A stretch of DNA of 64,000 nt from Clostridia bacterium (lineage in GTDB: Bacteria > Bacillota > Clostridia > Oscillospirales > Acutalibacteraceae): assembly GCA_017502085.1 (NCBI GenBank), contig JAFVVQ010000066.1:1-64000 (forward strand). Reading direction: 5' to 3'. Of this stretch, positions 1-64,000 are shown one piece after another. The translations under genes were made by a program, and so were the position numbers. The stretch's first letter is position 1; each line of letters opens with the position of its first letter. The notes under the pieces were generated by a model. That model was not told the DNA's origin. It saw nothing but the letters and a program-made list of their open reading frames with translations, and made no database searches.

Positions 1-44
1 AAATTTAAAAAATCAGCAAAAAAATTGTGATTTTAATGAAAAAA

Positions 45-70
45 GCCCCGCAAAATCGAATTTGCGGGGC
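45..70 (-). terminator. Rho-independent terminator
   Basis: A perfect ten-base stem (45-54 pairs with 61-70, GCCCCGCAAA arm) with a six-base loop is followed on the minus strand by six T's. It lies just past the stop of the small gene at 101, so it ends the minus-strand operon that starts near 1698. Confidence 0.9.
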
Positions 71-100
71 TGATTGTAACTATTCGACTGTTTTTTTATT

Positions 101-265
101 TTATGAGTTGTAATCAATGATTACTTCGTCGCCATCATAATAATGAAGTGAGATCTCGTCAGCAGACGGGTCATAAAAATCTTCATCCTTGGGTTTGTAA
201 GCTTCTCTGAATACCTCTTTCACCTTCAAAAGGGTTTCGCATAGCTTTATAATTTTTCTGAGCAT
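101..265 (-). CDS. Small acidic-tailed protein, unknown
   Basis: A 54-residue protein with a basic, helical N-terminal half (residues 1-25, rich in K, L and V) and a very acidic C-terminal half containing DEDFYDPSADE and a YYDGDEV segment. I chose the start at 265 because AAGGAGG lies six bases upstream; a longer reading from 283 would put the ribosome site inside the gene. That ribosome site overlaps the stop codon of the CAP-domain gene, so the two are probably translated together. No signal peptide or known domain is visible. It is the last gene of the operon, directly before the terminator. I do not recognise the family. Confidence 0.6.
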   Translation of the reverse strand: MLRKIIKLCETLLKVKEVFREAYKPKDEDFYDPSADEISLHYYDGDEVIIDYNS

Positions 266-276
266 ATAATTCCTCC

Positions 277-816
277 TTAACAAGCAAACAACTGCACGGC
301 ATAGTAATAGCCTTCTTCAGAAATCAATACCGAGATGCCGCTGTATCGCCATTTCGGATTGAGTAAGTTCTCTCTGTGTGAATCCGAATTCATCCAAAGC
401 TCAAGCGCTTTCTTCTCTTGTGATTGAGTGGTACTGCGGATAATCACAATGTTTTCGCCGTAGCTTTTGTAACGAAGCCCGTGCTCGTAAAATGCTGTAT
501 AGAATTTTTCTCCGTTTGGACGTGTGTGCCCTTTGATCAATGATGAGATTTGCTCATTGCATCGCGTATACGCCACTTTACAGATGTTTTTGTCCAACAG
601 CAAGGGTTCAACCCCTGCATTTATACGAGCCTGATTACACAGCTCAAAAAGCCTTTCAGACGCTTCGTTCATTTTGAACACTTCGTTCTGGGGTGTTATC
701 TCGGTCACAGCGGTTGTTGATTCTTCAGGATTCTGAAAACTTTTCACTGCATCCTTTAATGAACCTAAAACCATAAAAACGATTGCCAAGAAAACGGATA
801 TTAATTTTTTGATAAT
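277..816 (-). CDS. CAP (SCP/PR-1-like) domain exported protein
   Basis: The C-terminal 125 residues match the CAP superfamily: a NQARINAG helix, a GHTRPNGEKFYTAF segment, a GENI motif and a DSHRENLLNP motif ending in the usual YYAVQLF strand. Bacterial CAP proteins are exported; many have no known activity. No ATG precedes the domain. The strong site AAGGAGG sits just before an in-frame ATT (816) and ATC (813); starting there adds a leader reading IKKLISVFLAIVFMVLG, a good signal or anchor sequence. The TTG at 789 has no ribosome site and would cut the leader in half. I therefore prefer the rare ATT/ATC start. The ATT at 816 overlaps the stop of the upstream gene. Confidence 0.7.
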   Translation of the reverse strand: MIKKLISVFLAIVFMVLGSLKDAVKSFQNPEESTTAVTEITPQNEVFKMNEASERLFELCNQARINAGVEPLLLDKNICKVAYTRCNEQISSLIKGHTRPNGEKFYTAFYEHGLRYKSYGENIVIIRSTTQSQEKKALELWMNSDSHRENLLNPKWRYSGISVLISEEGYYYAVQLFAC

Positions 817-1250
817 TATTCCTCCTTATTATCGTTAATAAAATCGAAAACCAGTTCACCGTCGGCTATACAGACCGTACAGAGAATTCTGGCAATGTTA
901 CTCATATTGCCGTTCCTGATGAATATTACTGCCGAAGAAACGGGTCCGTCACCGTAATTGTTGTTCCAGACAATAAACGTTGAGTCCGGTGTTGATGAAA
1001 ACAGCTTGTTTTTAGCACCGACAACAGGCATAAAGGGATTTTTCCTGATATTTAATATCCTTAAATTTACCGCTTCTCCTGTCTTTCTGAATAATAAAAG
1101 GTGACCGTCTGTTTCATAAATCCTTGCAACAGGCGTTTTTACACCGTCTTTGTAGCTGTAAAACACCAGCGATGAAGTTTCGGAAGAGCCTTTGATGATA
1201 TACGTCATTTTTTCACTGATGAGAAAGAAGTTTTTAAGATTCTCAAACAT
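816..1250 (-). CDS. Hypothetical protein, beta-rich, paralogue of the neighbour
   Basis: A 144-residue cytoplasmic-looking protein with no signal peptide or membrane segment. It is made of short alternating hydrophobic strands (LVFYSY, HLLLFR, SAVIFIRNG) and ends with an ARILCTVCIADGELVF stretch. The gene upstream encodes a protein of the same length ending in LLCRCYVSNGTLAIQF, so the two are probably diverged duplicates; this is inferred from layout and the shared C-terminal pattern. The start at 1250 is chosen for the upstream GAGGAGG; a longer reading from 1400 would overlap the neighbour by 140 bases. Function unknown. Confidence 0.65.
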   Translation of the reverse strand: MFENLKNFFLISEKMTYIIKGSSETSSLVFYSYKDGVKTPVARIYETDGHLLLFRKTGEAVNLRILNIRKNPFMPVVGAKNKLFSSTPDSTFIVWNNNYGDGPVSSAVIFIRNGNMSNIARILCTVCIADGELVFDFINDNKEE

Positions 1251-1260
1251 AACGTCCTCC

Positions 1261-1698
1261 TCATCCAGCAAACTGTATAGCCAGCGTGCCGTTTGAAACA
1301 TAGCATCTGCAAAGGAGGTGTGTTTTCGTCTCACCGCTGTGTGCAAATCCGATTGTCGTTCCGGTAGTGTAGTCCAGATCGGGATAAATGTCACCCTCAC
1401 GGAAGATAAATGTTTTTCCTGATTTCATTCTCTGTTCTGTCTGGTCGACCATTCCGAGTCTAACTCGCTGTTTGTCATAGCTCCAGACGTTGTCCTGATA
1501 CTGTTCCTGCGTGATTACCAACTGATGGTTTTGATTAAGGCGCAAAAAAGCGCATGAAGCATCATCGAGATCGGCAATTGATGCAACGATGGAATCGGGA
1601 CGATCGATTCTGTAAAAATCAATAGACCTCATTTTGGTTACCTTTGCAAAGAATACGGTGTCTTCACCTTTTGTTCTGATAAAAATTTTTTCTGACAT
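1261..1698 (-). CDS. Hypothetical protein, beta-rich
   Basis: A 145-residue protein, first gene of the minus-strand operon, with CAGGAGG eight bases before its ATG. It contains alternating short strands (DTVFFAKV, LVITQEQY, KTFIFREGDIY) and ends in LLCRCYVSNGTLAIQFAG, which resembles the end of the following gene. No signal peptide, metal-binding cluster or known catalytic motif is visible. The ten-base gap to the next gene and strong ribosome sites throughout indicate one transcript down to the terminator at 45-70. I do not recognise the family. Confidence 0.65.
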   Translation of the reverse strand: MSEKIFIRTKGEDTVFFAKVTKMRSIDFYRIDRPDSIVASIADLDDASCAFLRLNQNHQLVITQEQYQDNVWSYDKQRVRLGMVDQTEQRMKSGKTFIFREGDIYPDLDYTTGTTIGFAHSGETKTHLLCRCYVSNGTLAIQFAG

Positions 1699-1764
1699 TA
1701 ATTTTCCTCCTGAATTAAATTAATTTTTTTCGTACAAGTTACGACACGGTTTTTGGGGGCGGTT

Positions 1765-2185
1765 GAAATAAAGCCTCTGTGACCGTTCCCGCAACAGACA
1801 CAGAGGCTCGGATTATTCTTAAAACAATCGGCAAAAGACAAAACCGATTGCCAAAAGTCAATAGGAGTTAACTCTTAAGAATAATCCTTGAAACATCATA
1901 ATTTCAGAACAGCATCAAGGGAGTGCTGTTCTGCGGAAAATTCATTCCGTCATTTTCCTCCTTTCAAAAAAATTACAGCGTTGCGAAAGTGATATGAGAG
2001 ACGTAATGTCGGCACGCTGCTCGCTTTTCAGATGAGAGTCAGGGCGGTGTCAATAAACCACCGTCCTTTCAGTTGTTTTCTCGTAAATATTCCTCCTTAA
2101 ATGATTTGATGTTGTCTCAGAGCATAAGACTGTTGAAATTTTCGGTTATGAATCCCTTGCATTCATAACCATAACTCCTTTTGTC
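1765..2185 (-). other. Structured leader or small-RNA region with three orphan ribosome sites
   Basis: The stretch 1699-2372 has no convincing gene. Read on the minus strand it carries hairpins at 2170-2144 (ten-base stem), 2067-2041 (nine-base), 1933-1905 (ten-base), a two-armed structure closed by a 13-base stem (1810-1822 with 1875-1887, with an inner hairpin 1825-1850 and a palindrome 1865-1874), and a terminator-like hairpin at 1808-1772 followed by TTTATTTC. Between them lie three good Shine-Dalgarno sequences (2182-2173, 2098-2092, 1965-1957) that precede only reading frames of 3-21 codons. It could be a leader of the operon below, a separate small RNA ending at 1772, or a decayed peptide operon. 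Confidence 0.4.
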
Positions 2186-2372
2186 TCATATTCATAAAAA
2201 GTATGTAAGAATGACGTAGTCTTAAATATTATGGAACTGAAAATAGCAGAAAATCTCTTTAAAATTAAGCGAATATGAAGAAAACACTAAAAAAATATCT
2301 ATCTACAGAATTTTATAAAACACTTGTAATCTTTCTGCCTTTATGATAAAGTTGGTGTAAAGAAGGTGTGTT

Positions 2373-3014
2373 ATGAATCATAAGGATATGCTTACTGAAC
2401 AGAATTTTCCCAACGGGATTGCCACAGCAGCAGAACTGAAAGCAGCAGGTATAAGCGGATATTGCATCAATCAGCTTTGTGAAAATGGGGATATTATCAG
2501 AATCAGGCGTGGAGTTTATAAAATAAAAACCTTGAAGATCAGCGACAAGCGAGAAATTGTTCTTGCCGCTATTCCTCAAGGTGTGTTTTGTATGAGCGAA
2601 GCTTTGTATATCCATGGTTTCAGAAAACGTAAACCATATAAACATGAAATCGCCGTTCAGAGAGGTTTTGTCCACTCTAACAGCAGATTTATAAAAGCTA
2701 TTGATTTACAGGTTTACTACATTAAACCCGAACTTTTTGAAATCGGAAAGACGGTTTCTAAAGAGGGATTGCCGTGTTATGACCTTGAACGCACAATCTG
2801 TGACCATTTCAAAAATCATACCCGTATCAGCTGGCGCAGACTGCGTGAGCTGTCAAAGAAATACCGCGATTATGACGGCAAAGACATCGCACTTCTCAAA
2901 TCCTATGCAGAAAAACTTAACCTCTCTGTTGCTGCCATGCAGAAAATGAATTGGATGATATTCAAGCATTTTGAAGAAAAGAAGAAACATAAAAAGGAAA
3001 AACCCGTAGCATAA
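2373..3014 (+). CDS. AbiEi-type antitoxin-like protein (orphan)
   Basis: A 213-residue protein whose first 65 residues form the winged-helix domain typical of AbiEi antitoxins: a GIATAAELKAAGIS helix, then INQLCENGDIIRIRRGVYKI. The middle keeps the family features, including MSEALYIHGF and the YDLERTICD motif. In type IV toxin-antitoxin pairs AbiEi represses its operon and opposes the nucleotidyltransferase toxin AbiEii, which should follow directly. Here the next gene encodes a Fic protein and no AbiEii is present, so this is either an orphan antitoxin-like regulator or a pair with a different partner. The C-terminus is very basic (KKKHKKEK). Start at 2373 follows AAGGTG; the gene has its own terminator. 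Confidence 0.75.
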   Translation: MNHKDMLTEQNFPNGIATAAELKAAGISGYCINQLCENGDIIRIRRGVYKIKTLKISDKREIVLAAIPQGVFCMSEALYIHGFRKRKPYKHEIAVQRGFVHSNSRFIKAIDLQVYYIKPELFEIGKTVSKEGLPCYDLERTICDHFKNHTRISWRRLRELSKKYRDYDGKDIALLKSYAEKLNLSVAAMQKMNWMIFKHFEEKKKHKKEKPVA

Positions 3015-3027
3015 TCAGCTGCGGGTT
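3001..3027 (+). terminator. Terminator after the AbiEi-like gene
   Basis: A ten-base stem (3001-3010 with 3018-3027, one G-U pair) overlaps the last codons of the AbiEi-like gene and is followed by a short T-containing stretch. It separates that gene from the Fic gene. Confidence 0.55.
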
Positions 3028-3157
3028 TGCTATATTTCCCATAATTTCGCGCGTTTTAGGAAATATATTTTTACTATTTTTAAAATATTTGTTGATATCC
3101 TTCCCGAAATGTGATAAACTTACTTTGTATTATCGTATCCGAACGGAGGTAAACTCT

Positions 3158-4054
3158 ATGAATTATATAAAAGCGTCTCAAGCTGCGGAAAAATGGGGCA
3201 TTTCTCCCAGAAGAGTCCGCATGCTCTGTGCAGAAGGAAAAATAGAAGGAGCTGTTCAGAAAGGCAAGCTCTATATGATTCCTGAAAACGCACAAAAGCC
3301 TGCTGACGGCAGAGTTAAATATAATATTCTTGCTGATATCGAAGCTAAAAAGTCTCGTCTTTCAGAGATGAGACCGCTCACCGCAGGTGAAGTTGAACGC
3401 CTTCGTGAAGAATTTATGGTTGAATTCACATATAATTCCAATGCCATCGAGGGCAACACCCTTACGCTTAAAGAAACCGCAATGGCTCTTGAAGGTGTGA
3501 CCATTGACCGGAAGCCTCTCAAAGACCACCTTGAAGCGGTAGGACACCGTGATGCGTTCCTTTATGTGCAGGATGTTGCTACAAAGGATATGCCCATCAG
3601 CGAGAGTGTAATCAAAAATATCCACTCCCTTGTTCTGATAAACAGACCCGAAGATAAGGGCGTTTACCGCAGAATCCCCGTTCGCATTATGGGAGCATAT
3701 ACGGAGCCTCTGCAGCCGTATATGGTTCAGCCTGCGATGGAAGGACTTCTGATTGAAGACAAAAAGCGTGTCGAAACAATGAATATCATCGAGCGCATTG
3801 CCCGTTTCCACCTTGAATTTGAAGGTATCCACCCATTTATCGACGGCAACGGAAGAACAGGCAGACTTGTTCTGAACCTCGACCTCATCCGTAACGGCTA
3901 TCCACCTATAAACGTCAAATTCACAGACAGAAAGCGTTATTACGAATCATTCGATGCGTATTTCCGTGATAACGACGCAAGCAAAATGACTGCCCTCATC
4001 GCAGAATATGTCAACGAAAGACTGGATGAGTATTTAGCGGTGTTGGAAAATTAG
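3158..4054 (+). CDS. Fic-domain nucleotidyltransferase with N-terminal HTH
   Basis: A 298-residue Fic/DOC protein. Residues 225-236 form the complete active-site motif HPFIDGNGRTGR, so it should transfer AMP or a related nucleotide to a hydroxyl of a target protein. The inhibitory helix motif S-N-A-I-E-G-N is at 94-100, upstream of the Fic core, with Glu98 expected to block ATP binding until relieved. Residues 4-40 look like a MerR/excisionase-type helix-turn-helix (a QAAEKWGISPRRVRML segment). This architecture is common next to type I restriction genes in Clostridia. The start at 3158 follows CGGAGG; a longer reading from 3089 is unlikely. The target is unknown. Confidence 0.9.
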   Translation: MNYIKASQAAEKWGISPRRVRMLCAEGKIEGAVQKGKLYMIPENAQKPADGRVKYNILADIEAKKSRLSEMRPLTAGEVERLREEFMVEFTYNSNAIEGNTLTLKETAMALEGVTIDRKPLKDHLEAVGHRDAFLYVQDVATKDMPISESVIKNIHSLVLINRPEDKGVYRRIPVRIMGAYTEPLQPYMVQPAMEGLLIEDKKRVETMNIIERIARFHLEFEGIHPFIDGNGRTGRLVLNLDLIRNGYPPINVKFTDRKRYYESFDAYFRDNDASKMTALIAEYVNERLDEYLAVLEN

Positions 4055-4083
4055 TGTGAGTTTTATTTGAAAGGAATACAGTA

Positions 4084-4560
4084 ATGGTTAAATTATTTGA
4101 AATACCAATATATGCTTTGTCAAAGGGGTCTTTATCAAAACGTTATAATAGAACGGTCGAAAAAATTAAGAATAAGTACCCTGAAGCTGACCAGGAATCT
4201 TTATCAAAGACCGTTGAATTTCTCACTTATCCTCAGCGGTTATGGGAGCATAACCATGTGGTGGGGTATATAGATATAATTTCAGAAAAACAAGACATTG
4301 TTTTTGAAATATATTTGCCGTATCCCAAAGTTGAAAGATACCATTGGAATAGTAAAAACAGAATCTTTTTGTATAACGTAATGGCAAACGGAACCCGTTT
4401 TTATGTTGACAAAAACATAAGCAATTCAGAAATACAGACAAAAATCTTTGAAATGCTTGATTGGATAATAAAAGATCTCATACCCAAAAGATATTATGTT
4501 GATCGTGCTACTTTTGACGCAGTGAATATGCATGTAGATTATTTGGGCATTATCAAGTAA
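4084..4560 (+). CDS. Hypothetical protein in the restriction island
   Basis: A 158-residue, mainly helical, slightly basic protein with no signal peptide or membrane span. Notable segments are a basic N-terminal helix (KRYNRTVEKIKNKYPEAD), a central strand pair (IVFEIYLPYPKVERYHWNS) and a C-terminal WIIKDLIPKRYYV helix. It sits 29 bases after the Fic gene and 24 bases before hsdM on the same strand, so it is probably co-transcribed with them. The base composition is more AT-rich than hsdM, as for other accessory genes here. I do not recognise the family; a role linked to the restriction system is only inferred from position. Confidence 0.7.
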   Translation: MVKLFEIPIYALSKGSLSKRYNRTVEKIKNKYPEADQESLSKTVEFLTYPQRLWEHNHVVGYIDIISEKQDIVFEIYLPYPKVERYHWNSKNRIFLYNVMANGTRFYVDKNISNSEIQTKIFEMLDWIIKDLIPKRYYVDRATFDAVNMHVDYLGIIK

Positions 4561-4584
4561 ACACAGAGTACGAGGAGAATTATT

Positions 4585-6411
4585 ATGATAAACATTCGTA
4601 AGCTTGAAACAGAATTATGGGAAGCGGCAGACCTTCTGCGTGCTGATTCGAAAGTTACTTCGCAGGAATACTGTATGCCCGTATTGGGCCTTATTTTCTT
4701 GCGCTATGCATACAGCCGATTCAAGTTCGTTGAAGCTGATATATTAAAAAATCGCCCTGTTCGTAACGGCAGAGTTCTGCCTGTTGAAGCGGACGATTTC
4801 AAAACAAAGAGTGCTATATTTCTTCCCGAAGAAGCACGATATGATTATCTCATTAACCTGCCCGATAACACCGATATGGGACAGGCTATCAACCGTGCAA
4901 TGGAATTGATTGAGGAGCAGTCCGCTCAGCTCAAGGGTATTCTTCCCAAGAACTATACCATTCTTCAGAATGACCTTCTTCGAGAACTTCTCCGAATTTT
5001 CAACAACAGTGCTTTCAACGAAATGAAAGACGATATTATCGGACGCATTTATGAATATTTCCTCAACAAATTTGCACCTGCTGTCGCATCTGATGACGGT
5101 GTGTTCTTCACACCCAAATCATTGGTAAGAATGATTGTTAATATCATTGAGCCCACACACGGAACAGTTCTTGACCCTGCGTGCGGAAGCGGAGGTATGT
5201 TTGTTTCATCTGCAGATTTCATTGAAGGTTACGGAGCTAATGCCAATACTGCAATGACTTTCTATGGTCAGGAAAAGGTTGATTATAACGCTAAACTTTG
5301 CATTATGAATATGGCAGTTCACGGACTCAACGCAAAGATTGTTTCGGGCGATGAAGCAAACAGTTTTTATCACGATGCACACAATCTTGAAGGCTGCTGT
5401 GACTATGTTATGGCTAATCCACCTTTCAACGTTGATAAGATTAAGGCGAAATCCGCATCTGATGCAGGCAGACTTCCTTTTGGTTTGCCCGGTGTAAATA
5501 AGAATAAAGAAATAGGTAACGCAAACTATCTTTGGATTTCATATTTCCACGCTTACCTTAACGAAATGGGCAGAGCGGGATTTGTTATGGCATCGTCGGC
5601 TACAGATAGCCAGGGCAAGGATAAAGATATCCGTGAGCAGCTTATTAAAACGGGCGACGTTGACGTTATGCTTTCTGTAGGCAACAATTTCTTCTATACA
5701 AAGAGCTTGCCGTGCACACTCTGGTTTTTTGATAAGGCAAAGAGAGCAGAAAACAAAGACAAAATTCTCTTTATTGATGCGAGAAACTATTACACCGTAG
5801 TTGACCGCACACTCAACGAGTGGAGCGAATGGCAGATGAAGAATCTGAATGCTATCGTCTGGCTCTACCGTGGAGAGATTGATAAATACACAGCGCTTAT
5901 TCAACAATATAAAAATGCTTTTCTTGACTATGCAACATCTGCTGCTGATATGGAGTTGGATGAAATCCTGCGCAAATATGCCGATTTCTTTTCTCTGAAA
6001 ACAGCTATGGAATCATATTTAGCCGAGAAACGCAAGAGAGCAAAAGAATGCATTGAAACTGTTGAGAAACGCAAAAAGAAAGCCGAACAAGCAAAATGGG
6101 ACGAATATCTTTCCTGGATTGAAGAAATCATCAGCGTTACCAAAGAAGCTTGCTGGCTTTATGAAAAATTCGGTGACGGAGAATATAAGGATATTCTCGG
6201 TCTGTGCAAGTGCGCCTCGATTGAAGAAATTGAGCAGAAGGGTTGGTCTCTGACTTCGGGTGCATACGTCGGCGTTGCGCCCGTTGAAGATGACGGTGTT
6301 GATTTTGCAGAGCGTATGGCAGAAATCCACGCAGAGCTTCTCGCACTTCAGTCCGAATCCAACGAGCTTATGACAACCATCTCAAAGAACATGGAGGAGA
6401 TGGGGTTATGA
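4585..6411 (+). CDS. hsdM: Type I restriction-modification DNA methyltransferase subunit M
   Basis: A 608-residue adenine-N6 methyltransferase. The HsdM N-terminal helical domain (about 1-140) is followed by the SAM-binding motif D197-P-A-C-G-S-G-G and the catalytic N278-P-P-F. With HsdS it methylates adenines in the bipartite recognition site; with HsdR it forms the restriction complex. It is longer than the usual 480-530 residues because of a charged coiled-coil near 460-510 (KRKRAKECIETVEKRKKKAE) and a long C-terminal helix that should pack on HsdS. GAGGAG precedes the ATG. Its last four bases overlap the hsdS start (ATGA), showing translational coupling. Confidence 0.95.
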   Translation: MINIRKLETELWEAADLLRADSKVTSQEYCMPVLGLIFLRYAYSRFKFVEADILKNRPVRNGRVLPVEADDFKTKSAIFLPEEARYDYLINLPDNTDMGQAINRAMELIEEQSAQLKGILPKNYTILQNDLLRELLRIFNNSAFNEMKDDIIGRIYEYFLNKFAPAVASDDGVFFTPKSLVRMIVNIIEPTHGTVLDPACGSGGMFVSSADFIEGYGANANTAMTFYGQEKVDYNAKLCIMNMAVHGLNAKIVSGDEANSFYHDAHNLEGCCDYVMANPPFNVDKIKAKSASDAGRLPFGLPGVNKNKEIGNANYLWISYFHAYLNEMGRAGFVMASSATDSQGKDKDIREQLIKTGDVDVMLSVGNNFFYTKSLPCTLWFFDKAKRAENKDKILFIDARNYYTVVDRTLNEWSEWQMKNLNAIVWLYRGEIDKYTALIQQYKNAFLDYATSAADMELDEILRKYADFFSLKTAMESYLAEKRKRAKECIETVEKRKKKAEQAKWDEYLSWIEEIISVTKEACWLYEKFGDGEYKDILGLCKCASIEEIEQKGWSLTSGAYVGVAPVEDDGVDFAERMAEIHAELLALQSESNELMTTISKNMEEMGL

Positions 6412-7649
6412 AGACGGTTACAGTTAGAGATTTAGGTCGTGTTGTAACAGGTCACACACCTCCTACCAAAAAGCGAGAATACTATGGCGATTTTTATCCT
6501 TTTGTGAAGCCTACAGATATGATAATAGGTAATAAGTATACATATCATACGGAAGAAGGATATTCAAAATTAGCCTATGAAAAATATAATACAAGTCTTA
6601 TACCTAAGGGTTCAACTTGTGTTGTTTGTATTGGAACATTAGGCGAAAAAATGACAATGGCACATTGTGATTTGTTTACAAATCAATCGGTTAATTCAAT
6701 TATACCTAATGATGAATATGACAATCACTATGTATATTATTTGTTAAAATACAATTTAGGCAAAGTAAAAGCTTTAAACAAAGGGACAGCTTCTGGCAGA
6801 GAATTTGTATCTAAAACAACCTTTTTAGATATGATGATTCTTGTGCATGAGGATAAAAAAACACAACATAAAATAGGGCAAATATTGTCAGCTTATGATG
6901 AACTTATTGAAAACAATCAGAAACAAATAAAATTACTTGAAGAAGCGGCACAGAGACTTTATAAAGAATGGTTTGTTGACCTTCGCTTTCCCGGACACGA
7001 AAATACGCCTATCACTGACGGCATCCCCGAAGGTTGGACATTGAAAACGGTTTCAGAATGTCTTGAAATGCATATTGGTGGAGGTTGGGGTAAAGAAACA
7101 CCAACAGGGAAAAATAGCATACCAGCAAAAGTTATTAGAGGCACCGATATAAATAATATCAAGTCTGGTGATTTTAGTGATGTTCCTTTGAGATATCATT
7201 CCGAAAATGATATAAAAACAAGAAGTCTTAAAAGCGGCGATATTATCTTTGAATTGTCGAATGGAAATATTAATAATATTGGTAGAAGTTTGTTGTTAGA
7301 CGATTTAATGTTAAAAAGATGTGGTCAAAACACAATTTGTGCAAGCTTTTGCAAATTGTTTAGGCCTTTAGATGAACAGCATTCAATCATTTTATATTTA
7401 GAAATTCAGGAAATGCAAGAAAGCGGTCGTATGCTTCCGTTTAAAAAACAAGGTTCTAATGGAATAAATAATTTTGCGTTTGATGACTTTCTTCAACATA
7501 AACTTATTGTTCCTAACACTGGTTTTAATATGTATCCATTTGTTAACATAATAAAACAAATATCAAATTTACAAAGTCAATTTTCATTATTAATTGATGC
7601 TCGTGATCGTTTGTTACCCAAACTCATGAGCGGTGAATTGGAGGTGTGA
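6408..7649 (+). CDS. hsdS: Type I restriction-modification specificity subunit S
   Basis: A 413-residue HsdS with the usual duplicated plan: target recognition domain 1 (about 1-155), a conserved helical spacer (KIGQILSAYDELIENN then KLLEEAAQRLYKEWFVDLRF, about 160-200), target recognition domain 2 (about 205-375), and a second conserved helix ending in RDRLLPKLMSGELEV. It sets the two half-sites of the methylated sequence. Both recognition domains are visibly AT-richer than the spacers, the usual sign of domain exchange. The start overlaps hsdM. The recognition sequence cannot be read from the protein. Confidence 0.93.
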   Translation: MKTVTVRDLGRVVTGHTPPTKKREYYGDFYPFVKPTDMIIGNKYTYHTEEGYSKLAYEKYNTSLIPKGSTCVVCIGTLGEKMTMAHCDLFTNQSVNSIIPNDEYDNHYVYYLLKYNLGKVKALNKGTASGREFVSKTTFLDMMILVHEDKKTQHKIGQILSAYDELIENNQKQIKLLEEAAQRLYKEWFVDLRFPGHENTPITDGIPEGWTLKTVSECLEMHIGGGWGKETPTGKNSIPAKVIRGTDINNIKSGDFSDVPLRYHSENDIKTRSLKSGDIIFELSNGNINNIGRSLLLDDLMLKRCGQNTICASFCKLFRPLDEQHSIILYLEIQEMQESGRMLPFKKQGSNGINNFAFDDFLQHKLIVPNTGFNMYPFVNIIKQISNLQSQFSLLIDARDRLLPKLMSGELEV

Positions 7650-8485
7650 TGGTGACTAAATTTTCGGCAAGAATCGGACATTCAGACGAGTCCGAAACAC
7701 AGATATACTATATATCTCAAGCTTAAAGAAACAGAATTTGGAATTTGTTTTATCAAGAAGAAATTGTAAAGCTGGGCAAGAAAAGAATAAAAAGTTCTTT
7801 CAAAAGTGAAGGCTTAATAGAAGATGTTCTTCTTGATAGACTGGGTTTATTAATTAACGCAAACGGAACAAAAACCAACAGACTCAAAAATTATTTTTTG
7901 AAATGCGAATGGTATGAGGTCTTGGATTTTGTGGAAGCGCATATTTCAGCCTTAGGGGAAGAAGAAAAGAAAATCAGAACCAGACTTTACAATGAACTCT
8001 TTGAATATGAAGGAGTTAAGTTCCGCTTAGTGAATGAATTAATATCTCCTATCTATAATAAATCAGAAATTGAGGTGCTTGAACAATCGGCATCAACGGA
8101 ATTCGATTCAGTAAATCAACATATCAAAAAAGCCTTAGCATATTTTTCGGACAGAAAACACCCTGATTATGAAAATTCAATCAAGGAATCCATAAGTGCT
8201 GTTGAGGCTGTGTGTTGTATTATCAACGGTAAAAACGAAACCCTGAACAAAGCTTTAGATCACTTACAGAATAATGGGGTTCACATTCATCCTGCTATGA
8301 AAAATGCTTTTGTATCATTGTATGCGTATACCTGCGATGAAAAAGGTATCCGTCATGCTGGCATTGAATTCGTCAATACACCTTCAGAGGATGCGAAGTA
8401 TATGTTGATATCTTGCTCGGCGTTTGTGAACTATTTGATTGAAAAGTGGACTAAAACCAATAAGGCAGAAGAAGGTGATATGTAA
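7649..8485 (+). pseudogene. AbiJ-like (NTD4-type) abortive-infection protein interrupted by a stop codon
   Basis: One reading frame runs from ATG 7649, overlapping the hsdS stop, to TAA 8485, broken only by TAA at 7724-7726. Before the stop it reads VTKFSARIG and TQIYYISQA; straight after it reads RNRIWNLF. AbiJ-type N-terminal domains have FS-R-G near the start and an LRN-LWN motif, so the stop stands where a leucine is expected (TTA changed to TAA). The C-terminal part is intact and has the usual ESISAVEAVC helix, an IHPAMKNAF segment and GIRHAGIE. Either the gene is inactivated, or the 246-residue remainder starts at TTG 7745, or the base is an assembly error. Confidence 0.75.
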
Positions 8486-9015
8486 TGCAGGGATTGATCG
8501 ATGCAATCAACCAATCTCATAGCAAAGATATAATTGATATTATTGCAATTTTTTCTCCTCTTGTTTTGTCTGTTGTGGCAATAGTGATATCTATTTATAC
8601 CGTTCAGAAACAAAACAAAATTTCACTTTTTGAAATGAGATATAAAGCTTTTGCTACATTGAAATCCATAGTATTGTTTGCTTCTACAGTCAAAAATGTT
8701 GATAGCAACGAACAAATTTTACTTGTTTTTGATTCCTTTTTTGGCACATACACATCAAACATCAACGGCAATGATTTGGTAGCAGGCTTGAATTACAAAA
8801 TAGAAATGATTAAACACGATACCCTAACTTCAGTGTTTTTGTTTAGCAAGAAATATCAAAAACCAATAGAAAACTTTGTGTATGATTTTCAACTTTTTAT
8901 GATAAATGTTATAAACAATTATTTGGATGAGAAATCTAAAAATGATTTTTGTGAAAAATGCAGTTTGTTCACTCAAAATGAATTAGATAAAATCTCGAAA
9001 GAACTTAAGATTTAG
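8485..9015 (+). CDS. Small single-span membrane protein between hsdS and hsdR
   Basis: A 176-residue protein with one clear membrane helix at about 20-42 (IFSPLVLSVVAIVISIY) followed by a KQNK stop-transfer segment and a cytoplasmic helical domain of about 130 residues. Its ATG shares the last base of the AbiJ-like gene's stop, so the two belong together. It lies 11 bases before hsdR. I do not recognise the family. Accessory membrane proteins carried inside restriction operons often belong to a second, nested defence unit; that is an inference. Composition is very AT-rich compared with hsdR. Confidence 0.7.
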   Translation: MQGLIDAINQSHSKDIIDIIAIFSPLVLSVVAIVISIYTVQKQNKISLFEMRYKAFATLKSIVLFASTVKNVDSNEQILLVFDSFFGTYTSNINGNDLVAGLNYKIEMIKHDTLTSVFLFSKKYQKPIENFVYDFQLFMINVINNYLDEKSKNDFCEKCSLFTQNELDKISKELKI

Positions 9016-9026
9016 GCGGTGTACTT

Positions 9027-12000
9027 ATGAGCTGGGAATACTCTGAAAATATACTTGTTCAGAACAGTGCGGGGAAGGTTTTACAGGACAAGCTTGGTTG
9101 GGAGGTTATTTTCGCATATAACGAGGAAAAACTCGGCGAAAGCGGAACTCTCGGCAGAAAATCATATAAGGAGATTATCCTCACACGCTATCTTCGCAAA
9201 GCGTTATTTGAGAATAATGACTGGATGACGGATTCATATTGCGATTCCGCCGTCAAGACCCTTTGCGCCTATACAGCCTCCGCTACTCTGATGCAGATAA
9301 ACGAAGAAAAGTATTCCCTTCTCCGTGACGGCATTCCCGTTCAGATCAAGAAACCCGACGGCTCATTTGAAATCCGCAATGCAAAAGTCTTTAATTTTGA
9401 CGAACCCGAAAAGAATCATTTCCTCGCAGTCAAAGAAATGAAAATCCACGGTGAGCTTTACCGCAGACGAACCGATATCGTCGGCTTTGTCAACGGTATA
9501 CCTCTGCTCTTTGTCGAGCTTAAAAAACAGAGTGTTGACGTTAAAGATGCCTATGACTGTAACTACACCGATTATCTTGATACAATTCCTCAACTTTTCC
9601 GTTTCAATGCATTTCTTATGCTCTCAAACGGTCTTGAAGCAAAGGTCGGTACTCTCGGCTCAAAATATGAGTTTTTCCATGAGTGGAAGCGTCTGAAAGA
9701 GGACGATAAAGGTGCGGTTGACCTTGAAACAATGCTTCTTGGTATCTGCAACAAGCAGAACTTTATGGATTTATTTGAGAATTTCATTCTCTTTGACCAT
9801 TCGGGCGGAAGAACTGCAAAAATCTTTGCCCGAAACCATCAGTATCTCGGCGTAAACGAAGCCGTCGAATCCTATAAAGCACGAAAACTCAAAGACGGCA
9901 AACTCGGCGTTTTCTGGCATACGCAGGGCAGCGGTAAGAGCTATTCAATGGTATTTCTTGCGCAGAAAATACGCCGTAAATTCACGGGCAGTCCGACTTT
10001 CGTCGTGCTTACAGACCGAGAAGAACTCAATAAACAGATAAGCGATACATTCGAAGCGTGCGGTTGTCTTTCGGGCAAAGCAAGACAGTATATACCATCA
10101 AGCGGTAAGAATCTGCACGAAATGCTCAAAGGCAATCCAAGCTATATTTTTACGCTGATTCAGAAGTTCAACGATGATTCGGCATCACCTATCACTCCCG
10201 ACCACGATATAATCATACTTTCTGACGAAGCTCACCGCTCACAGAACGGCATCTTTGCAGATAATATGTGCCGTCTTCTGCCGACGGCATCCCGTATCGG
10301 ATTTACGGGCACACCGCTGTTTAAGTATGATAACATCACCGAGCGTACCTTTGGTAGCTATGTTTCGATTTATGACTTCAAGCGAGCTGTTGATGACGGC
10401 GCAACAGTCCCGCTTTATTACGAAAACAGAAGCGATATGCTCGGCATCGAAAACCCCGAAATAAATGACGAGCTCCTTGAAGCAGTTGAAGCAGCTGATC
10501 TCGATGTAAGTCAGCAGGCAAAACTTGAGCAGGAACTCGCAAAAGATATACATATCATTACATCCGAACCCCGACTTGACACAATCGCAAAGGATTTTGT
10601 TGAGCATTATTCAGAACTCTGGACTACGGGCAAAGCAATGTTTGTTTGTGTTAACAAAGTTACTTGTGTCCGTATGTATAATCTTGCTCAGAAATACTGG
10701 GCAGAGAAAATAGCAGAACTTGAAAAAGAAATCAAATATGTTTCACAGCAGGAAGCTCAGGAACTTCAGCGCAAAATTGACTGGATGAAAGAAACTGAAA
10801 TGGCTGTTGTTATCAGTCAGGAACAGAATGAAATTCAGACTTTCTCAAACTGGGGTCTTGATATTATTCCTCACCGTGAAAAGATGGAAAAGCGTGAGCT
10901 TGATAAAGAATTCAAAGCGGCTGATAATCCGTTCAGAGTTGTGTTTGTCTGTGCAATGTGGCTAACTGGATTTGACGTAAAATCCCTTGCAACAATTTAT
11001 ATGGATAAGCCGTTAAAGGCTCATACGCTTATGCAGACAATCGCAAGAGCAAACCGTGTATGTGACGGCAAGAGCAACGGTCTTATTGTTGACTATATCG
11101 GTGTTGTCAAAGCATTGCGTCAGGCGTTGGCAGATTATACGTCAAGCGGTGGCGGTAAAGCAGGCGACGATCCCGCTCCCGACAAAACAGAACTTATCGA
11201 AAAAATAGTTAATACCATTAAATCAATTGATTCATATATGAGTGAAAACGGATTCTCTCTCAAATCTCTTATTGAATCAGATGATTTTGCTAAGCTTGCT
11301 TTGGTTAAAGCGGGCGCAAATGCGATGTGTTCCACAAGCGAAATAAAGAAGCGTTTTGAAATCCAGGCTCGTGAACTTTTCCGCATGTTTAAATATGTTG
11401 AAAAGAACGAAGTTACGCAGGAGATACACAGATACAAAAATGCAATAAGCGAAATCTACGATCAGCTTCAGGAAAGACGCAAGCACGCTGATAATTCTGC
11501 TCTTATGGCGCAGATTAACGAAATCGTCAGCAGTTATGTTACGGTTACAAAGAATAATGGTACAGAAGAAAGCAAGAAATTCGATATCAGCAAAATTGAT
11601 TTTGACAGACTGAGAAGAGAGTTTGAAAGGGCAAAGAATAAGAACTTGCTTTTCAAAGATTTACAACAGCTTGTTGAGGCTCGGCTTGAAATGATGCTCC
11701 GCGAAAACCCGCTGCGCATCAACTATTATGAACGCTATCAGGAGATTGTTGAAGAATACAACAAGGAAAATAAGAAAGATGAAATTGCTGTTGTATTTGA
11801 AAACCTTATGAAGCTCGTTGACAGCCTTGATGATGAACAGAAACGTTATGTCAGAGAAGGTTTTGACAGCGATGAAGAGTTGACAATCTTTGATTTGCTT
11901 TGTAAGGATAAATCACTCACAAAAGAAGAAATAAAAATGGTAAAGAAACTGTCACAGGATATACTTAAAACGGTTAAGGAACGTATACATGAGCTTGACC

Positions 12001-12155
12001 ATTGGAGAAATAAAGAAGAAACCCAGTCGATTATTAGTGTTATGATCCGTGATATTCTCTGGGCAAATCTCCCTGAAAGCTATGATGATAAATCTATCGC
12101 AAGCTACAGACAGGATATCTATGAGCATATTTACAACACATATCCGGCGGCGTGA
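9027..12155 (+). CDS. hsdR: Type I restriction endonuclease subunit R
   Basis: A 1,042-residue HsdR. The PD-(D/E)xK nuclease site is D150...E164-L-K166 in the N-terminal domain. The helicase motor has Walker A G301-S-G-K-S, DEAH at 400-403, a TGTPLF motif III and a QTIARANRV motif VI. It translocates DNA and cuts it away from unmethylated sites in complex with HsdM and HsdS. The C-terminal 350 residues are helical and should contact HsdM. It is full length with no lesion, so the restriction system as a whole looks active. Codon use returns to the host pattern compared with the two accessory genes before it. Confidence 0.95.
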   Translation: MSWEYSENILVQNSAGKVLQDKLGWEVIFAYNEEKLGESGTLGRKSYKEIILTRYLRKALFENNDWMTDSYCDSAVKTLCAYTASATLMQINEEKYSLLRDGIPVQIKKPDGSFEIRNAKVFNFDEPEKNHFLAVKEMKIHGELYRRRTDIVGFVNGIPLLFVELKKQSVDVKDAYDCNYTDYLDTIPQLFRFNAFLMLSNGLEAKVGTLGSKYEFFHEWKRLKEDDKGAVDLETMLLGICNKQNFMDLFENFILFDHSGGRTAKIFARNHQYLGVNEAVESYKARKLKDGKLGVFWHTQGSGKSYSMVFLAQKIRRKFTGSPTFVVLTDREELNKQISDTFEACGCLSGKARQYIPSSGKNLHEMLKGNPSYIFTLIQKFNDDSASPITPDHDIIILSDEAHRSQNGIFADNMCRLLPTASRIGFTGTPLFKYDNITERTFGSYVSIYDFKRAVDDGATVPLYYENRSDMLGIENPEINDELLEAVEAADLDVSQQAKLEQELAKDIHIITSEPRLDTIAKDFVEHYSELWTTGKAMFVCVNKVTCVRMYNLAQKYWAEKIAELEKEIKYVSQQEAQELQRKIDWMKETEMAVVISQEQNEIQTFSNWGLDIIPHREKMEKRELDKEFKAADNPFRVVFVCAMWLTGFDVKSLATIYMDKPLKAHTLMQTIARANRVCDGKSNGLIVDYIGVVKALRQALADYTSSGGGKAGDDPAPDKTELIEKIVNTIKSIDSYMSENGFSLKSLIESDDFAKLALVKAGANAMCSTSEIKKRFEIQARELFRMFKYVEKNEVTQEIHRYKNAISEIYDQLQERRKHADNSALMAQINEIVSSYVTVTKNNGTEESKKFDISKIDFDRLRREFERAKNKNLLFKDLQQLVEARLEMMLRENPLRINYYERYQEIVEEYNKENKKDEIAVVFENLMKLVDSLDDEQKRYVREGFDSDEELTIFDLLCKDKSLTKEEIKMVKKLSQDILKTVKERIHELDHWRNKEETQSIISVMIRDILWANLPESYDDKSIASYRQDIYEHIYNTYPAA

Positions 12156-12171
12156 TTAAAGGAGTAACATT

Positions 12172-13095
12172 ATGAAACTTGGGAAACTAAAAGAAATAGA
12201 TATCAGGTCGGTATGGTCACATGAACAGTATGATTTTTCCAAATGGCTTGCAACAGAAGAAAACATCAAAGAATTGGGTGATACGCTCAATCTTTCCTTG
12301 ACTGATGTTGAAACAGAAAAGTTTGTTGGCAATTATCGTTGCGACATCTTGTGCAAAGATGAAATTACAGGAAAAGCTGTGTTGATTGAGAACCAACTTG
12401 AAGCTACAAACCATGATCATCTTGGCAAAATAATCACATATGCATCGGGCTTGGATGCGTCGGTTGTTGTTTGGATTGTTTCGTCTGCAAGAGAAGAACA
12501 TGCCAGCGCAATAGAGTGGCTCAATAAACATACCGATGATGAGTTATCGTTTTTCTTGGTTGAAGTTCATGCCTATACAATCGGCGATTCAGAGCCGGCA
12601 CCGATGTTTAAAATTATTGAACAGCCTAATGACTTTGTGAAAAGTATAAAAACTATTTCTAAGAATTCAGATATAAGTGATACCGAGAAAAACAGATTAG
12701 AATTCTGGACACAATTAAATGATGTATTAGAAAAAAGAAATAAGCCATTCAATAAAAGAAAGCCGTCAACAGACCATTGGTATTCTGTTGCCATGGGTTC
12801 CTCTGAATGCCATATATCTATTGGATTAATAAACAAAGAACATAGAATACGAGTTGGCGTATGGGTTACAGACAACAAGGATTTGTTTGATCACTTCTAT
12901 GCACACAAAGAAGAAATAGAGTTGGGTTGTGGATTCGAGTTGGTTTGGGATAGACTTGAAGCCAAAAAAGCTTCATTAGCGTGCATATACATTGAAGGGC
13001 TTGACTTTGACAATCAAAATAATTATCCCGAACTGATTAACAAATCGATAGATTGCGTAATCGCTATGAGAGATGCCTTTAAACCTTTTATATAG
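12172..13095 (+). CDS. DUF4268-like protein with PD-(D/E)xK-type N-terminal domain
   Basis: A 307-residue protein. The first 150 residues resemble the nuclease-fold part of DUF4268 proteins: GNYRCDILC, then IENQLEATNHDHLGKIITYASGLDA and WIVSSAREEHASAIEWLN. The D of RCDI and the E-N-Q of IENQ are the likely metal-binding residues. The C-terminal 150 residues (DHWYSVAMGSSECHISIG, RVGVWV, ELGCGFELVWDR) match the DUF4268 region. Such genes are common next to restriction systems and on mobile elements. It follows hsdR by 16 bases with GGAG upstream, so it likely shares the transcript. Nuclease activity is unproven. Confidence 0.75.
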   Translation: MKLGKLKEIDIRSVWSHEQYDFSKWLATEENIKELGDTLNLSLTDVETEKFVGNYRCDILCKDEITGKAVLIENQLEATNHDHLGKIITYASGLDASVVVWIVSSAREEHASAIEWLNKHTDDELSFFLVEVHAYTIGDSEPAPMFKIIEQPNDFVKSIKTISKNSDISDTEKNRLEFWTQLNDVLEKRNKPFNKRKPSTDHWYSVAMGSSECHISIGLINKEHRIRVGVWVTDNKDLFDHFYAHKEEIELGCGFELVWDRLEAKKASLACIYIEGLDFDNQNNYPELINKSIDCVIAMRDAFKPFI

Positions 13096-13098
13096 AAA

Positions 13099-13455
13099 AT
13101 GGCAAGTATTAACGAAACACTTTTGAAACTGAAAAAGTCAGATTTTCGGGCAAGGTTTCATTTGTCCGAAAAGGACAAGGCTTATATTTCCGAAAAGGGA
13201 ATGGATACCGTAAGAAAACACGCTGAGGAGTTTGTGCGCACCCGTCTGGCACCTGCATATCCGCCGAACGACGGAAAGCAGACTCCGATGCGGGGTCATC
13301 CCGTGTTTGTGGCGCAGCACGCCTGTGCCTGCTGTTGCCGTGGATGCCTTGAGAAATGGTATCGAGTCCCGCAGGGCATCGCTTTAACCGATGTTCAACA
13401 AGAAAAAATCGTTAACCTGCTTATGGCCTGGATTTACGAAGAAATATCCAATTAA
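13099..13455 (+). CDS. DUF4186-like small cysteine-rich protein
   Basis: A 118-residue protein matching DUF4186: an N-terminal KSDFRARFHLSEKDKAYI segment, a TRLAPAYPPNDGKQTPMRGHPVF loop region, a cysteine group (CACCCRGCLEKW) and a C-terminal helix ending WIYEEI. The clustered cysteines and histidines suggest metal binding; the function of the family is unknown to me. It begins three bases after the DUF4268-like gene with no ribosome site of its own, so translation is probably coupled to that gene. It ends the restriction island; the next gene starts 16 bases later with a strong site. Confidence 0.8.
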   Translation: MASINETLLKLKKSDFRARFHLSEKDKAYISEKGMDTVRKHAEEFVRTRLAPAYPPNDGKQTPMRGHPVFVAQHACACCCRGCLEKWYRVPQGIALTDVQQEKIVNLLMAWIYEEISN

Positions 13456-13471
13456 ATTGGAGGTAATTATT

Positions 13472-16400
13472 ATGAAAAACGCAGTGAAAAAGGTATTGTC
13501 AATAATGCTCGTTGCAGTGATGTTGTTTGGCGTAGCACCGCTGAATGGTTTTGCGGGGATAGAGTTTCCTGCTTCCAGTCTTTTAAGTACAAAAGCAGAT
13601 ACGTTATCATTGAGTGGTGCGTGTGGTAAAAATCTTATTTGGACACTTGATAAGTCAAGCGGCGTTCTTAATATCAACGGTATTGGTGCTATGGATAATT
13701 ATAGTTCAGTTGCGCCTTGGTTCAATGATCGATTAAGCATTAAAACAGTTGTAATTGAAACGGGTGTAACCAATATAGGCGACAGGGCGTTTAATGGTTG
13801 CAATAATCTTGAAAATATATCAATTCCTAACACTGTTATAAGTATTGGGGAAAGTGCATTTTATGGATGCAAAATCACTGGGGACATAACTGTCCCGGAT
13901 AACGTGAAGTATATTGGTGAAAAAGCATTTTGTTGTTGTTATGACATTACGAGTATAATTATACCGGATAGTGTAGAACATATCGGGGAAAGTGCATTTT
14001 TAAGTTGTATCAATCTTTCAAATGTAAAATTATCTAACAGACTTACAAGTATAGAAAATAATACATTCCGTGATTGTAGAAGCCTCGAAAGTATTATTAT
14101 TCCCGATGGTGTTACGAGTGTTGGTGATGAGGCGTTTAGATCTTGTGATAAACTTACAAACGTAATAATTCCTGAAAGCGTAACGAGCATTGGTTCGGCT
14201 TTTGAGGAGTGTCCTGAATTGGCTTACATTGATCTTCACAATGGCATAACTGATATATCTGGCAGTGCTTTTGACAGAACTGCATTATATGGCAATCCGA
14301 ACAACTGGATAGATGATGTGTTTTACTTGAATTCATATCTGATTTGCGCAAAGAGAAATCCTCTCAGAGATAGTTATACTATCAGAGATGGAACAAAGAT
14401 TATTGCGAGTAACGCATTTAGCTATTGCGATAATCTTAAAACTATAACGATTCCCGGCTGCGTTGAGGTGATTGGCAGTTCTGCGTTTAGACATTGTGAA
14501 AATCTTTATGAAATAATTGTCACTGACGGAGTTAAAGAAATTGGGGATAATGCTTTTCACGAATGTACTAAATTATATGAAATAACAATTCCGGGCAGTG
14601 TATCGGTGATTGGGGAACATGCTTTTGAAGGGTGCAAAAAGCTGAGCAAAGTAGTTGTTAAAGACGGAGTAAAAAGCATTGGATGGCAGGCTTTTTACGA
14701 ATGCAACAAATTATCTGATATAAAGATAGCAGATAGTGTTGAGTATATTGGTGAGAATGTATTTGAAAGGACCGCATTTATTGAAAACACCAATAATTGG
14801 GAAAATGGAAATGTTTTATATATAGATAACCATCTCATAAAAATCAAATCTGGGAGTTCATCAGATGGGAGTATTTATGCTGTTAAGGATGGCACAATAA
14901 GTATTGCACATAGCGCTTTTAAAGACTGTGGAAATCTCAGGATTGTAGAAATTCCGGATAGCGTAAAAAGCATAGGAAATTCTGCTTTCAATGGTTGCTC
15001 AGATCTATATAGAGTTGATATTCCGAATAGTGTAACATATATTGGTGAATCAGCATTTTCTGGATGTTCATCTCTTACAAATGTTACTATTCCTAACAGC
15101 GTTACAACTATTGGCAATTTTGCGTTTTCACGTTGCTCAGATCTTGTATATATAAATATACCGAATAGCATAACAACTATTGGTGGATCAACATTTTCCG
15201 GATGTTCATCTCTTACGAACGTTAATATTCCAAGCAGTGTTACAACCATTGGCGAATATGTGTTTTATGATTGTTATTCGCTTACAGACATATATATACC
15301 TGACAAAGTAGTTGAAATTGGAGAAAGAGCATTTGAAGGGTGTTCACATCTTGAAAAAATAGAGGTTGACTCCAGCAACCCGAATTATTCAAGTTGTGAC
15401 GGGGTTTGGTTTAATAAAACCAAAACTACATTGATACAATATCCCTTAGGTAATACAAGGACAAGCTATATAATACCGGACAGTGTAAAAGTTATAGCTG
15501 ACAGTGCGTTTGGTTCTTGTATAAACCTCACAAGCATAACGATAGGTAAAAATGTAACAAGTATAGGTAATACAGCATTTTCTGGCTGTAAAAATCTTTG
15601 CAGTGTTTCATTTGACGGAAACAACAGCTTGCAATCAATCGGAAATTCTGCGTTTGTACAATGTGAAAGTTTGGTCTCAATATTAACGCCTGAAAGTTTA
15701 GCAGAAATAGGAGAAAATGTATTTGCATACTGTAAAAGCTTAAGAGTTGCAATCATTAACGGAGAAATGAGAGTCCTTTCGGGCACTTTTAATGAATGTA
15801 CTGAATTAAAACAAGTTTCAATCCCGGATTCGGTTGTTGAGATTGGAGACCAAGCCTTTAGATTCACAAAAATTGACAAAATTAAGTTATCCGCTAATCT
15901 TAGAGTTATTGGTTTTCAGGCTTTTTTTTCTTGTGATTCATTGAATTCAATTGAATTACCCAGCACAGTTAAATCTATAGGCATATCTGCGTTTGCATTC
16001 TGCAGGAGATTATCTTATGTTAAAATACCCAACCAAACGAAAGAAATACTTAAGGATGCTTTCGACTTATGCGATGCACTTGAACGAATAGATTTTGTGG
16101 GTTCTAAAGAAGAATTTGAAAGTATCAACTGTTTTGAAGATTATCCGGATGCTATTGTTTCATATTTAAGTGAGTATCAAATCAAGGCATATTCCCCAAC
16201 AAGCAATAAAACGATAATTGCACCGGGCAAAGAAATGGTGCTGATGTATTCACTTTTTGAGTATGAAAATACTGTTAGTTCAGGTGTTAATTACTCAATA
16301 ACAGTTAGTGATGATTCTGTTATCAGTATCAAAGAAGCTGTTATACCTGACGTTGACGGGAATATTTTGCCTGAAAGAATGATTATTGTAAAAGGTTTAA

Positions 16401-18946
16401 AAACAGGGACAGCTACAATATCAATTGAAGAAAAAAACACGGGAGAAAAATATTGTGTAACAATTCACGTTTATGATTATGCCAATGAACCGTTAACTTT
16501 TTCAATAAACAATATACCCGAGCCAAACGGTGATGCTAACAAAACAATTTTTGAAACAAGCGGACTGTATATTAACAACCGTTCAAAGGAGGAAACAGAA
16601 AATGGTGAATATAAAGTCAGTTTTGATGTTTATAACACATCAAATTTATATGGTTCAGTTGATATTTATGATAAAAGCGGTACCCTGGTTGATTATGAAA
16701 TAATTGACAGATATGCTGTTTTTGGCGATGTAGTTGAGTTGGGTAGCTACATTTTTTATGAATTGACGGGAGATGCTGATGATTATACAGATAAGAGAAA
16801 TTCAGTTAAAACATATATAGAGATCACTGTGCCTGAAGGTGGCTATTTCGTGATTGGTAACAACATTTGCTTATCAAAGCCTGCATATGTATATAATGTG
16901 GTGGAAATAGCATTTTGTGTTTTTGATATAGCAATGAATGAAGAAAATATCAAAAAGCTCATTAAAAATATACCGGAAGATGAATTTCAATATTTATTTA
17001 AAAAAACAAGTGAAGTAACAGCTAAAGGGATTATCACAGATATAGAAGGCATAAAATCTTTTTTTGAAAGTTTTATGGAAGTTTTCTTAGGTGTCGTTAA
17101 GGACAGTCTTGAGCCGGAAAATGTAATAGTGGAAAGTATAAATAAAATCCCATCGATCGGTGAATATCTGGAAACTGCTTTCATAATTACAGAGTTTTTA
17201 GATATTTCAGGTCTTTTTATTAGTGTTATTTTCACATCGCCAAACGCTGATGTTATTAGTGTCTTTACTCCTTTGTTAACCACAACAACTAATGTGACTG
17301 GTATTAGTGCTGAATGGGATGGAACAGCTTTTGGTGACGAAACCAATATTGTTCTTCATACGTATAAACTACAAAATTCTTTTTCCGGAGAAAATGGCCA
17401 CCCATATTGTTCTGATAGTGTGGTATATAACATTTGTTTCTTTGATGGCACAGAAGAAGTGCAGCCTAACAATCCTGTTAAAATATCTATTCCCATTCCG
17501 TCTGACTGGGACTATAACCAAGGAATAAGTGTCAAACACAAATCGGATCAGGGTTGGGAGAATATAGAAATTTCAGAGATCAGTAATGGATATATTACTT
17601 TTTATACTAAAGAATTCAGTTTATACAGCATTGTTTTGAATGAAACTAATGACAGTTCGTATTCCGTCGAGTTATCCTTTGAGCAGGAGTTTGTTGAAGT
17701 TAATTTTGGTGAAATAATAAACTTCAACTTAAGCATAGAACCTTCGGATTTTAATAGCAAAAATATTGTTTGGAGTTCCAATGATAATGATGTTGCTTAT
17801 GTTTTAGGGAATGGATCAGTTTTATCCATAAAACCTGGAACTGCAATGATAACTGCACAAACACTTGATGGGAAATATTCAGCTACGTGCACAGTCAAGG
17901 TGAAAAGTATTGAAGCAGACGCGGTGTTTGATGCGAACGGCGGTGCTTGGTCAGACGGAGCAACAGAAAAAACAATTTCTGTAAAGTTTGGCGAAGAGAT
18001 AACTGCTCCCGAAGCACCGAAAAAACAGGGCTATGTTTTCTCAAGATGGACACCCGAAATCGATGTGATGGACAGCACGGACGGTAAAGCATTTACCGCA
18101 GAATGGATTCCCGCAACGGATACACGGTACACTGTTGAAACCTACACAATGAATACCGAAGGTGAATACGAAAAGTCATCACAGGTATTCAGTGGAACAA
18201 CCGATTCGACAGTAAGTGTTGAGGCTAAAGAAAAAATAGGGTTCGCATTCAATAGTGAAAATAGTGTTACGGAAGGAGTGGTTAAGGCTGATAATTCGCT
18301 CGTGCTGAAAGTATATTATGACAGAAACAAATATGTTTTTACAACAGTAACAGATGGTGTGTCATCAACCGAAAACTATTATTACGGAGCAACAATTATA
18401 GCGCCTGAATCACCCGAAAAACAGGGATATAAGTTTATAAAGTGGGAAGGCGAAATCCCTGAAACAATGCCTGCGGAATCTGTAACGATAACTGCTGTGT
18501 TTGAGAAATCATACATTTGCCCCGATTGCGGAAAAGAGATTCTCGGTGAAGCAGCAATCAATGAACATGTCGCTGCGGAAGCAAGAATGAAGGCAACCGT
18601 AGAGATTAAAAACAATAACGGTTCAAACACAATCAAATATGGTGAAACTCTCCGCCTTACAGCAATAACAAACGATATGCCTGCAGATGTAATTGTTTGC
18701 TGGTATGTTAACGGTGAAAAGAAAGGCGAGGGTGAAACGTTTGAACTGAGCCTCGAAAGCGGAACAAAGACTGTTGAAGTCAAACTTGTTGATACAAAAG
18801 GCAATGTTCTCAAAAATGCAAGCGGTAACGAAATTAAAGACACCGAAACAGTAACTGTTAAAGCAGGTTTCTTCCAGAAACTTATTGCATTTTTCAAAAA
18901 GCTTTTTGGTATAAGCCAAACAGTAGTACAGTCAATTTATTTCTAA
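13472..18946 (+). CDS. BspA-like leucine-rich-repeat surface protein
   Basis: A 1,824-residue exported protein. Signal peptide 1-28 (KKVLSIMLVAVMLFGVAP core). From about 60 to 900 there are more than 25 LRR_5 (Treponema pallidum/BspA-type) repeats of about 23 residues with the pattern I-P-x-S-V-x-x-I-G-x-x-A-F-x-x-C. These are followed by a poorly conserved region (900-1390), a Big_2-like Ig domain (about 1396-1480) and two InlB/Listeria-Bacteroides repeat domains (about 1484-1546 and 1623-1679). The C-terminus ends in a phenylalanine-rich helix (FFQKLIAFFKKLFG). BspA-type proteins bind host or bacterial surface ligands. No LPXTG motif is present. The start at 13472 follows TTGGAGG; 27 upstream codons belong to an overlap. 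Confidence 0.93.
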   Translation: MKNAVKKVLSIMLVAVMLFGVAPLNGFAGIEFPASSLLSTKADTLSLSGACGKNLIWTLDKSSGVLNINGIGAMDNYSSVAPWFNDRLSIKTVVIETGVTNIGDRAFNGCNNLENISIPNTVISIGESAFYGCKITGDITVPDNVKYIGEKAFCCCYDITSIIIPDSVEHIGESAFLSCINLSNVKLSNRLTSIENNTFRDCRSLESIIIPDGVTSVGDEAFRSCDKLTNVIIPESVTSIGSAFEECPELAYIDLHNGITDISGSAFDRTALYGNPNNWIDDVFYLNSYLICAKRNPLRDSYTIRDGTKIIASNAFSYCDNLKTITIPGCVEVIGSSAFRHCENLYEIIVTDGVKEIGDNAFHECTKLYEITIPGSVSVIGEHAFEGCKKLSKVVVKDGVKSIGWQAFYECNKLSDIKIADSVEYIGENVFERTAFIENTNNWENGNVLYIDNHLIKIKSGSSSDGSIYAVKDGTISIAHSAFKDCGNLRIVEIPDSVKSIGNSAFNGCSDLYRVDIPNSVTYIGESAFSGCSSLTNVTIPNSVTTIGNFAFSRCSDLVYINIPNSITTIGGSTFSGCSSLTNVNIPSSVTTIGEYVFYDCYSLTDIYIPDKVVEIGERAFEGCSHLEKIEVDSSNPNYSSCDGVWFNKTKTTLIQYPLGNTRTSYIIPDSVKVIADSAFGSCINLTSITIGKNVTSIGNTAFSGCKNLCSVSFDGNNSLQSIGNSAFVQCESLVSILTPESLAEIGENVFAYCKSLRVAIINGEMRVLSGTFNECTELKQVSIPDSVVEIGDQAFRFTKIDKIKLSANLRVIGFQAFFSCDSLNSIELPSTVKSIGISAFAFCRRLSYVKIPNQTKEILKDAFDLCDALERIDFVGSKEEFESINCFEDYPDAIVSYLSEYQIKAYSPTSNKTIIAPGKEMVLMYSLFEYENTVSSGVNYSITVSDDSVISIKEAVIPDVDGNILPERMIIVKGLKTGTATISIEEKNTGEKYCVTIHVYDYANEPLTFSINNIPEPNGDANKTIFETSGLYINNRSKEETENGEYKVSFDVYNTSNLYGSVDIYDKSGTLVDYEIIDRYAVFGDVVELGSYIFYELTGDADDYTDKRNSVKTYIEITVPEGGYFVIGNNICLSKPAYVYNVVEIAFCVFDIAMNEENIKKLIKNIPEDEFQYLFKKTSEVTAKGIITDIEGIKSFFESFMEVFLGVVKDSLEPENVIVESINKIPSIGEYLETAFIITEFLDISGLFISVIFTSPNADVISVFTPLLTTTTNVTGISAEWDGTAFGDETNIVLHTYKLQNSFSGENGHPYCSDSVVYNICFFDGTEEVQPNNPVKISIPIPSDWDYNQGISVKHKSDQGWENIEISEISNGYITFYTKEFSLYSIVLNETNDSSYSVELSFEQEFVEVNFGEIINFNLSIEPSDFNSKNIVWSSNDNDVAYVLGNGSVLSIKPGTAMITAQTLDGKYSATCTVKVKSIEADAVFDANGGAWSDGATEKTISVKFGEEITAPEAPKKQGYVFSRWTPEIDVMDSTDGKAFTAEWIPATDTRYTVETYTMNTEGEYEKSSQVFSGTTDSTVSVEAKEKIGFAFNSENSVTEGVVKADNSLVLKVYYDRNKYVFTTVTDGVSSTENYYYGATIIAPESPEKQGYKFIKWEGEIPETMPAESVTITAVFEKSYICPDCGKEILGEAAINEHVAAEARMKATVEIKNNNGSNTIKYGETLRLTAITNDMPADVIVCWYVNGEKKGEGETFELSLESGTKTVEVKLVDTKGNVLKNASGNEIKDTETVTVKAGFFQKLIAFFKKLFGISQTVVQSIYF

Positions 18947-18952
18947 ACGGCT

Positions 18953-18978
18953 AAGAGCTCACCTTCAGGTGGGCTCTT
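18953..18978 (+). terminator. Terminator after the BspA-like gene
   Basis: An eleven-base stem (18953-18963 with 18968-18978), a TTCA loop and a trailing T run lie immediately after the BspA-like stop. Confidence 0.85.
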
Positions 18979-19061
18979 TTGTGCGCTATAGAACGTGACG
19001 TGGAGGGTTGATATCTGTTAAAATAGTTATACAGAAAACGAAGCGGCGGAAAGAGGTTTTT

Positions 19062-19328
19062 ATGGCTGGATTCATTGAGGACTTTTATTACAACAACATC
19101 GAAACGCAGAATTACACACCCGAATTCGGAAATGAGCTTAAGAAAAAGCTTGGTGCGCTGACTGCACTTGAAAAGCAGCTTTCCGACAGACTGACGGGCG
19201 AAGAAAAAGAATTGTTTCTGAGCTATGTAGAAGAATATAATGAGTTCAACTCACTCTCGGTTGCCGACAGTTTTATAAACGCTTTCCGTCTTGCTTCAAA
19301 ATTCACTTACGATTCGTTTGCCAGATAA
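19062..19328 (+). CDS. DUF6809-like small protein
   Basis: An 88-residue cytoplasmic helical protein beginning MAGFIEDFYYNNIETQN. The FYYNNI start, a LEKQLSDRLTGEEKELFLSY helix and the FINAFRLASKF C-terminal helix match the small clostridial proteins I know as DUF6809. Their function is not known; they are often found on plasmids and accessory regions. The start at 19062 follows AAAGAGG. The gene stands alone between two terminators. Confidence 0.65.
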   Translation: MAGFIEDFYYNNIETQNYTPEFGNELKKKLGALTALEKQLSDRLTGEEKELFLSYVEEYNEFNSLSVADSFINAFRLASKFTYDSFAR

Positions 19329-19361
19329 CTTCCTCCTTTCGTTCAAGAGGTTCATGACATA

Positions 19362-19394
19362 ACAAGCTCTGCAGATTTTTTCTGCGGAGCTTGT
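19362..19394 (+). terminator. Terminator (repeat type A, copy 1)
   Basis: A fourteen-base stem (19362-19375 with 19381-19394). The arm and its left flank ATGACATAACAAGCTC are nearly identical to the terminator at 24130-24163. Confidence 0.85.
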
Positions 19395-19406
19395 GTGTTT
19401 TCGGTA

Positions 19407-19443
19407 TGCAACCTGTTGCAACGAGAAAGATTTGTGATATAAT
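19407..19443 (+). promoter_or_regulatory. Promoter with overlapping palindromic operator
   Basis: TTGCAA (19416-19421), a 16-base spacer and TATAAT (19438-19443) precede the sialidase-fold gene. A palindrome TGCAAC-CT-GTTGCA (19407-19420) overlaps the -35 box and looks like a LacI-type operator. Confidence 0.6.
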
Positions 19444-19479
19444 ATGATTATTATAATTCAACGATGGGATTGAGATAAA

Positions 19480-20661
19480 ATGGTTCTTTTTCGTTTTTTG
19501 CTTGCGTTGCTGACGGCTTTTGGAACTTTGTTTCCGAGTGCAGGTCTGAATTTTGAATATAAGCATCTGCCGATTGAGTTTGAGATTGAGTCCGTGAACG
19601 ATATATATGTTCCTGCGGATAACAACGCAAACGTGGTTGAATATCCCTCAATCATAAAGCTTCGCCATCAGAAGAACGAAGCTGATAACGGCAAGTTGCT
19701 CGCAACGTTTGAGAAGTGGGGCGACACTTATCCCATATACGAGAGCAACGATGATGCTGAAACGTGGCAATACGTCTGCACTGTAAAAGATAACCTGAAC
19801 GAAGGCTATTGGAACGAATGGATGCCGTTCCTTTATGAGTTGCCTGCGGATATTGGCGATTTTGAAAAGGGAACAATCATTCTTGCCGCAACGTCAATAT
19901 ACGGCGAAGGCATAACCGACAGCACGATAACCCTTTATTCGAGCAATGATGCGGGTAAATCGTTCAACGCTTTCTGCAACGTTGACAGAGCAGGCGGAAT
20001 TGAATGGGGTGTATGGGAACCATATTTGATTTATGAGGAAGAAACAGGCAGACTTTTCTGTTTCTATTCAGATGATTCCGACCCTGAACATTCGCAGAAG
20101 CTTGTTTATAAGTACACAACCGACCTTGTTAATTGGAGCGAGAAGTTTGAATGCGTTGCCTGTTCCGATTCTTCACTCAGACCCGGTATGGTTTCAATTG
20201 CTAAAATGGGCAACGGCGAATATTTAATGGTTTATGAGATGGTCGGTATTTTTATGAATCCGATTTATTGCAAGAGAACGACTTCTCTTGATGATTGGGG
20301 CGAAGTTTCGGATTACGGCAAGATAGTTTCCGCAGGCGGCAAAACTTTCGGCTCTTCTCCTTGCATTGCGTGGTCACCCGTCGGCGGCGAATGCGGAACG
20401 CTTATTGTTACAGGTCGACACGCTATCAAAGGCGAAAGCGACACGGGTGCGGATATGTTCATCAGCTTCGATTACGGCAAAACCTTTGCACCGATTGATA
20501 ATCCCATTCCGTATCCGACTGACGAACCTTTCGTAAAATGCGGTTACAGTCCGTCACTCTTTTTCTCGGAGGACGGAACAACTCTTTACTACGTCAACAA
20601 TCCTCCGTGTTATGAATCAACCTATAAGATAACGGTTGCAAAAATCAGAATTTCGGAGTGA
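19480..20661 (+). CDS. Sialidase-fold (BNR / GH93-like) exported glycosidase
   Basis: A 393-residue protein with a hydrophobic N-terminus (LFRFLLALLTAFGTLF) and a six-bladed propeller-type repeat of strands. Diagnostic pieces are a NDAGKSF Asp-box, WGVWEPYLIYEEETGRLFC, YSDDSDPEHSQKLVY, RPGMVSIAKMGNGEYLMVYE and a second Asp-box-like SFDYGKTFAPI. The YSD...DP...QKLV and RPGM...Y-MVYE motifs are those of GH93 exo-arabinanase-like and related BNR proteins, so I favour exo-acting release of a terminal sugar, without knowing which. It lacks the arginine triad that would mark a true sialidase, as far as I can see. It is flanked by other glycan enzymes. Confidence 0.75.
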   Translation: MVLFRFLLALLTAFGTLFPSAGLNFEYKHLPIEFEIESVNDIYVPADNNANVVEYPSIIKLRHQKNEADNGKLLATFEKWGDTYPIYESNDDAETWQYVCTVKDNLNEGYWNEWMPFLYELPADIGDFEKGTIILAATSIYGEGITDSTITLYSSNDAGKSFNAFCNVDRAGGIEWGVWEPYLIYEEETGRLFCFYSDDSDPEHSQKLVYKYTTDLVNWSEKFECVACSDSSLRPGMVSIAKMGNGEYLMVYEMVGIFMNPIYCKRTTSLDDWGEVSDYGKIVSAGGKTFGSSPCIAWSPVGGECGTLIVTGRHAIKGESDTGADMFISFDYGKTFAPIDNPIPYPTDEPFVKCGYSPSLFFSEDGTTLYYVNNPPCYESTYKITVAKIRISE

Positions 20662-20726
20662 TAAAAAGTGTTGGTTATTTTACTCAAGTCAAATTTTTGA
20701 AAAACCATAAGTGTTGAACTGCAAAA

Positions 20727-20751
20727 TGAGGCTGCTATGTAAGCAGCCTCA
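20727..20751. terminator. Bidirectional terminator
   Basis: A perfect ten-base stem (20727-20736 with 20742-20751). It is followed by an AT-rich tail on the plus strand and by ATTTTGC on the minus strand, so it can end both the sialidase-fold gene and the zinc-ribbon pseudogene. Confidence 0.7.
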
Positions 20752-20766
20752 TAATATTTTGATAAC

Positions 20767-21015
20767 TTATTCGACTTTAAATCCAAACATTTCTTTGAAA
20801 TCATTAAAGCATTCTTCGCATACCCAATACTTTTGGTCGGGCGTGCAATAGCCTTGCTACAAATCTTCGCCGTTATCGCTGAATTTATCCCAGCAAAAGG
20901 CACAATGGTCATGGTCCCACTTTTCTGACGGCTTGGTGTATTGCATCTTTTTAAGTTTTGCGTTCATCAAATACTCTTGCTGGTTCAAGATTCTCCAGTC
21001 GTTTTTCTCAAGCAT
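20767..21015 (-). pseudogene. Small zinc-ribbon protein interrupted by TAG
   Basis: A reading frame of 82 codons from ATG 21015 (with GGGAGGA seven bases upstream) to TAA 20767, broken by TAG at codon 53 (20859-20857). Before the break it reads MLEKNDWRILNQQEYLMNAK and later WDHDHCAFCWDKFSDNGEDL; after it QGYCTPDQKYWVCEECFNDFKEMFG. Cys38/Cys41 and Cys66/Cys69 make a CxxC...CxxC zinc site split by the stop, and the parts match a small clostridial protein type with HEHCEFCW and WICEEC. A single CAG to TAG change explains it. TAG is a normal stop in this genome (Fic gene), so recoding is unlikely. Confidence 0.75.
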
Positions 21016-21135
21016 ATAACATTCCTCCCGTAAACATATTAATTCCTTTAAAATATGATGTCAATAGTGAAGTCCATTTTATAGTACACAGAGTGTGGTA
21101 ATATATAGTTGTGAAATTTAAAGGGCAGAAAAACA

Positions 21136-21223
21136 ATGACAATAGAAGAATTCAGAAAAATTAAGCCTGAAAATATAGAGAAAAATGGCTGTCCTGCTGT
21201 ATGATGAGGATGATAATGAATGA
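21136..21223 (+). pseudogene. Frameshifted small gene
   Basis: ATG 21136 opens a frame reading MTIEEFRKIKPENIEKNG that stops after 22 codons. The +1 frame carries on as AVLLYDEDDNE and ends at TGA 21221-21223, which overlaps the ATG of the next gene (21220) in the usual coupled way. The overlap suggests a 29-30 codon gene with one inserted or deleted base near 21188. No strong ribosome site is visible upstream. The product is unknown. Confidence 0.4.
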
Positions 21224-21534
21224 TAAAAATAGAGATTACAAAAGAACAATATAACCTTTTGTCTGAATATTTTGCTGAATATCAACCGGACGTAACCGTA
21301 AACTTGATTGTGTGCGATGAAAATCTTGAAAAACTTGGATTCTGCAAATCGGCACCGTGCTATGTCTCCTTGGATTTGGATTATGACAGAATAAATGAAA
21401 TATTAGAACAACTTGATGAGTTTGAAATAGAGGCATATTATGATCATACATATCCCAAGGATAACTTTTATATTCAAAGAGATAAAAAGTTTGGATGGAT
21501 ATATAGCTATCTGCTAAACGCAGAAATCCAATAA
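21220..21534 (+). CDS. Hypothetical acidic protein
   Basis: A 104-residue, very acidic soluble protein (KEQYNLLSEYFAEYQPDV, VSLDLDYDRINEILEQLDEFEIEAYYD). It has no signal peptide, and only two cysteines, eight residues apart. The pattern of alternating strands and helices would fit a small alpha/beta immunity or antitoxin-type fold, but I cannot name a family. The preceding frameshifted gene overlaps its start codon. It is isolated from other intact genes, next to two decayed ones, so it may itself be a relic of an accessory element. Confidence 0.55.
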   Translation: MIKIEITKEQYNLLSEYFAEYQPDVTVNLIVCDENLEKLGFCKSAPCYVSLDLDYDRINEILEQLDEFEIEAYYDHTYPKDNFYIQRDKKFGWIYSYLLNAEIQ

Positions 21535-21626
21535 ATTTCAAGAAGGCATTTGACAAATGAATATTTCCAAATAAACTAAATAATATGTTTATGGGACATT
21601 TTATGAAGAAAATAAAATGTCAATAT

Positions 21627-21772
21627 TTTGTCAACAAGTCAGGATATCTGAGCTTTTTCGGGTTCGGTTACAAACTGCGGTAAGTTACGGCAAACACCTT
21701 TTTATTGACTTTTTGCCCGTTTGTCAACGTCAATCTGAGCGATTTTACAGATTACGGCAGGTTATGGCAAGC
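21627..21772 (+). repeat. Degenerate direct repeat in a gene-free stretch
   Basis: The 515 bases 21535-22049 contain no gene. Two copies of a related unit lie at 21627-21695 and 21720-21772: each begins TTTGTCAAC, has ATCTGAGC, then TACA and CGG blocks, and ends GTTAYGGCAARC. The copies differ by small deletions. The unit could be an old recombination or attachment site, but no recombinase is nearby. Confidence 0.45.
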
Positions 21773-21842
21773 AAAAACAAAACGCTTTAATCACACTCAA
21801 GTTCTCAAAGAGATAATTTATCCCGAATGGGGATTATCGAAA

Positions 21843-21870
21843 ACCCTTGGAATCAACCGATTCCAAGGGT
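21843..21870 (+). terminator. Rho-independent terminator
   Basis: A perfect twelve-base stem (21843-21854 with 21859-21870), an AACC loop and a T-rich tail. No intact gene lies directly upstream, so it may be left from a lost gene or serve 21220. Confidence 0.75.
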
Positions 21871-21927
21871 TCATTTCTTTTTAAGAATAATCTTAAAATC
21901 CAAAATGTTACTATTTTGTCATGATAA

Positions 21928-21970
21928 GCAAACCACAGATTCGGCGATTAAACCGAACCTGTGGTTTTGC
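21928..21970. terminator. Long hairpin before the GH36 promoter
   Basis: Arms 21928-21938 and 21959-21970 (GCAAACCACAG / CTGTGGTTTTGC, with one bulged T) extend inward through TTCGG/CCGAA. It lies just upstream of the GH36 promoter and may insulate it. Confidence 0.5.
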
Positions 21971-21991
21971 TCATTTTAATATGTTGCGTGC

Positions 21992-22020
21992 TTGCGTTTG
22001 GTTTGTTTTTATAGTATAAT
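21992..22020 (+). promoter_or_regulatory. Promoter of the GH36 gene
   Basis: TTGCGT (21992-21997), 17 bases, TATAAT (22015-22020). The start codon is 30 bases further on behind AAGGAGG. Confidence 0.6.
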
Positions 22021-22049
22021 TCACTTTATAAACCTTAAGGAGGGAGAAA

Positions 22050-24122
22050 ATGATTAAACTGTTCAGCGCAATTCTTGCGGTTATATATTTTATTGTTACT
22101 TTCGGAGGAATATTTACGTTTCACGAGTTTGAGAGTTACATAAACACGCTTGATGCAAAGAACGGCGTTCAGTTTGAAAGCATCAGCGCAGAAGAGATGA
22201 ATCTGAACAACGAAGAAAAAGAGCTTTGCGAAAATTGGTTTGAGAGCAATCTTTCGGTTTCGGCAGAAAGCTACCCGTTTACTTTCAGGGTTGACGGCAA
22301 AAAGTTTAATGCTGATGACTGGATAAAAGAATATGACGGTTCGGCAGAATTCGGCTCGGTTTATTCGGGCGGAAAGACGGGATATCTGATTCTGAAAAAC
22401 AGCGACGAAAGCCTTGAGGCAACGGTTGAAGCGACGCTCTTTCCTGAAAACGGCGCTTGCCAATGGACAGTTTTCATAAAGAACACGGGCGATGGCGATT
22501 CGGCTGTTATCAGCGATTTTTATGCTTTTGATTCCGCCTTATCGACGGGTGAGGCTTTATTGTATTATTCTATGGGAAGCAACTCGGCGGCGAGCGATTT
22601 TTCGTTGATAGAAAAGAAACTTACTGCAACGGAAAAAAGTTTCTCTGGCGTTAACGGTAAGCCGACAGAGAAATATTTGCCCTATTTCAACGTTTGCGGC
22701 AAAAACTTCGGCGCAGTAATTGGAGTGGGTTGGACAGGTCAGTGGAAAGCGACTTTCTCAGAGACCAACGGCAAAACCAATGTTACCGTCAGACAGGAAA
22801 GTCTGAAAGCCTATCTTCTTCCGGGTGAAGAAATCCGCTCACCTTTGGTTTCGGTTAACTTCTATAAAAACAGCAACCCCCTCAAAGGCTTCAACCTTTT
22901 CAGAAAATGGGTTACAGATTGTGTATACCCTGAAAATATAAATAAGAATTCATACACGGCAATGCAGGTTGCCGACCCTGTATCAACAAAAACATCTGAT
23001 GAGATTATTGCAATTTTGGACGGCATTGACCCTTCCGTTTATGAGCAGACCGACGTTTTTTGGATGGATGCAGGTTGGTATGAATATAACGAAGGCTGGC
23101 ACGACGGAGTTGGAACGTGGAAGGCGGATAAATCACGCTATGATAATGGAATTTCGGAGCTTTCGGGCTATGCGGCAGATAAAGGTATCGGATATGTACT
23201 CTGGTATGAGCCTGAAAGAGTGTATGAAGGTACGGAGTTTTATAAGGTGGGGTTACAGCACGAAGATTGGCTTATACACACCGACAGCGACATCTCAATG
23301 TGGAACCTTGCAAACGAGGAAGCCTTTGAGTTTTTCTGCAACTATATTCTGAATTCCCTTAAAGAGAACGGGGTAACGGTTTACCGCCAGGATTTCAATT
23401 TTGCACCGATTGAATATTGGGAGAAAGCCGATAAGGAATTTTACGGCGGCAGAAAAGGAATCTGCGAAAATCATTATGTTACAAACCTCTACAGATATCT
23501 TGATTATCTGACGGATAATATTGATGGGCTGATAATTGATAACTGTGCTTCGGGCGGCAAAAGACTTGACCTTGAAATGACCTACCGCAGCGTGCCATTC
23601 TGGCGCAGCGATTATAACTGCTCTTATCATGATGATTTGTTCAACGCCACGCAGGCGCATACTTACGGATTATCATTTTGGCTGCCCATCCACGGTTCAG
23701 CTCTCTGGATGGCAAATGAATATGCTTCCCGATCTGCGATAATGCCGTTTATGCTTATGGATTTTTATTCGCATCAACACCCTGAATTTGGGTTCTACAA
23801 GGAACAGAGAGAGTTAATGACGGGTAATTATTATCCTCTTGATTTCGGCGGCGCAGACAGTGGCAGAATGCTGGCAATGCAGTTTTCAACGCAGGATGCT
23901 TTGAACGGAACGGCGTTGATATATAAACGTGCAGAGGTTACGAACAGCGAATATACCGTTAAGCTTAACGGACTTGCACCGTCAGAAAACTACAGCGTTT
24001 ATGATGTTGATAAGCCTGAGACGGTCTTGACTTTCACCGGAAAAGAGCTTATGGAGAATGGCATAACGCTCGAACTGCCTGATGGTGAAAAGGCAATCAT
24101 ATTGATGTTCAGCGCTGAATAA
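22050..24122 (+). CDS. GH36-family alpha-galactosidase-like enzyme, membrane-anchored
   Basis: A 690-residue GH36 enzyme. An N-terminal hydrophobic stretch (LFSAILAVIYFIVTFGGIF) should anchor or export it. A beta-sandwich domain fills 30-290; the catalytic barrel has DVFWMDAGWY, GIGYVLWYEPERV, the nucleophile D448 (YRQD) and the acid/base D521 (WRSDYN) after CASGGKRLD. A small beta domain closes the chain. GH36 enzymes remove alpha-linked galactose (some N-acetylgalactosamine or transfer raffinose sugars); the exact sugar is not clear. It is a single-gene unit with its own promoter and a strong terminator. Confidence 0.88.
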   Translation: MIKLFSAILAVIYFIVTFGGIFTFHEFESYINTLDAKNGVQFESISAEEMNLNNEEKELCENWFESNLSVSAESYPFTFRVDGKKFNADDWIKEYDGSAEFGSVYSGGKTGYLILKNSDESLEATVEATLFPENGACQWTVFIKNTGDGDSAVISDFYAFDSALSTGEALLYYSMGSNSAASDFSLIEKKLTATEKSFSGVNGKPTEKYLPYFNVCGKNFGAVIGVGWTGQWKATFSETNGKTNVTVRQESLKAYLLPGEEIRSPLVSVNFYKNSNPLKGFNLFRKWVTDCVYPENINKNSYTAMQVADPVSTKTSDEIIAILDGIDPSVYEQTDVFWMDAGWYEYNEGWHDGVGTWKADKSRYDNGISELSGYAADKGIGYVLWYEPERVYEGTEFYKVGLQHEDWLIHTDSDISMWNLANEEAFEFFCNYILNSLKENGVTVYRQDFNFAPIEYWEKADKEFYGGRKGICENHYVTNLYRYLDYLTDNIDGLIIDNCASGGKRLDLEMTYRSVPFWRSDYNCSYHDDLFNATQAHTYGLSFWLPIHGSALWMANEYASRSAIMPFMLMDFYSHQHPEFGFYKEQRELMTGNYYPLDFGGADSGRMLAMQFSTQDALNGTALIYKRAEVTNSEYTVKLNGLAPSENYSVYDVDKPETVLTFTGKELMENGITLELPDGEKAIILMFSAE

Positions 24123-24129
24123 TGACATA

Positions 24130-24163
24130 ACAAGCTCCGCAGAGATTTCTCTGCGGAGCTTGT
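24130..24163 (+). terminator. Terminator (repeat type A, copy 2)
   Basis: A perfect fifteen-base stem (24130-24144 with 24149-24163) followed by TTTTAT. It shares arm and left flank with the terminator at 19362-19394. Confidence 0.9.
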
Positions 24164-24169
24164 GTTTTA

Positions 24170-24198
24170 TTGCCATAATACAATTAATATGCTATACT
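24170..24198 (+). promoter_or_regulatory. Promoter of the DUF4838 gene
   Basis: TTGCCA (24170-24175), 17 bases, TATACT (24193-24198), 56 bases before the chosen start codon. Confidence 0.6.
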
Positions 24199-24254
24199 AT
24201 ATGTATGCAGAAAATCATCAGAGATTTCTGCGATTCATAAAAGGTGGGATAAAA

Positions 24255-26156
24255 ATGAAAAAAGTCATCAGTATTGTTCTTGCGTTGATAATTGCGGCGG
24301 CCTGCATTCCGTTTGCCGTATTTGCTGAAGGAGATGATTCTGTGCTTGATGATTCGGTTATTGTTATTTCGGTGAACGCATCTCAGACGGATAAATATGC
24401 CGCGCAGAGACTGAAGTATTATCTCGACAGAATTCTTTGCACGGAAATCGAAATTATTACCGACGACACTGAAACGGATGTTTATGAGTTTTCTGTCGGT
24501 GGAACCAACCGTGCGGGGAAGGATTTATCCGATTCTGCCGACGGAAGCTACACAATCACCTCCGATCAGAACGGAGTTGTTATCAACGGTTCGGGTAACA
24601 AGGGCACAATTAACGGTGTTTATGCTTTCCTTGAAAAATATTGCGGATGCCATTGGTACGAAACCGAGGTCATTGTTGTTCCTGAAAATAAAAATCTGAC
24701 CGTTCCGGACGGTATTGATATCAGCTATAAACCGTTTTTTGAGTATACCGAGACGGATACTGCAAGTTCACGTGACCCGGAGTTTTCTCTTGCAAACGGG
24801 CTGACCGGCGGTGTTTACAGAAATCTCACTGCGGAGCAAGGTTCGACGGTCGGTTATCTCGGTGCATTCTGCCACACTTTCACAACGTTCTTCTGCAAAT
24901 CCGAGACGTATTTTGCAGATCATCCCGAATATTTTGCGCTCCGTAACGGTTTCAGAGTTCCCGATCAGCTTTGTCTTACAAATGCAGACGTCAGGGATGT
25001 CGTAACAACAGAGGTGCTTGATCTGCTTAAAAAAGAACATAATCCCGATGCGGATATTCAGATTGTTTCTCTCACGCAGCACGATAATTTCAATTTCTGT
25101 CAATGCGATAACTGCAAGGCTGTCGATGAAGAGAACGGCTCGCAGTCAGGCACGATGATTTCGTTTGTCAATGAAATTGCACGAAGGGTCAAGGAACACG
25201 GCTATGACAACGTCGTTTTTGATACTTTTGCTTATCAGTATACAAGAAAAGCCCCCTCGGTTGTCAGACCCCGTGAAGACGTTGTTGTGCGTCTCTGTTC
25301 CATAGAATGCTGCTTCGGTCATACTCTCGATGACCCCGATTGTCCCGAAAATGCCGAGTTTATGGCAGATCTTAAGGAATGGGGCGAAATCTGTAACAGA
25401 GTTTATGTCTGGGATTACGTCAACAATTACAGAGAAACCGCCTGCATCTTTCCGAATTTCGGAGTAATGCAGAGAAACGTTCAGATATTCTATGAGAACA
25501 ATGTCAAAGGCTTATATGAAGAGGGAAATTATTATATTGCCGATTGCGATGCCGAGTTCGGTGAAATGAGAACTTATCTTCTCTCGAAACTGATGCAGAA
25601 TCCTTATCTTGATTACGAAGCTGAAATCAAAGGATACCTTGACGGTGTTTACGGCGAAGGCGGAAAGTATATCGGTGAATTCATTGATATAATTACGGAA
25701 CACGCTGTTACAGATACAGACCATCTTTCTATATATCAGTTGTCTAACGATACCCTTTACCGTATGACGAAGGATGATATAGAAAAATGCGATGAACTCT
25801 GGAAAAAAGCGAAATCAGCCGACGTAACGGAGGCTCAGCTGCGGAAAATACTGCGTTCCGAACTTTCGTGGAGATATTGGAAATGCGCCAATAAAAAGTC
25901 GGAATTTTCAAGACTTCAGTTTCCGTATGTGTATATGAATGCCGCAGAAAAGCTTCACAATGATTTCAGGGAAATGGGTATTAAAGTTTTCTCGGAAGGT
26001 GCAAGAAGCGAACTGTCGGATTGTGAACTTCTCTATCTTTACAGAGATATTCACAAATGGACAAAGCTTTATGAGGAATGGTTCTGGGATATATTGAATC
26101 CCGTTGCGGTTGCGTTTTATAATTTCCTCGGCAAAATTTACAGTTTATTCAACTGA
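24255..26156 (+). CDS. DUF4838 exported putative glycosidase
   Basis: A 633-residue exported protein with a clean signal peptide (MKKVISIVLALIIAAACIPF, cleavage after VFA). Residues 30-150 form an N-terminal domain like the one that precedes GH20 and GH67 barrels (AAQRLKYYLDRIL, GTINGVYAFLEKYCGCHWY). The barrel has the DUF4838 hallmarks: GAFCHTF, DHPEYFAL, LCLTN, VSLTQHDNFNFCQCDNC and YVWDYVNNY. Some DUF4838 proteins sit in polysaccharide-use loci as likely glycosidases; the substrate here is unknown. The last 20 residues are a hydrophobic phenylalanine-rich helix (VAVAFYNFLGKIYSLF). The start at 24255 follows AGGTGGG. Confidence 0.85.
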   Translation: MKKVISIVLALIIAAACIPFAVFAEGDDSVLDDSVIVISVNASQTDKYAAQRLKYYLDRILCTEIEIITDDTETDVYEFSVGGTNRAGKDLSDSADGSYTITSDQNGVVINGSGNKGTINGVYAFLEKYCGCHWYETEVIVVPENKNLTVPDGIDISYKPFFEYTETDTASSRDPEFSLANGLTGGVYRNLTAEQGSTVGYLGAFCHTFTTFFCKSETYFADHPEYFALRNGFRVPDQLCLTNADVRDVVTTEVLDLLKKEHNPDADIQIVSLTQHDNFNFCQCDNCKAVDEENGSQSGTMISFVNEIARRVKEHGYDNVVFDTFAYQYTRKAPSVVRPREDVVVRLCSIECCFGHTLDDPDCPENAEFMADLKEWGEICNRVYVWDYVNNYRETACIFPNFGVMQRNVQIFYENNVKGLYEEGNYYIADCDAEFGEMRTYLLSKLMQNPYLDYEAEIKGYLDGVYGEGGKYIGEFIDIITEHAVTDTDHLSIYQLSNDTLYRMTKDDIEKCDELWKKAKSADVTEAQLRKILRSELSWRYWKCANKKSEFSRLQFPYVYMNAAEKLHNDFREMGIKVFSEGARSELSDCELLYLYRDIHKWTKLYEEWFWDILNPVAVAFYNFLGKIYSLFN

Positions 26157-26163
26157 GATTTTT

Positions 26164-26195
26164 CAAACCCGAAGTGCTTACCCGCTTCGGGTTTG
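26164..26195 (+). terminator. Terminator after the DUF4838 gene
   Basis: A perfect eleven-base stem (26164-26174 with 26185-26195) followed by TTTAT. Confidence 0.85.
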
Positions 26196-26199
26196 TTTA

Positions 26200-26228
26200 T
26201 TGACAAATACCCTTTTTCGGGATACTAT
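26200..26228 (+). promoter_or_regulatory. Promoter of the DUF218-GH42-PHP operon
   Basis: TTGACA (26200-26205), 17 bases, TACTAT (26223-26228), 22 bases before the DUF218 start. Confidence 0.7.
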
Positions 26229-26250
26229 TAACTGAAAGGGAGAGATTGAT

Positions 26251-26886
26251 ATGATTAAAGATATTCTCTGCGCAGCCGGTGCCGTTACAGGCTCGCTGGC
26301 GGGCGTAATGACAGTTTCAATGGCGGCATATCTGCCGTTTGTTATCAGCGATGCCGTCAGGCATAACAGAGATAAATGTGATTATCTGCTGATTCTCGGC
26401 GGCAACGTTATCGGTGCTGATACTCCCAGCCCTCAGCTTGTTGAAAGAATGAAAGCGGCGGCGGTCTATCTCAAGGAAAATCCGCATACGGTTGCGATTC
26501 CCTGCGGTGGATGTTTCAGAGACGGTCAGAAAAAATCCGAGGCTGAAATCATTGCCGCTTATCTTGAAAAACAAGGGATTGACGGTGAACGAATCATTCT
26601 TGAGGATAAATCGACAACGACGTATGAGAATTTTGAATTCGGCTCAAAGATAATAGAAAACCACGCAGGCAAGCCGCTTGATGGGGTGAAAATTGCTTTT
26701 CTTTCGTCGGATTATCATATTCACAGGGCTGCGATTATTGCGGACCATTGCGGATTGAAAAATATCGGCAAGGTATCCTGTCCGACCCCCGGGAAAGCAA
26801 TGCCCCGATACCTGAGAGAATATTTTGTTGCATTCGAGGTGCTTTTCCGCACCATAAAAATAAAAATCAATAAGTCAGGAAAGTGA
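26251..26886 (+). CDS. DUF218 (YdcF/SanA/ElyC-like) membrane-associated protein
   Basis: A 211-residue protein with an N-terminal hydrophobic segment (about 5-32) and a DUF218 domain: YLLILGGNVIG, the S-P-x-L-x-x-R-M-KAAA helix, IPCGGCFRDGQKKSEAEI, a DKSTTTYENFEF motif and FLSSDYHIHRA. Proteins of this type are linked to envelope or cell-wall lipid-carrier homeostasis in other bacteria, though the chemistry is unclear. It starts a three-gene operon with GH42 (four bases downstream) and a PHP protein. Its link to beta-galactoside use may be only positional. Confidence 0.85.
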   Translation: MIKDILCAAGAVTGSLAGVMTVSMAAYLPFVISDAVRHNRDKCDYLLILGGNVIGADTPSPQLVERMKAAAVYLKENPHTVAIPCGGCFRDGQKKSEAEIIAAYLEKQGIDGERIILEDKSTTTYENFEFGSKIIENHAGKPLDGVKIAFLSSDYHIHRAAIIADHCGLKNIGKVSCPTPGKAMPRYLREYFVAFEVLFRTIKIKINKSGK

Positions 26887-26890
26887 TATT

Positions 26891-28894
26891 ATGGAGAAAA
26901 AGTTTTTTGACCATATTATTCATGGCGGCGACTATAATCCCGACCAGTGGATTAATACTCCCGAAATCTGGGATGAGGATATGAGACTGATGAAGCTTGC
27001 CCACGTCAACAGCGCAACCGTTGCGATATTTGCGTGGTCACTTATCGAGCCTGAGGAAGGCGTTTATAATTTCGGATGGCTTGATACCGTTATGGATAAA
27101 CTTCACGAAAACGGAATTTCCGCAATACTTGCCACACCGTCAGGCGCAAGACCTCCGTGGCTTGCGCAGAAATATCCCGAGGTGCTCCGTGTTGAAGAAA
27201 GCGGAATCCGTAATGAATACGGAGTGCGCCACAACCATTGTCTTACTTCGCCCGTATACCGTGAAAAGGTGCGCAACATCAACCGCATTCTTGCTGAAAG
27301 GTATAAAAACCATCCCGCCCTGAAAATGTGGCATATATCCAACGAATACTGCGGTGAATGTCACTGTGAACTTTGTCAGGAGGCTTTCAGAGAGTGGGTC
27401 AGGAATTATTACAACAATGACATCGAAGAGCTTAATGAGAAGTGGTGGAACGGTTTCTGGGCACACAGAATGACAGATTGGAGTCAGATAAACTCACCGA
27501 AATTCAGAGGGGAAAACCACGTTTCTGCAATGAAACTCTGTTGGAACAGATTCGTATCCGAGAGTCATATGTCATTCTATGAAAACGAGATTGCACCTCT
27601 GCGCGAAATTACTCCCGATATACCGATAACAACCAACTTTATGAAGCTTTACGACGGTATTGACTATCAGAAATTTGCGGGGAAACTTGACCTCGTTTCG
27701 TGGGATAACTATCCTGCGTGGGATAAGGGCAGAAATGAGGATGAAGCGCTTGAAACCGCATTTGTTCACGATGCATTCCGCTCAATGAAGAACGGTCAGC
27801 CTTTCTTCCTGATGGAAAGCACACCCTCACTCGTAAACTGGCACGATGTAAACAAGCTTCCGAAATCGGGTATGCAGGAGCTTTCTTCAATTCAGGCGGT
27901 TGCCCACGGTGCAGACAGCATCCAGTATTTTCAGTGGAGAAAGAGCAGAGGCGGTCACGAAAAATATCACGGTGCGGTTGTTGACCATTGCGGCCACGAA
28001 AACACAAGAGTATTCAGAGATGTTGCCCGCCTGGGCAAAAACCTTGAAAAGCTCAGCGGAGTCGTCGGCAAGTATACCGAGAGCAGGGTTGCGGTTATTT
28101 ATGACTGGGAAAACAGTTGGGCAGTCAAGCATTTCTGCGGTTTCAACAACGTCAACAGAAGCTATTCTGACGAGTGTATAAAGTGGTATAAACCATTCCT
28201 CCGTAGGGGAATTGCGGTTGATGTTATCCCGATGGATGCGGATTTCTCGGGGTATGATCTCGTTATTGCACCGTTTTTATATATGCTCAAGGACGGTACG
28301 GTAGAAAAAATCGAAAAATACGTTGCTGAAGGCGGCAACTTTGCGGCAACTTACCTTTCGGGATTCGTTGATACCGATGACCGTTGTTATCTCGGCGGCT
28401 GGCCCGCAGGCAGACTCAAAGAAGTTTTCGGTATCTGGTGCGAGGAGACGGATTCCTTGCCTGACGGCATGAAAAACGAAGCAACTTTCGGCGACAAGAC
28501 ATATGACGTTGTCCATGTATGTGACATCATACATTCAAACGGAGCAAAAGTGCTCGGCGAATATAAGCACGATTTCTATGCGGGTATGCCTGCTGTCACG
28601 GAAAACTGTTTCGGTAAGGGTAAGGCTTATTATGCCGCGTTCAGAAACGATTCCGATTTTGCCGATGATTTTTGCAATAAGCTGATCGGAAAGATCGGGA
28701 TTTCTCCCGACTCGGGAATCAGTGCAGAGAATGGAGTTCTCATCAGAAAAAGAGGCAGCCATATTTTTGTTATGAATTTTGCCGATGCCGAAAAGTCCGT
28801 TATGCTTGATAAAGAATATACCGATATCATCAACGGCGGTACGCTTTGCGGAGACGTTGCTCTGCCCGTTTGCGGATATCTTGTTTTAGAGTGA
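26891..28894 (+). CDS. GH42 beta-galactosidase
   Basis: A 667-residue intracellular enzyme without a signal peptide. The GGDYNPDQW start, acid/base E152 (ISNEY) and nucleophile E309 (LMEST) identify GH42. The cysteine cluster just after the acid/base (CGECHCELC) is the structural zinc site seen in many GH42 enzymes. The barrel (1-390) is followed by the class I amidotransferase-like trimerisation domain (about 395-600) and a small beta domain. It cleaves terminal beta-galactosides such as galacto-oligosaccharides. Its cytoplasmic location fits uptake by a transporter such as the GPH symporter at 32197-33732, which is an inference. Confidence 0.94.
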   Translation: MEKKFFDHIIHGGDYNPDQWINTPEIWDEDMRLMKLAHVNSATVAIFAWSLIEPEEGVYNFGWLDTVMDKLHENGISAILATPSGARPPWLAQKYPEVLRVEESGIRNEYGVRHNHCLTSPVYREKVRNINRILAERYKNHPALKMWHISNEYCGECHCELCQEAFREWVRNYYNNDIEELNEKWWNGFWAHRMTDWSQINSPKFRGENHVSAMKLCWNRFVSESHMSFYENEIAPLREITPDIPITTNFMKLYDGIDYQKFAGKLDLVSWDNYPAWDKGRNEDEALETAFVHDAFRSMKNGQPFFLMESTPSLVNWHDVNKLPKSGMQELSSIQAVAHGADSIQYFQWRKSRGGHEKYHGAVVDHCGHENTRVFRDVARLGKNLEKLSGVVGKYTESRVAVIYDWENSWAVKHFCGFNNVNRSYSDECIKWYKPFLRRGIAVDVIPMDADFSGYDLVIAPFLYMLKDGTVEKIEKYVAEGGNFAATYLSGFVDTDDRCYLGGWPAGRLKEVFGIWCEETDSLPDGMKNEATFGDKTYDVVHVCDIIHSNGAKVLGEYKHDFYAGMPAVTENCFGKGKAYYAAFRNDSDFADDFCNKLIGKIGISPDSGISAENGVLIRKRGSHIFVMNFADAEKSVMLDKEYTDIINGGTLCGDVALPVCGYLVLE

Positions 28895-28900
28895 TTTGTT

Positions 28901-29764
28901 ATGGAAAAATATATTGATCTTCACACGCATTCTCTTAAATCCGATGGTTCTATGACTCCTGCAGAGGTTGTCAGGGAGGCGAAAAAAGCGGGTCTTGCCG
29001 CTATTGCTCTTTCTGATCACGATACCGTTGACGGGGTCAGAGAGGCGGTTGCGGAGGGCGAAAAACTCGGTGTTGAGGTTGTGCCCGCCATCGAATTTTC
29101 AGTGCAGTCCGAAACGGAAACGCACATTCTCGGATATTATATCGATATCGAAAATCCGCTTCTTTTACGTGCACTTGACAATGTCGTAGAAACTCGCAGA
29201 TTTCGGAACAGAGAAACCTGCCGTAAACTTAATGAACTCGGTTTTGATATTACCCTTGATGAAGCGGAGGCAATTGCGCCCAACGGTTTTATAGGCAGAG
29301 CGCATTTTGCCAAGCTTCTCGCTGATAAGGGATATACCCAAAGCGTTAAAGAAGGATTTACACTTTATCTGGAAAACGGTAAATATGCCTATTGCGGCAA
29401 ACAGAGTATGACCGATGAGGAAGCCGTAAGACTGATCAAGAATTGCGGCGGTGTTGCTTTTGTTGCGCATCTTCACCTGACCAAAAAATCCGACGAGGAA
29501 CTCCGCAGCTTTCTGCTCAGACTTAAGGAATGCGGTCTTGACGGTATAGAAGGGTACTACACGGACTATACTCCCGAAATGCAAACGAAGTATCAGGCAC
29601 TTGCCGAGGAACTGGGTCTTATCATCTCGGGCGGTACGGATTTTCATGCTCAGATGAAGCCGCATATTTCGATCGGCACGGGTCTCGGTAATCTGAGAAT
29701 ACCTTACAGTGTCCTTGAAACTATAAAGTTAAACAAAAAAACAATAAAAATGTATAACTATTAA
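28901..29764 (+). CDS. PHP-domain phosphoesterase
   Basis: A 287-residue PHP protein of the TrpH/YciV group. The metal-binding motifs are HTHSLKSDG near the N-terminus, SDHDTVDG, IEFSV, a VAHLH motif and SGGTDFH near the C-terminus. Characterised relatives remove the 3' phosphate of nucleoside 3',5'-bisphosphates or trim short RNA. It is co-transcribed with the GH42 gene, six bases downstream, with only a weak ribosome site, so translation may be coupled. No link to sugar metabolism is evident. Confidence 0.88.
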   Translation: MEKYIDLHTHSLKSDGSMTPAEVVREAKKAGLAAIALSDHDTVDGVREAVAEGEKLGVEVVPAIEFSVQSETETHILGYYIDIENPLLLRALDNVVETRRFRNRETCRKLNELGFDITLDEAEAIAPNGFIGRAHFAKLLADKGYTQSVKEGFTLYLENGKYAYCGKQSMTDEEAVRLIKNCGGVAFVAHLHLTKKSDEELRSFLLRLKECGLDGIEGYYTDYTPEMQTKYQALAEELGLIISGGTDFHAQMKPHISIGTGLGNLRIPYSVLETIKLNKKTIKMYNY

Positions 29765-29838
29765 CCGATTGTTCATATTTGATTGTTGGATTCAACAAAA
29801 ATCATAATTTGCAATCTGTCATTTTGGAAAATTTATTA

Positions 29839-29867
29839 TTGAAATTGAATGCGATTTTTGGTATAAT
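29839..29867 (+). promoter_or_regulatory. Promoter of the M23 peptidase gene
   Basis: TTGAAA (29839-29844), 17 bases, TATAAT (29862-29867). An 80-base leader follows. Confidence 0.6.
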
Positions 29868-29947
29868 GCTTCCTTGGGTTTTGCAAAAAAATCCTTTCAA
29901 GAGGTTTATCGAATATCAGGATGTTCAGTTTTTAGGAGATTTTTTGA

Positions 29948-30847
29948 ATGGCAGCAGGTATGAAAATTTTATCAATGATGATGTCGCTCATCATCGTTTC
30001 TATATCGGAAATCACCCCGTGGGTTTTCAGCAATGATAACGCCTCGGCAAACTCCGTTATTCTTGATGCGGCGTGTTTTGATTCTGTTCTCAGTGTCAGC
30101 TCGGAAGCCTTTTTAGCGGAAGAGCCCCAGGGAATCGAGTCGGAGTTACCTGTGATTCAGGAGGAAGTTCCTGAAATTATCACAGAGGCACCTGCAGTTA
30201 TTGCAGAAGAAACAACACTTATTAACCCTGAGCTTATCGGTGATATCCTTTCAGCGGCGGTATCAACGGTTATTGTGACGGAGGAGGCTCTTGCAGAGCT
30301 TATAGAAACCACAGAAACGGTCACGGAGCCTGAAACAGAGGTTGAAGAGCCCGAAAAGACGACGGAAACAACTTCAACGGGTAAGATTCTTATCGGTTCA
30401 GACAGTATGCTCTGGCCTGTGGCACATAAATCCGAGGTTGTTGAAGGTTTCCCCAGATACTCCTCAAGCGGCAGACCGCATCACGGTGTGGATATTTTTG
30501 TTCTCGGCACAGACGGAAGTAACCGCAGTGAGAAGGGTGCAAGTCTTTCATACGGCAAGCCCTTCCGTGCAGCACAGTCGGGTGTGGTTGTTGAAGCCGC
30601 AAATGACGGCGAATGGAATACCGGATACGGCAACTACTGTGTTATTGATCACGGTGACGGCACACAGACTCTTTATGCTCATGCAAAGGATGTCTATGTT
30701 CAGGTCGGAGACAGAGTAACGCAGGGTCAGACCATCGGTGAAATCGGCGGTACCGGCAACACAACTTCGCCTCATCTTCACTTTGAGGTCAGAGTTTATG
30801 GAGAGAGAGTCAATCCGCTCAATTATATTTCAGAACCTGAAAGATAA
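29948..30847 (+). CDS. M23-family (LytM-type) exported peptidase
   Basis: A 299-residue exported protein. Residues 5-28 form the signal or anchor. Residues 40-145 are an acidic, Pro/Glu/Thr-rich linker (EETTLINPEL, TTETVTEPETEVEEPEKTTE) expected to span the cell wall. The M23 domain has all zinc ligands and catalytic histidine: H179...D182 and H276-L-H278-F-E. These enzymes cut peptidoglycan cross-bridges or regulate envelope growth, often during division or sporulation. ATG 29948 follows TAGGAG. A monocistronic gene with its own promoter and terminator. Confidence 0.93.
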   Translation: MAAGMKILSMMMSLIIVSISEITPWVFSNDNASANSVILDAACFDSVLSVSSEAFLAEEPQGIESELPVIQEEVPEIITEAPAVIAEETTLINPELIGDILSAAVSTVIVTEEALAELIETTETVTEPETEVEEPEKTTETTSTGKILIGSDSMLWPVAHKSEVVEGFPRYSSSGRPHHGVDIFVLGTDGSNRSEKGASLSYGKPFRAAQSGVVVEAANDGEWNTGYGNYCVIDHGDGTQTLYAHAKDVYVQVGDRVTQGQTIGEIGGTGNTTSPHLHFEVRVYGERVNPLNYISEPER

Positions 30848-30850
30848 ATT

Positions 30851-30883
30851 AAACGCATTGTCCGTTCTTTGGACAATGCGTTT
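30851..30883 (+). terminator. Terminator after the M23 gene
   Basis: A perfect thirteen-base stem (30851-30863 with 30871-30883) followed by TT. Confidence 0.88.
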
Positions 30884-30914
30884 TTCGTCTGCAAAAAGCA
30901 ACTTAATAAATCCG

Positions 30915-30943
30915 TTGACAAAAGCTGCATTATATTGTAAAAT
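30915..30943 (+). promoter_or_regulatory. Promoter of the P-loop kinase gene
   Basis: Consensus TTGACA (30915-30920), 17 bases, TAAAAT (30938-30943). Confidence 0.75.
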
Positions 30944-30977
30944 TTTAAATGCAATAAATATATTGGAGGTAATTATT

Positions 30978-31541
30978 ATGGTTTTAGCAGCTGTAGGCAA
31001 GAACGGCACAGGCAAGGACTTCTTCCTTGAATATGTTGCAAAAACTTACGGTTTCCCTATGATTTCAATCGGTGACGTTGTCAGAGAGCTTGCCGCAAAA
31101 GACGGCCTTGAGCTTACAAGAGACAATCTTCACGCAACTTCAAAGAAGTATATGTCCGAAAACGGCCAGACCTTCTTCCCTGAAATGATCGTTAAGAAGA
31201 TCAAGGAATCAGACAGCCCCAACTTCCTTGTTTCGGGCATTCGTCCTCCCTCAGATATCGAAGTTTTCAAGAAGGCTTTCGGTGATAAGTTTGTTCTTGT
31301 TGATGTTGTTATCAGCGATGACGAGGTACGCTATCAGAGAATGCTCGCAAGAGGTTCCGAGAGAGACGGCAAGAGCGTTGAAAAGCTTCGCGAAAACGAT
31401 ATCCACGAAGAGGAAATCTTCCACACCAGCGAAAGCGAAAAGATGGCTGACTACATTATGAAGAATGACGGCACTGTTGACGATTTCTATGCATGTGTTG
31501 CAGACTTCTACAACAACTATCTCAAGGCAAAGCTTGACTGA
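30978..31541 (+). CDS. P-loop nucleotide kinase (dephospho-CoA / adenylate kinase-like)
   Basis: A 187-residue P-loop protein: Walker A GKNGTGKD near residue 7, a SIGDVVRELA segment, SGIRPPSDIEVF and the lid-like RYQRMLARGSERDGKS. The layout resembles archaeal-type dephospho-CoA kinase-like or adenylate kinase-like proteins. The substrate is not evident. ATG 30978 follows TTGGAGG; the same TTGGAGGTAATTATTATG start region is used by the BspA-like gene. An upstream reading to 30738 is excluded because it would span the terminator and the promoter. Codon use suggests good expression. Confidence 0.8.
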   Translation: MVLAAVGKNGTGKDFFLEYVAKTYGFPMISIGDVVRELAAKDGLELTRDNLHATSKKYMSENGQTFFPEMIVKKIKESDSPNFLVSGIRPPSDIEVFKKAFGDKFVLVDVVISDDEVRYQRMLARGSERDGKSVEKLRENDIHEEEIFHTSESEKMADYIMKNDGTVDDFYACVADFYNNYLKAKLD

Positions 31542-31550
31542 TAAAAAATT

Positions 31551-31577
31551 ATCCGTTGCTCATTACGGGCAACGGAT
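31551..31577. terminator. Bidirectional terminator between convergent genes
   Basis: A perfect ten-base stem (31551-31560 with 31568-31577), T-rich on the plus side and flanked by A's that read as T's on the minus side. Confidence 0.85.
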
Positions 31578-31585
31578 TTTTGCTT

Positions 31586-32137
31586 TTATTCAACAATAAA
31601 ATCGCAGGATTCTTTTATCGGATAAGCCTCAAAATACTTGTTCTCAAGAGGAATCCAGATGTTTATAAAACTGTTCAGAGAGTCTGCGTTGCGTGCCTGA
31701 ATGCGGTTGAGCCTTACGCTTAACGGTGCTTCAACGAAAATTTTCAGGTCATAGTCAATGCAAAGTTCCGGCAGATTGGAATAAGCACCTTCGATGATGA
31801 TAATACCCTCGGGTTTCAGTGTTTTTATTTTGGTTATTCGTCCTTCTTTGCAATCGTATATGCCGTATTCTGTCGGTATTTTCAAACTGATTCCTCTTGA
31901 AATCTCATCAACAAAACGAGCCGTATCAATGTTACCGCCGATGGTGTTGAGGCTGTCGGCGGTTCTCATTTTTGCCGGCAGAAAGAAATCGTCAATATGG
32001 ATAACCTGCGCACCGGTTTCGGCGGCAATTTTTTTTGCAAGAGTTGTTTTGCCCGATGCACACGGACCGTCAATCCCGACAACAAAGATGCTTTTGGTTT
32101 GCAAAAGCCGGTTAATTTTCTTGATTATTTTTTCCAT
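31586..32137 (-). CDS. Uridine kinase-like P-loop protein
   Basis: A 183-residue kinase of the uridine kinase/phosphoribulokinase group: Walker A GPCASGKTT near residue 24, IHIDDFFLPAKMR with the DDFF motif, and a Walker B IIIIEGAYS. The RLNRIQARNAD segment is the lid region. Relatives phosphorylate uridine and cytidine, but many short paralogues have unknown substrates. Its start lies in a short gap after the MFS gene's terminator, so it is transcribed separately. Confidence 0.8.
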   Translation of the reverse strand: MEKIIKKINRLLQTKSIFVVGIDGPCASGKTTLAKKIAAETGAQVIHIDDFFLPAKMRTADSLNTIGGNIDTARFVDEISRGISLKIPTEYGIYDCKEGRITKIKTLKPEGIIIIEGAYSNLPELCIDYDLKIFVEAPLSVRLNRIQARNADSLNSFINIWIPLENKYFEAYPIKESCDFIVE

Positions 32138-32154
32138 AAAACCTCTTAAATCCG

Positions 32155-32183
32155 AAACCCCCGACGTTTATCGTCGGGGGTTT
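32155..32183 (-). terminator. Terminator after the GPH transporter gene
   Basis: A perfect twelve-base stem (32155-32166 with 32172-32183). It follows the transporter gene on the minus strand. Confidence 0.85.
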
Positions 32184-32196
32184 ATGTCTGATAATA

Positions 32197-33732
32197 TTAC
32201 TGAGCGTCGACGCTGATATTGTCGTTATACTCGTTAACCTGGTTCTGCATTGCTTTTCTTCTTTCACGAAGTTCGGCATACATTCTGTCTCTCTTTTCAC
32301 CGCTGAGATCATAGAAGAACTTGGGAACGATGCTCAGGATACCTGTAACAACGGGAAGGAATGTGCACATCCAGAACAGTGCGTGGCGTGCTTTGGCTGT
32401 CTGGTTGCCGTGTGTTGCGTTAACGTTATAACCAAACCAGCTGAGCATAAGAGGCTGGAATGTATTCTTTACAGTATTAACAACCTTGGTAACAACGTCC
32501 TTGGCAACGCCTGTCATACCCTCTGCTCTGAAGCCGTTCTTCCACTCACCGTAGTCGATGGCTTCGTTTCTCATTTCTGCAGGGATAACGCTTCTGAGAC
32601 CCCAGAAGAACATCCAGATAGTTTCGCGAAGCATAAATGCAGGGATCATAACCGCTATGTTTTCATAACCCTTCTTGGTCTTGGTGTTAATCAATTCACC
32701 TGCGGCGAATACACCAAGCATTAATACGCTGTCAACGTGTGAGCTTGCAATCCAAAGTGCCTTTGTTGAGAATTTGGAACGTGCCCAGGGAACATATGAA
32801 TATGAAATGGGTGAAACAACCGCACCGGGGATACCAACGATTGTTGACATTGATGCAAGGTTAAGAACTTCAATGTAGTAAAGGTTTGTACCTGAGCCGA
32901 TGCTGAATGAACCGAGAATTTCTGAAAGAGTGATGAGAAGCAACGGTTTGTTGGTAATAACTGACTTGATACCGCTTGTGATGGCGGGACGGTCAACCGT
33001 CTGCATAACTCTTTCTCTTGCAACGAACGCATAAATAAGAGCGAATGCACCCGAAACAACAGCAGTGATGACACCGCCGATAACAAACATCCTGTTATAG
33101 CCGAACTGATACTTGATCGGGTCTGTAAGCATAAGGGCTTTGTTTGATGAACTGTTGATATAAACGTCAATCAGAAGACCCATAAGAATTTCAGGGGCTT
33201 TTTCAACAAAACCCGAAAGCAGGTTTGCCGCGGAGATAAGACGGGTTCTGTCAACGATGTTTGGCGTGATAGTAGCCGTCATACCCGTTCTGACAATCGT
33301 AATAAGCGAGCCTGCAAGGTTGTTGAATATCTGCAGGAAGAGATACGGAATAAATTTTGACATAGCGGAACCGACACCTGCCGTTCCGTAAAACATCGGC
33401 AGTGACCAGTAGATAAGCGAAATAAGAACACCGGGAATTGCGTAAACAACAAGCCAGGGTTTGAATTTGCCCCAACGTGTTCTTGTTCTGTCAACAATAG
33501 CGGCAAGGAAAAGGTCATTGATAATATCCCATATGCCTATAATACCGTTAGTGAGTGACTGAAGCCTGAGGTCGATTTTAAGAATATTCGTTCTGAAAAC
33601 ATCGTCATACTTACCGATATTAAAGCTTTGAGCGATATCATCAAGAACATAAGCAAACGTTTCTTTTGCACCTACGTAACGTCGGTCTCTCGGTACGGTG
33701 GATTTAGCAGGTGCGTTTGACTCTGTTGCCAT
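32197..33732 (-). CDS. GPH-family sugar:cation symporter (MFS fold)
   Basis: A 511-residue integral membrane protein with about twelve hydrophobic segments. The GPH signatures are GIWDIINDLFLAAIVDRTRTRWGKFKPWL near the second and third helices and a charged central loop. GPH symporters bring in glycosides, pentosides or hexuronides with sodium or protons. Near a GH42 and other glycosidases, uptake of released oligosaccharides is likely but inferred. TCTCTCCTTATC upstream (minus strand AAGGAGAGATG) gives a good ribosome site. Codon use is strongly biased, suggesting high expression. Confidence 0.9.
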   Translation of the reverse strand: MATESNAPAKSTVPRDRRYVGAKETFAYVLDDIAQSFNIGKYDDVFRTNILKIDLRLQSLTNGIIGIWDIINDLFLAAIVDRTRTRWGKFKPWLVVYAIPGVLISLIYWSLPMFYGTAGVGSAMSKFIPYLFLQIFNNLAGSLITIVRTGMTATITPNIVDRTRLISAANLLSGFVEKAPEILMGLLIDVYINSSSNKALMLTDPIKYQFGYNRMFVIGGVITAVVSGAFALIYAFVARERVMQTVDRPAITSGIKSVITNKPLLLITLSEILGSFSIGSGTNLYYIEVLNLASMSTIVGIPGAVVSPISYSYVPWARSKFSTKALWIASSHVDSVLMLGVFAAGELINTKTKKGYENIAVMIPAFMLRETIWMFFWGLRSVIPAEMRNEAIDYGEWKNGFRAEGMTGVAKDVVTKVVNTVKNTFQPLMLSWFGYNVNATHGNQTAKARHALFWMCTFLPVVTGILSIVPKFFYDLSGEKRDRMYAELRERRKAMQNQVNEYNDNISVDAQ

Positions 33733-33956
33733 ATCATCTCTCCTTATCTAAAAATCATTCGTTTAATTTTAACACAGTATGAACAACATTTCAACATATT
33801 AAATATTTTTCATTAATATTGCACATTTTCAGAGGTGCTTTTTTGGTTATAAAGGCAATCTTTTAATATGATTTATAGACAAAGGCGGTGTTATTACTGC
33901 CGAAAAGGTATTATTTATAGGAAACGGTCATAAAATAATTCCGAGGTGAAGGAAAA

Positions 33957-34433
33957 ATGCTGAAAAAACTGAAACCCTATATCGTATCCGTTGTTATTTC
34001 TCTTGCGGTAGGCGGTCTTTCTGCGGCGGTTACAAGCGGCAGTATGGATGTTTATTCAAAAATCAACAGACCTGCACTGTCTCCGCCCGCAATTCTTTTC
34101 CCGATTGTGTGGACAATTCTGTTTACGCTGATGGGAATCAGCGCCGCAATCATCTGGCAATTCAGGGAGAGAAAGTCTGAAGATGTGCGCAATGCACTCG
34201 TTGTTTATGCAGTTAATCTGGCTGTCAATTTCATCTGGAGTCTGATTTTTTTCAATATGCAGGCATATCTGTTTGCGTTTATCTGGATTCTTCTTCTGAT
34301 TGCGGTTATCGTTGCGATGATTGTTCTTTTCAGAAAAATAAGTCCGCTTGCCGCATATATGCAGATTCCGTATCTTTTATGGGTCTGCTTTGCAGCGTAT
34401 CTGAATCTTGCAATTTATCTGCTCAACAGATAA
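33957..34433 (+). CDS. tspO: TspO/MBR-family membrane protein
   Basis: A 158-residue protein with five membrane helices and the family motif NRPALSPPAILFPIVWTILF in helix 1-2, plus WSLIFFNMQAYLFAF later. TspO proteins bind porphyrins and are linked to stress and tetrapyrrole control. The start at 33957 follows GAGGTGAAGGAAAA. It is a single-gene unit that ends in a bidirectional terminator. The 224 bases upstream contain nothing besides the divergent promoters. Confidence 0.93.
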   Translation: MLKKLKPYIVSVVISLAVGGLSAAVTSGSMDVYSKINRPALSPPAILFPIVWTILFTLMGISAAIIWQFRERKSEDVRNALVVYAVNLAVNFIWSLIFFNMQAYLFAFIWILLLIAVIVAMIVLFRKISPLAAYMQIPYLLWVCFAAYLNLAIYLLNR

Positions 34434-34460
34434 AAACGGGGCTGTTTTGCAGCCCCGTTT
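34434..34460. terminator. Bidirectional terminator
   Basis: A perfect eleven-base stem (34434-34444 with 34450-34460) with T tails on both strands, between tspO and the convergent exported-protein gene. Confidence 0.9.
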
Positions 34461-34467
34461 CTTTTTA

Positions 34468-35673
34468 TTATATGAGATATCCTATAAGCTGTGAAGTCTG
34501 TGAGAAAACAATGTTTATCAGATATCCGATATCCGACACCGTGTTCTTTATTGCATAGACAAGTGCGGAAACCGCTTCTTCGACTGATGCGGAGTTGAGG
34601 ATATCATCAATATAGTAGTCTGCCCAATGAATGATATAATCGATTCCGTTGAAAATCTGATTTTTATATTCATTCAGGTTTTCGTCGGCTGATGCTTCAA
34701 GGACGGTGCAATCCTTTTGCTGCATAACCTGAGCTGCAACATAAACGGTAAGAATCCATTTGCCGTCAATTTCCTCATAAGCTGTTTCAACGTGATAACC
34801 GCATTTTCTGAGAAGGTAAAGACCGTTGAAATCCTCAATTGTTTCGGTTGTGCCGTCGGCGTAGGTGACCGTAACGGTTTCACCACTCATCTGGGGTGCA
34901 TAAACATTTCCGTTATAATATCGTGTGATACAAGCGTAATTTTCTAGATTTGAAATCTCAACAGACTTTATAACGTCTGTGACTTCGATAATGCTGACCG
35001 TTGCGGTTTCTCTGTAGGGGATGCCGTAAAGACCGATTTCAACGGTGTTTTCGCCCTTGACGAGTCTGTCGGTAAAAACGTTGACGGCAACGTAGTCGTA
35101 AATTTTCTTGTCACCGAGAGAAAAGTTCACTGCAAAGCCGTCAATTTCAAACAAATACGGACTTTCGATGCTTTCAAAGATATGGTATCCCAATATCAGA
35201 TTTTCGAAAGCGGTTTTGTCATATTCGAATGAAGTTATTTCTCCGACGTAGTCCGCAAAGACTTCAAGTTCAGCGTTTTCATAAAGATCGAAGCCGACAA
35301 CGTATTCGCCTTTTTCGAGATAGTAGTATGCGGGTGCGCCGTATTCACGTGCCATTTCGGAGATTTCGTCTTTGTAGATTCCGCTGTCATTCTTTTTCTG
35401 CACACCGAACCAGAGGTCGGCGTCAACGGTGATTTTGTAGTAGCCACTTTCTTCGGCTTCCATTGTGAGGTAAACACCCTTTTCTCCCGACACGGCGGGG
35501 AGAACGAAGCTACCGTCAACGGGAAGCTCACCTTCGTAGGAATAAATCCAATCATCCTCGCCACCAAAGTTCCACCTGATGTCGGCGGGAGTCTGTGCAA
35601 ATGCGGTTACTGAGCTGCATGAGATGATGATTGCCAACAGAATTGCAGCGGTTTTTCTGAATATTTTTTTCAT
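34468..35673 (-). CDS. Exported protein of unknown function
   Basis: A 401-residue exported protein with a good signal peptide (KTAAILLAIIISCSSVTAFA). Residues 30-125 resemble a secreted carbohydrate-binding or pre-peptidase C-terminal type domain (GVYLTMEAEESGYYKITVDA, YLEKGEYVVGFDLYENAELEV). Residues 150-280 contain Ig-like strands including VTVTYADGTTETIEDF, a pattern found in bacterial Ig-like wall proteins. The C-terminal 60 residues are helical and end in a hydrophobic stretch (LINIVFSQTSQLIGYLI) that could hold it at the membrane. Its start follows GGAGGAGG. I do not recognise a catalytic domain. Confidence 0.75.
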   Translation of the reverse strand: MKKIFRKTAAILLAIIISCSSVTAFAQTPADIRWNFGGEDDWIYSYEGELPVDGSFVLPAVSGEKGVYLTMEAEESGYYKITVDADLWFGVQKKNDSGIYKDEISEMAREYGAPAYYYLEKGEYVVGFDLYENAELEVFADYVGEITSFEYDKTAFENLILGYHIFESIESPYLFEIDGFAVNFSLGDKKIYDYVAVNVFTDRLVKGENTVEIGLYGIPYRETATVSIIEVTDVIKSVEISNLENYACITRYYNGNVYAPQMSGETVTVTYADGTTETIEDFNGLYLLRKCGYHVETAYEEIDGKWILTVYVAAQVMQQKDCTVLEASADENLNEYKNQIFNGIDYIIHWADYYIDDILNSASVEEAVSALVYAIKNTVSDIGYLINIVFSQTSQLIGYLI

Positions 35674-35823
35674 CGGAATCCTCCTCCTGTTTTATTACGG
35701 TATCATAATATCATTCCGATTTGCTTTTGTAAACATAAGTAACAAAATTGACATTAAGTTGTAATAATTTGTAACCGCATGGCTGTATTTTGAAATTATT
35801 ATTACAAAAGCAGGCGGTTTTAC

Positions 35824-35851
35824 TTGCAATAAAAGGCAGATATGGTATAAT
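35824..35851 (+). promoter_or_regulatory. Promoter of the HD/MBL/NifX operon
   Basis: TTGCAA (35824-35829), 16 bases, TATAAT (35846-35851), 31 bases before the HD-domain start codon. Confidence 0.65.
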
Positions 35852-35882
35852 ATTCGGGAAAAAAGTAGATAAGGAGATTGTT

Positions 35883-36446
35883 ATGCTGAAACTTGAAAAA
35901 GCAAAAGAGCTTATTGCGCAGACCACAACCCAGCCGCATCTGATTCTTCACGCGAAGAACGTTATGGTTGCAATGGGTGGTCTTGCAGAGCATTTCGGAG
36001 AAGATAAAGAGCATTGGATGGCGGTCGGTTATCTGCACGATTACGATTATGAGCAGTATCCCGAGGAGCATCTCGATCATACTGCAGAGCCCTTGAAAGC
36101 GGCGGGTGTTACGGATGAAGAAATCCGTGCAATCCTTTCACACGGCTATACCCTCAGAAATGACGTTGAACCTCTGACAAATATGGAAAAATCTCTTTTC
36201 ACCGTTGATGAACTTACGGGTATTATTCAGGCAGCTGCCAGAATGAGACCTGCAGGCATCACGGATATGGAAATCTCAAGCTTTATGAAGAAATTCAAGG
36301 ATAAGAAATTCGCCGCAAAGTGCAACCGTGATCTGATAAAACAGGGCTGTGAAATGTTGGGGATGGAAGTCAGAGACGTGGCTTCAATCTGTATCGGGGC
36401 AATGAAGCAATATGCAGATGAACTTGAGATAGGGGTAAAAGAATGA
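35883..36446 (+). CDS. HD-domain hydrolase
   Basis: A 187-residue HD-domain protein: HAKNVMVAMGGLAEHF supplies the first histidine region, GYLHDYDYEQYP the HD doublet, and AILSHGYTLRN and FTVDELTGII the remaining ligands. The layout is that of small clostridial metal-dependent phosphohydrolases; the substrate is unknown. ATG 35883 follows AAGGAGA; the longer reading from 35790 would start upstream of the promoter. Its final ATGA overlaps the next gene. Confidence 0.85.
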   Translation: MLKLEKAKELIAQTTTQPHLILHAKNVMVAMGGLAEHFGEDKEHWMAVGYLHDYDYEQYPEEHLDHTAEPLKAAGVTDEEIRAILSHGYTLRNDVEPLTNMEKSLFTVDELTGIIQAAARMRPAGITDMEISSFMKKFKDKKFAAKCNRDLIKQGCEMLGMEVRDVASICIGAMKQYADELEIGVKE

Positions 36447-37219
36447 GAATAACGGTTTTGGCGGAAAACACCTCATGCAACCCCGATATCAAAGCCGAAC
36501 ACGGGCTTTCGCTTCTGATTGAAACCGGAGATAAGAAGATCCTTTTCGATGCCGGACAGACGGATTTGTTTTATGAAAATGCCGTTAAAATCGGTGTTGA
36601 CCTTAAAAGTGTTGATTTTGCGGTTTTGTCGCACGGGCATTATGATCACGGCGGCGGAATGAAAAAATTCCTTGAAATCAATCCGACAGCGCCATTGTAT
36701 CTCAGCCGCTACGCTTTCGGTCAGTATTATCACGGAACTGAAAAATATATCGGTCTTGACCCTGAACTCAAAAAGTGTGAGAGACTCGTTTTCACCGACG
36801 GTGATTTCAGAATCAGCGAAAACACGGCTCTGTATTCTCCGATGAACAAGGTTCAGCCTTCGCTTGCGGGCGGAACGGGAATGAACGTCAGAACGGAAAA
36901 CGGATTTTTTGCCGACAGTTTCCGCCACGAACAGTATCTGATTATTGAGGAAAACTGCAAAAGGTATCTTTTCAGCGGATGTTCGCATTCGGGAATTCTG
37001 AATGCAGTGGAATGGTTTGCTCCCGACGTACTTGTCGGCGGCTTTCATCTGTCAAAAATCGACAGTGCCGAATATCTTCTGAATCTTGCAGACCGACTTG
37101 ACGGTTTCGATACGGAATTCTATACCTGCCACTGCACGGGTGTTCTGCAGTATGAAACAATGAAAAAACGTATGCGTAATCTGAATTATATTTCTGCGGG
37201 TACGGTTATTGAAATATGA
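36443..37219 (+). CDS. MBL-fold metallohydrolase
   Basis: A 258-residue metallo-beta-lactamase-fold enzyme with the motif LSHGHYDHGGG (about 62-72) and further ligands in FSGCSHSGILNAVEWF and the C-terminal CHCTG. The segment LFDAGQTDLFYENA and the GGFHLSK motif are typical of the group named after the methanopterin-pathway enzyme, which in bacteria has uncertain substrates. Four-base overlap with the HD gene and twelve bases to the NifX-like gene suggest co-translation. Confidence 0.87.
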   Translation: MRITVLAENTSCNPDIKAEHGLSLLIETGDKKILFDAGQTDLFYENAVKIGVDLKSVDFAVLSHGHYDHGGGMKKFLEINPTAPLYLSRYAFGQYYHGTEKYIGLDPELKKCERLVFTDGDFRISENTALYSPMNKVQPSLAGGTGMNVRTENGFFADSFRHEQYLIIEENCKRYLFSGCSHSGILNAVEWFAPDVLVGGFHLSKIDSAEYLLNLADRLDGFDTEFYTCHCTGVLQYETMKKRMRNLNYISAGTVIEI

Positions 37220-37231
37220 AAGGAAACAGAA

Positions 37232-37624
37232 ATGAGAATCGCAGTTACATATGAAAACGGAGAGATTTTTCAGCATTTCGGACATACAGCCGAATTCAAA
37301 ATCTACGAAGTCAAGGAAAACAAAATAATCCGAACCGACGTCATCGGTACGGGCACAAGCGGTCACGGTGCGCTTTCGGGAATGCTTTCGGCAATCGGTG
37401 TGAGCGTTCTTATCTGCGGAGGAATCGGTGCGGGTGCACAGATTGCTCTCGGTAAGGCGGGCATAAAGATTTACGGCGGTGTCAGAGGCAATGCGGATAA
37501 GGCGGTTGAAGCTTTTATCGGCGGCAACCTCGAATATGACCCCGAAGCAAAATGTGACCACCACGGTCACGGCGATGATCACGATTGCGGTGAGCACGGA
37601 TGCGGTGAGGATTCCTGCCACTGA
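37232..37624 (+). CDS. NifX/NifB-type FeMo-cofactor-like binding protein with His/Cys tail
   Basis: A 130-residue protein with the dinitrogenase iron-molybdenum cofactor domain: RIAVTYENGEIFQHFGHT at the start, GHGALSGML and LICGGIGAGAQIAL. The last 28 residues are a metal-binding tail rich in His, Asp and Cys (CDHHGHGDDHDCGEHGCG). No nitrogenase genes are nearby, and in anaerobic Clostridia such proteins are usually general iron-sulfur or metal carriers. Partnership with the MBL and HD enzymes is inferred from the operon. Confidence 0.9.
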   Translation: MRIAVTYENGEIFQHFGHTAEFKIYEVKENKIIRTDVIGTGTSGHGALSGMLSAIGVSVLICGGIGAGAQIALGKAGIKIYGGVRGNADKAVEAFIGGNLEYDPEAKCDHHGHGDDHDCGEHGCGEDSCH

Positions 37625-37644
37625 AAATAAAGGAGAAAATAAAA

Positions 37645-38739
37645 ATGAGCAACGAATTGAAAAGAACGTATATCCCGTTCAAGGATTGGAAAGAGCCTTC
37701 AAAACAGACAGAATATACGGAAAGCACACCCTTGCTTTCGTCAGACAGCAAGCTTTTTGCAAAAGGGTGGGCAAGACATAACGTTTTTGACTATGACCGT
37801 AATCTTGTCAAAAAGGGCATTATGAGCCGTAAGGAATGGGATTTCTACAACGTAGCCAATGAGGATTATCAGCTTCTCATCAGCTTTGCCAATATCACCG
37901 TCGGCGGATACGTCGGTCTTAAACTCGTCAATCTCAAAACGGGAGAAGTTATCATTGATGCGATGAAATATTTCCTCGGAACAAACAAACACGTTCCGCC
38001 CGCAAAAGGCGATGTACCGAACCGCTTCAAGGATAAAATCGGCTCTGCGGAGTTTGATTTCCACACAATGGAAAACGAAAGAACACTCTGGTACAAACAA
38101 CCTTATAAGGGTAAAATGCTTGAATGCAAGGTCAGTATGGACATTATGCCCGGACTTGAGAACATCACTACCGTTCTGCCTTTTGACGAGGATGAGACAA
38201 GATATTTTATGACCACCAAGCAGTTCTGTATGCCTTGCGGAGGTACGCTGAAATACGGCGACGAAACCTATGAATTTTCAAAGGAAAACACTTTCTGTGC
38301 TCTCGACTGGGGCAGAGTGAACACAATCCACAAAATGGTCTGGTACTGGGGCAACGGTGCACAGTACGTTACCGATGCAAACGGTGAGAGACACCTTGTG
38401 GGCTTTGAGATTACGTGGGCTATCGGTAACGAAAGCCACGCAACGGAAACCTGTATTCTCTATGACGGCAAGGTACATAAATTCGGAGCAATCGACGTTG
38501 AAAAATTCCCGAAGGACAGATATCTCGAGCCGTGGAAGTTCATTTCCGAAGACGGCAGATTCAACATGACGATGACTCCCACTCTCGATAACCATACCGA
38601 CGTTGATTTCAAGGTCGGCAGAATGAACTGCCATCAGATTTTCGGCTGGTGGAACGGTGACGTTACTCTCGATGACGGCACAAAAATCGAAATCAAGGAT
38701 CTTTTCACCTTCTGCGAATATGTTGAAAACCGTTGGTGA
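37645..38739 (+). CDS. DUF2804 protein
   Basis: A 364-residue soluble protein matching DUF2804: KGWARHNVFDYDR, MSRKEWDFYNVANEDYQLLISF near the start, and CALDWGRVNTIHKMVWYWGNG in the second half. The two-domain beta-rich layout is like that of tocopherol cyclase-type folds; no activity is established to my knowledge. It follows the NifX-like gene by 20 bases with AAGGAG and is the last gene before a strong terminator. Confidence 0.85.
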   Translation: MSNELKRTYIPFKDWKEPSKQTEYTESTPLLSSDSKLFAKGWARHNVFDYDRNLVKKGIMSRKEWDFYNVANEDYQLLISFANITVGGYVGLKLVNLKTGEVIIDAMKYFLGTNKHVPPAKGDVPNRFKDKIGSAEFDFHTMENERTLWYKQPYKGKMLECKVSMDIMPGLENITTVLPFDEDETRYFMTTKQFCMPCGGTLKYGDETYEFSKENTFCALDWGRVNTIHKMVWYWGNGAQYVTDANGERHLVGFEITWAIGNESHATETCILYDGKVHKFGAIDVEKFPKDRYLEPWKFISEDGRFNMTMTPTLDNHTDVDFKVGRMNCHQIFGWWNGDVTLDDGTKIEIKDLFTFCEYVENRW

Positions 38740-38754
38740 TTTATAACAAATGAA

Positions 38755-38782
38755 AAAACGGCTTGTGAGTACAAGCCGTTTT
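38755..38782. terminator. Bidirectional terminator
   Basis: A perfect twelve-base stem (38755-38766 with 38771-38782), T's on one side and A's on the other, between the DUF2804 gene and the convergent esterase gene. Confidence 0.9.
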
Positions 38783-38785
38783 TGA

Positions 38786-39829
38786 TTATTTTATGCCGAG
38801 TGCCTGAAAGAGAGCGGTGAAGAGAAGTCTGAAAAAATCGAAGATGCCCTTCACATCAATTAAATTCTCTGTGCTGTGTTCAGCGGTGATGTTGCCTGTG
38901 CCTTCAATCGGTGTACCGTTATAGTCGGAGGTGTGTGAACACAGCCACGAAATCATACCGTCGGGATATGTAAGTTCAATTGTCTCGCCCTTGCCGTTTA
39001 CTGTTGACATATAAGGATATGCTCCGTTTTCTGCGGAGAACATATCGTGATTGATTGCATACCAGGCGTGATGGCTGCTTGATGTCTTTGTGCCGTCTTC
39101 GAAACAAACTTTTGTGAGTGTTGAGAATCTGCAGTCTTCAGTAACGTTTGAAGCGGCAATAATCTTTTCCCAGGTGGGGGAGACTGCCATATAGTAGTTT
39201 ACAAGAGGATCTCGCTTGCTGGACGTTATCCATACGGGGGTGTCTGCAAGGAAGCTGCAAAGCTCTTCGGAAGGTGACCAGGCGGGGCAGATGGGAAATG
39301 CTGCCGCGAACATTTCGGGGTAAGCAATCGCCATTCTGAGCGTCATTTTGCCGCCCATCGAGTAGCCGCCGACATAGATTCTCGTCAGGTCGATGTTGTC
39401 CTTGTTCTTTGCAATGAAATCATCGATTGCGGCACGCAGGGGAGCGGTCATATCGTCGCTCCAGAAATGGTTGGATTCTTCTCTTGAACGTGCGGCAAGA
39501 ATGAAAGCACCGCCCGCAGGTTTGAATCTTGCCTGGAATTCGTCGCTTGTCCAGTATGCGATGTTGCTTCTTTGAACGGGTCTGCCGACCTCGGCACCGT
39601 CACCCATACCGTGAAGCCAGATAACGAGGGGATATTTTGTTGTGTCGTTTTCCTTGACGGGTGAAAAGTAACTGTAGTCAATTGAGTATTTGCCTTCGAC
39701 GGGACCTTCACCTGCAACGAAATTGTTTCTCAATGCATCGATTCCGCTGTCAAATGAAACGGCATTTGCAACGGATACACACGTGAATGTGCACACGAGT
39801 GCGAGAATAAAAGCGATAATTTTTTTCAT
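38786..39829 (-). CDS. Exported alpha/beta-hydrolase esterase
   Basis: A 347-residue exported hydrolase with a signal peptide (KKIIAFILALVCTFTCVSVANA). The oxyanion strand YPLVIWLHGMGDG and the nucleophile elbow GGYSMGG define an alpha/beta hydrolase of the CE1/PHB-depolymerase-like group; the acid and histidine are probably in the VWITSSKRDPLV and SSHHAWYAINHD segments. Such enzymes often remove acyl or feruloyl groups from plant polysaccharides. The C-terminus carries a hydrophobic tail (FDFFRLLFTALFQALG). ATG 39829 is preferred over the upstream GTG because GAGG lies at the right distance. Confidence 0.85.
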   Translation of the reverse strand: MKKIIAFILALVCTFTCVSVANAVSFDSGIDALRNNFVAGEGPVEGKYSIDYSYFSPVKENDTTKYPLVIWLHGMGDGAEVGRPVQRSNIAYWTSDEFQARFKPAGGAFILAARSREESNHFWSDDMTAPLRAAIDDFIAKNKDNIDLTRIYVGGYSMGGKMTLRMAIAYPEMFAAAFPICPAWSPSEELCSFLADTPVWITSSKRDPLVNYYMAVSPTWEKIIAASNVTEDCRFSTLTKVCFEDGTKTSSSHHAWYAINHDMFSAENGAYPYMSTVNGKGETIELTYPDGMISWLCSHTSDYNGTPIEGTGNITAEHSTENLIDVKGIFDFFRLLFTALFQALGIK

Positions 39830-39949
39830 TTTTTGCACCTCTTCCGTGATGATATTATCCTGTTAAATCTAAACTATCACATTAAGGCTGATTTTTCAAG
39901 AAAAAATATGAAATTTGTTTTTTTACTGTTCCATAATTGCCCGTTTCTA

Positions 39950-39978
39950 TTGACTTGCGTTGTTTTATTGTGTTATTA
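39950..39978 (+). promoter_or_regulatory. Promoter of the DUF5058 gene
   Basis: TTGACT (39950-39955), 17 bases, TTATTA (39973-39978), then AAGGAG before the TTG start at 40011. Confidence 0.65.
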
Positions 39979-40010
39979 TTTATATATTATGGATTAAGGA
40001 GTGAAACACC

Positions 40011-40775
40011 TTGGATTTCAAAGAAAGCACTTTTATGTATGTGATAGCGCTCGGCGTTGTTGCATTCGTAACCCTTCAGTCGGTTTTCTTTATCGTGAAG
40101 TCTTGGAAACACGCAAAGGAACTCGGTATCGAAAAAGAAACTCTCAAAAACACGGTTGTTTCCAGCATTCTTTTCACCGTTGCTCCCGCAATCTCAATTC
40201 TTGCAACGGTTATCGTTCTTGCGAATGCGCTCGGAATCGTTCTTCCGTGGATCAGACTCACCGTTATCGGTAACCTTGCCTACGAAACAACTGCGGCTCA
40301 GACTGCCGTTGAGGCAATGGGTGGCACACTTACAAGCTCTATTTCCGATGTCAAGCAGTTTTCAACCGTTACATGGGCAATGACAATCGGCAGCATTGCA
40401 CCTCTTCTTATGCTTCCCTTCGTTTGCAAGAAGCTCCAGAAGAAGATCGGTAATGCCGTCAACAAGAGTGAAAGTGCAGCAAAACTCGGTGATGCTATCT
40501 CTGCCGCTGCATTCATCGGTATTATCGCAGCATTCATTGCAAGAGCGATTGCAGGCACAACCTCAGACGGAGTCGGCAATGCAGGCTTTATGTCAATCGC
40601 CGTTCTTATCGTTGCCATGGTTGCGATGGTTATCCTTGAAACAATCTGCAAGAAGTTCAACCTCGAAAAGCTTCGCCCCTTCACAATGCCCATTGCAATG
40701 TTTATCGGTATGGGTTCGGCAATGCTCTTTGAAGCGGTTCTTCCCGAAAACATCGTTAATTTCGTCTGGAGATAA
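40011..40775 (+). CDS. DUF5058 membrane protein
   Basis: A 254-residue integral membrane protein with about seven hydrophobic segments, matching DUF5058 (FIVKSWKHAKELG loop, TVAPAISILATVIVLANALGIVLPW, SIAPLLMLPFVCKKL). It starts with TTG behind AAGGAG. It is followed by a second membrane protein and then, 115 bases on, by the NifU-like and GGGtGRT genes, a conserved order in gut Clostridia as I remember it. The function is unknown; a transporter or channel pair is a guess based on topology. Confidence 0.85.
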   Translation: MDFKESTFMYVIALGVVAFVTLQSVFFIVKSWKHAKELGIEKETLKNTVVSSILFTVAPAISILATVIVLANALGIVLPWIRLTVIGNLAYETTAAQTAVEAMGGTLTSSISDVKQFSTVTWAMTIGSIAPLLMLPFVCKKLQKKIGNAVNKSESAAKLGDAISAAAFIGIIAAFIARAIAGTTSDGVGNAGFMSIAVLIVAMVAMVILETICKKFNLEKLRPFTMPIAMFIGMGSAMLFEAVLPENIVNFVWR

Positions 40776-40794
40776 GAGAAGGGGGTAATGAATT

Positions 40795-41451
40795 ATGCAG
40801 AAAAATTATTTTGATAAAGTTCACAGATGGGGCATCCTCTGGAACATCGGCGCATTGCTCATGCTCCTTTCAATCCCCGTTGCAGTTTCGGTTTATTTTA
40901 ATGCATGGCCTGAAATCAACGTTCTCTGGAGTGTTCTGAGCAAACTTATGCTGCTTTACTGGGTAACGGCAGTTATTGAAGTTATCACATATGTTCCTAT
41001 GCTCGGTGCGGGCGGTACTTACCTCAGCTTTGTTACGGGCAACATCACAAACCTCAAACTGCCCGTCGGTCTTGCCGCAATGGAAAACGCAAAGGTCAGG
41101 GCAAACACAGAAGAAGGCGAAGTTGTTTCAACAATCGCAATCGGTGTTTCCTCAATCACAACAACGGTTATCATCGCGGTTGGTGTTCTTGCTTTTGCTC
41201 CCGTTCTTCCCTATATCACAGCAGAAGGCTCGGCATTCAAGCCCGCATTTGAATGGGTTCTTCCCGCACTCTTCGGTGCACTCGGCGCAAGCTATTTTGC
41301 AAAGCACTGGAAACTCGTTCCTCTGCCCGTTATTATCGGTGTTATCGTTCTCATTTTCTCACCCACGATGGGCGTAGGTACACTTATGTTTGTCACCATT
41401 GTTGCCGCAGTGGCAGGTGTCGGTGTTTTATATAAGTTGAAATGGTTATAA
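40795..41451 (+). CDS. Membrane protein paired with DUF5058
   Basis: A 218-residue protein with about six hydrophobic segments (WGILWNIGALLMLLSIPVAV, LGAGGTYLSFVTGN, LVPLPVIIGVIVLIF and a C-terminal VTIVAAVAGVGVLYKL). It starts 19 bases after the DUF5058 gene with GGGGG, and the two probably form one membrane complex. The soluble loop containing NAKVRANTEEGEVVS is the only polar section. Its family has no assigned function that I know of. Confidence 0.8.
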   Translation: MQKNYFDKVHRWGILWNIGALLMLLSIPVAVSVYFNAWPEINVLWSVLSKLMLLYWVTAVIEVITYVPMLGAGGTYLSFVTGNITNLKLPVGLAAMENAKVRANTEEGEVVSTIAIGVSSITTTVIIAVGVLAFAPVLPYITAEGSAFKPAFEWVLPALFGALGASYFAKHWKLVPLPVIIGVIVLIFSPTMGVGTLMFVTIVAAVAGVGVLYKLKWL

Positions 41452-41566
41452 TATTGTCTGTAACGGCAATTTAAGTTGTGCAAAATCACACTTGATATTC
41501 AATCCGTTTTGTTATAAAATACAGAAGTTGGATAAAATTAACTCTTTTTGAAAGGAGAAATTCACT

Positions 41567-42262
41567 ATGATTAACTATTCCCGCGAAGTTCAGGAAATGT
41601 GCTGCGTAGCCAAGGGTCCCAACCACGGTCCCGCTCCCATCCCCGAAGAGGGCAAGTGGGTCAAGGCTTATGAAATCAAGGATATTTCCGCTTTCACACA
41701 CGGCGTTGGCTGGTGTGCTCCTCAGCAGGGTGCTTGCAAACTTTCTCTTAACGTTAAAGAAGGTATCATTGAAGAAGCTCTTGTTGAAACAATCGGTTGC
41801 TCAGGTATGACTCATTCCGCAGCTATGGCTGCTGAAATTCTTCCCGGCAAGACAATCCTCGAAGCTCTCAACACAGACCTTGTTTGTGATGCTATCAACA
41901 CAGCTATGAGAGAACTTTTCCTTCAGATTGTTTACGGCCGTTCACAGTCTGCATTCTCAGACGACGGTCTTTCAGTCGGCGCAGGCCTCGAAGACCTCGG
42001 TAAGGGTCTCCGTTCACAGGTTGGTACAATGTACGGCACAAAGGTTAAGGGCGTTCGCTACCTTGAAATGGCTGAAGGTTACGTTACAAGACTTGCTCTT
42101 GATGCTGACGATCAGGTTATCGGCTATGAATTCGTTTCACTCGGCAAGATGACTGACTTCATCAAGAAGGGCGACACACCCAACGATGCATACAACAAGG
42201 CTATGGGCACTTACGGCAGATTTGCAGATGCCGCTAAGTATATCGACCCCAGAAAAGAATAA
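41567..42262 (+). CDS. NifU-like iron-sulfur scaffold protein
   Basis: A 231-residue protein with a NifU_N/IscU-type core: Cys50 and Cys57 (GWCAPQQGAC) and Cys78 (IGCSGMTHS) take the places of the three scaffold cysteines, and C12-C13 lie near the N-terminus. It is longer than IscU (about 130 residues), with an added C-terminal half (KVKGVRYLEMAEGYV). It should hold or pass an iron-sulfur cluster. AAAGGAG precedes the ATG and codons are highly biased, so it is strongly expressed. It lies 23 bases before the GGGtGRT gene, its constant partner. Confidence 0.88.
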   Translation: MINYSREVQEMCCVAKGPNHGPAPIPEEGKWVKAYEIKDISAFTHGVGWCAPQQGACKLSLNVKEGIIEEALVETIGCSGMTHSAAMAAEILPGKTILEALNTDLVCDAINTAMRELFLQIVYGRSQSAFSDDGLSVGAGLEDLGKGLRSQVGTMYGTKVKGVRYLEMAEGYVTRLALDADDQVIGYEFVSLGKMTDFIKKGDTPNDAYNKAMGTYGRFADAAKYIDPRKE

Positions 42263-42285
42263 TTAGTAAGAGGAGGATATTTACA

Positions 42286-43284
42286 ATGGCATTATTTGAA
42301 AGCTACGAAAGACGCGTTGATAAAATCAATGCTGTTCTTGCAGAATATGGCATTTCTTCAATTGAAGAATGTAAGGAAATCACTCTTGCTAAGGGTGTTG
42401 ACTGCGACAAAATCGTCAGAGAAACTCAGCCCATCTGCTTCGAAAACGCTGTTTGGGCTTACACAGTAGGTTGCGCTATCGCAATCAAGAAGGGCTGCGT
42501 TAAGGCTGCTGATGCTGCTGCAGCTATCGGTATCGGTCTTCAGGCATTCTGCATCCCCGGTTCAGTTGCTGATAACAGACAGGTTGGTCTCGGCCACGGC
42601 AACCTCGGCAAGATGCTCCTTTCCGATGAAACAGAGTGCTTCTGCTTCCTTGCAGGTCACGAATCATTCGCTGCTGCTGAAGGCGCAATCAAGATTGCTC
42701 TCAACGCAAACAAGGTTCGTTCAAAGCCTCTCCGCGTTATCCTTAACGGTCTCGGCAAGGATGCCGCTATGATTATCTCAAGAATCAACGGCTTCACATA
42801 TTGCAAGACAGAGTTTGATCCCTATTCAGAAACAGTTAAGGTTGTTGAAGAAAAGGCATATTCAAACGGCCCCAGAGCAGACGTTAAGTGCTACGGCGCT
42901 GACAACGTTCCCGAAGGCGTTGCTATCATGAAGCTTGAAAACGTTGGTGTTTCCATCACAGGTAACTCAACCAACCCCACAAGATTCCAGCATCCCGTTG
43001 CAGGCACATACAAGAAATGGTGTGTTGAAAACGGCGTAAACTATTTCTCAGTTGCATCTGGCGGCGGCACAGGCCGTACACTTCATCCCGACAATATGGC
43101 AGCAGGTCCCGCTTCCTACGGTATGACAGATACAATGGGCCGTATGCACTCCGACGCACAGTTCGCAGGTTCCTCATCAGTTCCCGCTCACGTTGAAATG
43201 ATGGGTCTCATCGGTATGGGTAACAACCCCATGGTTGGTGCTACCGTTGCTTGCGCTGTTGCAGTTGAAGAAGCAGCGAAATAA
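42286..43284 (+). CDS. GGGtGRT protein
   Basis: A 332-residue soluble protein named for the motif GGGTGRT at 259-265, which is followed by a nearly invariant tail (LHPDNMAAGPASYGMTDTMG, then VPAHVEMMGLIGMGNNPMVG). Seven of its eight cysteines lie in the N-terminal half (EECKE, VDCDK, QPICFENAVW, VGCAI, KKGCV, FCIPG). The family has no known activity; the glycine motif suggests nucleotide or phosphate binding. AGGAGG precedes the ATG, and codon bias is among the strongest in the window. Confidence 0.9.
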   Translation: MALFESYERRVDKINAVLAEYGISSIEECKEITLAKGVDCDKIVRETQPICFENAVWAYTVGCAIAIKKGCVKAADAAAAIGIGLQAFCIPGSVADNRQVGLGHGNLGKMLLSDETECFCFLAGHESFAAAEGAIKIALNANKVRSKPLRVILNGLGKDAAMIISRINGFTYCKTEFDPYSETVKVVEEKAYSNGPRADVKCYGADNVPEGVAIMKLENVGVSITGNSTNPTRFQHPVAGTYKKWCVENGVNYFSVASGGGTGRTLHPDNMAAGPASYGMTDTMGRMHSDAQFAGSSSVPAHVEMMGLIGMGNNPMVGATVACAVAVEEAAK

Positions 43285-43297
43285 ATTAAGGACTTTC

Positions 43298-43351
43298 ATT
43301 CTTTTACTGCTTGGATTATATGCATTGCTTGTAATTCTCGGCATATTATAA
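43298..43351 (+). CDS. Possible 17-residue membrane peptide with ATT start
   Basis: Right after the GGGtGRT stop, AAGGA at 43288-43292 is followed at normal spacing by an ATT that opens 17 codons of purely hydrophobic residues (reading I/M-LLLLGLYALLVILGIL) ending in TAA, just before the terminator. The composition is that of a single membrane helix and could be an accessory subunit of the two membrane proteins. The rare start codon and tiny size make this tentative. Confidence 0.3.
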   Translation: MLLLLGLYALLVILGIL

Positions 43352-43362
43352 TGAAAAAACGG

Positions 43363-43391
43363 ACTCCCTGTTCTTATTGAGAGCGGGGAGT
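43363..43391 (+). terminator. Terminator of the GGGtGRT operon
   Basis: A twelve-base stem (43363-43374 with 43380-43391, two G-U pairs) followed by seven T's. Confidence 0.9.
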
Positions 43392-43556
43392 TTTTTTGTT
43401 GAGTTGATCATGATTTATGGTGTTTTGAAATCGGCAAAAAAATCACATCTGCGGCAGATATTTAAGAGTTTATTAATTTACCATTATATCCATTGACACT
43501 TAATGAATAATGGTATAAAATTAAAAGCACAAAATTATACACAAAGGGGCAAAAGT

Positions 43557-44420
43557 ATGAAGAAAATTATTGCTATTCTGACTGCACTTGCTATGATATT
43601 TGCATTTGCGGCTTGCAACAAAGAAGAACCCAAACCCGAAGAAACAATCTCAACCACTGCTGCTCAGCAGGAGAATTCCGCTGAAAACACTGAAATTCCC
43701 TCTGCAGACGTAAACGGCGAAACCGTTGAACCGACCGAAGGTGCAAGTGAGGTTGCGACCGAACCCGCATTTCTTCCCGCAGATCCTTCGCAGTGGACAG
43801 ACGAGCAGATTATCGAATTCTATAAGGCTGCAGCTGCAAAATCCCATCCCACGGCAAAGCATTCGCAGACAATGTCTCTCGGCAGTCTTGTTCTCGGCGA
43901 GGGCGGCGGTGCAATCGGATTCTTGTTCGATAAGGTTGCCATGCCTGCAATCAACAGCGCTCTCAAGAAGAATTCAACTGATTTTGACGGTATTACGGGC
44001 GGCTACAAAGACCTTGTTGTTACCGATGCAAAGTCGGTCAAGGCATACAAGCAGGGTAACTATACAATTGTTGAAATGACAATGAAGGATCAGATCGACG
44101 GCAAACACGGTCACAATATGAGCGGCACCGTAGGTCACGCAATCACCGTTCTCGGTGACGTTTCCGTTGCTGTTGCAGAGTTCCCTCAGTTCAAAATTGA
44201 TACAGATAATGCCGATATCAGAATCCACTATCACAACGCAACCGTAAAGGTCAGAATCAATCAGAACGGTATCATTGAAAAGGGTACGTGGGAATACGTT
44301 TCAAGCGTTGACATTCAGAATCTTGCCCTTAATTTCAAAGACGGTAAATTGAACGACCTTGTTATTAAAAAGGCAAAAGCTGATATCAACTATAATATAG
44401 TTCTCGGCGGCGGATTTTAA
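43557..44420 (+). CDS. Lipoprotein of unknown function
   Basis: A 287-residue lipoprotein: signal peptide KKIIAILTALAMIFAFAAC with Cys20 as the lipidation site (FAAC is a slightly unusual lipobox). Residues 21-80 are an acidic Glu/Thr/Pro-rich linker. The folded part starts near 85 with a WTDEQIIEFYKAAAAKSHPTAKHSQTMSLG helix and ends in strand pairs (ADINYNIVLGGGF). I know similar N-terminal helices from clostridial lipoproteins of unknown role. Own promoter (TTGACA 43493, TATAAA 43514) and terminator. Confidence 0.8.
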   Translation: MKKIIAILTALAMIFAFAACNKEEPKPEETISTTAAQQENSAENTEIPSADVNGETVEPTEGASEVATEPAFLPADPSQWTDEQIIEFYKAAAAKSHPTAKHSQTMSLGSLVLGEGGGAIGFLFDKVAMPAINSALKKNSTDFDGITGGYKDLVVTDAKSVKAYKQGNYTIVEMTMKDQIDGKHGHNMSGTVGHAITVLGDVSVAVAEFPQFKIDTDNADIRIHYHNATVKVRINQNGIIEKGTWEYVSSVDIQNLALNFKDGKLNDLVIKKAKADINYNIVLGGGF

Positions 44421-44438
44421 TCTGAATTATTGAATTTT

Positions 44439-44464
44439 AAGCAGGGCTGGATTCAGTCCTGCTT
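44439..44464 (+). terminator. Terminator after the lipoprotein gene
   Basis: An eleven-base stem (44439-44449 with 44454-44464, one G-U pair) followed by TTATTTTG. Confidence 0.8.
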
Positions 44465-44535
44465 TTATTTTGATTATATCTTGTTTATTATTGCAGAAAT
44501 GATATAATGTAACGGGAAGAGAAAAAACGGAAAGG

Positions 44536-46071
44536 ATGTTGAACTTGAAAACCGCAACAAAACTTTCTTCCGCCCGAATTTATGAATTTTATCGGGAACT
44601 TGAAAAAAACGGAGTCGAAAACCACGCTCTGCTGATTGAACAGGGCGGTGAAATTCTTTTTGAGGAGTATGCATCGCCGTATTGCGCAGATATGCCGCAT
44701 ACTCTGTTTTCAGTCACAAAATCAATCGTTGCAACGGCGGTAGGTTTTGCGCTTGAAGAGGGGCTTTTCACCCTCGATTCAAGAATTCTGCCCTTTTTCC
44801 CCGAATATGAGCATTGTAAAAGTGCGGAATGGGATAATGTTACGGTGCGTTCGCTCATCACGATGAAGAGCAACAAGCAATTCAGTTTTACGCAGGATAT
44901 GACGGCGGATTACGTCGGAATTTTTATGAAAGCGCCCTTCAGAAAAAAGGACAGAGGATTTTTATACAGTAACAATGACGTTCACGTTGTTGCTTCGCTG
45001 ATTCAGAGACTGACGGGCATGAGCCTTGCAGATTACCTGACTCCCCGTCTTTTTGAGCCTCTCGGAATTGAAAAACCTCAGTGGGAAACCGATGCAAAGG
45101 GTGAGTGTATCGGTGGTACGGGTGCCTATCTGACCGCACGTGACCTTGCAAAGATCTGCCGATGCTATGCAAACGGCGGTGTTTATAACGGGAATCGGAT
45201 AATTCCCGAAAAATGGACGAAAGAAGCAACGAAGCTTCAGGTACCCCTTTCGGGCAGAGAAAATGAAGACGGCTACGGATATCTTTTCTGGATAAAAGGT
45301 GACACTTTCAGTATGAACGGAATGTTTGGTCAGCTTGTTGTTTATTTTCCGCAGTATGATGCGGTTGTTGTCAGCCTAAACTGTGTTGTCAACGATGAGG
45401 TGCATAACAAGCTGGTCAGAACGGTGCTGACAAAGGCGTTTGAAAATGAATCCGACTCCGTAAGCGATGAAAAACTCCGCAAGTATCTTGATGGCAGAGG
45501 AGTCGTGCCCGTCAGATGCGAAAACATACCGCAGATACCCGTCGGCAAAACGTTTTATCTGACTGCTGTTTCGGATGCGATTGCGAAACTGATGTTCCCC
45601 GCAAGTCTGATTCCGCGTTCACTGACCTCGAGCTTTGCAACGAGACCGAAACAGAATCTCAACAGACTTTCGTTTGAACTGACCGATGACGTGTTGATTC
45701 TCAGATGGTATGAAGAAAATGATGCGGTTACCGTCAGATGCGGTCTTGACGGCGAGGCACGTCTTTCGGAATGCAGTCTGAAGGGGTATAAATATACCGT
45801 CTGGGCATATGCATACTCCGAAAACGGAACTCTCAAGGCGGTCGTTAAGCCGCTCAACACGCTTTCAACGCAGTTTATAACTTTCGGCTTTACGGGAAAC
45901 GAGGTGAGCCTTCAGTTTGAATGTATGCCGAGCTTCACTGAATTCATCGGCAAAAACGCAACAGAAAGTTCAATAGTCAGAAACAGCGGAATTTTCAGAG
46001 GAGTTATGGAGAAAACCGTTTTGGCGGTGCTTGAAAGCGCTGAAAAACCGATGGAATTCAGAGCGAAATAA
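44536..46071 (+). CDS. Serine hydrolase of the beta-lactamase (class C) fold
   Basis: A 511-residue protein without a signal peptide. The catalytic S59-V-T-K62 motif and a YSNND motif near 144 identify the class C beta-lactamase/D-aminopeptidase/esterase fold (Beta-lactamase family). A GMFGQLVVYF segment is in the position of the third motif. The C-terminal 190 residues add a beta-rich domain. Being cytoplasmic, it is more likely an esterase or peptidase than an antibiotic-resistance enzyme. ATG 44536 follows GGAAAGG. Confidence 0.85.
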   Translation: MLNLKTATKLSSARIYEFYRELEKNGVENHALLIEQGGEILFEEYASPYCADMPHTLFSVTKSIVATAVGFALEEGLFTLDSRILPFFPEYEHCKSAEWDNVTVRSLITMKSNKQFSFTQDMTADYVGIFMKAPFRKKDRGFLYSNNDVHVVASLIQRLTGMSLADYLTPRLFEPLGIEKPQWETDAKGECIGGTGAYLTARDLAKICRCYANGGVYNGNRIIPEKWTKEATKLQVPLSGRENEDGYGYLFWIKGDTFSMNGMFGQLVVYFPQYDAVVVSLNCVVNDEVHNKLVRTVLTKAFENESDSVSDEKLRKYLDGRGVVPVRCENIPQIPVGKTFYLTAVSDAIAKLMFPASLIPRSLTSSFATRPKQNLNRLSFELTDDVLILRWYEENDAVTVRCGLDGEARLSECSLKGYKYTVWAYAYSENGTLKAVVKPLNTLSTQFITFGFTGNEVSLQFECMPSFTEFIGKNATESSIVRNSGIFRGVMEKTVLAVLESAEKPMEFRAK

Positions 46072-46086
46072 GGAAGATATAAAATA

Positions 46087-46120
46087 AAAAGACTGTTCTG
46101 CAAATGCAGAGCAGTCTTTT
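46087..46120. terminator. Bidirectional terminator
   Basis: A fifteen-base stem (46087-46101 with 46106-46120, one G-U pair) between two convergent genes. Confidence 0.9.
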
Positions 46121-46122
46121 GC

Positions 46123-47061
46123 TTACCATTCGTGGATGCATTCAGGATTTGCGAATATTTCATCAAGCCTTTTAATGAAGGGGATGACGTCGTTGAAGCC
46201 GCCCAGACGGTGGTCAAACATAACGTTGATGGGCAGAATCTTTTTCGTTGCAATGTCGACAATGCCCTCTTCGTTTCTGAACGCATAATCTCTGTCCTGA
46301 ACGGCACCCATTGCCATAATGAAAACCTGGGGATAAAGAATCGGTGCGTAGGTTACGTTGCCGTTAAGACCTTTATAGAGTGAACCGAGGTTTGTCAGGC
46401 AAACGCTTCCCTCGTTGAGGTCATCAATCTGCAGAGACGTTTCGTCGTGAGGCACGTGCTCAAAAAGTCCCGAGATTTTAGCAACCTTGTATTTGCCGAG
46501 ATAACCCGTTGCAACCTGTGCAGCGGTTGATGCAAGTTTACCCTTGAGCACAAAGCCGATGAGCCTTTGCAGAATGATATCAAAAAGAAGACGGTCAACG
46601 TCGGTTGTTTCAAGTGTTTTTGTGAGTCTTTCAAATTCCTCGGCAGTTTCCCTGAGATTTCTTTCCTCAAGGTTTCTGATTTTGATGGGGAAGGTTTCTC
46701 CGTTAATCAGCATCGGCACGGCAACGTCGATGTGTTTTTTGATTATAAGTCTGCCGCAGGATGAGTTAAATTTATAGTCCATATGTGCGTTGAGTCTGGG
46801 AGCCGCCTTGAGACCCTCGGCGAGTACACGGAGCATAATCGTGTTGAACGTGAGTTTGTAGTCGCAGTTTTCCTTGAGTTTCTGAAACTCTTCCCAGAAT
46901 TTTGTGATATCAGCCTCGTAGTTGTATCCGCCTGCGGGGATCGTTCTCTGTGCATTTGAGAGTACGTTGCCCGTAACTCGTTTTTTGAGGTTATAATATT
47001 CGATTTTGTCGCCCGGTTCGGGGTTGTTGAGTGCCTTTGTGATATATTCCTTGAAGCCCAT
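46123..47061 (-). CDS. CAT-fold acyltransferase (E2 catalytic-domain-like) without lipoyl domain
   Basis: A 312-residue protein related to the catalytic domain of 2-oxoacid dehydrogenase E2 and chloramphenicol acetyltransferase: LTFNTIMLRVLAEGLKAAPRLNAHMDY, HIDVAVPMLI, SVCLTNLGSLYKGLN and MFDHRLGGFNDVIPFI. The catalytic histidine is kept (FDHR), but the aspartate of the usual HRxxDG is glycine (HRLGGF), and there is no lipoyl or E1/E3 binding domain. It is therefore a stand-alone acyltransferase or a non-catalytic relative. GGGAAAA precedes the ATG. No dehydrogenase genes are near. Confidence 0.8.
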   Translation of the reverse strand: MGFKEYITKALNNPEPGDKIEYYNLKKRVTGNVLSNAQRTIPAGGYNYEADITKFWEEFQKLKENCDYKLTFNTIMLRVLAEGLKAAPRLNAHMDYKFNSSCGRLIIKKHIDVAVPMLINGETFPIKIRNLEERNLRETAEEFERLTKTLETTDVDRLLFDIILQRLIGFVLKGKLASTAAQVATGYLGKYKVAKISGLFEHVPHDETSLQIDDLNEGSVCLTNLGSLYKGLNGNVTYAPILYPQVFIMAMGAVQDRDYAFRNEEGIVDIATKKILPINVMFDHRLGGFNDVIPFIKRLDEIFANPECIHEW

Positions 47062-47201
47062 TTTTATTTTCCCTTTTCAGAATTTTTTATTATTTTATCA
47101 AAATATGTAATAATATGTCAAATTAATTTTTTATTAACATTGAATACTGTACAACGGATGACAAAGGTGATATAATTCAAGTGAAAAAGGAGGGGAGTAT
47201 A

Positions 47202-47699
47202 TTGAAAAATATCGTTCTTATCGGTATGCCGGGCGCAGGAAAAAGCACAATCGGAGTTCTTCTTGCCAAGTCTTTGCTGATGGATTTTGTCGATACGGAT
47301 TTGTTGATTCAAAGAAAATACGGCGAAAGTCTTTGCGGAATTATCAGTTCGAGAGGAATAGAGGAGTTCCTGAAAATTGAAAATGACGTTATCTGTGAAA
47401 CAGATTTTGAAAACTGCATCATAGCGACAGGCGGCAGCGCGGTATACGGTGAAGAAGCGATGAAAAAGCTTCGTGCAAACGGAGTTACTGTTTATCTGAA
47501 GCTTTCTTCAAAGGAGCTTGAGAGGAGAATAGACAATATTCATACAAGAGGAATTGCAATGAAGCAGGGCACAACGATATCGGAGCTTTATGCCGAGAGA
47601 GCCCCGCTTTATGAAAAATATGCCGACGTAACGGTTGAATGCGAGGGCTTGACCCCCGAGCAATGCGTTGAGACTATTGCGGAGGAAATATCAAAATGA
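47202..47699 (+). CDS. aroK: Shikimate kinase
   Basis: A 165-residue kinase: Walker A GMPGAGKST (about 8-16), the DTD motif in FVDTDLLIQ, RGIEEFLKIENDV for shikimate binding, and TGGSAV for the Walker B-like region. It phosphorylates shikimate for aromatic amino-acid synthesis. The SSRGIEEFLKIEND stretch replaces the common GE-FR-E, a moderate divergence. I chose TTG 47202 behind AGGAGGGG; the GTG at 47181 would leave the ribosome site inside the gene. Its end overlaps the HAD gene (ATGA). Confidence 0.88.
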   Translation: MKNIVLIGMPGAGKSTIGVLLAKSLLMDFVDTDLLIQRKYGESLCGIISSRGIEEFLKIENDVICETDFENCIIATGGSAVYGEEAMKKLRANGVTVYLKLSSKELERRIDNIHTRGIAMKQGTTISELYAERAPLYEKYADVTVECEGLTPEQCVETIAEEISK

Positions 47700-48442
47700 A
47701 AATAATCGGCAGTGACTATGACGGCACTCTGAATCACAACGGCATAGATGATAAAAAGCGTCAGGCTATCGAAAAATGGCGTGATGCGGGCAATGTTTTT
47801 GCAATCGTCAGCGGCAGAGGCGTTGAGGATATGATGAAGATTTATGCCGAAAAGAAATTCGGTTGCGACTATTTTGTATCTGACAGCGGTGCGGTTATTA
47901 TGACACCTGACGGCACGGCGGTTTCCGAGGTAAGATGTGACGGCGACGTTGCCCGACCTCTTATAACAAAGCTTTTTGAAGTAGGTTGCGACTCGGCGTT
48001 TGTGCATACGGCGTTTCCTTGCAGCGTGTTTACGAAAGAGGAAGACGTTATAAAGAAGGACGGAATTCCTTTTGAGAAAATGCCCGATATTCCGTGGTTT
48101 ACGCAGATAAGCACATTTCTTCCCGACGTTGAATCGGCAGAGAGAGTGACCGCAACAATCAGGGAGCTTTTTGGCGATAAGGTCAACCCTATGCAGAACG
48201 GCACCTGCATTGACATCGTGCGGAGCGATATGAATAAGGCGAGAGGATTATATATTCTTGCGGAGCATCTCGGTGCGGAATATGATGATATCATTGCCGT
48301 CGGCGACAACGTAAATGACAGGGATATGATTGCCGAATTCAGGTCTTATGCAATGGAAAACGGCGTTGATTCGATAAAAGCCCTTGCAGATTACGTTATA
48401 TCCGACGTGACGGAGCTTATAGAAAAGGAACTTGACACATAA
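47696..48442 (+). CDS. HAD-superfamily (Cof-type) phosphatase
   Basis: A 248-residue HAD IIB hydrolase: DYDGTLN with the nucleophile and acid aspartates (motif I), AIVSGRG (motif II), a lysine in NKARGLY (motif III) and AVGDNVNDRDMI (motif IV). Such enzymes dephosphorylate sugar phosphates or cofactors; the substrate is not evident. Its ATG overlaps the aroK stop, so both are made from one message and end at the terminator at 48449-48474. Confidence 0.9.
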   Translation: MKIIGSDYDGTLNHNGIDDKKRQAIEKWRDAGNVFAIVSGRGVEDMMKIYAEKKFGCDYFVSDSGAVIMTPDGTAVSEVRCDGDVARPLITKLFEVGCDSAFVHTAFPCSVFTKEEDVIKKDGIPFEKMPDIPWFTQISTFLPDVESAERVTATIRELFGDKVNPMQNGTCIDIVRSDMNKARGLYILAEHLGAEYDDIIAVGDNVNDRDMIAEFRSYAMENGVDSIKALADYVISDVTELIEKELDT

Positions 48443-48448
48443 CAGCAA

Positions 48449-48474
48449 CAGCCTCCTGCGAAAGCAGAAGGCTG
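48449..48474 (+). terminator. Terminator after the aroK-HAD pair
   Basis: An eleven-base stem with one mismatch (48449-48459 with 48464-48474), then eight T's. Confidence 0.85.
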
Positions 48475-48481
48475 ATTTTTT

Positions 48482-49531
48482 TTATTCCGTTATTTCCTGA
48501 ATACCGTAGGCATCGACAAGAGCTTTGTATTCATCCTCCGAAATTGCAACAACCGAGCCGTGACGGGGCTTCAGATGATTCATCGAATAGGTTGAGCGCT
48601 GCACCTGTCTGAAAGATTCAAAATCCCTTGTCATCTGTGCAAAGAACGTGCCGTTGCTGTATTCATCCATTATCATCATAAACGCATCCGTACCGTTTAT
48701 GCGGTACATTGAGCTGCCCTCAACTCCGAACCAGTTGAGCGAACAGATTGTGTAATCCGTGTTATAAGGTCCCGTGAGATTCTTCGATCTGACGTATGCG
48801 ATTTTCTGGGTGATATCCTCTTTGAAATAGAGATAATAGTAGCCGTCTTTTTCGTTATAGACGATATCGCCGTCAATGCACTGAATGTTTCTTGTGCCGC
48901 CCGTTTCGGGGTCAGGCTCGTTCCATCTGCCGTATAAAACCTTCGGCTCGGTTTCGAATTTTTTGAAATCCTTCGTGTATGCGTAATAATGCCCCGCAGT
49001 ATCGTTTTCTTGAGTTGATGTTGCCCAGTAGACCATATACATACCTGCGTTTTCATCCCAGATTGCCTGCGGTGCCCACGCTCTGTTTGTTGTCTCAAAG
49101 CCCTTGAACTGACGGATATCGATAACCGTTTCGTCAATCCAGTTGACAAGGTCGTATGACCTCCAGGTAATGAGTGCGTGGTTTGAGGTCCAGCCCTCAA
49201 GCGCATTCATATCGGTTGCGATGATGAAATAGCAATCCTTACCGTTTTCATCCTGACCCTTGAGAATGTAGGGGTCACGGACACAGCCCGTGCCGAGCTT
49301 CTGGTCGATAATCGGCTCGTTGTTTTTGAGCGCATTGAATCTGTAACCGTCTGTGCTGACAGCAAGGTGAATCTGCTGTTCGTTGACCTCGTTACCCACA
49401 AAATAGCAGAAAAGATACGCACCCTCTCTGCTGACGGCAGGGTAGGCATAGTCATTGAAAGCATAATTGAAAAGATAATAAGGAATCATCAGAAATGCCA
49501 TCAGGATTCTTTTGAAGCTCATAAGGGTCAT
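48482..49531 (-). CDS. GH43-like five-bladed propeller glycosidase, membrane-anchored
   Basis: A 349-residue protein with a hydrophobic N-terminus (ILMAFLMIPYYLFNYAF) and no clear cleavage site. The propeller has VRDPYILKG, NRAWAPQAIWDENAGMYMVYWA, a DIVYNEKDGYYYLYFK strand and WFGVEGSSMYR, the pattern of GH43/GH117-like arabinosidases, xylosidases and related enzymes; the RDPYI aspartate and the VEGSS glutamate are candidates for catalysis. The substrate is unknown. GGAGG lies before the ATG at 49531; the longer reading to 49603 has no ribosome site. It is divergent from the GH31 gene. Confidence 0.8.
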   Translation of the reverse strand: MTLMSFKRILMAFLMIPYYLFNYAFNDYAYPAVSREGAYLFCYFVGNEVNEQQIHLAVSTDGYRFNALKNNEPIIDQKLGTGCVRDPYILKGQDENGKDCYFIIATDMNALEGWTSNHALITWRSYDLVNWIDETVIDIRQFKGFETTNRAWAPQAIWDENAGMYMVYWATSTQENDTAGHYYAYTKDFKKFETEPKVLYGRWNEPDPETGGTRNIQCIDGDIVYNEKDGYYYLYFKEDITQKIAYVRSKNLTGPYNTDYTICSLNWFGVEGSSMYRINGTDAFMMIMDEYSNGTFFAQMTRDFESFRQVQRSTYSMNHLKPRHGSVVAISEDEYKALVDAYGIQEITE

Positions 49532-49613
49532 AAAACCGCCTCCGTTCAGTCTCTTGAATTGATTATATATTATTTCTGAGCGGAATGGAATAGCTGTGGG
49601 CAATTTATTTTCG

Positions 49614-49643
49614 TTGACACAAAAGCACTGAATGGAGTATAAT
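49614..49643 (+). promoter_or_regulatory. Promoter of the GH31 gene
   Basis: TTGACA (49614-49619), 18 bases, TATAAT (49638-49643): both boxes are consensus. Confidence 0.8.
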
Positions 49644-49673
49644 TATACCTATATTAAAAACAAGGGGATTGCT

Positions 49674-52073
49674 ATGGATAGTTACGCAAAAAGATTCAGT
49701 ATCGACTGCTCGCCCGTTGCAGATAAAAAACAGATTTACGTCAACGGTGCAACAAGGCTGACGGTCATCACGCCCTGTATGCTTCGTGTCGAAAAACAGG
49801 CTGACGGCAAATTCTGCGACGAACCCACACAGAGCGTATGGTTCAGAGATTTCTGCAAATGCACCTTTGACGTCAAAGAATCAAACGGCAAGGTTGAAAT
49901 CAAGACCGAAAAGGTTACGTTTGTTTATTCTCTCAGGGCAAAGAAGATGGAGAAAATCATCCTTGCCGACGGCAGAACGGTCAGAAATTATAAGTCGGGT
50001 AACCTCAAGGGAACAAGCCGTACTCTTGATGTAACCGCAATCGACAGAGTCGGTGACGGTGTTTGCTCAAGAAACGGTGTTGCCGTGCTTGATGACAGCA
50101 ACACTCTTGCAATCAAGCCTGACGGAACAATTCTGCCCCGTAACAACCGTGAAACCGATGAATATTATTTTGCCTACGGCAACGACTATATCGGCGCAAC
50201 AACCGATTTATATAACCTTACGGGCAGAGTGCCTCTCATCCCGAGATATGCCCTCTCCAACTGGTGGAGCAGATATAAGGACTATTCTCAGGCGGAGTAC
50301 CTCTCTGTTCTGGATGAATTCAAGGAGAGAGAAATTCCCATTGCCGTTGCAACGGTTGATATGGACTGGCATTGGGTAAAAATCAAGGAGAAATTCGGCA
50401 AGAATGCCCACCGTATGCGTAAGCACCTGAATTTCATGGAGTATGTTTACGATATCTGGTCAAAGGGTTGGACGGGCTATACCTTCAATACCGATCTCTT
50501 TCCCGACCCCGAAGGCTTCCTCAAAAAGCTCAAGGACGATAACTACAAAGTTACCTTCAACATTCATCCTTCAATGGGTGTACGCTGGTTTGAAGATCAG
50601 TATGAGGATATGTGCAAGGCAATGGGTCAGGATCCCGCGACAAAAGAACCCGTTGCGTTTGATATAACCGACAAGAAATTCACAGAGAAATATTTTGATA
50701 TTCTTCATCATCCGTTTGAAAAGATGGGTGTTGATTTCTGGTGGATTGACTGGCAACAGGGCAAGAACACCGCCGTTAAGGGTCTCGACCCCCTCTGGGC
50801 GCTCAACCACTATCACTTCATCGATAATGCAAAGGATAACCACAGACCGCTCATTCTTTCCCGATTCTGCGGTGCGGGCAGTCAGAGATATCCTCTCGGA
50901 TTCAGCGGTGACACTACCCAGACCTGGAAGAGTCTTGACTATCAGCCCGGCTACACCGCAACCGCATCAAACGTTGCTTACCCCTGGTGGAGCCACGATA
51001 TCGGCGGACACTGTATGGGCAAAAAAGACGACGAACTCTATCTCCGCTGGGTTCAGCTCGGTGTTTTCAGCCCCGTTATGCGTCTGCATTCAACCAATAA
51101 CGAGTTTATGGGTAAGGAGCCGTGGAACTACAGAGGCGACGTTGAAAGAATTGCAACGGATTCGCTCCGCCTTCGCCATAAGCTGTTGCCTTATATCTAT
51201 ACTATGAACTATCGCACCCATACTGAGTGCAGAGCGATCTGCGAACCGATGTACTACGCTTATCCCGATGATGAAAATGCATACAAGTGCAGAAACGAAT
51301 TTTACTTCGGAACAGAGCTTATTGCCGCCCCGATTACCGAGCATACCTCGGACAAAACCAATCTTGCGGGTGTAAAAGTATGGATCCCCGAGGGCAGATA
51401 TACCGATATTTTTACGGGCAGAATTTACAGCGGCAACAAGTTTGTAAAGATGTTCCGTGATATGGAAACAATTCCCGTTCTCGCGAAAGAGGGCGCAATT
51501 ATTCCGATGAGCGCTGACGGAAGAGCAAATGACTGCTCTAATCCCGAAACACTTGAGGTGCTTGTCTACAGGGGAAACAACACTTTTACGCTCTACGAAG
51601 ATGACGGCGAAACGCTCTCATACCAGAACGGAGAATATCTCAAAACCGCATTCACTGTTGCAGAAAACGGCAAGAATGTTTCATTTAAGATTGCGAAAGC
51701 CGAAGGTACAAGTGCAGTTGTTCCTGAAAAAAGAACGTATATCCTCAAGTTCAAGGATATTGTTGAAGGTAAGGTCAGCGTGACCGTTGACGGTGCAAAA
51801 GCGGATGGCGAATCAATAACCGCAAACGGAACGCTTGTTGTTAAAGTGTCTGTGTCACCCGATTCAACCGTTGAAGTTTCTGTCGATGACTGCAGATATC
51901 TTGAAAATGCAGATGAAAAGCAGCTTCTTATCAACACAATTGCGAAGTTCCAGATGGGTAACGACCGCAAGGGAATGCTTTTCACGGGATTCCTCAAAAA
52001 CGGCAAGAAACTTCCGAGTGTCAACAAGGTATTTGCAGAGCCGATTGAAGAAATACTTAATCTTCACAGATAA
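49674..52073 (+). CDS. GH31 alpha-glucosidase/xylosidase-like enzyme
   Basis: A 799-residue intracellular GH31 enzyme. N-terminal beta-sandwich (1-200), the barrel with nucleophile D359 (WWIDW) and acid/base D413 (SGDTTQTW), and C-terminal beta domains ending in a helical tail (QLLINTIAKFQMG). The motif LSRFCGAGSQRYPLGFSGD is typical of clostridial and gut GH31 enzymes acting on alpha-glucosides, alpha-xylosides or sulfoquinovosides; which applies cannot be seen. There is no signal peptide, so substrates must be imported. The start at 49674 follows AAGGGG. Confidence 0.92.
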   Translation: MDSYAKRFSIDCSPVADKKQIYVNGATRLTVITPCMLRVEKQADGKFCDEPTQSVWFRDFCKCTFDVKESNGKVEIKTEKVTFVYSLRAKKMEKIILADGRTVRNYKSGNLKGTSRTLDVTAIDRVGDGVCSRNGVAVLDDSNTLAIKPDGTILPRNNRETDEYYFAYGNDYIGATTDLYNLTGRVPLIPRYALSNWWSRYKDYSQAEYLSVLDEFKEREIPIAVATVDMDWHWVKIKEKFGKNAHRMRKHLNFMEYVYDIWSKGWTGYTFNTDLFPDPEGFLKKLKDDNYKVTFNIHPSMGVRWFEDQYEDMCKAMGQDPATKEPVAFDITDKKFTEKYFDILHHPFEKMGVDFWWIDWQQGKNTAVKGLDPLWALNHYHFIDNAKDNHRPLILSRFCGAGSQRYPLGFSGDTTQTWKSLDYQPGYTATASNVAYPWWSHDIGGHCMGKKDDELYLRWVQLGVFSPVMRLHSTNNEFMGKEPWNYRGDVERIATDSLRLRHKLLPYIYTMNYRTHTECRAICEPMYYAYPDDENAYKCRNEFYFGTELIAAPITEHTSDKTNLAGVKVWIPEGRYTDIFTGRIYSGNKFVKMFRDMETIPVLAKEGAIIPMSADGRANDCSNPETLEVLVYRGNNTFTLYEDDGETLSYQNGEYLKTAFTVAENGKNVSFKIAKAEGTSAVVPEKRTYILKFKDIVEGKVSVTVDGAKADGESITANGTLVVKVSVSPDSTVEVSVDDCRYLENADEKQLLINTIAKFQMGNDRKGMLFTGFLKNGKKLPSVNKVFAEPIEEILNLHR

Positions 52074-52077
52074 AACT

Positions 52078-52105
52078 AACGCCGCAGTCAACCGACTGCG
52101 GCGTT
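52078..52105. terminator. Bidirectional terminator
   Basis: A perfect twelve-base stem (52078-52089 with 52094-52105) with an AACC loop and five T's, between the GH31 gene and the convergent oxidoreductase gene. Confidence 0.9.
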
Positions 52106-52112
52106 TTTGCAA

Positions 52113-53057
52113 TTACAGGTTGTTGAGAATTTTAAGAACGCAGGAGAGTTCTTCGGGTCTGAATTTTTCAACGGGTTTGTTATTTTCGACGCAATCCGCA
52201 AAGTAGATAATTTCGTTTGCATATGCATCGCTCTTGGGCAGATTGATGCTGCCCGTATCACCTTCGGCGGTCTGGGAGAGGTCGATTTTTTCATCGTTGC
52301 GAAGATAAATCATCATTTTACCGTTTTCGTTTGAAACGACAGCATCTTCAAACTGAAAACGGAATTCAGCGGTGAAGGGATAGCAGCTTGAATACCACGA
52401 TGCCTCGGAGTTGATTGAAAAATCACCGAAATCGTAGACAAGGCTGATGAAATCCTGGTCGGGAAGCTTTGAACGGTACTGATATGATACCTTGGGAAGA
52501 CCGAAAGCATAAACCATAAAGTCGAGGTCGTGAATGTGGAGATCAAAGGGCACGAGACCGCTTCTCTTTTCATCCATCATCCAGCCGTCCCAGCTCCACT
52601 TGGGGTAACCGCCGAGACGAATCATTGTGCCTGAAAGGAGTTTGCCGTATTTTTTGGAGTCATAAATTTCTTTGAGGAGTTCATATTCGGGCCAGAATCT
52701 CAGCACGTGAGCAACCATAAACTTGACGTTGTTTTTTTCTGCGGTTGAATAGATTCTTTCAACGTCTTCTTCTTTCAGAGAGATGGGCTTTTCGGTGAGC
52801 ACGTTGATGCCTTTTTCCATCGCCTTGACGGCAAAATCTGCGTGCAGATAGGTGGGCAGACAGATATCGAGTATATCAAGATCCTCGTTTGCGAGCATTT
52901 CATCGAAATCAGTGTAGCAACGTTTACCGCTGTATTTTTCCATTCTTTCGGGTCGGATGTCACAAAGCGCAACAAGTTCTGCATTCTCCATTTCTTCCCA
53001 GGCGGGGATGTGAGCGCCGCTGATACCGCCGACACCGACGAGTCCGATTTTAAGCAT
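52113..53057 (-). CDS. Gfo/Idh/MocA-family oxidoreductase
   Basis: A 314-residue NAD(P)-dependent dehydrogenase: Rossmann motif GLVGVGGISGAHIPAW, the LCDIRPER cofactor loop, DILDICLPTYLHADFAV, the family motif TEKPIS and a GGYPKWSWDGWMMD substrate-side segment. It probably oxidises or epimerises a sugar or inositol derivative, fitting the glycosidases around it. AGGAGG precedes ATG 53057; 17 extra codons upstream are not needed. Its upstream region contains the TTAAGA repeats at 53153-53222. Confidence 0.9.
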   Translation of the reverse strand: MLKIGLVGVGGISGAHIPAWEEMENAELVALCDIRPERMEKYSGKRCYTDFDEMLANEDLDILDICLPTYLHADFAVKAMEKGINVLTEKPISLKEEDVERIYSTAEKNNVKFMVAHVLRFWPEYELLKEIYDSKKYGKLLSGTMIRLGGYPKWSWDGWMMDEKRSGLVPFDLHIHDLDFMVYAFGLPKVSYQYRSKLPDQDFISLVYDFGDFSINSEASWYSSCYPFTAEFRFQFEDAVVSNENGKMMIYLRNDEKIDLSQTAEGDTGSINLPKSDAYANEIIYFADCVENNKPVEKFRPEELSCVLKILNNL

Positions 53058-53152
53058 AAATATAACCTCCTTTGGTTTTGACAAAATCATTTTACCACTT
53101 TGCAACAAAAAATCAAGGTTATTCGAAAATTTATCATAGTGTTACGAAGAAA

Positions 53153-53222
53153 TTAAGATTTTTCTAAGAATCTTAAGATTTTCAAAAGAAATCATTAAGA
53201 ATCTTAATCCTTCTTTAAGATT
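53153..53222 (-). promoter_or_regulatory. Four TTAAGA(TT) boxes at two-turn spacing
   Basis: TTAAGATT/TTAAGAAT boxes start at 53153, 53173, 53195 and 53215, that is 20, 22 and 20 bases apart, about two helical turns each. The second is part of the palindrome AATCTTAAGATT (53169-53180) and the third of ATTAAGAATCTTAAT (53194-53208). They lie upstream of the oxidoreductase gene and look like an operator for a cooperatively binding regulator. Confidence 0.5.
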
Positions 53223-53310
53223 AGATTAAAATGCTTGAAAGTGTCCGAGCTTTGCGGTAAAATTCGATTGCAGGGAGAAATAATTGCAGTTATTCGGAAG
53301 AAGAATAAAA

Positions 53311-53328
53311 GCCGCCTGATAAGGCGGC
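53311..53328 (-). terminator. Terminator after the XRE regulator
   Basis: A seven-base stem (53311-53317 with 53322-53328) followed on the minus strand by TTTTATTC. Confidence 0.8.
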
Positions 53329-53333
53329 AAAGG

Positions 53334-53672
53334 TTAAGTGTTTCTGTATTTTTCGATTTCTGTGATTATTCCAAAAAGAAGCTGTTGTTCATCTTCGCTT
53401 TTTGAGGCAAGGAGTTCATAGCATTCAAGCGGAATGTTTCTTCGGTTATTATCGGAATCACCGAGTTTTTCAAAAAGCTGCGACAAAGGAACATTCAGTG
53501 CTTTGGCGATTTTTTCAGTGCTTTCAAGAGTTGCGTTTTTCTCTCCGCGCTCAAGCTGGCCGATATATGTCGGATGGACGCCCGACATTTCTGCCAATTT
53601 TTCCTGACTCAAATCGAGTCTGATGCGGCAGCTTCTTATTCTCTGCCCCACGAATTTTGCAATTTCACTCAT
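53334..53672 (-). CDS. XRE-family transcriptional regulator
   Basis: A 112-residue regulator with an XRE helix-turn-helix at about 10-65 (RIRLDLSQEKLAEMSGVHPTYIGQLERGEKNAT) and a short acidic C-terminal helix pair (LASKSEDEQQLLFGIITEIEKY). It is divergent from the small-peptide cluster at 53892-58044, and the 220-base gap between them holds two inverted repeats, so it most likely controls its own promoter and that cluster; this is inferred. AAGGAGT precedes the ATG. Confidence 0.9.
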   Translation of the reverse strand: MSEIAKFVGQRIRSCRIRLDLSQEKLAEMSGVHPTYIGQLERGEKNATLESTEKIAKALNVPLSQLFEKLGDSDNNRRNIPLECYELLASKSEDEQQLLFGIITEIEKYRNT

Positions 53673-53690
53673 ATAATTACTCCTTTCAAC

Positions 53691-53799
53691 AATAGTCTAA
53701 AAGTACGGAAAATATTATTCCACAGACTATTGATATTTTTGCTCCTATAACATACACTATAAATATTGCTTGCGGCATGGTTGGTATTTATAGTGTGTG
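53691..53799. promoter_or_regulatory. Two inverted repeats in the XRE / peptide-cluster divergent region
   Basis: A perfect twelve-base inverted repeat, ACACTATAAATA (53754-53765) and TATTTATAGTGT (53785-53796), extends to fifteen bases with one mismatch. A second, AATAGTCT / AGACTATT (53691-53698, 53724-53731), lies nearer the XRE gene. Both are candidate operators for the XRE protein. Confidence 0.55.
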
Positions 53800-53891
53800 A
53801 AATGAGCAGATTGTTCTGAGGGGGGACTGCTTCGGGTAAAGAGAGAACATCTCTTTATATAGTATGGGATAAAAGAAAGGAAGGGTAAAGA

Positions 53892-54743
53892 ATGTATTGT
53901 TCCGTTTGCGGCAGAAAACTTCAGGAAGGCGAGGTATGTCTTTGCACGATTACGGAAGATATTTCCGAAAACCGTGATTCGGTTTCGTATGGCTCAGACC
54001 ATATTCAAGCTTCCGTTGAACAGACTGATAAGAAGGCAAAGATAAAATCACAGTGGAAAAAGCTGTTTATAAGTGTGGTTGTCAGCCTTATTTTTTGTCT
54101 GAGTTCAATTATAATACCCGAGGTTATCAAGGAACTTCGCAAAAGCAACGCACCTCATAATCCTGAGATCAACGTTCTTGAAGGCATTGAAGGTGATTTT
54201 ATTCTTGAATCTTCCGGTGCGGAGTATACAAAGGGTACGGTCAACGGCAACACCTATTCGAACCCCTGGGCAAATTTCAAAGTGAATTTTGACACCCGTT
54301 TTGAAGAAGGTAGCGAGGAAGATTATTACGATCACGAAAGCCTTCTCTATGACTGCGGAGCCTGTTTTATTGCCGATGACGACGGCGATGAGATTGCCAT
54401 CCTTTTCTATGATGCGGGCAACACAACCGTCACGGAATACGTGGAGGAAAGCTTTGAGGTCTGGCAGAATACCGCCGAGACTATGTTTGAAGAAACGTAT
54501 TCCGAAGATTTCATCAGCAAGATAACCTATCGACGTGATGCAAAAGAAGTTGAACTTGCGGGAGAAAAATACCTTGCCTCATTCCTTATCGCAGAAGTTG
54601 AAGGAGAGGAATTTATTACTTACTGCGATATCTGTGCCAAGAAAGACGGCAGAATTATCGATATCATTATTGCGGCAGATAACGTTGACGAATGCCTGAA
54701 AACAGCCCGTGCTTTTGAAATATGCAGTGGCTACGGCATTTGA
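53892..54743 (+). CDS. Zinc-ribbon, single-span membrane protein
   Basis: A 283-residue protein. Residues 2-17 form a zinc ribbon (CSVCGRKLQEGEVCLC); a cytoplasmic linker follows; residues about 57-77 are one membrane helix (KLFISVVVSLIFCLSSIIIP). The outer domain of about 200 residues starts with NPEINVLEGIEGDF and contains NPWANFKVNFDTRFEEGSEEDYY and alternating strands and helices. The ribbon-helix-sensor plan is common in Clostridia for envelope sensing. It begins a ten-gene same-strand cluster and ends 17 bases before the next, tiny gene. AAGGAAGGG precedes the ATG. The family has no name I know. Confidence 0.75.
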   Translation: MYCSVCGRKLQEGEVCLCTITEDISENRDSVSYGSDHIQASVEQTDKKAKIKSQWKKLFISVVVSLIFCLSSIIIPEVIKELRKSNAPHNPEINVLEGIEGDFILESSGAEYTKGTVNGNTYSNPWANFKVNFDTRFEEGSEEDYYDHESLLYDCGACFIADDDGDEIAILFYDAGNTTVTEYVEESFEVWQNTAETMFEETYSEDFISKITYRRDAKEVELAGEKYLASFLIAEVEGEEFITYCDICAKKDGRIIDIIIAADNVDECLKTARAFEICSGYGI

Positions 54744-54760
54744 AAGAAAGGAGAATTGCA

Positions 54761-54913
54761 ATGTTTTTCGGACCTTTTTTACCAATCGTTCCCGTTATGA
54801 TTCTGCTCGAATATTTCCCTGAATCAATCGGTGAGCCGATTCAGGCGGTTATTCTCGGGGCGGCATATAAGGTGGTTATGGCCGTCAGCGGAATTATCGC
54901 ATTTATATTCTGA
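54761..54913 (+). CDS. 50-residue helical-hairpin membrane peptide (peptide 1)
   Basis: Fifty residues: an N-terminal hydrophobic helix (FFGPFLPIVPVMILLEY), a proline turn FPESIGEPI, and a second hydrophobic helix (LGAAYKVVMAVSGIIAF). AAAGGAG is spaced correctly before the ATG, and a longer reading from 54722 would overlap the previous gene. The turn matches peptide 5 of the same cluster (57883), which also starts MFF and has LPDKISQPI. It probably sits in the membrane as a hairpin. No similarity to a known family was recognised. Confidence 0.65.
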   Translation: MFFGPFLPIVPVMILLEYFPESIGEPIQAVILGAAYKVVMAVSGIIAFIF

Positions 54914-54938
54914 TGTAGAATTAAAGGAGATGAAAACA

Positions 54939-55070
54939 ATGATAACTTTTGCACTGATGCACGTTGCTATGATACCTTTGGTGTATCTTTTGGAAGCTTT
55001 CCCGTTCCTAAAGCCGTTGATGGAAGCACCGCTGGAACTTCTGCTGAAGCTGGCGGAACTGGCAAAATGA
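54939..55070 (+). CDS. 43-residue membrane peptide (peptide 2)
   Basis: Forty-three residues: a hydrophobic helix (ITFALMHVAMIPLVYLLEA), a proline-rich turn (FPFLKPLMEAP) and an amphipathic leucine helix (LELLLKLAELAK). ATTAAAGGAG sits nine bases before the ATG at 54939. An alternative ATG nine bases upstream lies on the ribosome site itself. It lies 25 bases after peptide 1 and has the same helix-turn-helix plan. Function unknown. Confidence 0.6.
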   Translation: MITFALMHVAMIPLVYLLEAFPFLKPLMEAPLELLLKLAELAK

Positions 55071-55131
55071 TGATTTCAACAACATCAAATCTGACAGTAT
55101 AAAATGCAGTAAATAACAGGGAGGACAACAA

Positions 55132-56079
55132 ATGAAAACAACAAAAAAATTAATATCAATTATGCTTTGTGCGGTTTTGCTTTTCTCAACCGCAAGCGTA
55201 GCCTTTGCAGCAGAGTCTGACACAAAAGAAGCGCTCGAAAAAGACTTCGTATGTCACGACTATTACAGCGTTGAAACGGTTGTGGTAACCTACAACGAAA
55301 AGTATACCGAAATTGGTGAAGTGCCGTCTGTTACTATATATTCACGTGAAAGGGATTCCGAGGAAGTCAATGTAACAGAAGTCAGCAGTGACAGAATTCA
55401 TATGGAGATTTATGAGCATAACGGCAAAAGATATCCTCAGCTTTTTATTGATGTTGACTTTTGCTGGAAGGTGCTTGCTGTTGAAGTAGGCGCAGGTGCA
55501 TTTGTAACGGAAGACGGAGAAAAAAGTGCTGAGGTTGAAGTGCCGTATTCCCGAATAATACAATGCAACTTTGAGATGGAGTGCGAATGCACGACATATT
55601 ATTTTTGCGAAAACTATTTTAATTTGTCTAAAAGAAAAACTCATTATTATGCAATTGTCGGAATGCCTGTTAAAGTTGTGACTTCGTTTAAAGGCAACCA
55701 TGCGGATGCATGGCTTGAAAAAGCGAAGGTAACATATACGGTTAACGGCAGAACAGTTGAAATCAATTCGTATGAATTTGTTCCCGAAGAACCCGGTGAA
55801 TACATTGTTCAGATTAATATCGGTAATAAACTCAAGGATACTGTAAAGTTTAATGTCGGCAGTGAAAAAAGTGCATATTTTGACGGATTGGAGCTTACGG
55901 GAAAGCATTTACTGGCCGGTCCGCTTGAAGTTGTTTTCGGAATATTTGCCTTTTTCTTTGTTCCCGGATTCGGTACACTCGGCGGTCCTGTTTTTGTTGT
56001 TGATGGCGTGTTAAGTATACCGAACTTCTTTAAATCGCTGTTTAACGGACCGGAATATCACGATCATACTTTTGGCTGA
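55132..56079 (+). CDS. Exported protein with C-terminal hydrophobic hairpin
   Basis: A 315-residue exported protein: signal peptide KKLISIMLCAVLLFSTASVAFA, a 220-residue outer domain rich in strands and cysteines (CHDYYSVETVVVTYNEKYTE, CNFEMECECTTYYFCENYF, TYTVNGRTVEINSYEFVPEEPGEYIVQI), then a hydrophobic region (LAGPLEVVFGIFAFFFVPGFGTLGGPVFVVDG) and a tail NFFKSLFNGP. The Ig-like strand EPGEYIVQI suggests a beta-sandwich before the membrane part. GGGAGG precedes the ATG. The same plan, leader plus outer domain plus hydrophobic tail, recurs at 56822 and 57555. No family recognised. Confidence 0.75.
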   Translation: MKTTKKLISIMLCAVLLFSTASVAFAAESDTKEALEKDFVCHDYYSVETVVVTYNEKYTEIGEVPSVTIYSRERDSEEVNVTEVSSDRIHMEIYEHNGKRYPQLFIDVDFCWKVLAVEVGAGAFVTEDGEKSAEVEVPYSRIIQCNFEMECECTTYYFCENYFNLSKRKTHYYAIVGMPVKVVTSFKGNHADAWLEKAKVTYTVNGRTVEINSYEFVPEEPGEYIVQINIGNKLKDTVKFNVGSEKSAYFDGLELTGKHLLAGPLEVVFGIFAFFFVPGFGTLGGPVFVVDGVLSIPNFFKSLFNGPEYHDHTFG

Positions 56080-56122
56080 TAAAAAAGCAATGAATTGAAA
56101 TTACAAAACAATGAGGAAAAGT

Positions 56123-56725
56123 ATGAAAAAACTGAACAAAGTCTTATTGTTAATCACAATTCTTGTTGTCGTATTCAGCACCGTTTTTACGATAAAAACA
56201 GACGGGCGTTATATTATAAGAGCCGGTTTATATGTTGCAGGAGAGCTGGGTCTGTTCGCAACAGATTATTTTGTAAAAGATTTCAAAGAAAACCAAAGCG
56301 ATTTTGAACAGATTGCAAATCTGATTACGGACTATGGGAATTCATATGATTCTGCCGATGAATCCGAATCACGGTTTATTTACTTTACCCCCGAGCGTTA
56401 TTCTTCGTCAGGCAACATAATTTTCAAAGTAAAAAAAGATTCTTCTTCATCAAGTTCAGAAATATATTTTTCGGAAGAAGAAACAGAAGTGTTCAAAAGA
56501 ATAACAAAATGTTTCAAGGTGGAAGAAGCGGGATTTCATTCGTTCAGCTTTGACAAAAAAGAAAAAATGGTTTATTTTCATACTTCTGACGGCAGATACT
56601 CTCTTGTTTATTCCGCAGAAAACAAAAAACCGTATTATGTAAACGGAACTTATGAACAAGAATATGAGCAAGAGTATGTTACAGATAAAATATGCAAAAA
56701 TTGGTTTAACATTGCCTTGAAATAA
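56123..56725 (+). CDS. Membrane-anchored protein of unknown function
   Basis: A 200-residue protein with an N-terminal anchor (KKLNKVLLLITILVVVFSTVF) and no cleavage motif. Residues 30-60 form a mixed helix (RAGLYVAGELGLFATDYF); the outer part (FIYFTPERYSSSGNIIFKV, a serine run, SEEETEVFKRITKCF, KKEKMVYFHTSDGRYSLVYS) alternates strands and helices. The ATG at 56123 follows GAGGAAAA; an upstream ATG at 56111 is at the ribosome site. The stop TAA shares its last base with the ATG of the short peptide that follows. Confidence 0.7.
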   Translation: MKKLNKVLLLITILVVVFSTVFTIKTDGRYIIRAGLYVAGELGLFATDYFVKDFKENQSDFEQIANLITDYGNSYDSADESESRFIYFTPERYSSSGNIIFKVKKDSSSSSSEIYFSEEETEVFKRITKCFKVEEAGFHSFSFDKKEKMVYFHTSDGRYSLVYSAENKKPYYVNGTYEQEYEQEYVTDKICKNWFNIALK

Positions 56726-56907
56726 TGGCAATCAGAGAACCCGAGATTGGCAGAGCGATGTTTCAGCAATTGGTAGTGGATCAGATTGTTAATCTTTTTA
56801 CATAAAAGGGGATTTATTATTATGAAAATAAAGAGAATTCTTTCGTTTTTTATGTGCATCGCAATTATTCTTACGGCGCTGCCGTTATCGGTGTTTGCAG
56901 AGAATGA
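56722..56907 (+). repeat. Direct repeat, copy 1 (peptide end plus leader start)
   Basis: This 186-base segment matches 57455-57640 with about 12 differences (roughly 94% identity). It holds the end of a membrane-peptide gene, the gap and the signal-peptide code of the next gene. Confidence 0.9.
56725..56805 (+). CDS. 26-residue peptide, 5'-truncated copy of peptide 4 (peptide 3)
   Basis: ATG 56725 shares a base with the previous stop and opens 26 codons (MAIREPEIGRAMFQQLVVD then QIVNLFT). They equal residues 22-47 of the 47-residue peptide at 57395 with three changes. The first hydrophobic half and the ribosome site are missing, so it is either a translationally coupled short peptide or a remnant left by the duplication. 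Confidence 0.45.
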   Translation: MAIREPEIGRAMFQQLVVDQIVNLFT

Positions 56908-57382
56908 AGAGCCTTATGCAAAAATCAGATTCAGGAATCCCGAAAAGTATAACGTTGCTTTCGGTGAAACCGAAGAGATTTATCTCGACTACAATACGGG
57001 TGGCATTGAAATCCACAAAATCGAGTGGGAGGTTTCAAAAAAACTGCTTTGCAAAATCGAATATGTGACCGATGAATCAACGGGGCTTGTGACGGGTGCA
57101 AAATTAACGGGTAAAAACTTCGGCAGTCTCACTCTTACGGCAAGATTGCTTGACGAAAACGGAAACGAAATAATTTCGGATAAAAGGTCACTGTACGTTG
57201 TTGAATCCGAAAACAAAAACTCTGAAGAGAAATTCAAGATTTTTTTGAGGGATTCTTATCTTGTTTCGGCTATGGGAACAATGTATATTGTTATTCCATT
57301 TGTCGGTGCAGTTATTTTTTCACCTGTTCTTGTACCTTACTATGCATATCTGACTGTAAAAGCAATAATTCTCGGAGTATAA
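56822..57382 (+). CDS. Exported protein with Ig-like domain and C-terminal hairpin
   Basis: A 186-residue exported protein: signal peptide KRILSFFMCIAIILTALPLSVFA, an Ig-like domain (EEIYLDYNTGGIEIHKIEWEV, GLVTGAKLTGKNFGSLTLTARLLDENG) resembling bacterial Big domains, and a C-terminal hydrophobic hairpin (GTMYIVIPFVGAVIFSPVLVPYYAYL). Its leader and upstream region are duplicated at 57555. AAGGGG precedes the ATG at 56822. It probably shows the Ig domain outside the cell from the membrane. No family recognised beyond the Ig-like fold. Confidence 0.75.
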   Translation: MKIKRILSFFMCIAIILTALPLSVFAENEEPYAKIRFRNPEKYNVAFGETEEIYLDYNTGGIEIHKIEWEVSKKLLCKIEYVTDESTGLVTGAKLTGKNFGSLTLTARLLDENGNEIISDKRSLYVVESENKNSEEKFKIFLRDSYLVSAMGTMYIVIPFVGAVIFSPVLVPYYAYLTVKAIILGV

Positions 57383-57394
57383 TCGGAGGTGACG

Positions 57395-57538
57395 ATGATG
57401 CTGGGTCTTATGAAATCGCTTTTGATAATAAGTGAGGTGTTGATGATGCCGTTGATAATGGCAATCAGAGAACCCGAGCTTGGCGCAGCAATGTTTCAGC
57501 AATTGGTAGTGGATCAGATTGTTAATCTTTTTACATAA
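57395..57538 (+). CDS. 47-residue membrane peptide (peptide 4)
   Basis: Forty-seven residues: a hydrophobic, methionine-rich helix (MLGLMKSLLIISEVLMMPLIM), a turn AIREPELG, and an amphipathic helix (AAMFQQLVVDQIVNLF). CGGAGG lies seven bases before the ATG. The second half is duplicated as peptide 3. It has the same helix, charged proline turn, helix layout as peptides 1, 2 and 5. Not present in any family I know. Confidence 0.65.
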   Translation: MMLGLMKSLLIISEVLMMPLIMAIREPELGAAMFQQLVVDQIVNLFT

Positions 57539-57640
57539 AAGGGGATTTATTATAGTGAAAATAAAAAGAATTCTTTCGTTTTTTATGTGCATCGCAATTA
57601 TTCTTACGGCGTTGCCGTTATCGGCATATGCACAGAATGA
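57455..57640 (+). repeat. Direct repeat, copy 2
   Basis: Matches 56722-56907, offset 733 bases. Differences include ATG to GTG at the start of the downstream gene. Confidence 0.9.
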
Positions 57641-57866
57641 CGTTCAGACAGAAAAAACAAATCAGGTTATAAAATTTATTGATTTCGATGCTCTTAAGGA
57701 AAAGGCGGAGAACATTTTTGAAGAAGCGAGTTTTTTCGGCTATTGGGGTATATATTTCGGACTCGCCGCAGTGCTTGGAACTCTGGCATTGCCGTTCAGT
57801 CCGATCGCAGTGATAATTCATCAGATCAACAAAGCTGTTTCAGAAAATAAAAGTGCGGCTTCATAA
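57555..57866 (+). CDS. Short exported protein, paralogue lacking the Ig-like domain
   Basis: A 103-residue protein from GTG 57555, with the same leader as the gene at 56822 (KRILSFFMCIAIILTALPLS) and then only a short polar part (KTNQVIKFIDFDALKEKAEN) before the C-terminal hydrophobic hairpin (YWGIYFGLAAVLGTLALPFSPIAVIIH). The Ig-like domain of its paralogue is absent, so it may be a bare membrane partner. AAGGGG precedes the GTG. It follows peptide 4 by 16 bases. Confidence 0.7.
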   Translation: MKIKRILSFFMCIAIILTALPLSAYAQNDVQTEKTNQVIKFIDFDALKEKAENIFEEASFFGYWGIYFGLAAVLGTLALPFSPIAVIIHQINKAVSENKSAAS

Positions 57867-57882
57867 ATGAAGGAGGATAAAA

Positions 57883-58044
57883 ATGTTTTTTGCATATCTG
57901 ATTTATATGGGACCGTCGTTTCTGGTTTCGATTGTTGCGGATTTGATTTTACCCGATAAAATTTCGCAGCCGATATTTGATTTTTTCTATAACAATGCGA
58001 CCGTATTCTGGGATTTTGTTGATAAGATTTTTGGTGTCGCATAA
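57883..58044 (+). CDS. 53-residue membrane peptide (peptide 5)
   Basis: Fifty-three residues: a hydrophobic helix (FFAYLIYMGPSFLVSIVADLI), a turn LPDKISQPI, and a second aromatic-rich helix (FDFFYNNATVFWDFVDKIF). GAAGGAGG is spaced seven bases before the ATG. The MFF start and the P-[DE]-x-I-x-[QE]-P-I turn are shared with peptide 1, 3 kb upstream, which supports a real family. Last gene of the cluster, before a terminator. Confidence 0.7.
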   Translation: MFFAYLIYMGPSFLVSIVADLILPDKISQPIFDFFYNNATVFWDFVDKIFGVA

Positions 58045-58049
58045 AAATC

Positions 58050-58078
58050 GCCCCTGCCGCTTGTGCTTTGGCAGGGGC
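58050..58078. terminator. Bidirectional terminator
   Basis: A perfect nine-base stem (58050-58058 with 58070-58078), T tails on both strands, between the peptide cluster and the convergent GH92 gene. Confidence 0.9.
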
Positions 58079-58093
58079 ATTATTTTATCTTAT

Positions 58094-60346
58094 TCAGTTT
58101 GCAGCGGGTTTGTTGCTCATTCTGAAAACAAGTTCGCCGCCTTCCATAAGCTGCTCGTGGGTGACGTAGCAGCCGTCAAGTGCATTGCCGTTAAGGGTAA
58201 CGCTTTCAACGTAAACGTTCTTGTCGTTCTGATTGATTGCAGTTATCTTCAGCGTGTTGCCGTTTGAGAGAGTAACCTCTGCTCCGCTGAGATTAGGTGA
58301 GCCGAGCCAGTATTTATCGGTGCCTGCAAGGGGATAGAAGCCCATTGCCGAGAAAACGTACCACGCACTGAGAGTGCCGCCGTCGTCATTGCCGTCAAGA
58401 CCGTTGATATCGTTGCTGAAACGGTTTTCAAGAGTCCAGCGCACCCATTTCTGTGTCAGATCGGGTCTGCCTGCATTTGCAAAAAGATAAGGAGTGTGAA
58501 TATCGTGCTGATTTCCGACCCAGAAGCCGTGACCGGGGTCAAGTGCCGCTCTCGAAAGAGATGCATCCTTCATAAAGTCCTCAAGTTCCGTGACGAAGTA
58601 TTCGTCCGAGCCGAATAGTTCGATCATACCGTCAATATCCTGAAGAGCATTCCATCTCCACTGTCTTGCACTGCCTTCACAGTAAGCGTCGGCAAACTTT
58701 TTGATCATAACCGCATCGTAGAATGAGGTGATATAGGGGCTGAAATTCCATACGAATGAGCCGTCGGCATTTCTTGCCTGAAAATATTTTGTTTCGGGAT
58801 TGAAAACGTTTTTGTAGTACATAGCCTTTTTGCCGTAATATTCCGCATCCTCGGATTTGCCGAGTGCAAGAGCAAGGTTTGCAATTGCTCCGTCTTCCCA
58901 GGAATATTCAACGGTTTTGGCAACCGTTCTTCTGACACCTTCTGCATCGGCGGGGATATAGCCGTATTCGTTATAAAGTTCAACCCAGCCTCTGCCCGAT
59001 TTATTCGTTGCGTTTTCGGAAGAATATTTCATTGCTTCATATGCCGATTCAACGTCGAAATCGGTTATGCCCTTGAGATAGCTTTCGGTGACGACGATGT
59101 TTGCGTTATCGCCGAACATTGAACCCGAGTAGCCTGCGCCCTGCGGCCATCTGGGAAGAACACCTGCACCCTGATCAGCCATTGCAACAAGGCTGTTGAG
59201 ACAGTCGAGCTGAATATCCTGTCTGATAAGGGTATAAAGCGGATGGGTTGTGCGGCAGGTATCCCAGAGCGACATATCCGTTCTGTAAGTATAACCCTCG
59301 GCAATATGAACCTTTTTGTCGAAGCCGAGATATTCGCCGTTGACGTCGGTGAAATCGGTGGGCATTATCATACTGTGATAGAGTGCAGTGTAGAAATTTG
59401 TTTTGATTTCATTATTATCGGAGTTGATTCTGATAACCGAAAGAGCATCCTCCCAATCGGCGGCGGCGTTCTTTCTGACGCCGTCAAAATCAAGACCTTC
59501 CGTTTCTGATTTGAGGTTGAGAAGTGCGTTTTCTTCGCTGACATAGCTGATACCGACCTTGATTTCGACATTGCTGTTGTTGAGAGAGCCAAAGTTCAGG
59601 TCAATACCGCCATCGGTAATTTCATATGATTTGACGGGTTTGCTGGCGACAGCCGCAAAGTATGCGGGGAGACCGTCGTATCTGCTCGCGAAATTACCCC
59701 AAAGAAGGCATCCGCCCGAGATTATGCCGTTTTCTTTGTTGTATTTTGCATAAGCATTCTGCGACTTGCGGTTACCCGCTGCACTTGTTGCGTCGATATA
59801 AAGATGTGCATCCTCGTTTGTGAAAAAAGTGTAACGGTGAATGCCTGTGTGAATATCGGCGGTCATTTCAGCAAGACAAGCGACCGAAGGCAGATAAACT
59901 GCATAATAACCCGCAGAAGCCTCTTCCATCGAGTGGGAATAGGGCATAATCTTTGCTCCGTTGTTGCCGATGGAGGGGGTGATTCTGAAGTTGCTGTAAT
60001 CCTCCGAGCCTGTTCCCGAAAGTCTGGAGTGGCTGAATCCCTTGATGTGACCGTGTTCATAGTAATAATCCGAGGTGTTGGTCTTTACGAGGTAAGTTCC
60101 TCCGAGAAAGCAGGTGTCGGGACCAAGTCTGACCGAACCGAAAGGGACCGTTGCGGCGGGACTGAGCATACCGCAGGTCCAGGGAATACCGCCCGTACCG
60201 ATGAAGGGATCAACGTACTGACCGTATTCGCCCTCGGGGATTTCAGGCATTTCGATTTTTTTCACAAGCACTCCGCCGAAAATTCCTGCAAAAAGTGTTT
60301 CGATGGCAACGAAAACCGAAACGAATGCTCTGATGATTTGCAACAT
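58094..60346 (-). CDS. GH92 alpha-mannosidase, membrane-anchored
   Basis: A 750-residue GH92 enzyme. A hydrophobic N-terminus (MLQIIRAFVSVFVAIETLF then AGIFGGVLV) should anchor it outside the cell. The beta-sandwich domain starts at VDPFIGTGG and has GHIKGFSHSRLSGTG; the (alpha/alpha)6 domain has LWDTCRTTHPLYTL, GNQHDIHTPYLFANAG and the family motif GNDDGGTLSAWYVFSAMGFYPL. GH92 enzymes are calcium-dependent exo-mannosidases acting on high-mannose N-glycans or yeast mannan. The start at 60346 follows TTGGAG. A single gene in a locus of other glycan enzymes. Confidence 0.93.
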   Translation of the reverse strand: MLQIIRAFVSVFVAIETLFAGIFGGVLVKKIEMPEIPEGEYGQYVDPFIGTGGIPWTCGMLSPAATVPFGSVRLGPDTCFLGGTYLVKTNTSDYYYEHGHIKGFSHSRLSGTGSEDYSNFRITPSIGNNGAKIMPYSHSMEEASAGYYAVYLPSVACLAEMTADIHTGIHRYTFFTNEDAHLYIDATSAAGNRKSQNAYAKYNKENGIISGGCLLWGNFASRYDGLPAYFAAVASKPVKSYEITDGGIDLNFGSLNNSNVEIKVGISYVSEENALLNLKSETEGLDFDGVRKNAAADWEDALSVIRINSDNNEIKTNFYTALYHSMIMPTDFTDVNGEYLGFDKKVHIAEGYTYRTDMSLWDTCRTTHPLYTLIRQDIQLDCLNSLVAMADQGAGVLPRWPQGAGYSGSMFGDNANIVVTESYLKGITDFDVESAYEAMKYSSENATNKSGRGWVELYNEYGYIPADAEGVRRTVAKTVEYSWEDGAIANLALALGKSEDAEYYGKKAMYYKNVFNPETKYFQARNADGSFVWNFSPYITSFYDAVMIKKFADAYCEGSARQWRWNALQDIDGMIELFGSDEYFVTELEDFMKDASLSRAALDPGHGFWVGNQHDIHTPYLFANAGRPDLTQKWVRWTLENRFSNDINGLDGNDDGGTLSAWYVFSAMGFYPLAGTDKYWLGSPNLSGAEVTLSNGNTLKITAINQNDKNVYVESVTLNGNALDGCYVTHEQLMEGGELVFRMSNKPAAN

Positions 60347-60477
60347 ATGCTTCACTCCAATCGGATATTTCTGTATTTAATATAAAATAAAGAATAATAA
60401 AAGTCAAGAAGGATGCGCTGATTGACGGATGAGTTCCTGAAAATAAAATATTTATTTGTAAAGCGATAAAATAAAAG

Positions 60478-60510
60478 GCTCCGACCGTAGGGAGTTCCTG
60501 TGATCGGAGC
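60478..60510 (-). terminator. Terminator of the TerY-P operon
   Basis: A seven-base stem (60478-60484 with 60504-60510) followed on the minus strand by CTTTTATTTT. Confidence 0.65.
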
Positions 60511-60528
60511 TGATTTTTAAAACTAATA

Positions 60529-61563
60529 TTATTTTTTGCTGATTCGGCACCATTCGCAGCTACCGGTATAACTCTTATGATGGAAGTGTCCGCATGGATA
60601 TTCAATGAGTTCCTGTGAGTATCTGTAAAGTGCGGAATAAAACTCATCGGGAGTCGGTCTTTTTTCAGGATGGTTCAGACCGTCAACAAAAGCTCTTTCA
60701 AAGCAATTGCGAAGCTCAGGACTTAAAATTTCATATGCGGGAGCCCACTTGGGCGGTTTTCTGAACACTGTGGGATGGGCAAAGATAAAAATTGCCTTTT
60801 GTGAGGCTTCAAGCAATGAAATTGTGGCAGATGAAACAGTTTGGCTCGGCGGAAGTTTGCTGGCTTCAATTCTTGAATTGAACGGATGGGCACCGTTCAT
60901 AAGAAGATGGAAAATATGCAGAGCCATAGTATAAAGGTCGGTATATTTGTTGTAGACGGGAGCGCTGACTGATTTAAGATCAGCCTTTTCCTTTTTTAAT
61001 GCCTTGTGAATTTCGGGAGCCATTTCTTCAGGAACACCAACCACGCAGCGGTGAGTTTTGCCGTTAGCTTTAAACTGAAAGCTGTCATTGTCAAAAAGAT
61101 GCACTTTACCCGTCGGATCAACGCCTATATTTTTCTGATTATAGTCACCGATTACAACGCCGTTGTCGTGAGCAAGCTTGGTTATAACACACATGTTGCC
61201 GGCAGTTATAATCTTGTTTTTATAAGAGATATCTTTTCCGACGTCTGCATCATATATCGAGCTCAAAGGAACGTAGTCACCGACAAGTTTACCCATAATA
61301 TAACCTGCAAATTTCCTATTGGAATCGAAAAGCGGTTCAATCGGGGGAACTGTGTACAGTCTGAAATTTGAATCCCAGCTCTTGAAAAAATCAGCGTAAG
61401 CAAGGATTTTGGCGGTAATCTGGGCATCCAACATGTTGGCATGATAAATTTTTGCAACCAAAGAAGGTTGACCGATAACGTCATAAACATTTCCTTCTCC
61501 GCCGCCTTTAAAACTTTTTTCATCCAGATTATATGCCCTGCCGTTTTGATTATAGTATACCAT
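60529..61563 (-). CDS. TerY-P triad protein kinase with C-terminal zinc ribbon
   Basis: A 344-residue kinase of the divergent bacterial type in TerY-P triads. A glycine loop GGGEGNVYD, lysine in LVAKIYH, catalytic loop GDYNQKNIG (D in place of HRD) and metal motif DNDSF (for DFG) are present; YTMALHIFHLL is the F helix. The last 25 residues are a zinc ribbon (CGHFHHKSYTGSCEWC). It should phosphorylate a partner protein, opposed by the PP2C enzyme. ATG 61563 lies one base from the PP2C stop with AAGGAG inside that gene's last codons. Confidence 0.88.
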   Translation of the reverse strand: MVYYNQNGRAYNLDEKSFKGGGEGNVYDVIGQPSLVAKIYHANMLDAQITAKILAYADFFKSWDSNFRLYTVPPIEPLFDSNRKFAGYIMGKLVGDYVPLSSIYDADVGKDISYKNKIITAGNMCVITKLAHDNGVVIGDYNQKNIGVDPTGKVHLFDNDSFQFKANGKTHRCVVGVPEEMAPEIHKALKKEKADLKSVSAPVYNKYTDLYTMALHIFHLLMNGAHPFNSRIEASKLPPSQTVSSATISLLEASQKAIFIFAHPTVFRKPPKWAPAYEILSPELRNCFERAFVDGLNHPEKRPTPDEFYSALYRYSQELIEYPCGHFHHKSYTGSCEWCRISKK

Positions 61564-61564
61564 T

Positions 61565-62824
61565 TTATTCTCCTTTTTTATCGACGGTAAGAGAAAGAAA
61601 TTTTTCTTTGATCTTTTCGCCTATGCTCTTTTTATCGTTAGCGTTTTCACCGTTATCAGGGGAGGGAGGGGTCTGGTCTTTCTGAGTATCATCCTCCGGA
61701 TCCTGGTTGGCAGTTTCGTCAGGGGTATCTTCAGCCGTTTTTTCGGGATTTTCTTCAGGTGTTTCCTCGGAAACTTCTTCAGGAGTCTCTTCAGGGACTT
61801 TTTCGGGTGATTTAGCTTCTTCACCGTTTTGCTCTTTATCTGAAGGTGCAGGATCGTTATTTTCGTTGCTGATTTCTGACAGAACGGATTCAAGATCCTT
61901 CTTTCCGGTATAGATATCTTTGATTTGTTCGTCGGTAAGCTGAGGATGAACCAGGCGAAGTTGAAATCTGAAGACTTTTTCACGGATTTCTTCGTCTTTG
62001 TAGTGATTAGCTTTTGCCATCAAGGTTTCGATCAGTGGTTTTTGGGGTCTTTCCGGCTTTTCTACCGTCTTGGAAGTATTTATCAACAAGGCGGCACTCA
62101 TATCATCTGTTTCCCTGTTGATTGCTTCTAAAGAAGAGATAAGCTTTTTCTTAAGGTTTTCTATGACAGTATTGTATTCGTCTTCCATATTGTCGGAAAA
62201 CAGTTCATACGGGATGAACAGATCAACCTTGGATTTATCGTATTGACCCATATCCATAAAGCAATCTTTATATATCCCGTCGGTTGAACAAAGCACGGCG
62301 GCAACATTTTCCATTTTTGAAAATGCATAGTTGGTTCTCAAACGAAGAGGATAAACATGACCGTTTTCGTCATTCATAGGCTGAGAAAATATGAGTTCTC
62401 CGTCATCGAGAAGAAGTGCAACTCCCGAATCACCGACGTATCCTACGTAAGCGGTGTATCCGTTATATAAAACCAAAACGAGCGTAGCGTCGTAATTGTT
62501 ATACGAATCATCTTTTTCATCTGCATATGCTTCGACTGCATTCTGAGCGGCATGCATTGCGCATCTTATAAGTGCGGATGCATCTTCTTCAAGAAAAGAA
62601 TTGGAACCTGAATCAAAGGGGATAGCTTTTTCAACAAATTCGCAAGCAGTTTCGCAAGCAATTCTTGATGCGATTTCCGAATGGGCGGATCTTGAAACGC
62701 CGTCAGACACCGCGGCTATTTTCCAAGCGGGAGTAATTTCACGAATCAGACTGTAGTCTTGGCAGGGCTGATTCTTTTTTATGTGTCTTTTGCCTTGTAA
62801 ACTGAAATAGTATTGAGCAATCAT
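61565..62824 (-). CDS. PP2C-family protein phosphatase with acidic Pro-rich tail
   Basis: A 419-residue PP2C phosphatase: D23 (QDY) and D41-G (VSDGVS) as metal ligands, DATLVLVLYNGYTAYVGYVGDSG, CSTDGIYKD and the last ligand in ETDDMSAAL. Residues about 330-400 are a tail of Glu, Pro and Thr repeats (PEETPEEVSEETPEENPEK), with a final basic helix. It should reverse the kinase in the same operon. It follows the vWA gene after a strong terminator hairpin, so it is made in lower amount than the vWA protein. AAGGAGT precedes the ATG. Confidence 0.9.
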   Translation of the reverse strand: MIAQYYFSLQGKRHIKKNQPCQDYSLIREITPAWKIAAVSDGVSRSAHSEIASRIACETACEFVEKAIPFDSGSNSFLEEDASALIRCAMHAAQNAVEAYADEKDDSYNNYDATLVLVLYNGYTAYVGYVGDSGVALLLDDGELIFSQPMNDENGHVYPLRLRTNYAFSKMENVAAVLCSTDGIYKDCFMDMGQYDKSKVDLFIPYELFSDNMEDEYNTVIENLKKKLISSLEAINRETDDMSAALLINTSKTVEKPERPQKPLIETLMAKANHYKDEEIREKVFRFQLRLVHPQLTDEQIKDIYTGKKDLESVLSEISNENNDPAPSDKEQNGEEAKSPEKVPEETPEEVSEETPEENPEKTAEDTPDETANQDPEDDTQKDQTPPSPDNGENANDKKSIGEKIKEKFLSLTVDKKGE

Positions 62825-62846
62825 ATTAATAACTCCTTAACAAAAA

Positions 62847-62883
62847 AGGAGAAGAAACGCGTTTGTAACACATTTCCCCTCCT
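62847..62883 (-). terminator. Intra-operon terminator between terY-like and PP2C genes
   Basis: A fifteen-base stem with four G-U pairs (62847-62861 with 62869-62883) followed on the minus strand by TTTTTTG. It lies seven bases after the vWA stop and should pass only part of the transcripts. Confidence 0.75.
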
Positions 62884-62889
62884 GATAAA

Positions 62890-63777
62890 TTATTTTGACC
62901 AAGAAATTTGTTTGCCGGTAATCATTGTGCCCTGACCATTTCCGGTTGTGGTAACGGCAGTATTGCCGGCAACTTTGATATAGCTGGGATCGAACTTTAC
63001 GTTCATAACGTCTCCGACAGCGCTTGAAGCACCAACAACAACGCTGGATGCGAGGAAATCAAAGGTAGCGGGCAAACCGTTGACGCAGTCAACAGCCTTC
63101 ATAACGGTGATAGTATCGCTGAGATCAAGGATGTCGCTTGTGACCTTGTTTATGTCCGCGTCGCTCATTGAACCAGGTACAAGCACAACAAAAATTTTGA
63201 CCTTTGAAATTTCGCCTTCGGCATATTTTTCACAGAGTCTCTTAGCTTCTGCTCTGTTTTCTGAATCGGTTGCAAGACCGTCTGTATAAATGAAAATCTG
63301 GGGTCTGCGGCACTCTATGCCTTCTTGTGAGCACTGGGCTCTCAGGACTCGGCTTGCCTGGATTGATTCGCAAATAACTTTATATAAGGGTGTTGTTGTG
63401 CCGGGTTTGATCTTGGAAATGCCTTCAAAAATCGAAAGAGGCATCCATTTTGAATGAATCAACACTTCGTCGCCAGAGAAAGAAAGAACCATTGAATCAA
63501 CCGCACCCATTTCAACGGGAGTGAGCTTTTTTACTTGTTCAGACTGGGGAAGGCTGTTGACAAGTTCTTCGCAGAGTTCAAGCTTTGATTTACCGTTGCC
63601 GGCATCACTTGTCATAGATCCGCTTGCGTCGATAGCAACGATAAAGGGCTGATGTGCAGTTCCCATAGAAGTAAGATCCTTGACAATATCAGTATCATAG
63701 CTTTCGATTTCGCCAGCTTTTGTCTGGATAAGTTCATCGATATTCTGAGTGTCATCTGTAAACGGTACCATAGGCAT
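62890..63777 (-). CDS. TerY-like von Willebrand A protein
   Basis: A 295-residue vWA protein of the TerY group. The MIDAS metal site is DASGSMTS near residue 50, with SFSGDEVLIHSKW and FIYTDGLATD as the remaining ligands. After the vWA domain (about 45-225) a C-terminal segment of about 60 residues (SDTITVMKAVDCVNGLPATF and SVVVGASSAVGDV) follows. TerY proteins recruit the phosphatase and kinase to the Ter stress system. AGGAGG precedes the ATG at 63777; the longer reading to 63840 would contain its promoter. Confidence 0.92.
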   Translation of the reverse strand: MPMVPFTDDTQNIDELIQTKAGEIESYDTDIVKDLTSMGTAHQPFIVAIDASGSMTSDAGNGKSKLELCEELVNSLPQSEQVKKLTPVEMGAVDSMVLSFSGDEVLIHSKWMPLSIFEGISKIKPGTTTPLYKVICESIQASRVLRAQCSQEGIECRRPQIFIYTDGLATDSENRAEAKRLCEKYAEGEISKVKIFVVLVPGSMSDADINKVTSDILDLSDTITVMKAVDCVNGLPATFDFLASSVVVGASSAVGDVMNVKFDPSYIKVAGNTAVTTTGNGQGTMITGKQISWSK

Positions 63778-63808
63778 AATAATTACCTCCTGAATAATAT
63801 TTGTCATA

Positions 63809-63845
63809 ATTATAACATTTGTTGGGATATTTGTCAACAAATGTT
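63809..63845 (-). promoter_or_regulatory. Consensus promoter covered by a perfect inverted repeat
   Basis: TTGACA (63837-63832), 17 bases, TATAAT (63814-63809). The inverted repeat AACATTTGTTG (63814-63824) and CAACAAATGTT (63835-63845), centre spacing ten bases, overlaps the spacer and -35 and touches the -10. This is a repressor-type operator; the repressor is not in the window. Confidence 0.8.
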
Positions 63846-63908
63846 ATGTGTGTTAATGTGCTTTTTGGGCAAATGTACAAATTTCCTTAGTGAGTATTGT
63901 GCAGGATG

Positions 63909-64000
63909 TCATTTCCATCGAACGCCCAAAACACTGATTTTGCCTTTGTCTTTAACGGAGTATCCTGCGATACAGTTCATAATACCATAATCATTAACTC
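63909..64000 (-). CDS. Possible 3' end of a gene running off the window
   Basis: An open frame enters from the right edge and stops at TGA 63911-63909, reading VNDYGIMNCIAGYSVKDKGK then ISVLGVRWK. It is about thirty codons, with no visible start inside and composition compatible with coding. If real, it is the C-terminus of a protein whose gene lies upstream of the TerY-P promoter. No family can be named. Confidence 0.3.
   Translation of the reverse strand, partial: VNDYGIMNCIAGYSVKDKGKISVLGVRWK

What the first reader, a model, noticed from the sequence alone, without database searches (positions are those of the whole stretch)
53892..58044. Ten-gene cluster alternating tiny membrane peptides with exported anchored proteins
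Seen: peptides of 50, 43, 26, 47 and 53 residues (54761, 54939, 56725, 57395, 57883), nearly all with their own strong ribosome sites, are interleaved with a zinc-ribbon membrane protein and four exported or anchored proteins, three of which end in a hydrophobic hairpin. All genes are on one strand between a divergent XRE regulator and a terminator. Standard annotation would drop most of the peptides. I infer that the peptides partner the hydrophobic tails in the membrane, as an envelope stress, secretion or toxin/immunity-like system. I know of no described system with this layout.
Basis: partly seen in the sequence, partly recalled or inferred. Interest (0 to 1): 0.78.

Follow-up and report, generated by a model that had tools for sequence, protein, structure and literature searches.

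The report
Tiny membrane peptides beside surface proteins
A bacterium related to Clostridia of the ruminant gut carries a run of very small, greasy proteins encoded between genes for exported proteins with greasy tails; related species keep the same tiny genes and selection preserves them, so they look real, but what they do is not known.

Summary
The cluster is real. Four of the five tiny ORFs (pepA 50 aa, pepB 43, pepC 46-47, pepD 53) look like genuine genes: each recurs in at least one other species of the genus, with dN/dS 0.05-0.35. The fifth, the 26-mer at 56725, is a truncated duplicate of pepC without its own ribosome site. pepA occurs in 7 of 45 genus genomes, the same 7 that hold a close P4 homologue, in the same loci. 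In nine cluster loci hydrophobic tiny ORFs are about 38 times denser per intergenic kb than elsewhere; other tiny ORFs are not enriched. Partners are exported proteins (BspA-type LRR, or no known domain) with C-terminal hydrophobic tails; 14 of 18 directly neighbour a peptide gene. One relative's 40-aa peptide is homologous to the P4-type tail; 37 others tested are not clearly so. Best reading, unproven: small membrane subunits that assemble with the tailed proteins. The locus is accessory: one relative shows a deletion scar with pepD left intact. Leaderless bacteriocins fail on charge and hydrophobicity; leader-peptide control does not fit peptides that end operons.

The parts
53334..53672 (-). 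divergent XRE (HTH_3) regulator, 112 aa; neighbour, probably not part of the conserved unit
   Evidence: Pfam HTH_3 3.8e-16; absent beside the syntenic clusters in G031 and G023
53892..54743 (+). P1: zinc-ribbon-like Cys pairs at the N-terminus, one hydrophobic segment, further domain, 283 aa
   Evidence: in 44 other genus genomes only two weak matches, E 4.2e-5 and 3.6e-4
54761..54913 (+). pepA, 50-aa hydrophobic peptide
   Evidence: aligned with 8 others; 7 of 45 genus genomes; dN/dS about 0.10-0.35 in 4 pairs
54939..55070 (+). pepB, 43-aa hydrophobic peptide
   Evidence: 5 of 45 genus genomes at E<1e-11, three more only weakly; dN/dS 0.10-0.35 in 3 pairs
55132..56079 (+). P2: signal peptide (by reading), ectodomain, C-terminal hydrophobic tail, 315 aa
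   Evidence: one relative among 44, in G021, 75% identity, with a pepB-like peptide just upstream
56111..56725 (+). P3: N-terminally anchored protein (by reading), 200-204 aa
   Evidence: no confident family match; relatives not searched
56725..56805 (+). 26-aa ORF: truncated duplicate of the 3' half of pepC, no own ribosome site
   Evidence: 186-nt 94% repeat; 26-codon comparison with pepC, 2 residues differ
56722..56907 (+). first copy of the duplicated module (pepC end + ribosome site + signal-peptide start)
56822..57382 (+). P4: signal peptide (by reading), compact ectodomain, C-terminal hydrophobic tail, 186 aa
   Evidence: 6 relatives in the genus at 29-62% identity; no Pfam family above cut-off, none in solved structures
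57395..57538 (+). pepC, 46-47-aa hydrophobic peptide
   Evidence: 73% identical copy directly upstream of the P4 homologue in G020; dN/dS 0.27 in 1 pair
57455..57640 (+). second copy of the duplicated module
57555..57866 (+). P5: signal peptide + short linker + membrane tail, 103 aa, GTG start
   Evidence: tail weakly like P4-type tails (8.1 bits, 0 of 80 TM decoys, 2 of 2000 shuffles)
57883..58044 (+). pepD, 53-aa hydrophobic peptide, last gene; distant pepA relative
   Evidence: matches the pepA HMM at 10.2 bits, 0 of 1620 shuffles; 52 of 53 aa identical in G030
58050..58078 (+). terminator-like hairpin
   Evidence: -22.7 kcal/mol, z -4.3; not listed by the automatic terminator scan

Best explanation
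The cluster encodes envelope proteins anchored by hydrophobic C-terminal tails, plus a set of tiny integral-membrane peptides that act as their small membrane subunits. Exported P2, P4 and P5 cross by Sec, keep their ectodomain outside (an LRR in some relatives) and stay in the membrane by the tail. The peptides insert directly and pack with these tails, so that a locus builds a mixed membrane complex displaying variable ectodomains, most likely for surface binding or sensing. Shown: the peptides are selected genes, co-localised and co-inherited with the tailed proteins; a tail-like free peptide and a signal-peptide-plus-tail protein (P5) exist. Inferred: signal peptides and membrane location (from sequence only), direct packing, a shared complex, and the binding or sensing role.
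For: Purifying selection on the peptides: pepA dN/dS about 0.10-0.35 over 4 pairs, pepB 0.10-0.35 over 3, pepC 0.27 over 1, two peptides of relatives 0.22 and 0.27, pepD dN 0.008 and dS 0.17, a G031/G023 50-mer 0.14/0.85. pepA and close P4 homologues (E below 1e-15) are in the same 7 of 45 genus genomes, on the same contigs and close together. In the eight pepA clusters 14 of 18 tailed exported genes have a peptide gene as direct neighbour (my reading). pepC adjoins P4 in G020; a pepB-like peptide adjoins P2 in G021, a different gene context. The tail HMM hits the G011 40-mer at 19.7 bits against a best decoy of 13.1 (0 of 1520 shuffles, 0 of 80 TM segments), and still at 18.5 against 10.9 without G011's own tails. 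P5 is essentially signal peptide plus tail.
Against: Only 1 of 38 peptides is clearly tail-like; the next, a G031 35-mer (6.9 bits), is reached by 10 of 1520 shuffles. 4 of 18 tailed genes have no peptide neighbour. In G030 pepD survives with no exported gene in the piece of the locus that is held. Genus members G009, G017 and G044 have tailed exported proteins with few or no peptides. Promoter-like sites are at the chance level. Co-occurrence is partly explained by linkage and shared ancestry.
Confidence: 0.4

Rival explanations
1. The peptides are membrane-active effectors (bacteriocin-like or modulin-like) made without a leader, and the tailed exported proteins are immunity, receptor or display proteins.
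For: Tandem hydrophobic peptides without signal peptides, in variable numbers; the locus is accessory and exchanged between lineages.
Against: Of 38 peptides 31 are net negative, 3 neutral, 4 positive, whereas leaderless bacteriocins are net cationic and less hydrophobic than circular ones (passages of PMC6131525). I saw no transporter among the genes called inside the clusters. pepA is conserved instead of diversifying.
Confidence: 0.2
2. The small ORFs are regulatory leader peptides whose translation or membrane insertion controls the downstream exported gene.
For: Several peptides lie directly upstream of an exported gene: pepB-P2 and pepC-P5 in the window, pepC-P4 in G020, pepA-P4 in G003 and G018.
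Against: Peptides also end the runs: pepD before the hairpin, and the last three of G031. Up to five follow in a row, each with its own ribosome site. In pepA 8 of 11 invariant residues lie in the first 11 positions, not at the C-terminus as I recall for arrest peptides. No Rfam match in 52500-58500 at E up to 0.5.
Confidence: 0.1
3. Some tiny ORFs are remnants: 3' ends or duplicates of decayed genes without function.
For: The 26-mer is a truncated copy; the G011 40-mer could be the surviving tail of a P4-like gene; G030 shows how deletions leave pieces.
Against: pepA, pepB, pepC, pepD and three peptides of relatives show synonymous-biased change and keep ribosome sites.
Confidence: 0.1
4. The peptides are independent small membrane proteins (for example modulators of the bilayer or of housekeeping complexes) that only share the locus with the exported proteins.
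For: pepD stands without the exported genes in G030; most peptides have no tail homology; nothing shows contact.
Against: The shared distribution of pepA and close P4 homologues and repeated direct adjacency in different contexts.
Confidence: 0.2

Closest known systems
Small integral-membrane subunits of larger complexes (CydX, AcrZ type)
   Same: Very short, hydrophobic, encoded beside larger membrane proteins (search listing with starts of abstracts; otherwise recalled)
   Different: Here many unlike peptides per locus, tandem arrays, neighbours are exported proteins instead of enzymes or pumps; the only match is a sub-threshold AcrZ hit of pepC (E 0.027, 14.5 bits against a cut-off of 26.2)
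Leaderless (multi-peptide) bacteriocins such as aureocin A53, garvicin KS
   Same: Small peptides without leader, sometimes 3-4 together (passages of PMC6131525; listing)
   Different: Ours are mostly acidic and strongly hydrophobic, and I saw no transporter in the clusters
BspA-type LRR_5 surface proteins
   Same: Three partner proteins in relatives carry LRR_5 above the Pfam cut-off
   Different: Hydrophobic C-terminal ends and tiny peptide genes beside them; the window's own P2, P4 and P5 have no LRR match
Phenol-soluble modulins (beta type)
   Same: About 44 aa, acidic, leaderless (recalled)
   Different: No Pfam match of pepA-pepD to that family; 30 of 38 of our peptides reach a mean hydropathy of 1.6 over 19 residues

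Membership tests
Leaderless bacteriocins | net cationic peptides of low hydrophobicity | tested here: not met
   31 of 38 negative, mean -1.76; the four window peptides average hydropathy 0.95-1.52; the two Table 2 entries seen in PMC6131525 have +4 and +8 and -0.359 and -0.08
Leaderless bacteriocins | dedicated transporter and immunity genes (recalled) | tested here: inconclusive
   no transporter among genes called in the 8 clusters, by reading and by the family scans of some of them; the exported proteins could still be immunity proteins
Circular bacteriocins (group ii, hydrophobic) | long leader before the core peptide, and an ABC transporter gene in the cluster | tested here: not met
   the 38 peptides are 32-58 aa in total and no such gene was seen; features from passages of PMC6131525
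Phenol-soluble modulins | Pfam family match | tested here: not met
   no hit to that family up to E 1 for pepA-pepD
Phenol-soluble modulins | leaderless secretion by a dedicated transporter (recalled) | not testable with these tools
   needs culture; no transporter seen in the window cluster
Small membrane subunits of larger complexes | hydrophobic peptide under selection | tested here: met
   membrane location itself not tested
Small membrane subunits of larger complexes | gene linkage with a membrane-anchored partner across species | tested here: met
Small membrane subunits of larger complexes | physical association with the partner | not testable with these tools
Known defence systems (PADLOC) | match to a PADLOC model | tested here: not met
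   9 window proteins and one from G031 scanned; only weak hits, best E 0.0042
Phage protein families (PHROGs) | match to a PHROG | tested here: not met
   same 10 proteins; best E 0.0028, P3 to a family of unknown function; none for the four peptides

The most novel reading that the evidence does not exclude
A lineage-specific modular envelope system of Clostridia related to ruminant hindgut species, in which one membrane module exists in three forms (tail of a surface protein, signal-peptide-plus-tail protein, free peptide) and arrays of tiny peptides combine with interchangeable ectodomains into surface complexes, shuffled between strains by recombination at a shared site.
Probability: 0.22. 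Interest if true: 0.8.

Novelty: new variant of a known kind. Interest (0 to 1): 0.56.

Why it matters
Three families of very small hydrophobic proteins in the window (pepA/pepD, pepB, pepC), and more in its relatives, sit among genes for exported tailed proteins of bacteria known here only from metagenome assemblies. The window's four peptides gave no match above a curated cut-off in Pfam or NCBIfam and only weak or no hits in PADLOC and PHROGs; pepA/pepD gave none among solved structures. If the peptides are subunits of surface complexes, descriptions of such envelopes that leave out very short genes miss a whole layer. The adjacency gives concrete pairs to test (pepC with P4, pepB with P2, pepA with P4), and G030 offers a natural deletion for comparison.

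Tried and rejected
Rejected: chance ORFs; the XRE gene as a conserved part; leaderless bacteriocin membership. A phage or plasmid link was not found as far as searched (pepA in viral contigs and plasmids, P4 in phages: no match). General homology of the peptides to the tails was tested and not found: only the G011 40-mer stands out; the next best, a G031 35-mer, exceeds all 80 TM decoys but is reached by 10 of 1520 shuffles. Weak pepA-like hits in G156, G251 and G245 looked spurious when read. The four weak hits of the order search (G551 E 1.7e-4, G067, G167, G486) were not followed up, so a distant relative there is not excluded. A 432-494-aa protein in four clusters looked like an M28-type peptidase by eye but gave no convincing match (G018 copy; G031 copy), so I claim no function for it. 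pepF was misaligned in three attempts and its numbers are not used.

Selections to know: the 38 peptides are those with ATG or GTG start, a ribosome-site match of at least 4 and hydropathy above 0.3 inside spans that I chose; TTG-start ORFs were dropped except two that I added back, and G020 pepC was added because it overlaps a longer ORF that I take as spurious. One G023 peptide just outside my span (L039 2229-2384) counts as 'outside' and is not among the 38. The 80 TM decoys come from the loci in hand. The grouping into pepE-pepH was done by eye. The close-P4 threshold (E below 1e-15) was chosen after seeing the table; at E 0.01 the tally is 16 of 45. The 18 tailed genes leave out P1, P3, the G020 201-aa protein and the 432-494-aa protein, and also an exported G264 protein directly upstream of its pepA (L059 6959-7960), which ends in a TM segment. 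Signal peptides and tails were judged by reading; no predictor was run.

Papers: search listings with starts of abstracts and found passages of PMC6131525 and PMC11364881. That the layout is not described rests on those seven searches alone.
Full report
What is there. On the + strand, 53892-58044, ten ORFs follow one another: P1, pepA, pepB, P2, P3, a 26-aa ORF, P4, pepC, P5, pepD. A divergent XRE gene lies upstream and a stable hairpin downstream. The automatic scan did not list that hairpin as a terminator, and promoter-like sites are at the chance level, so a single operon is inferred from spacing and strand. Four peptides have strong ribosome sites. The 26-mer has none: it is the end of pepC, carried in a 186-nt, 94% identical duplication that also covers the ribosome site and signal-peptide start shared by P4 and P5. 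In the 64-kb window all four intergenic hydrophobic tiny ORFs with a good ribosome site are in this cluster.

Are the peptides genes? The evidence says yes for pepA-pepD. pepA aligns with eight other copies, with 11 invariant positions. Pairwise dN/dS is about 0.10-0.35 for pepA (4 pairs) and pepB (3 pairs), 0.27 for pepC (1 pair), and 0.22 and 0.27 for two peptides of relatives. pepD in G030 differs by one residue in 53 (dN 0.008, dS 0.17). A further peptide, known only from relatives, gives 0.14/0.85. pepD is a distant relative of pepA (10.2 bits, 0 of 1620 shuffles). These tests rest on few pairs.

Where they occur. Of 45 genomes of the genus (own included), 7 have pepA, 5 have pepB at E below 1e-11 and 3 more only weak matches, 2 have pepC, and 2 have pepD, with a third at E 0.09. 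P4 has close homologues (E below 1e-15) in 7 genomes, the same 7 as pepA and on the same contigs; 9 further genomes have weak P4 matches (E 7.5e-8 to 0.004) and no pepA. Under independence the agreement has a probability of 2.2e-8, but the genes are linked and the genomes related, so this measures co-inheritance of a locus. In the family search (398 genomes, drawn from a larger group) one other genus, G264, has a clear pepA. In the order search (394 genomes, drawn likewise) no clear new one appeared; four weak hits were not followed up. A pattern-based scan of the GTDB species contigs confirmed 7 loci. Their titles say Clostridia or Oscillospiraceae MAGs; five name goat, sheep, roe deer or water deer rectum or colon, the two SIG titles name no source. 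Plasmids and viral contigs gave no pepA relative, phages no P4 relative.

Cluster anatomy in relatives. G031 has ten peptides around three tailed exported proteins (184, 278, 340 aa); G023, G011, G020, G003, G018 and G264 have smaller or differently composed sets. Of 18 tailed exported genes in the eight pepA clusters, 14 have a peptide gene as direct neighbour (my reading of those calls); the other four (G020 362 aa, G003 342, G018 315, G264 556) do not. P2's only relative found, in G021, lies in another context and again follows a pepB-like peptide. LRR_5 is above the Pfam cut-off in three partners of relatives. Counted over 22 loci, hydrophobic tiny ORFs reach 3.46 per kb of intergenic DNA inside nine cluster loci and 0.09 outside, non-hydrophobic ones 0.35 and 0.41. 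Genus members G009, G017 and G044 have tailed exported proteins with few or no peptides.

Tails and peptides. A profile of eight P4-type tails, searched against 38 peptides, finds one clear match, the G011 40-mer (19.7 bits; best of 1520 shuffled peptides 13.1; best of 80 other TM segments 6.4). The match holds without G011's own tails (18.5 against a best decoy of 10.9). P5 of the window is signal peptide plus a tail weakly like that profile (8.1 bits; 2 of 2000 shuffles). So the same membrane element seems to exist as protein tail, as exported tail-only protein and as free peptide, but this is one clear and one weak case. For the other peptides no clear link was found. The G011 40-mer could also be the remnant of a decayed gene.

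Mobility. The window, G018 and G023 clusters lie between a dehydrogenase gene (Gfo/Idh type by recall) and the gene at window 58094 (GH92-like by recall); G031 shares the first neighbour. In G030 the same place shows a deletion: the sequence runs from the position of window 53279 to that of 57800 over a short match, leaving the last 18 codons of P5 and an intact pepD. pepD plus that P5 remnant has 9 of 71 third positions changed, against 219 of 654 in the flanking genes (Fisher p 2e-4), so the piece was shared between the lineages more recently than its flanks. I read this as an accessory locus exchanged by recombination. In eight other regions read beside the same dehydrogenase gene (G003, G004, G011, G012, G013, G020, G021, G025) no cluster gene stands next to it; one further G030 piece was too short to tell, and G002, G033 and G036 were not fetched.

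How it may work. I favour small membrane subunits that assemble with the tails of exported surface proteins (confidence 0.4). Selection, linkage and shared distribution are shown; membrane location, contact, a common complex and the binding or sensing role are inferred. Independent small membrane proteins and leaderless effectors (0.2 each), leader peptides and remnants (0.1 each) remain. Leaderless bacteriocins fail on charge and hydrophobicity, and no transporter was seen in the clusters. Leader peptides do not explain the peptides that close the runs or the long runs themselves. Structure prediction, which could have tested topology, was switched off.

Novelty. The four window peptides gave no match above a curated cut-off in Pfam or NCBIfam and only weak or no hits in PADLOC and PHROGs; pepA/pepD gave none in solved structures. 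Seven literature searches, seen as listings, showed no description of this layout. Because small membrane subunits beside larger proteins are a known kind, I call it a new variant.

Noticed in passing
G030:C145 (L096), junction near 1393-1409 of the reverse complement; window 53279 and 57800: Natural deletion scar of the cluster with short homology at the join, leaving pepD intact
   Followed up: yes
L036:6838-8265, L038:6327-7811, L039:3982-5466, L037:1746-3044: A 432-494-aa protein without convincing family match (M28-peptidase-like by eye only) lies inside four of the eight clusters on the same strand
   Followed up: partly
L041:10782-10934 and L057:12841-12990: Gly/Cys-rich tiny ORFs (49-50 aa) with a hydrophobic stretch, beside similar dehydrogenase-type genes in G020 and G011
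   Followed up: no
L041:6501-6587 and 6634-6720: Two nearly identical 28-aa hydrophobic ORFs in tandem, each with a ribosome site, upstream of the G020 cluster
   Followed up: no
L040:7904-8816: The G011 cluster has a run of further tiny hydrophobic ORFs, some with TTG starts and weak ribosome sites; possibly partly decayed
   Followed up: partly
L004:7841-7976: The pepB-like peptide of G021 seems to lack an ATG at the homologous start (CTG there) although the frame is conserved
   Followed up: partly
L059:6959-7960: An exported 333-aa protein ending in a TM segment and basic residues lies directly upstream of pepA in G264; it was left out of the tailed-gene count
   Followed up: no
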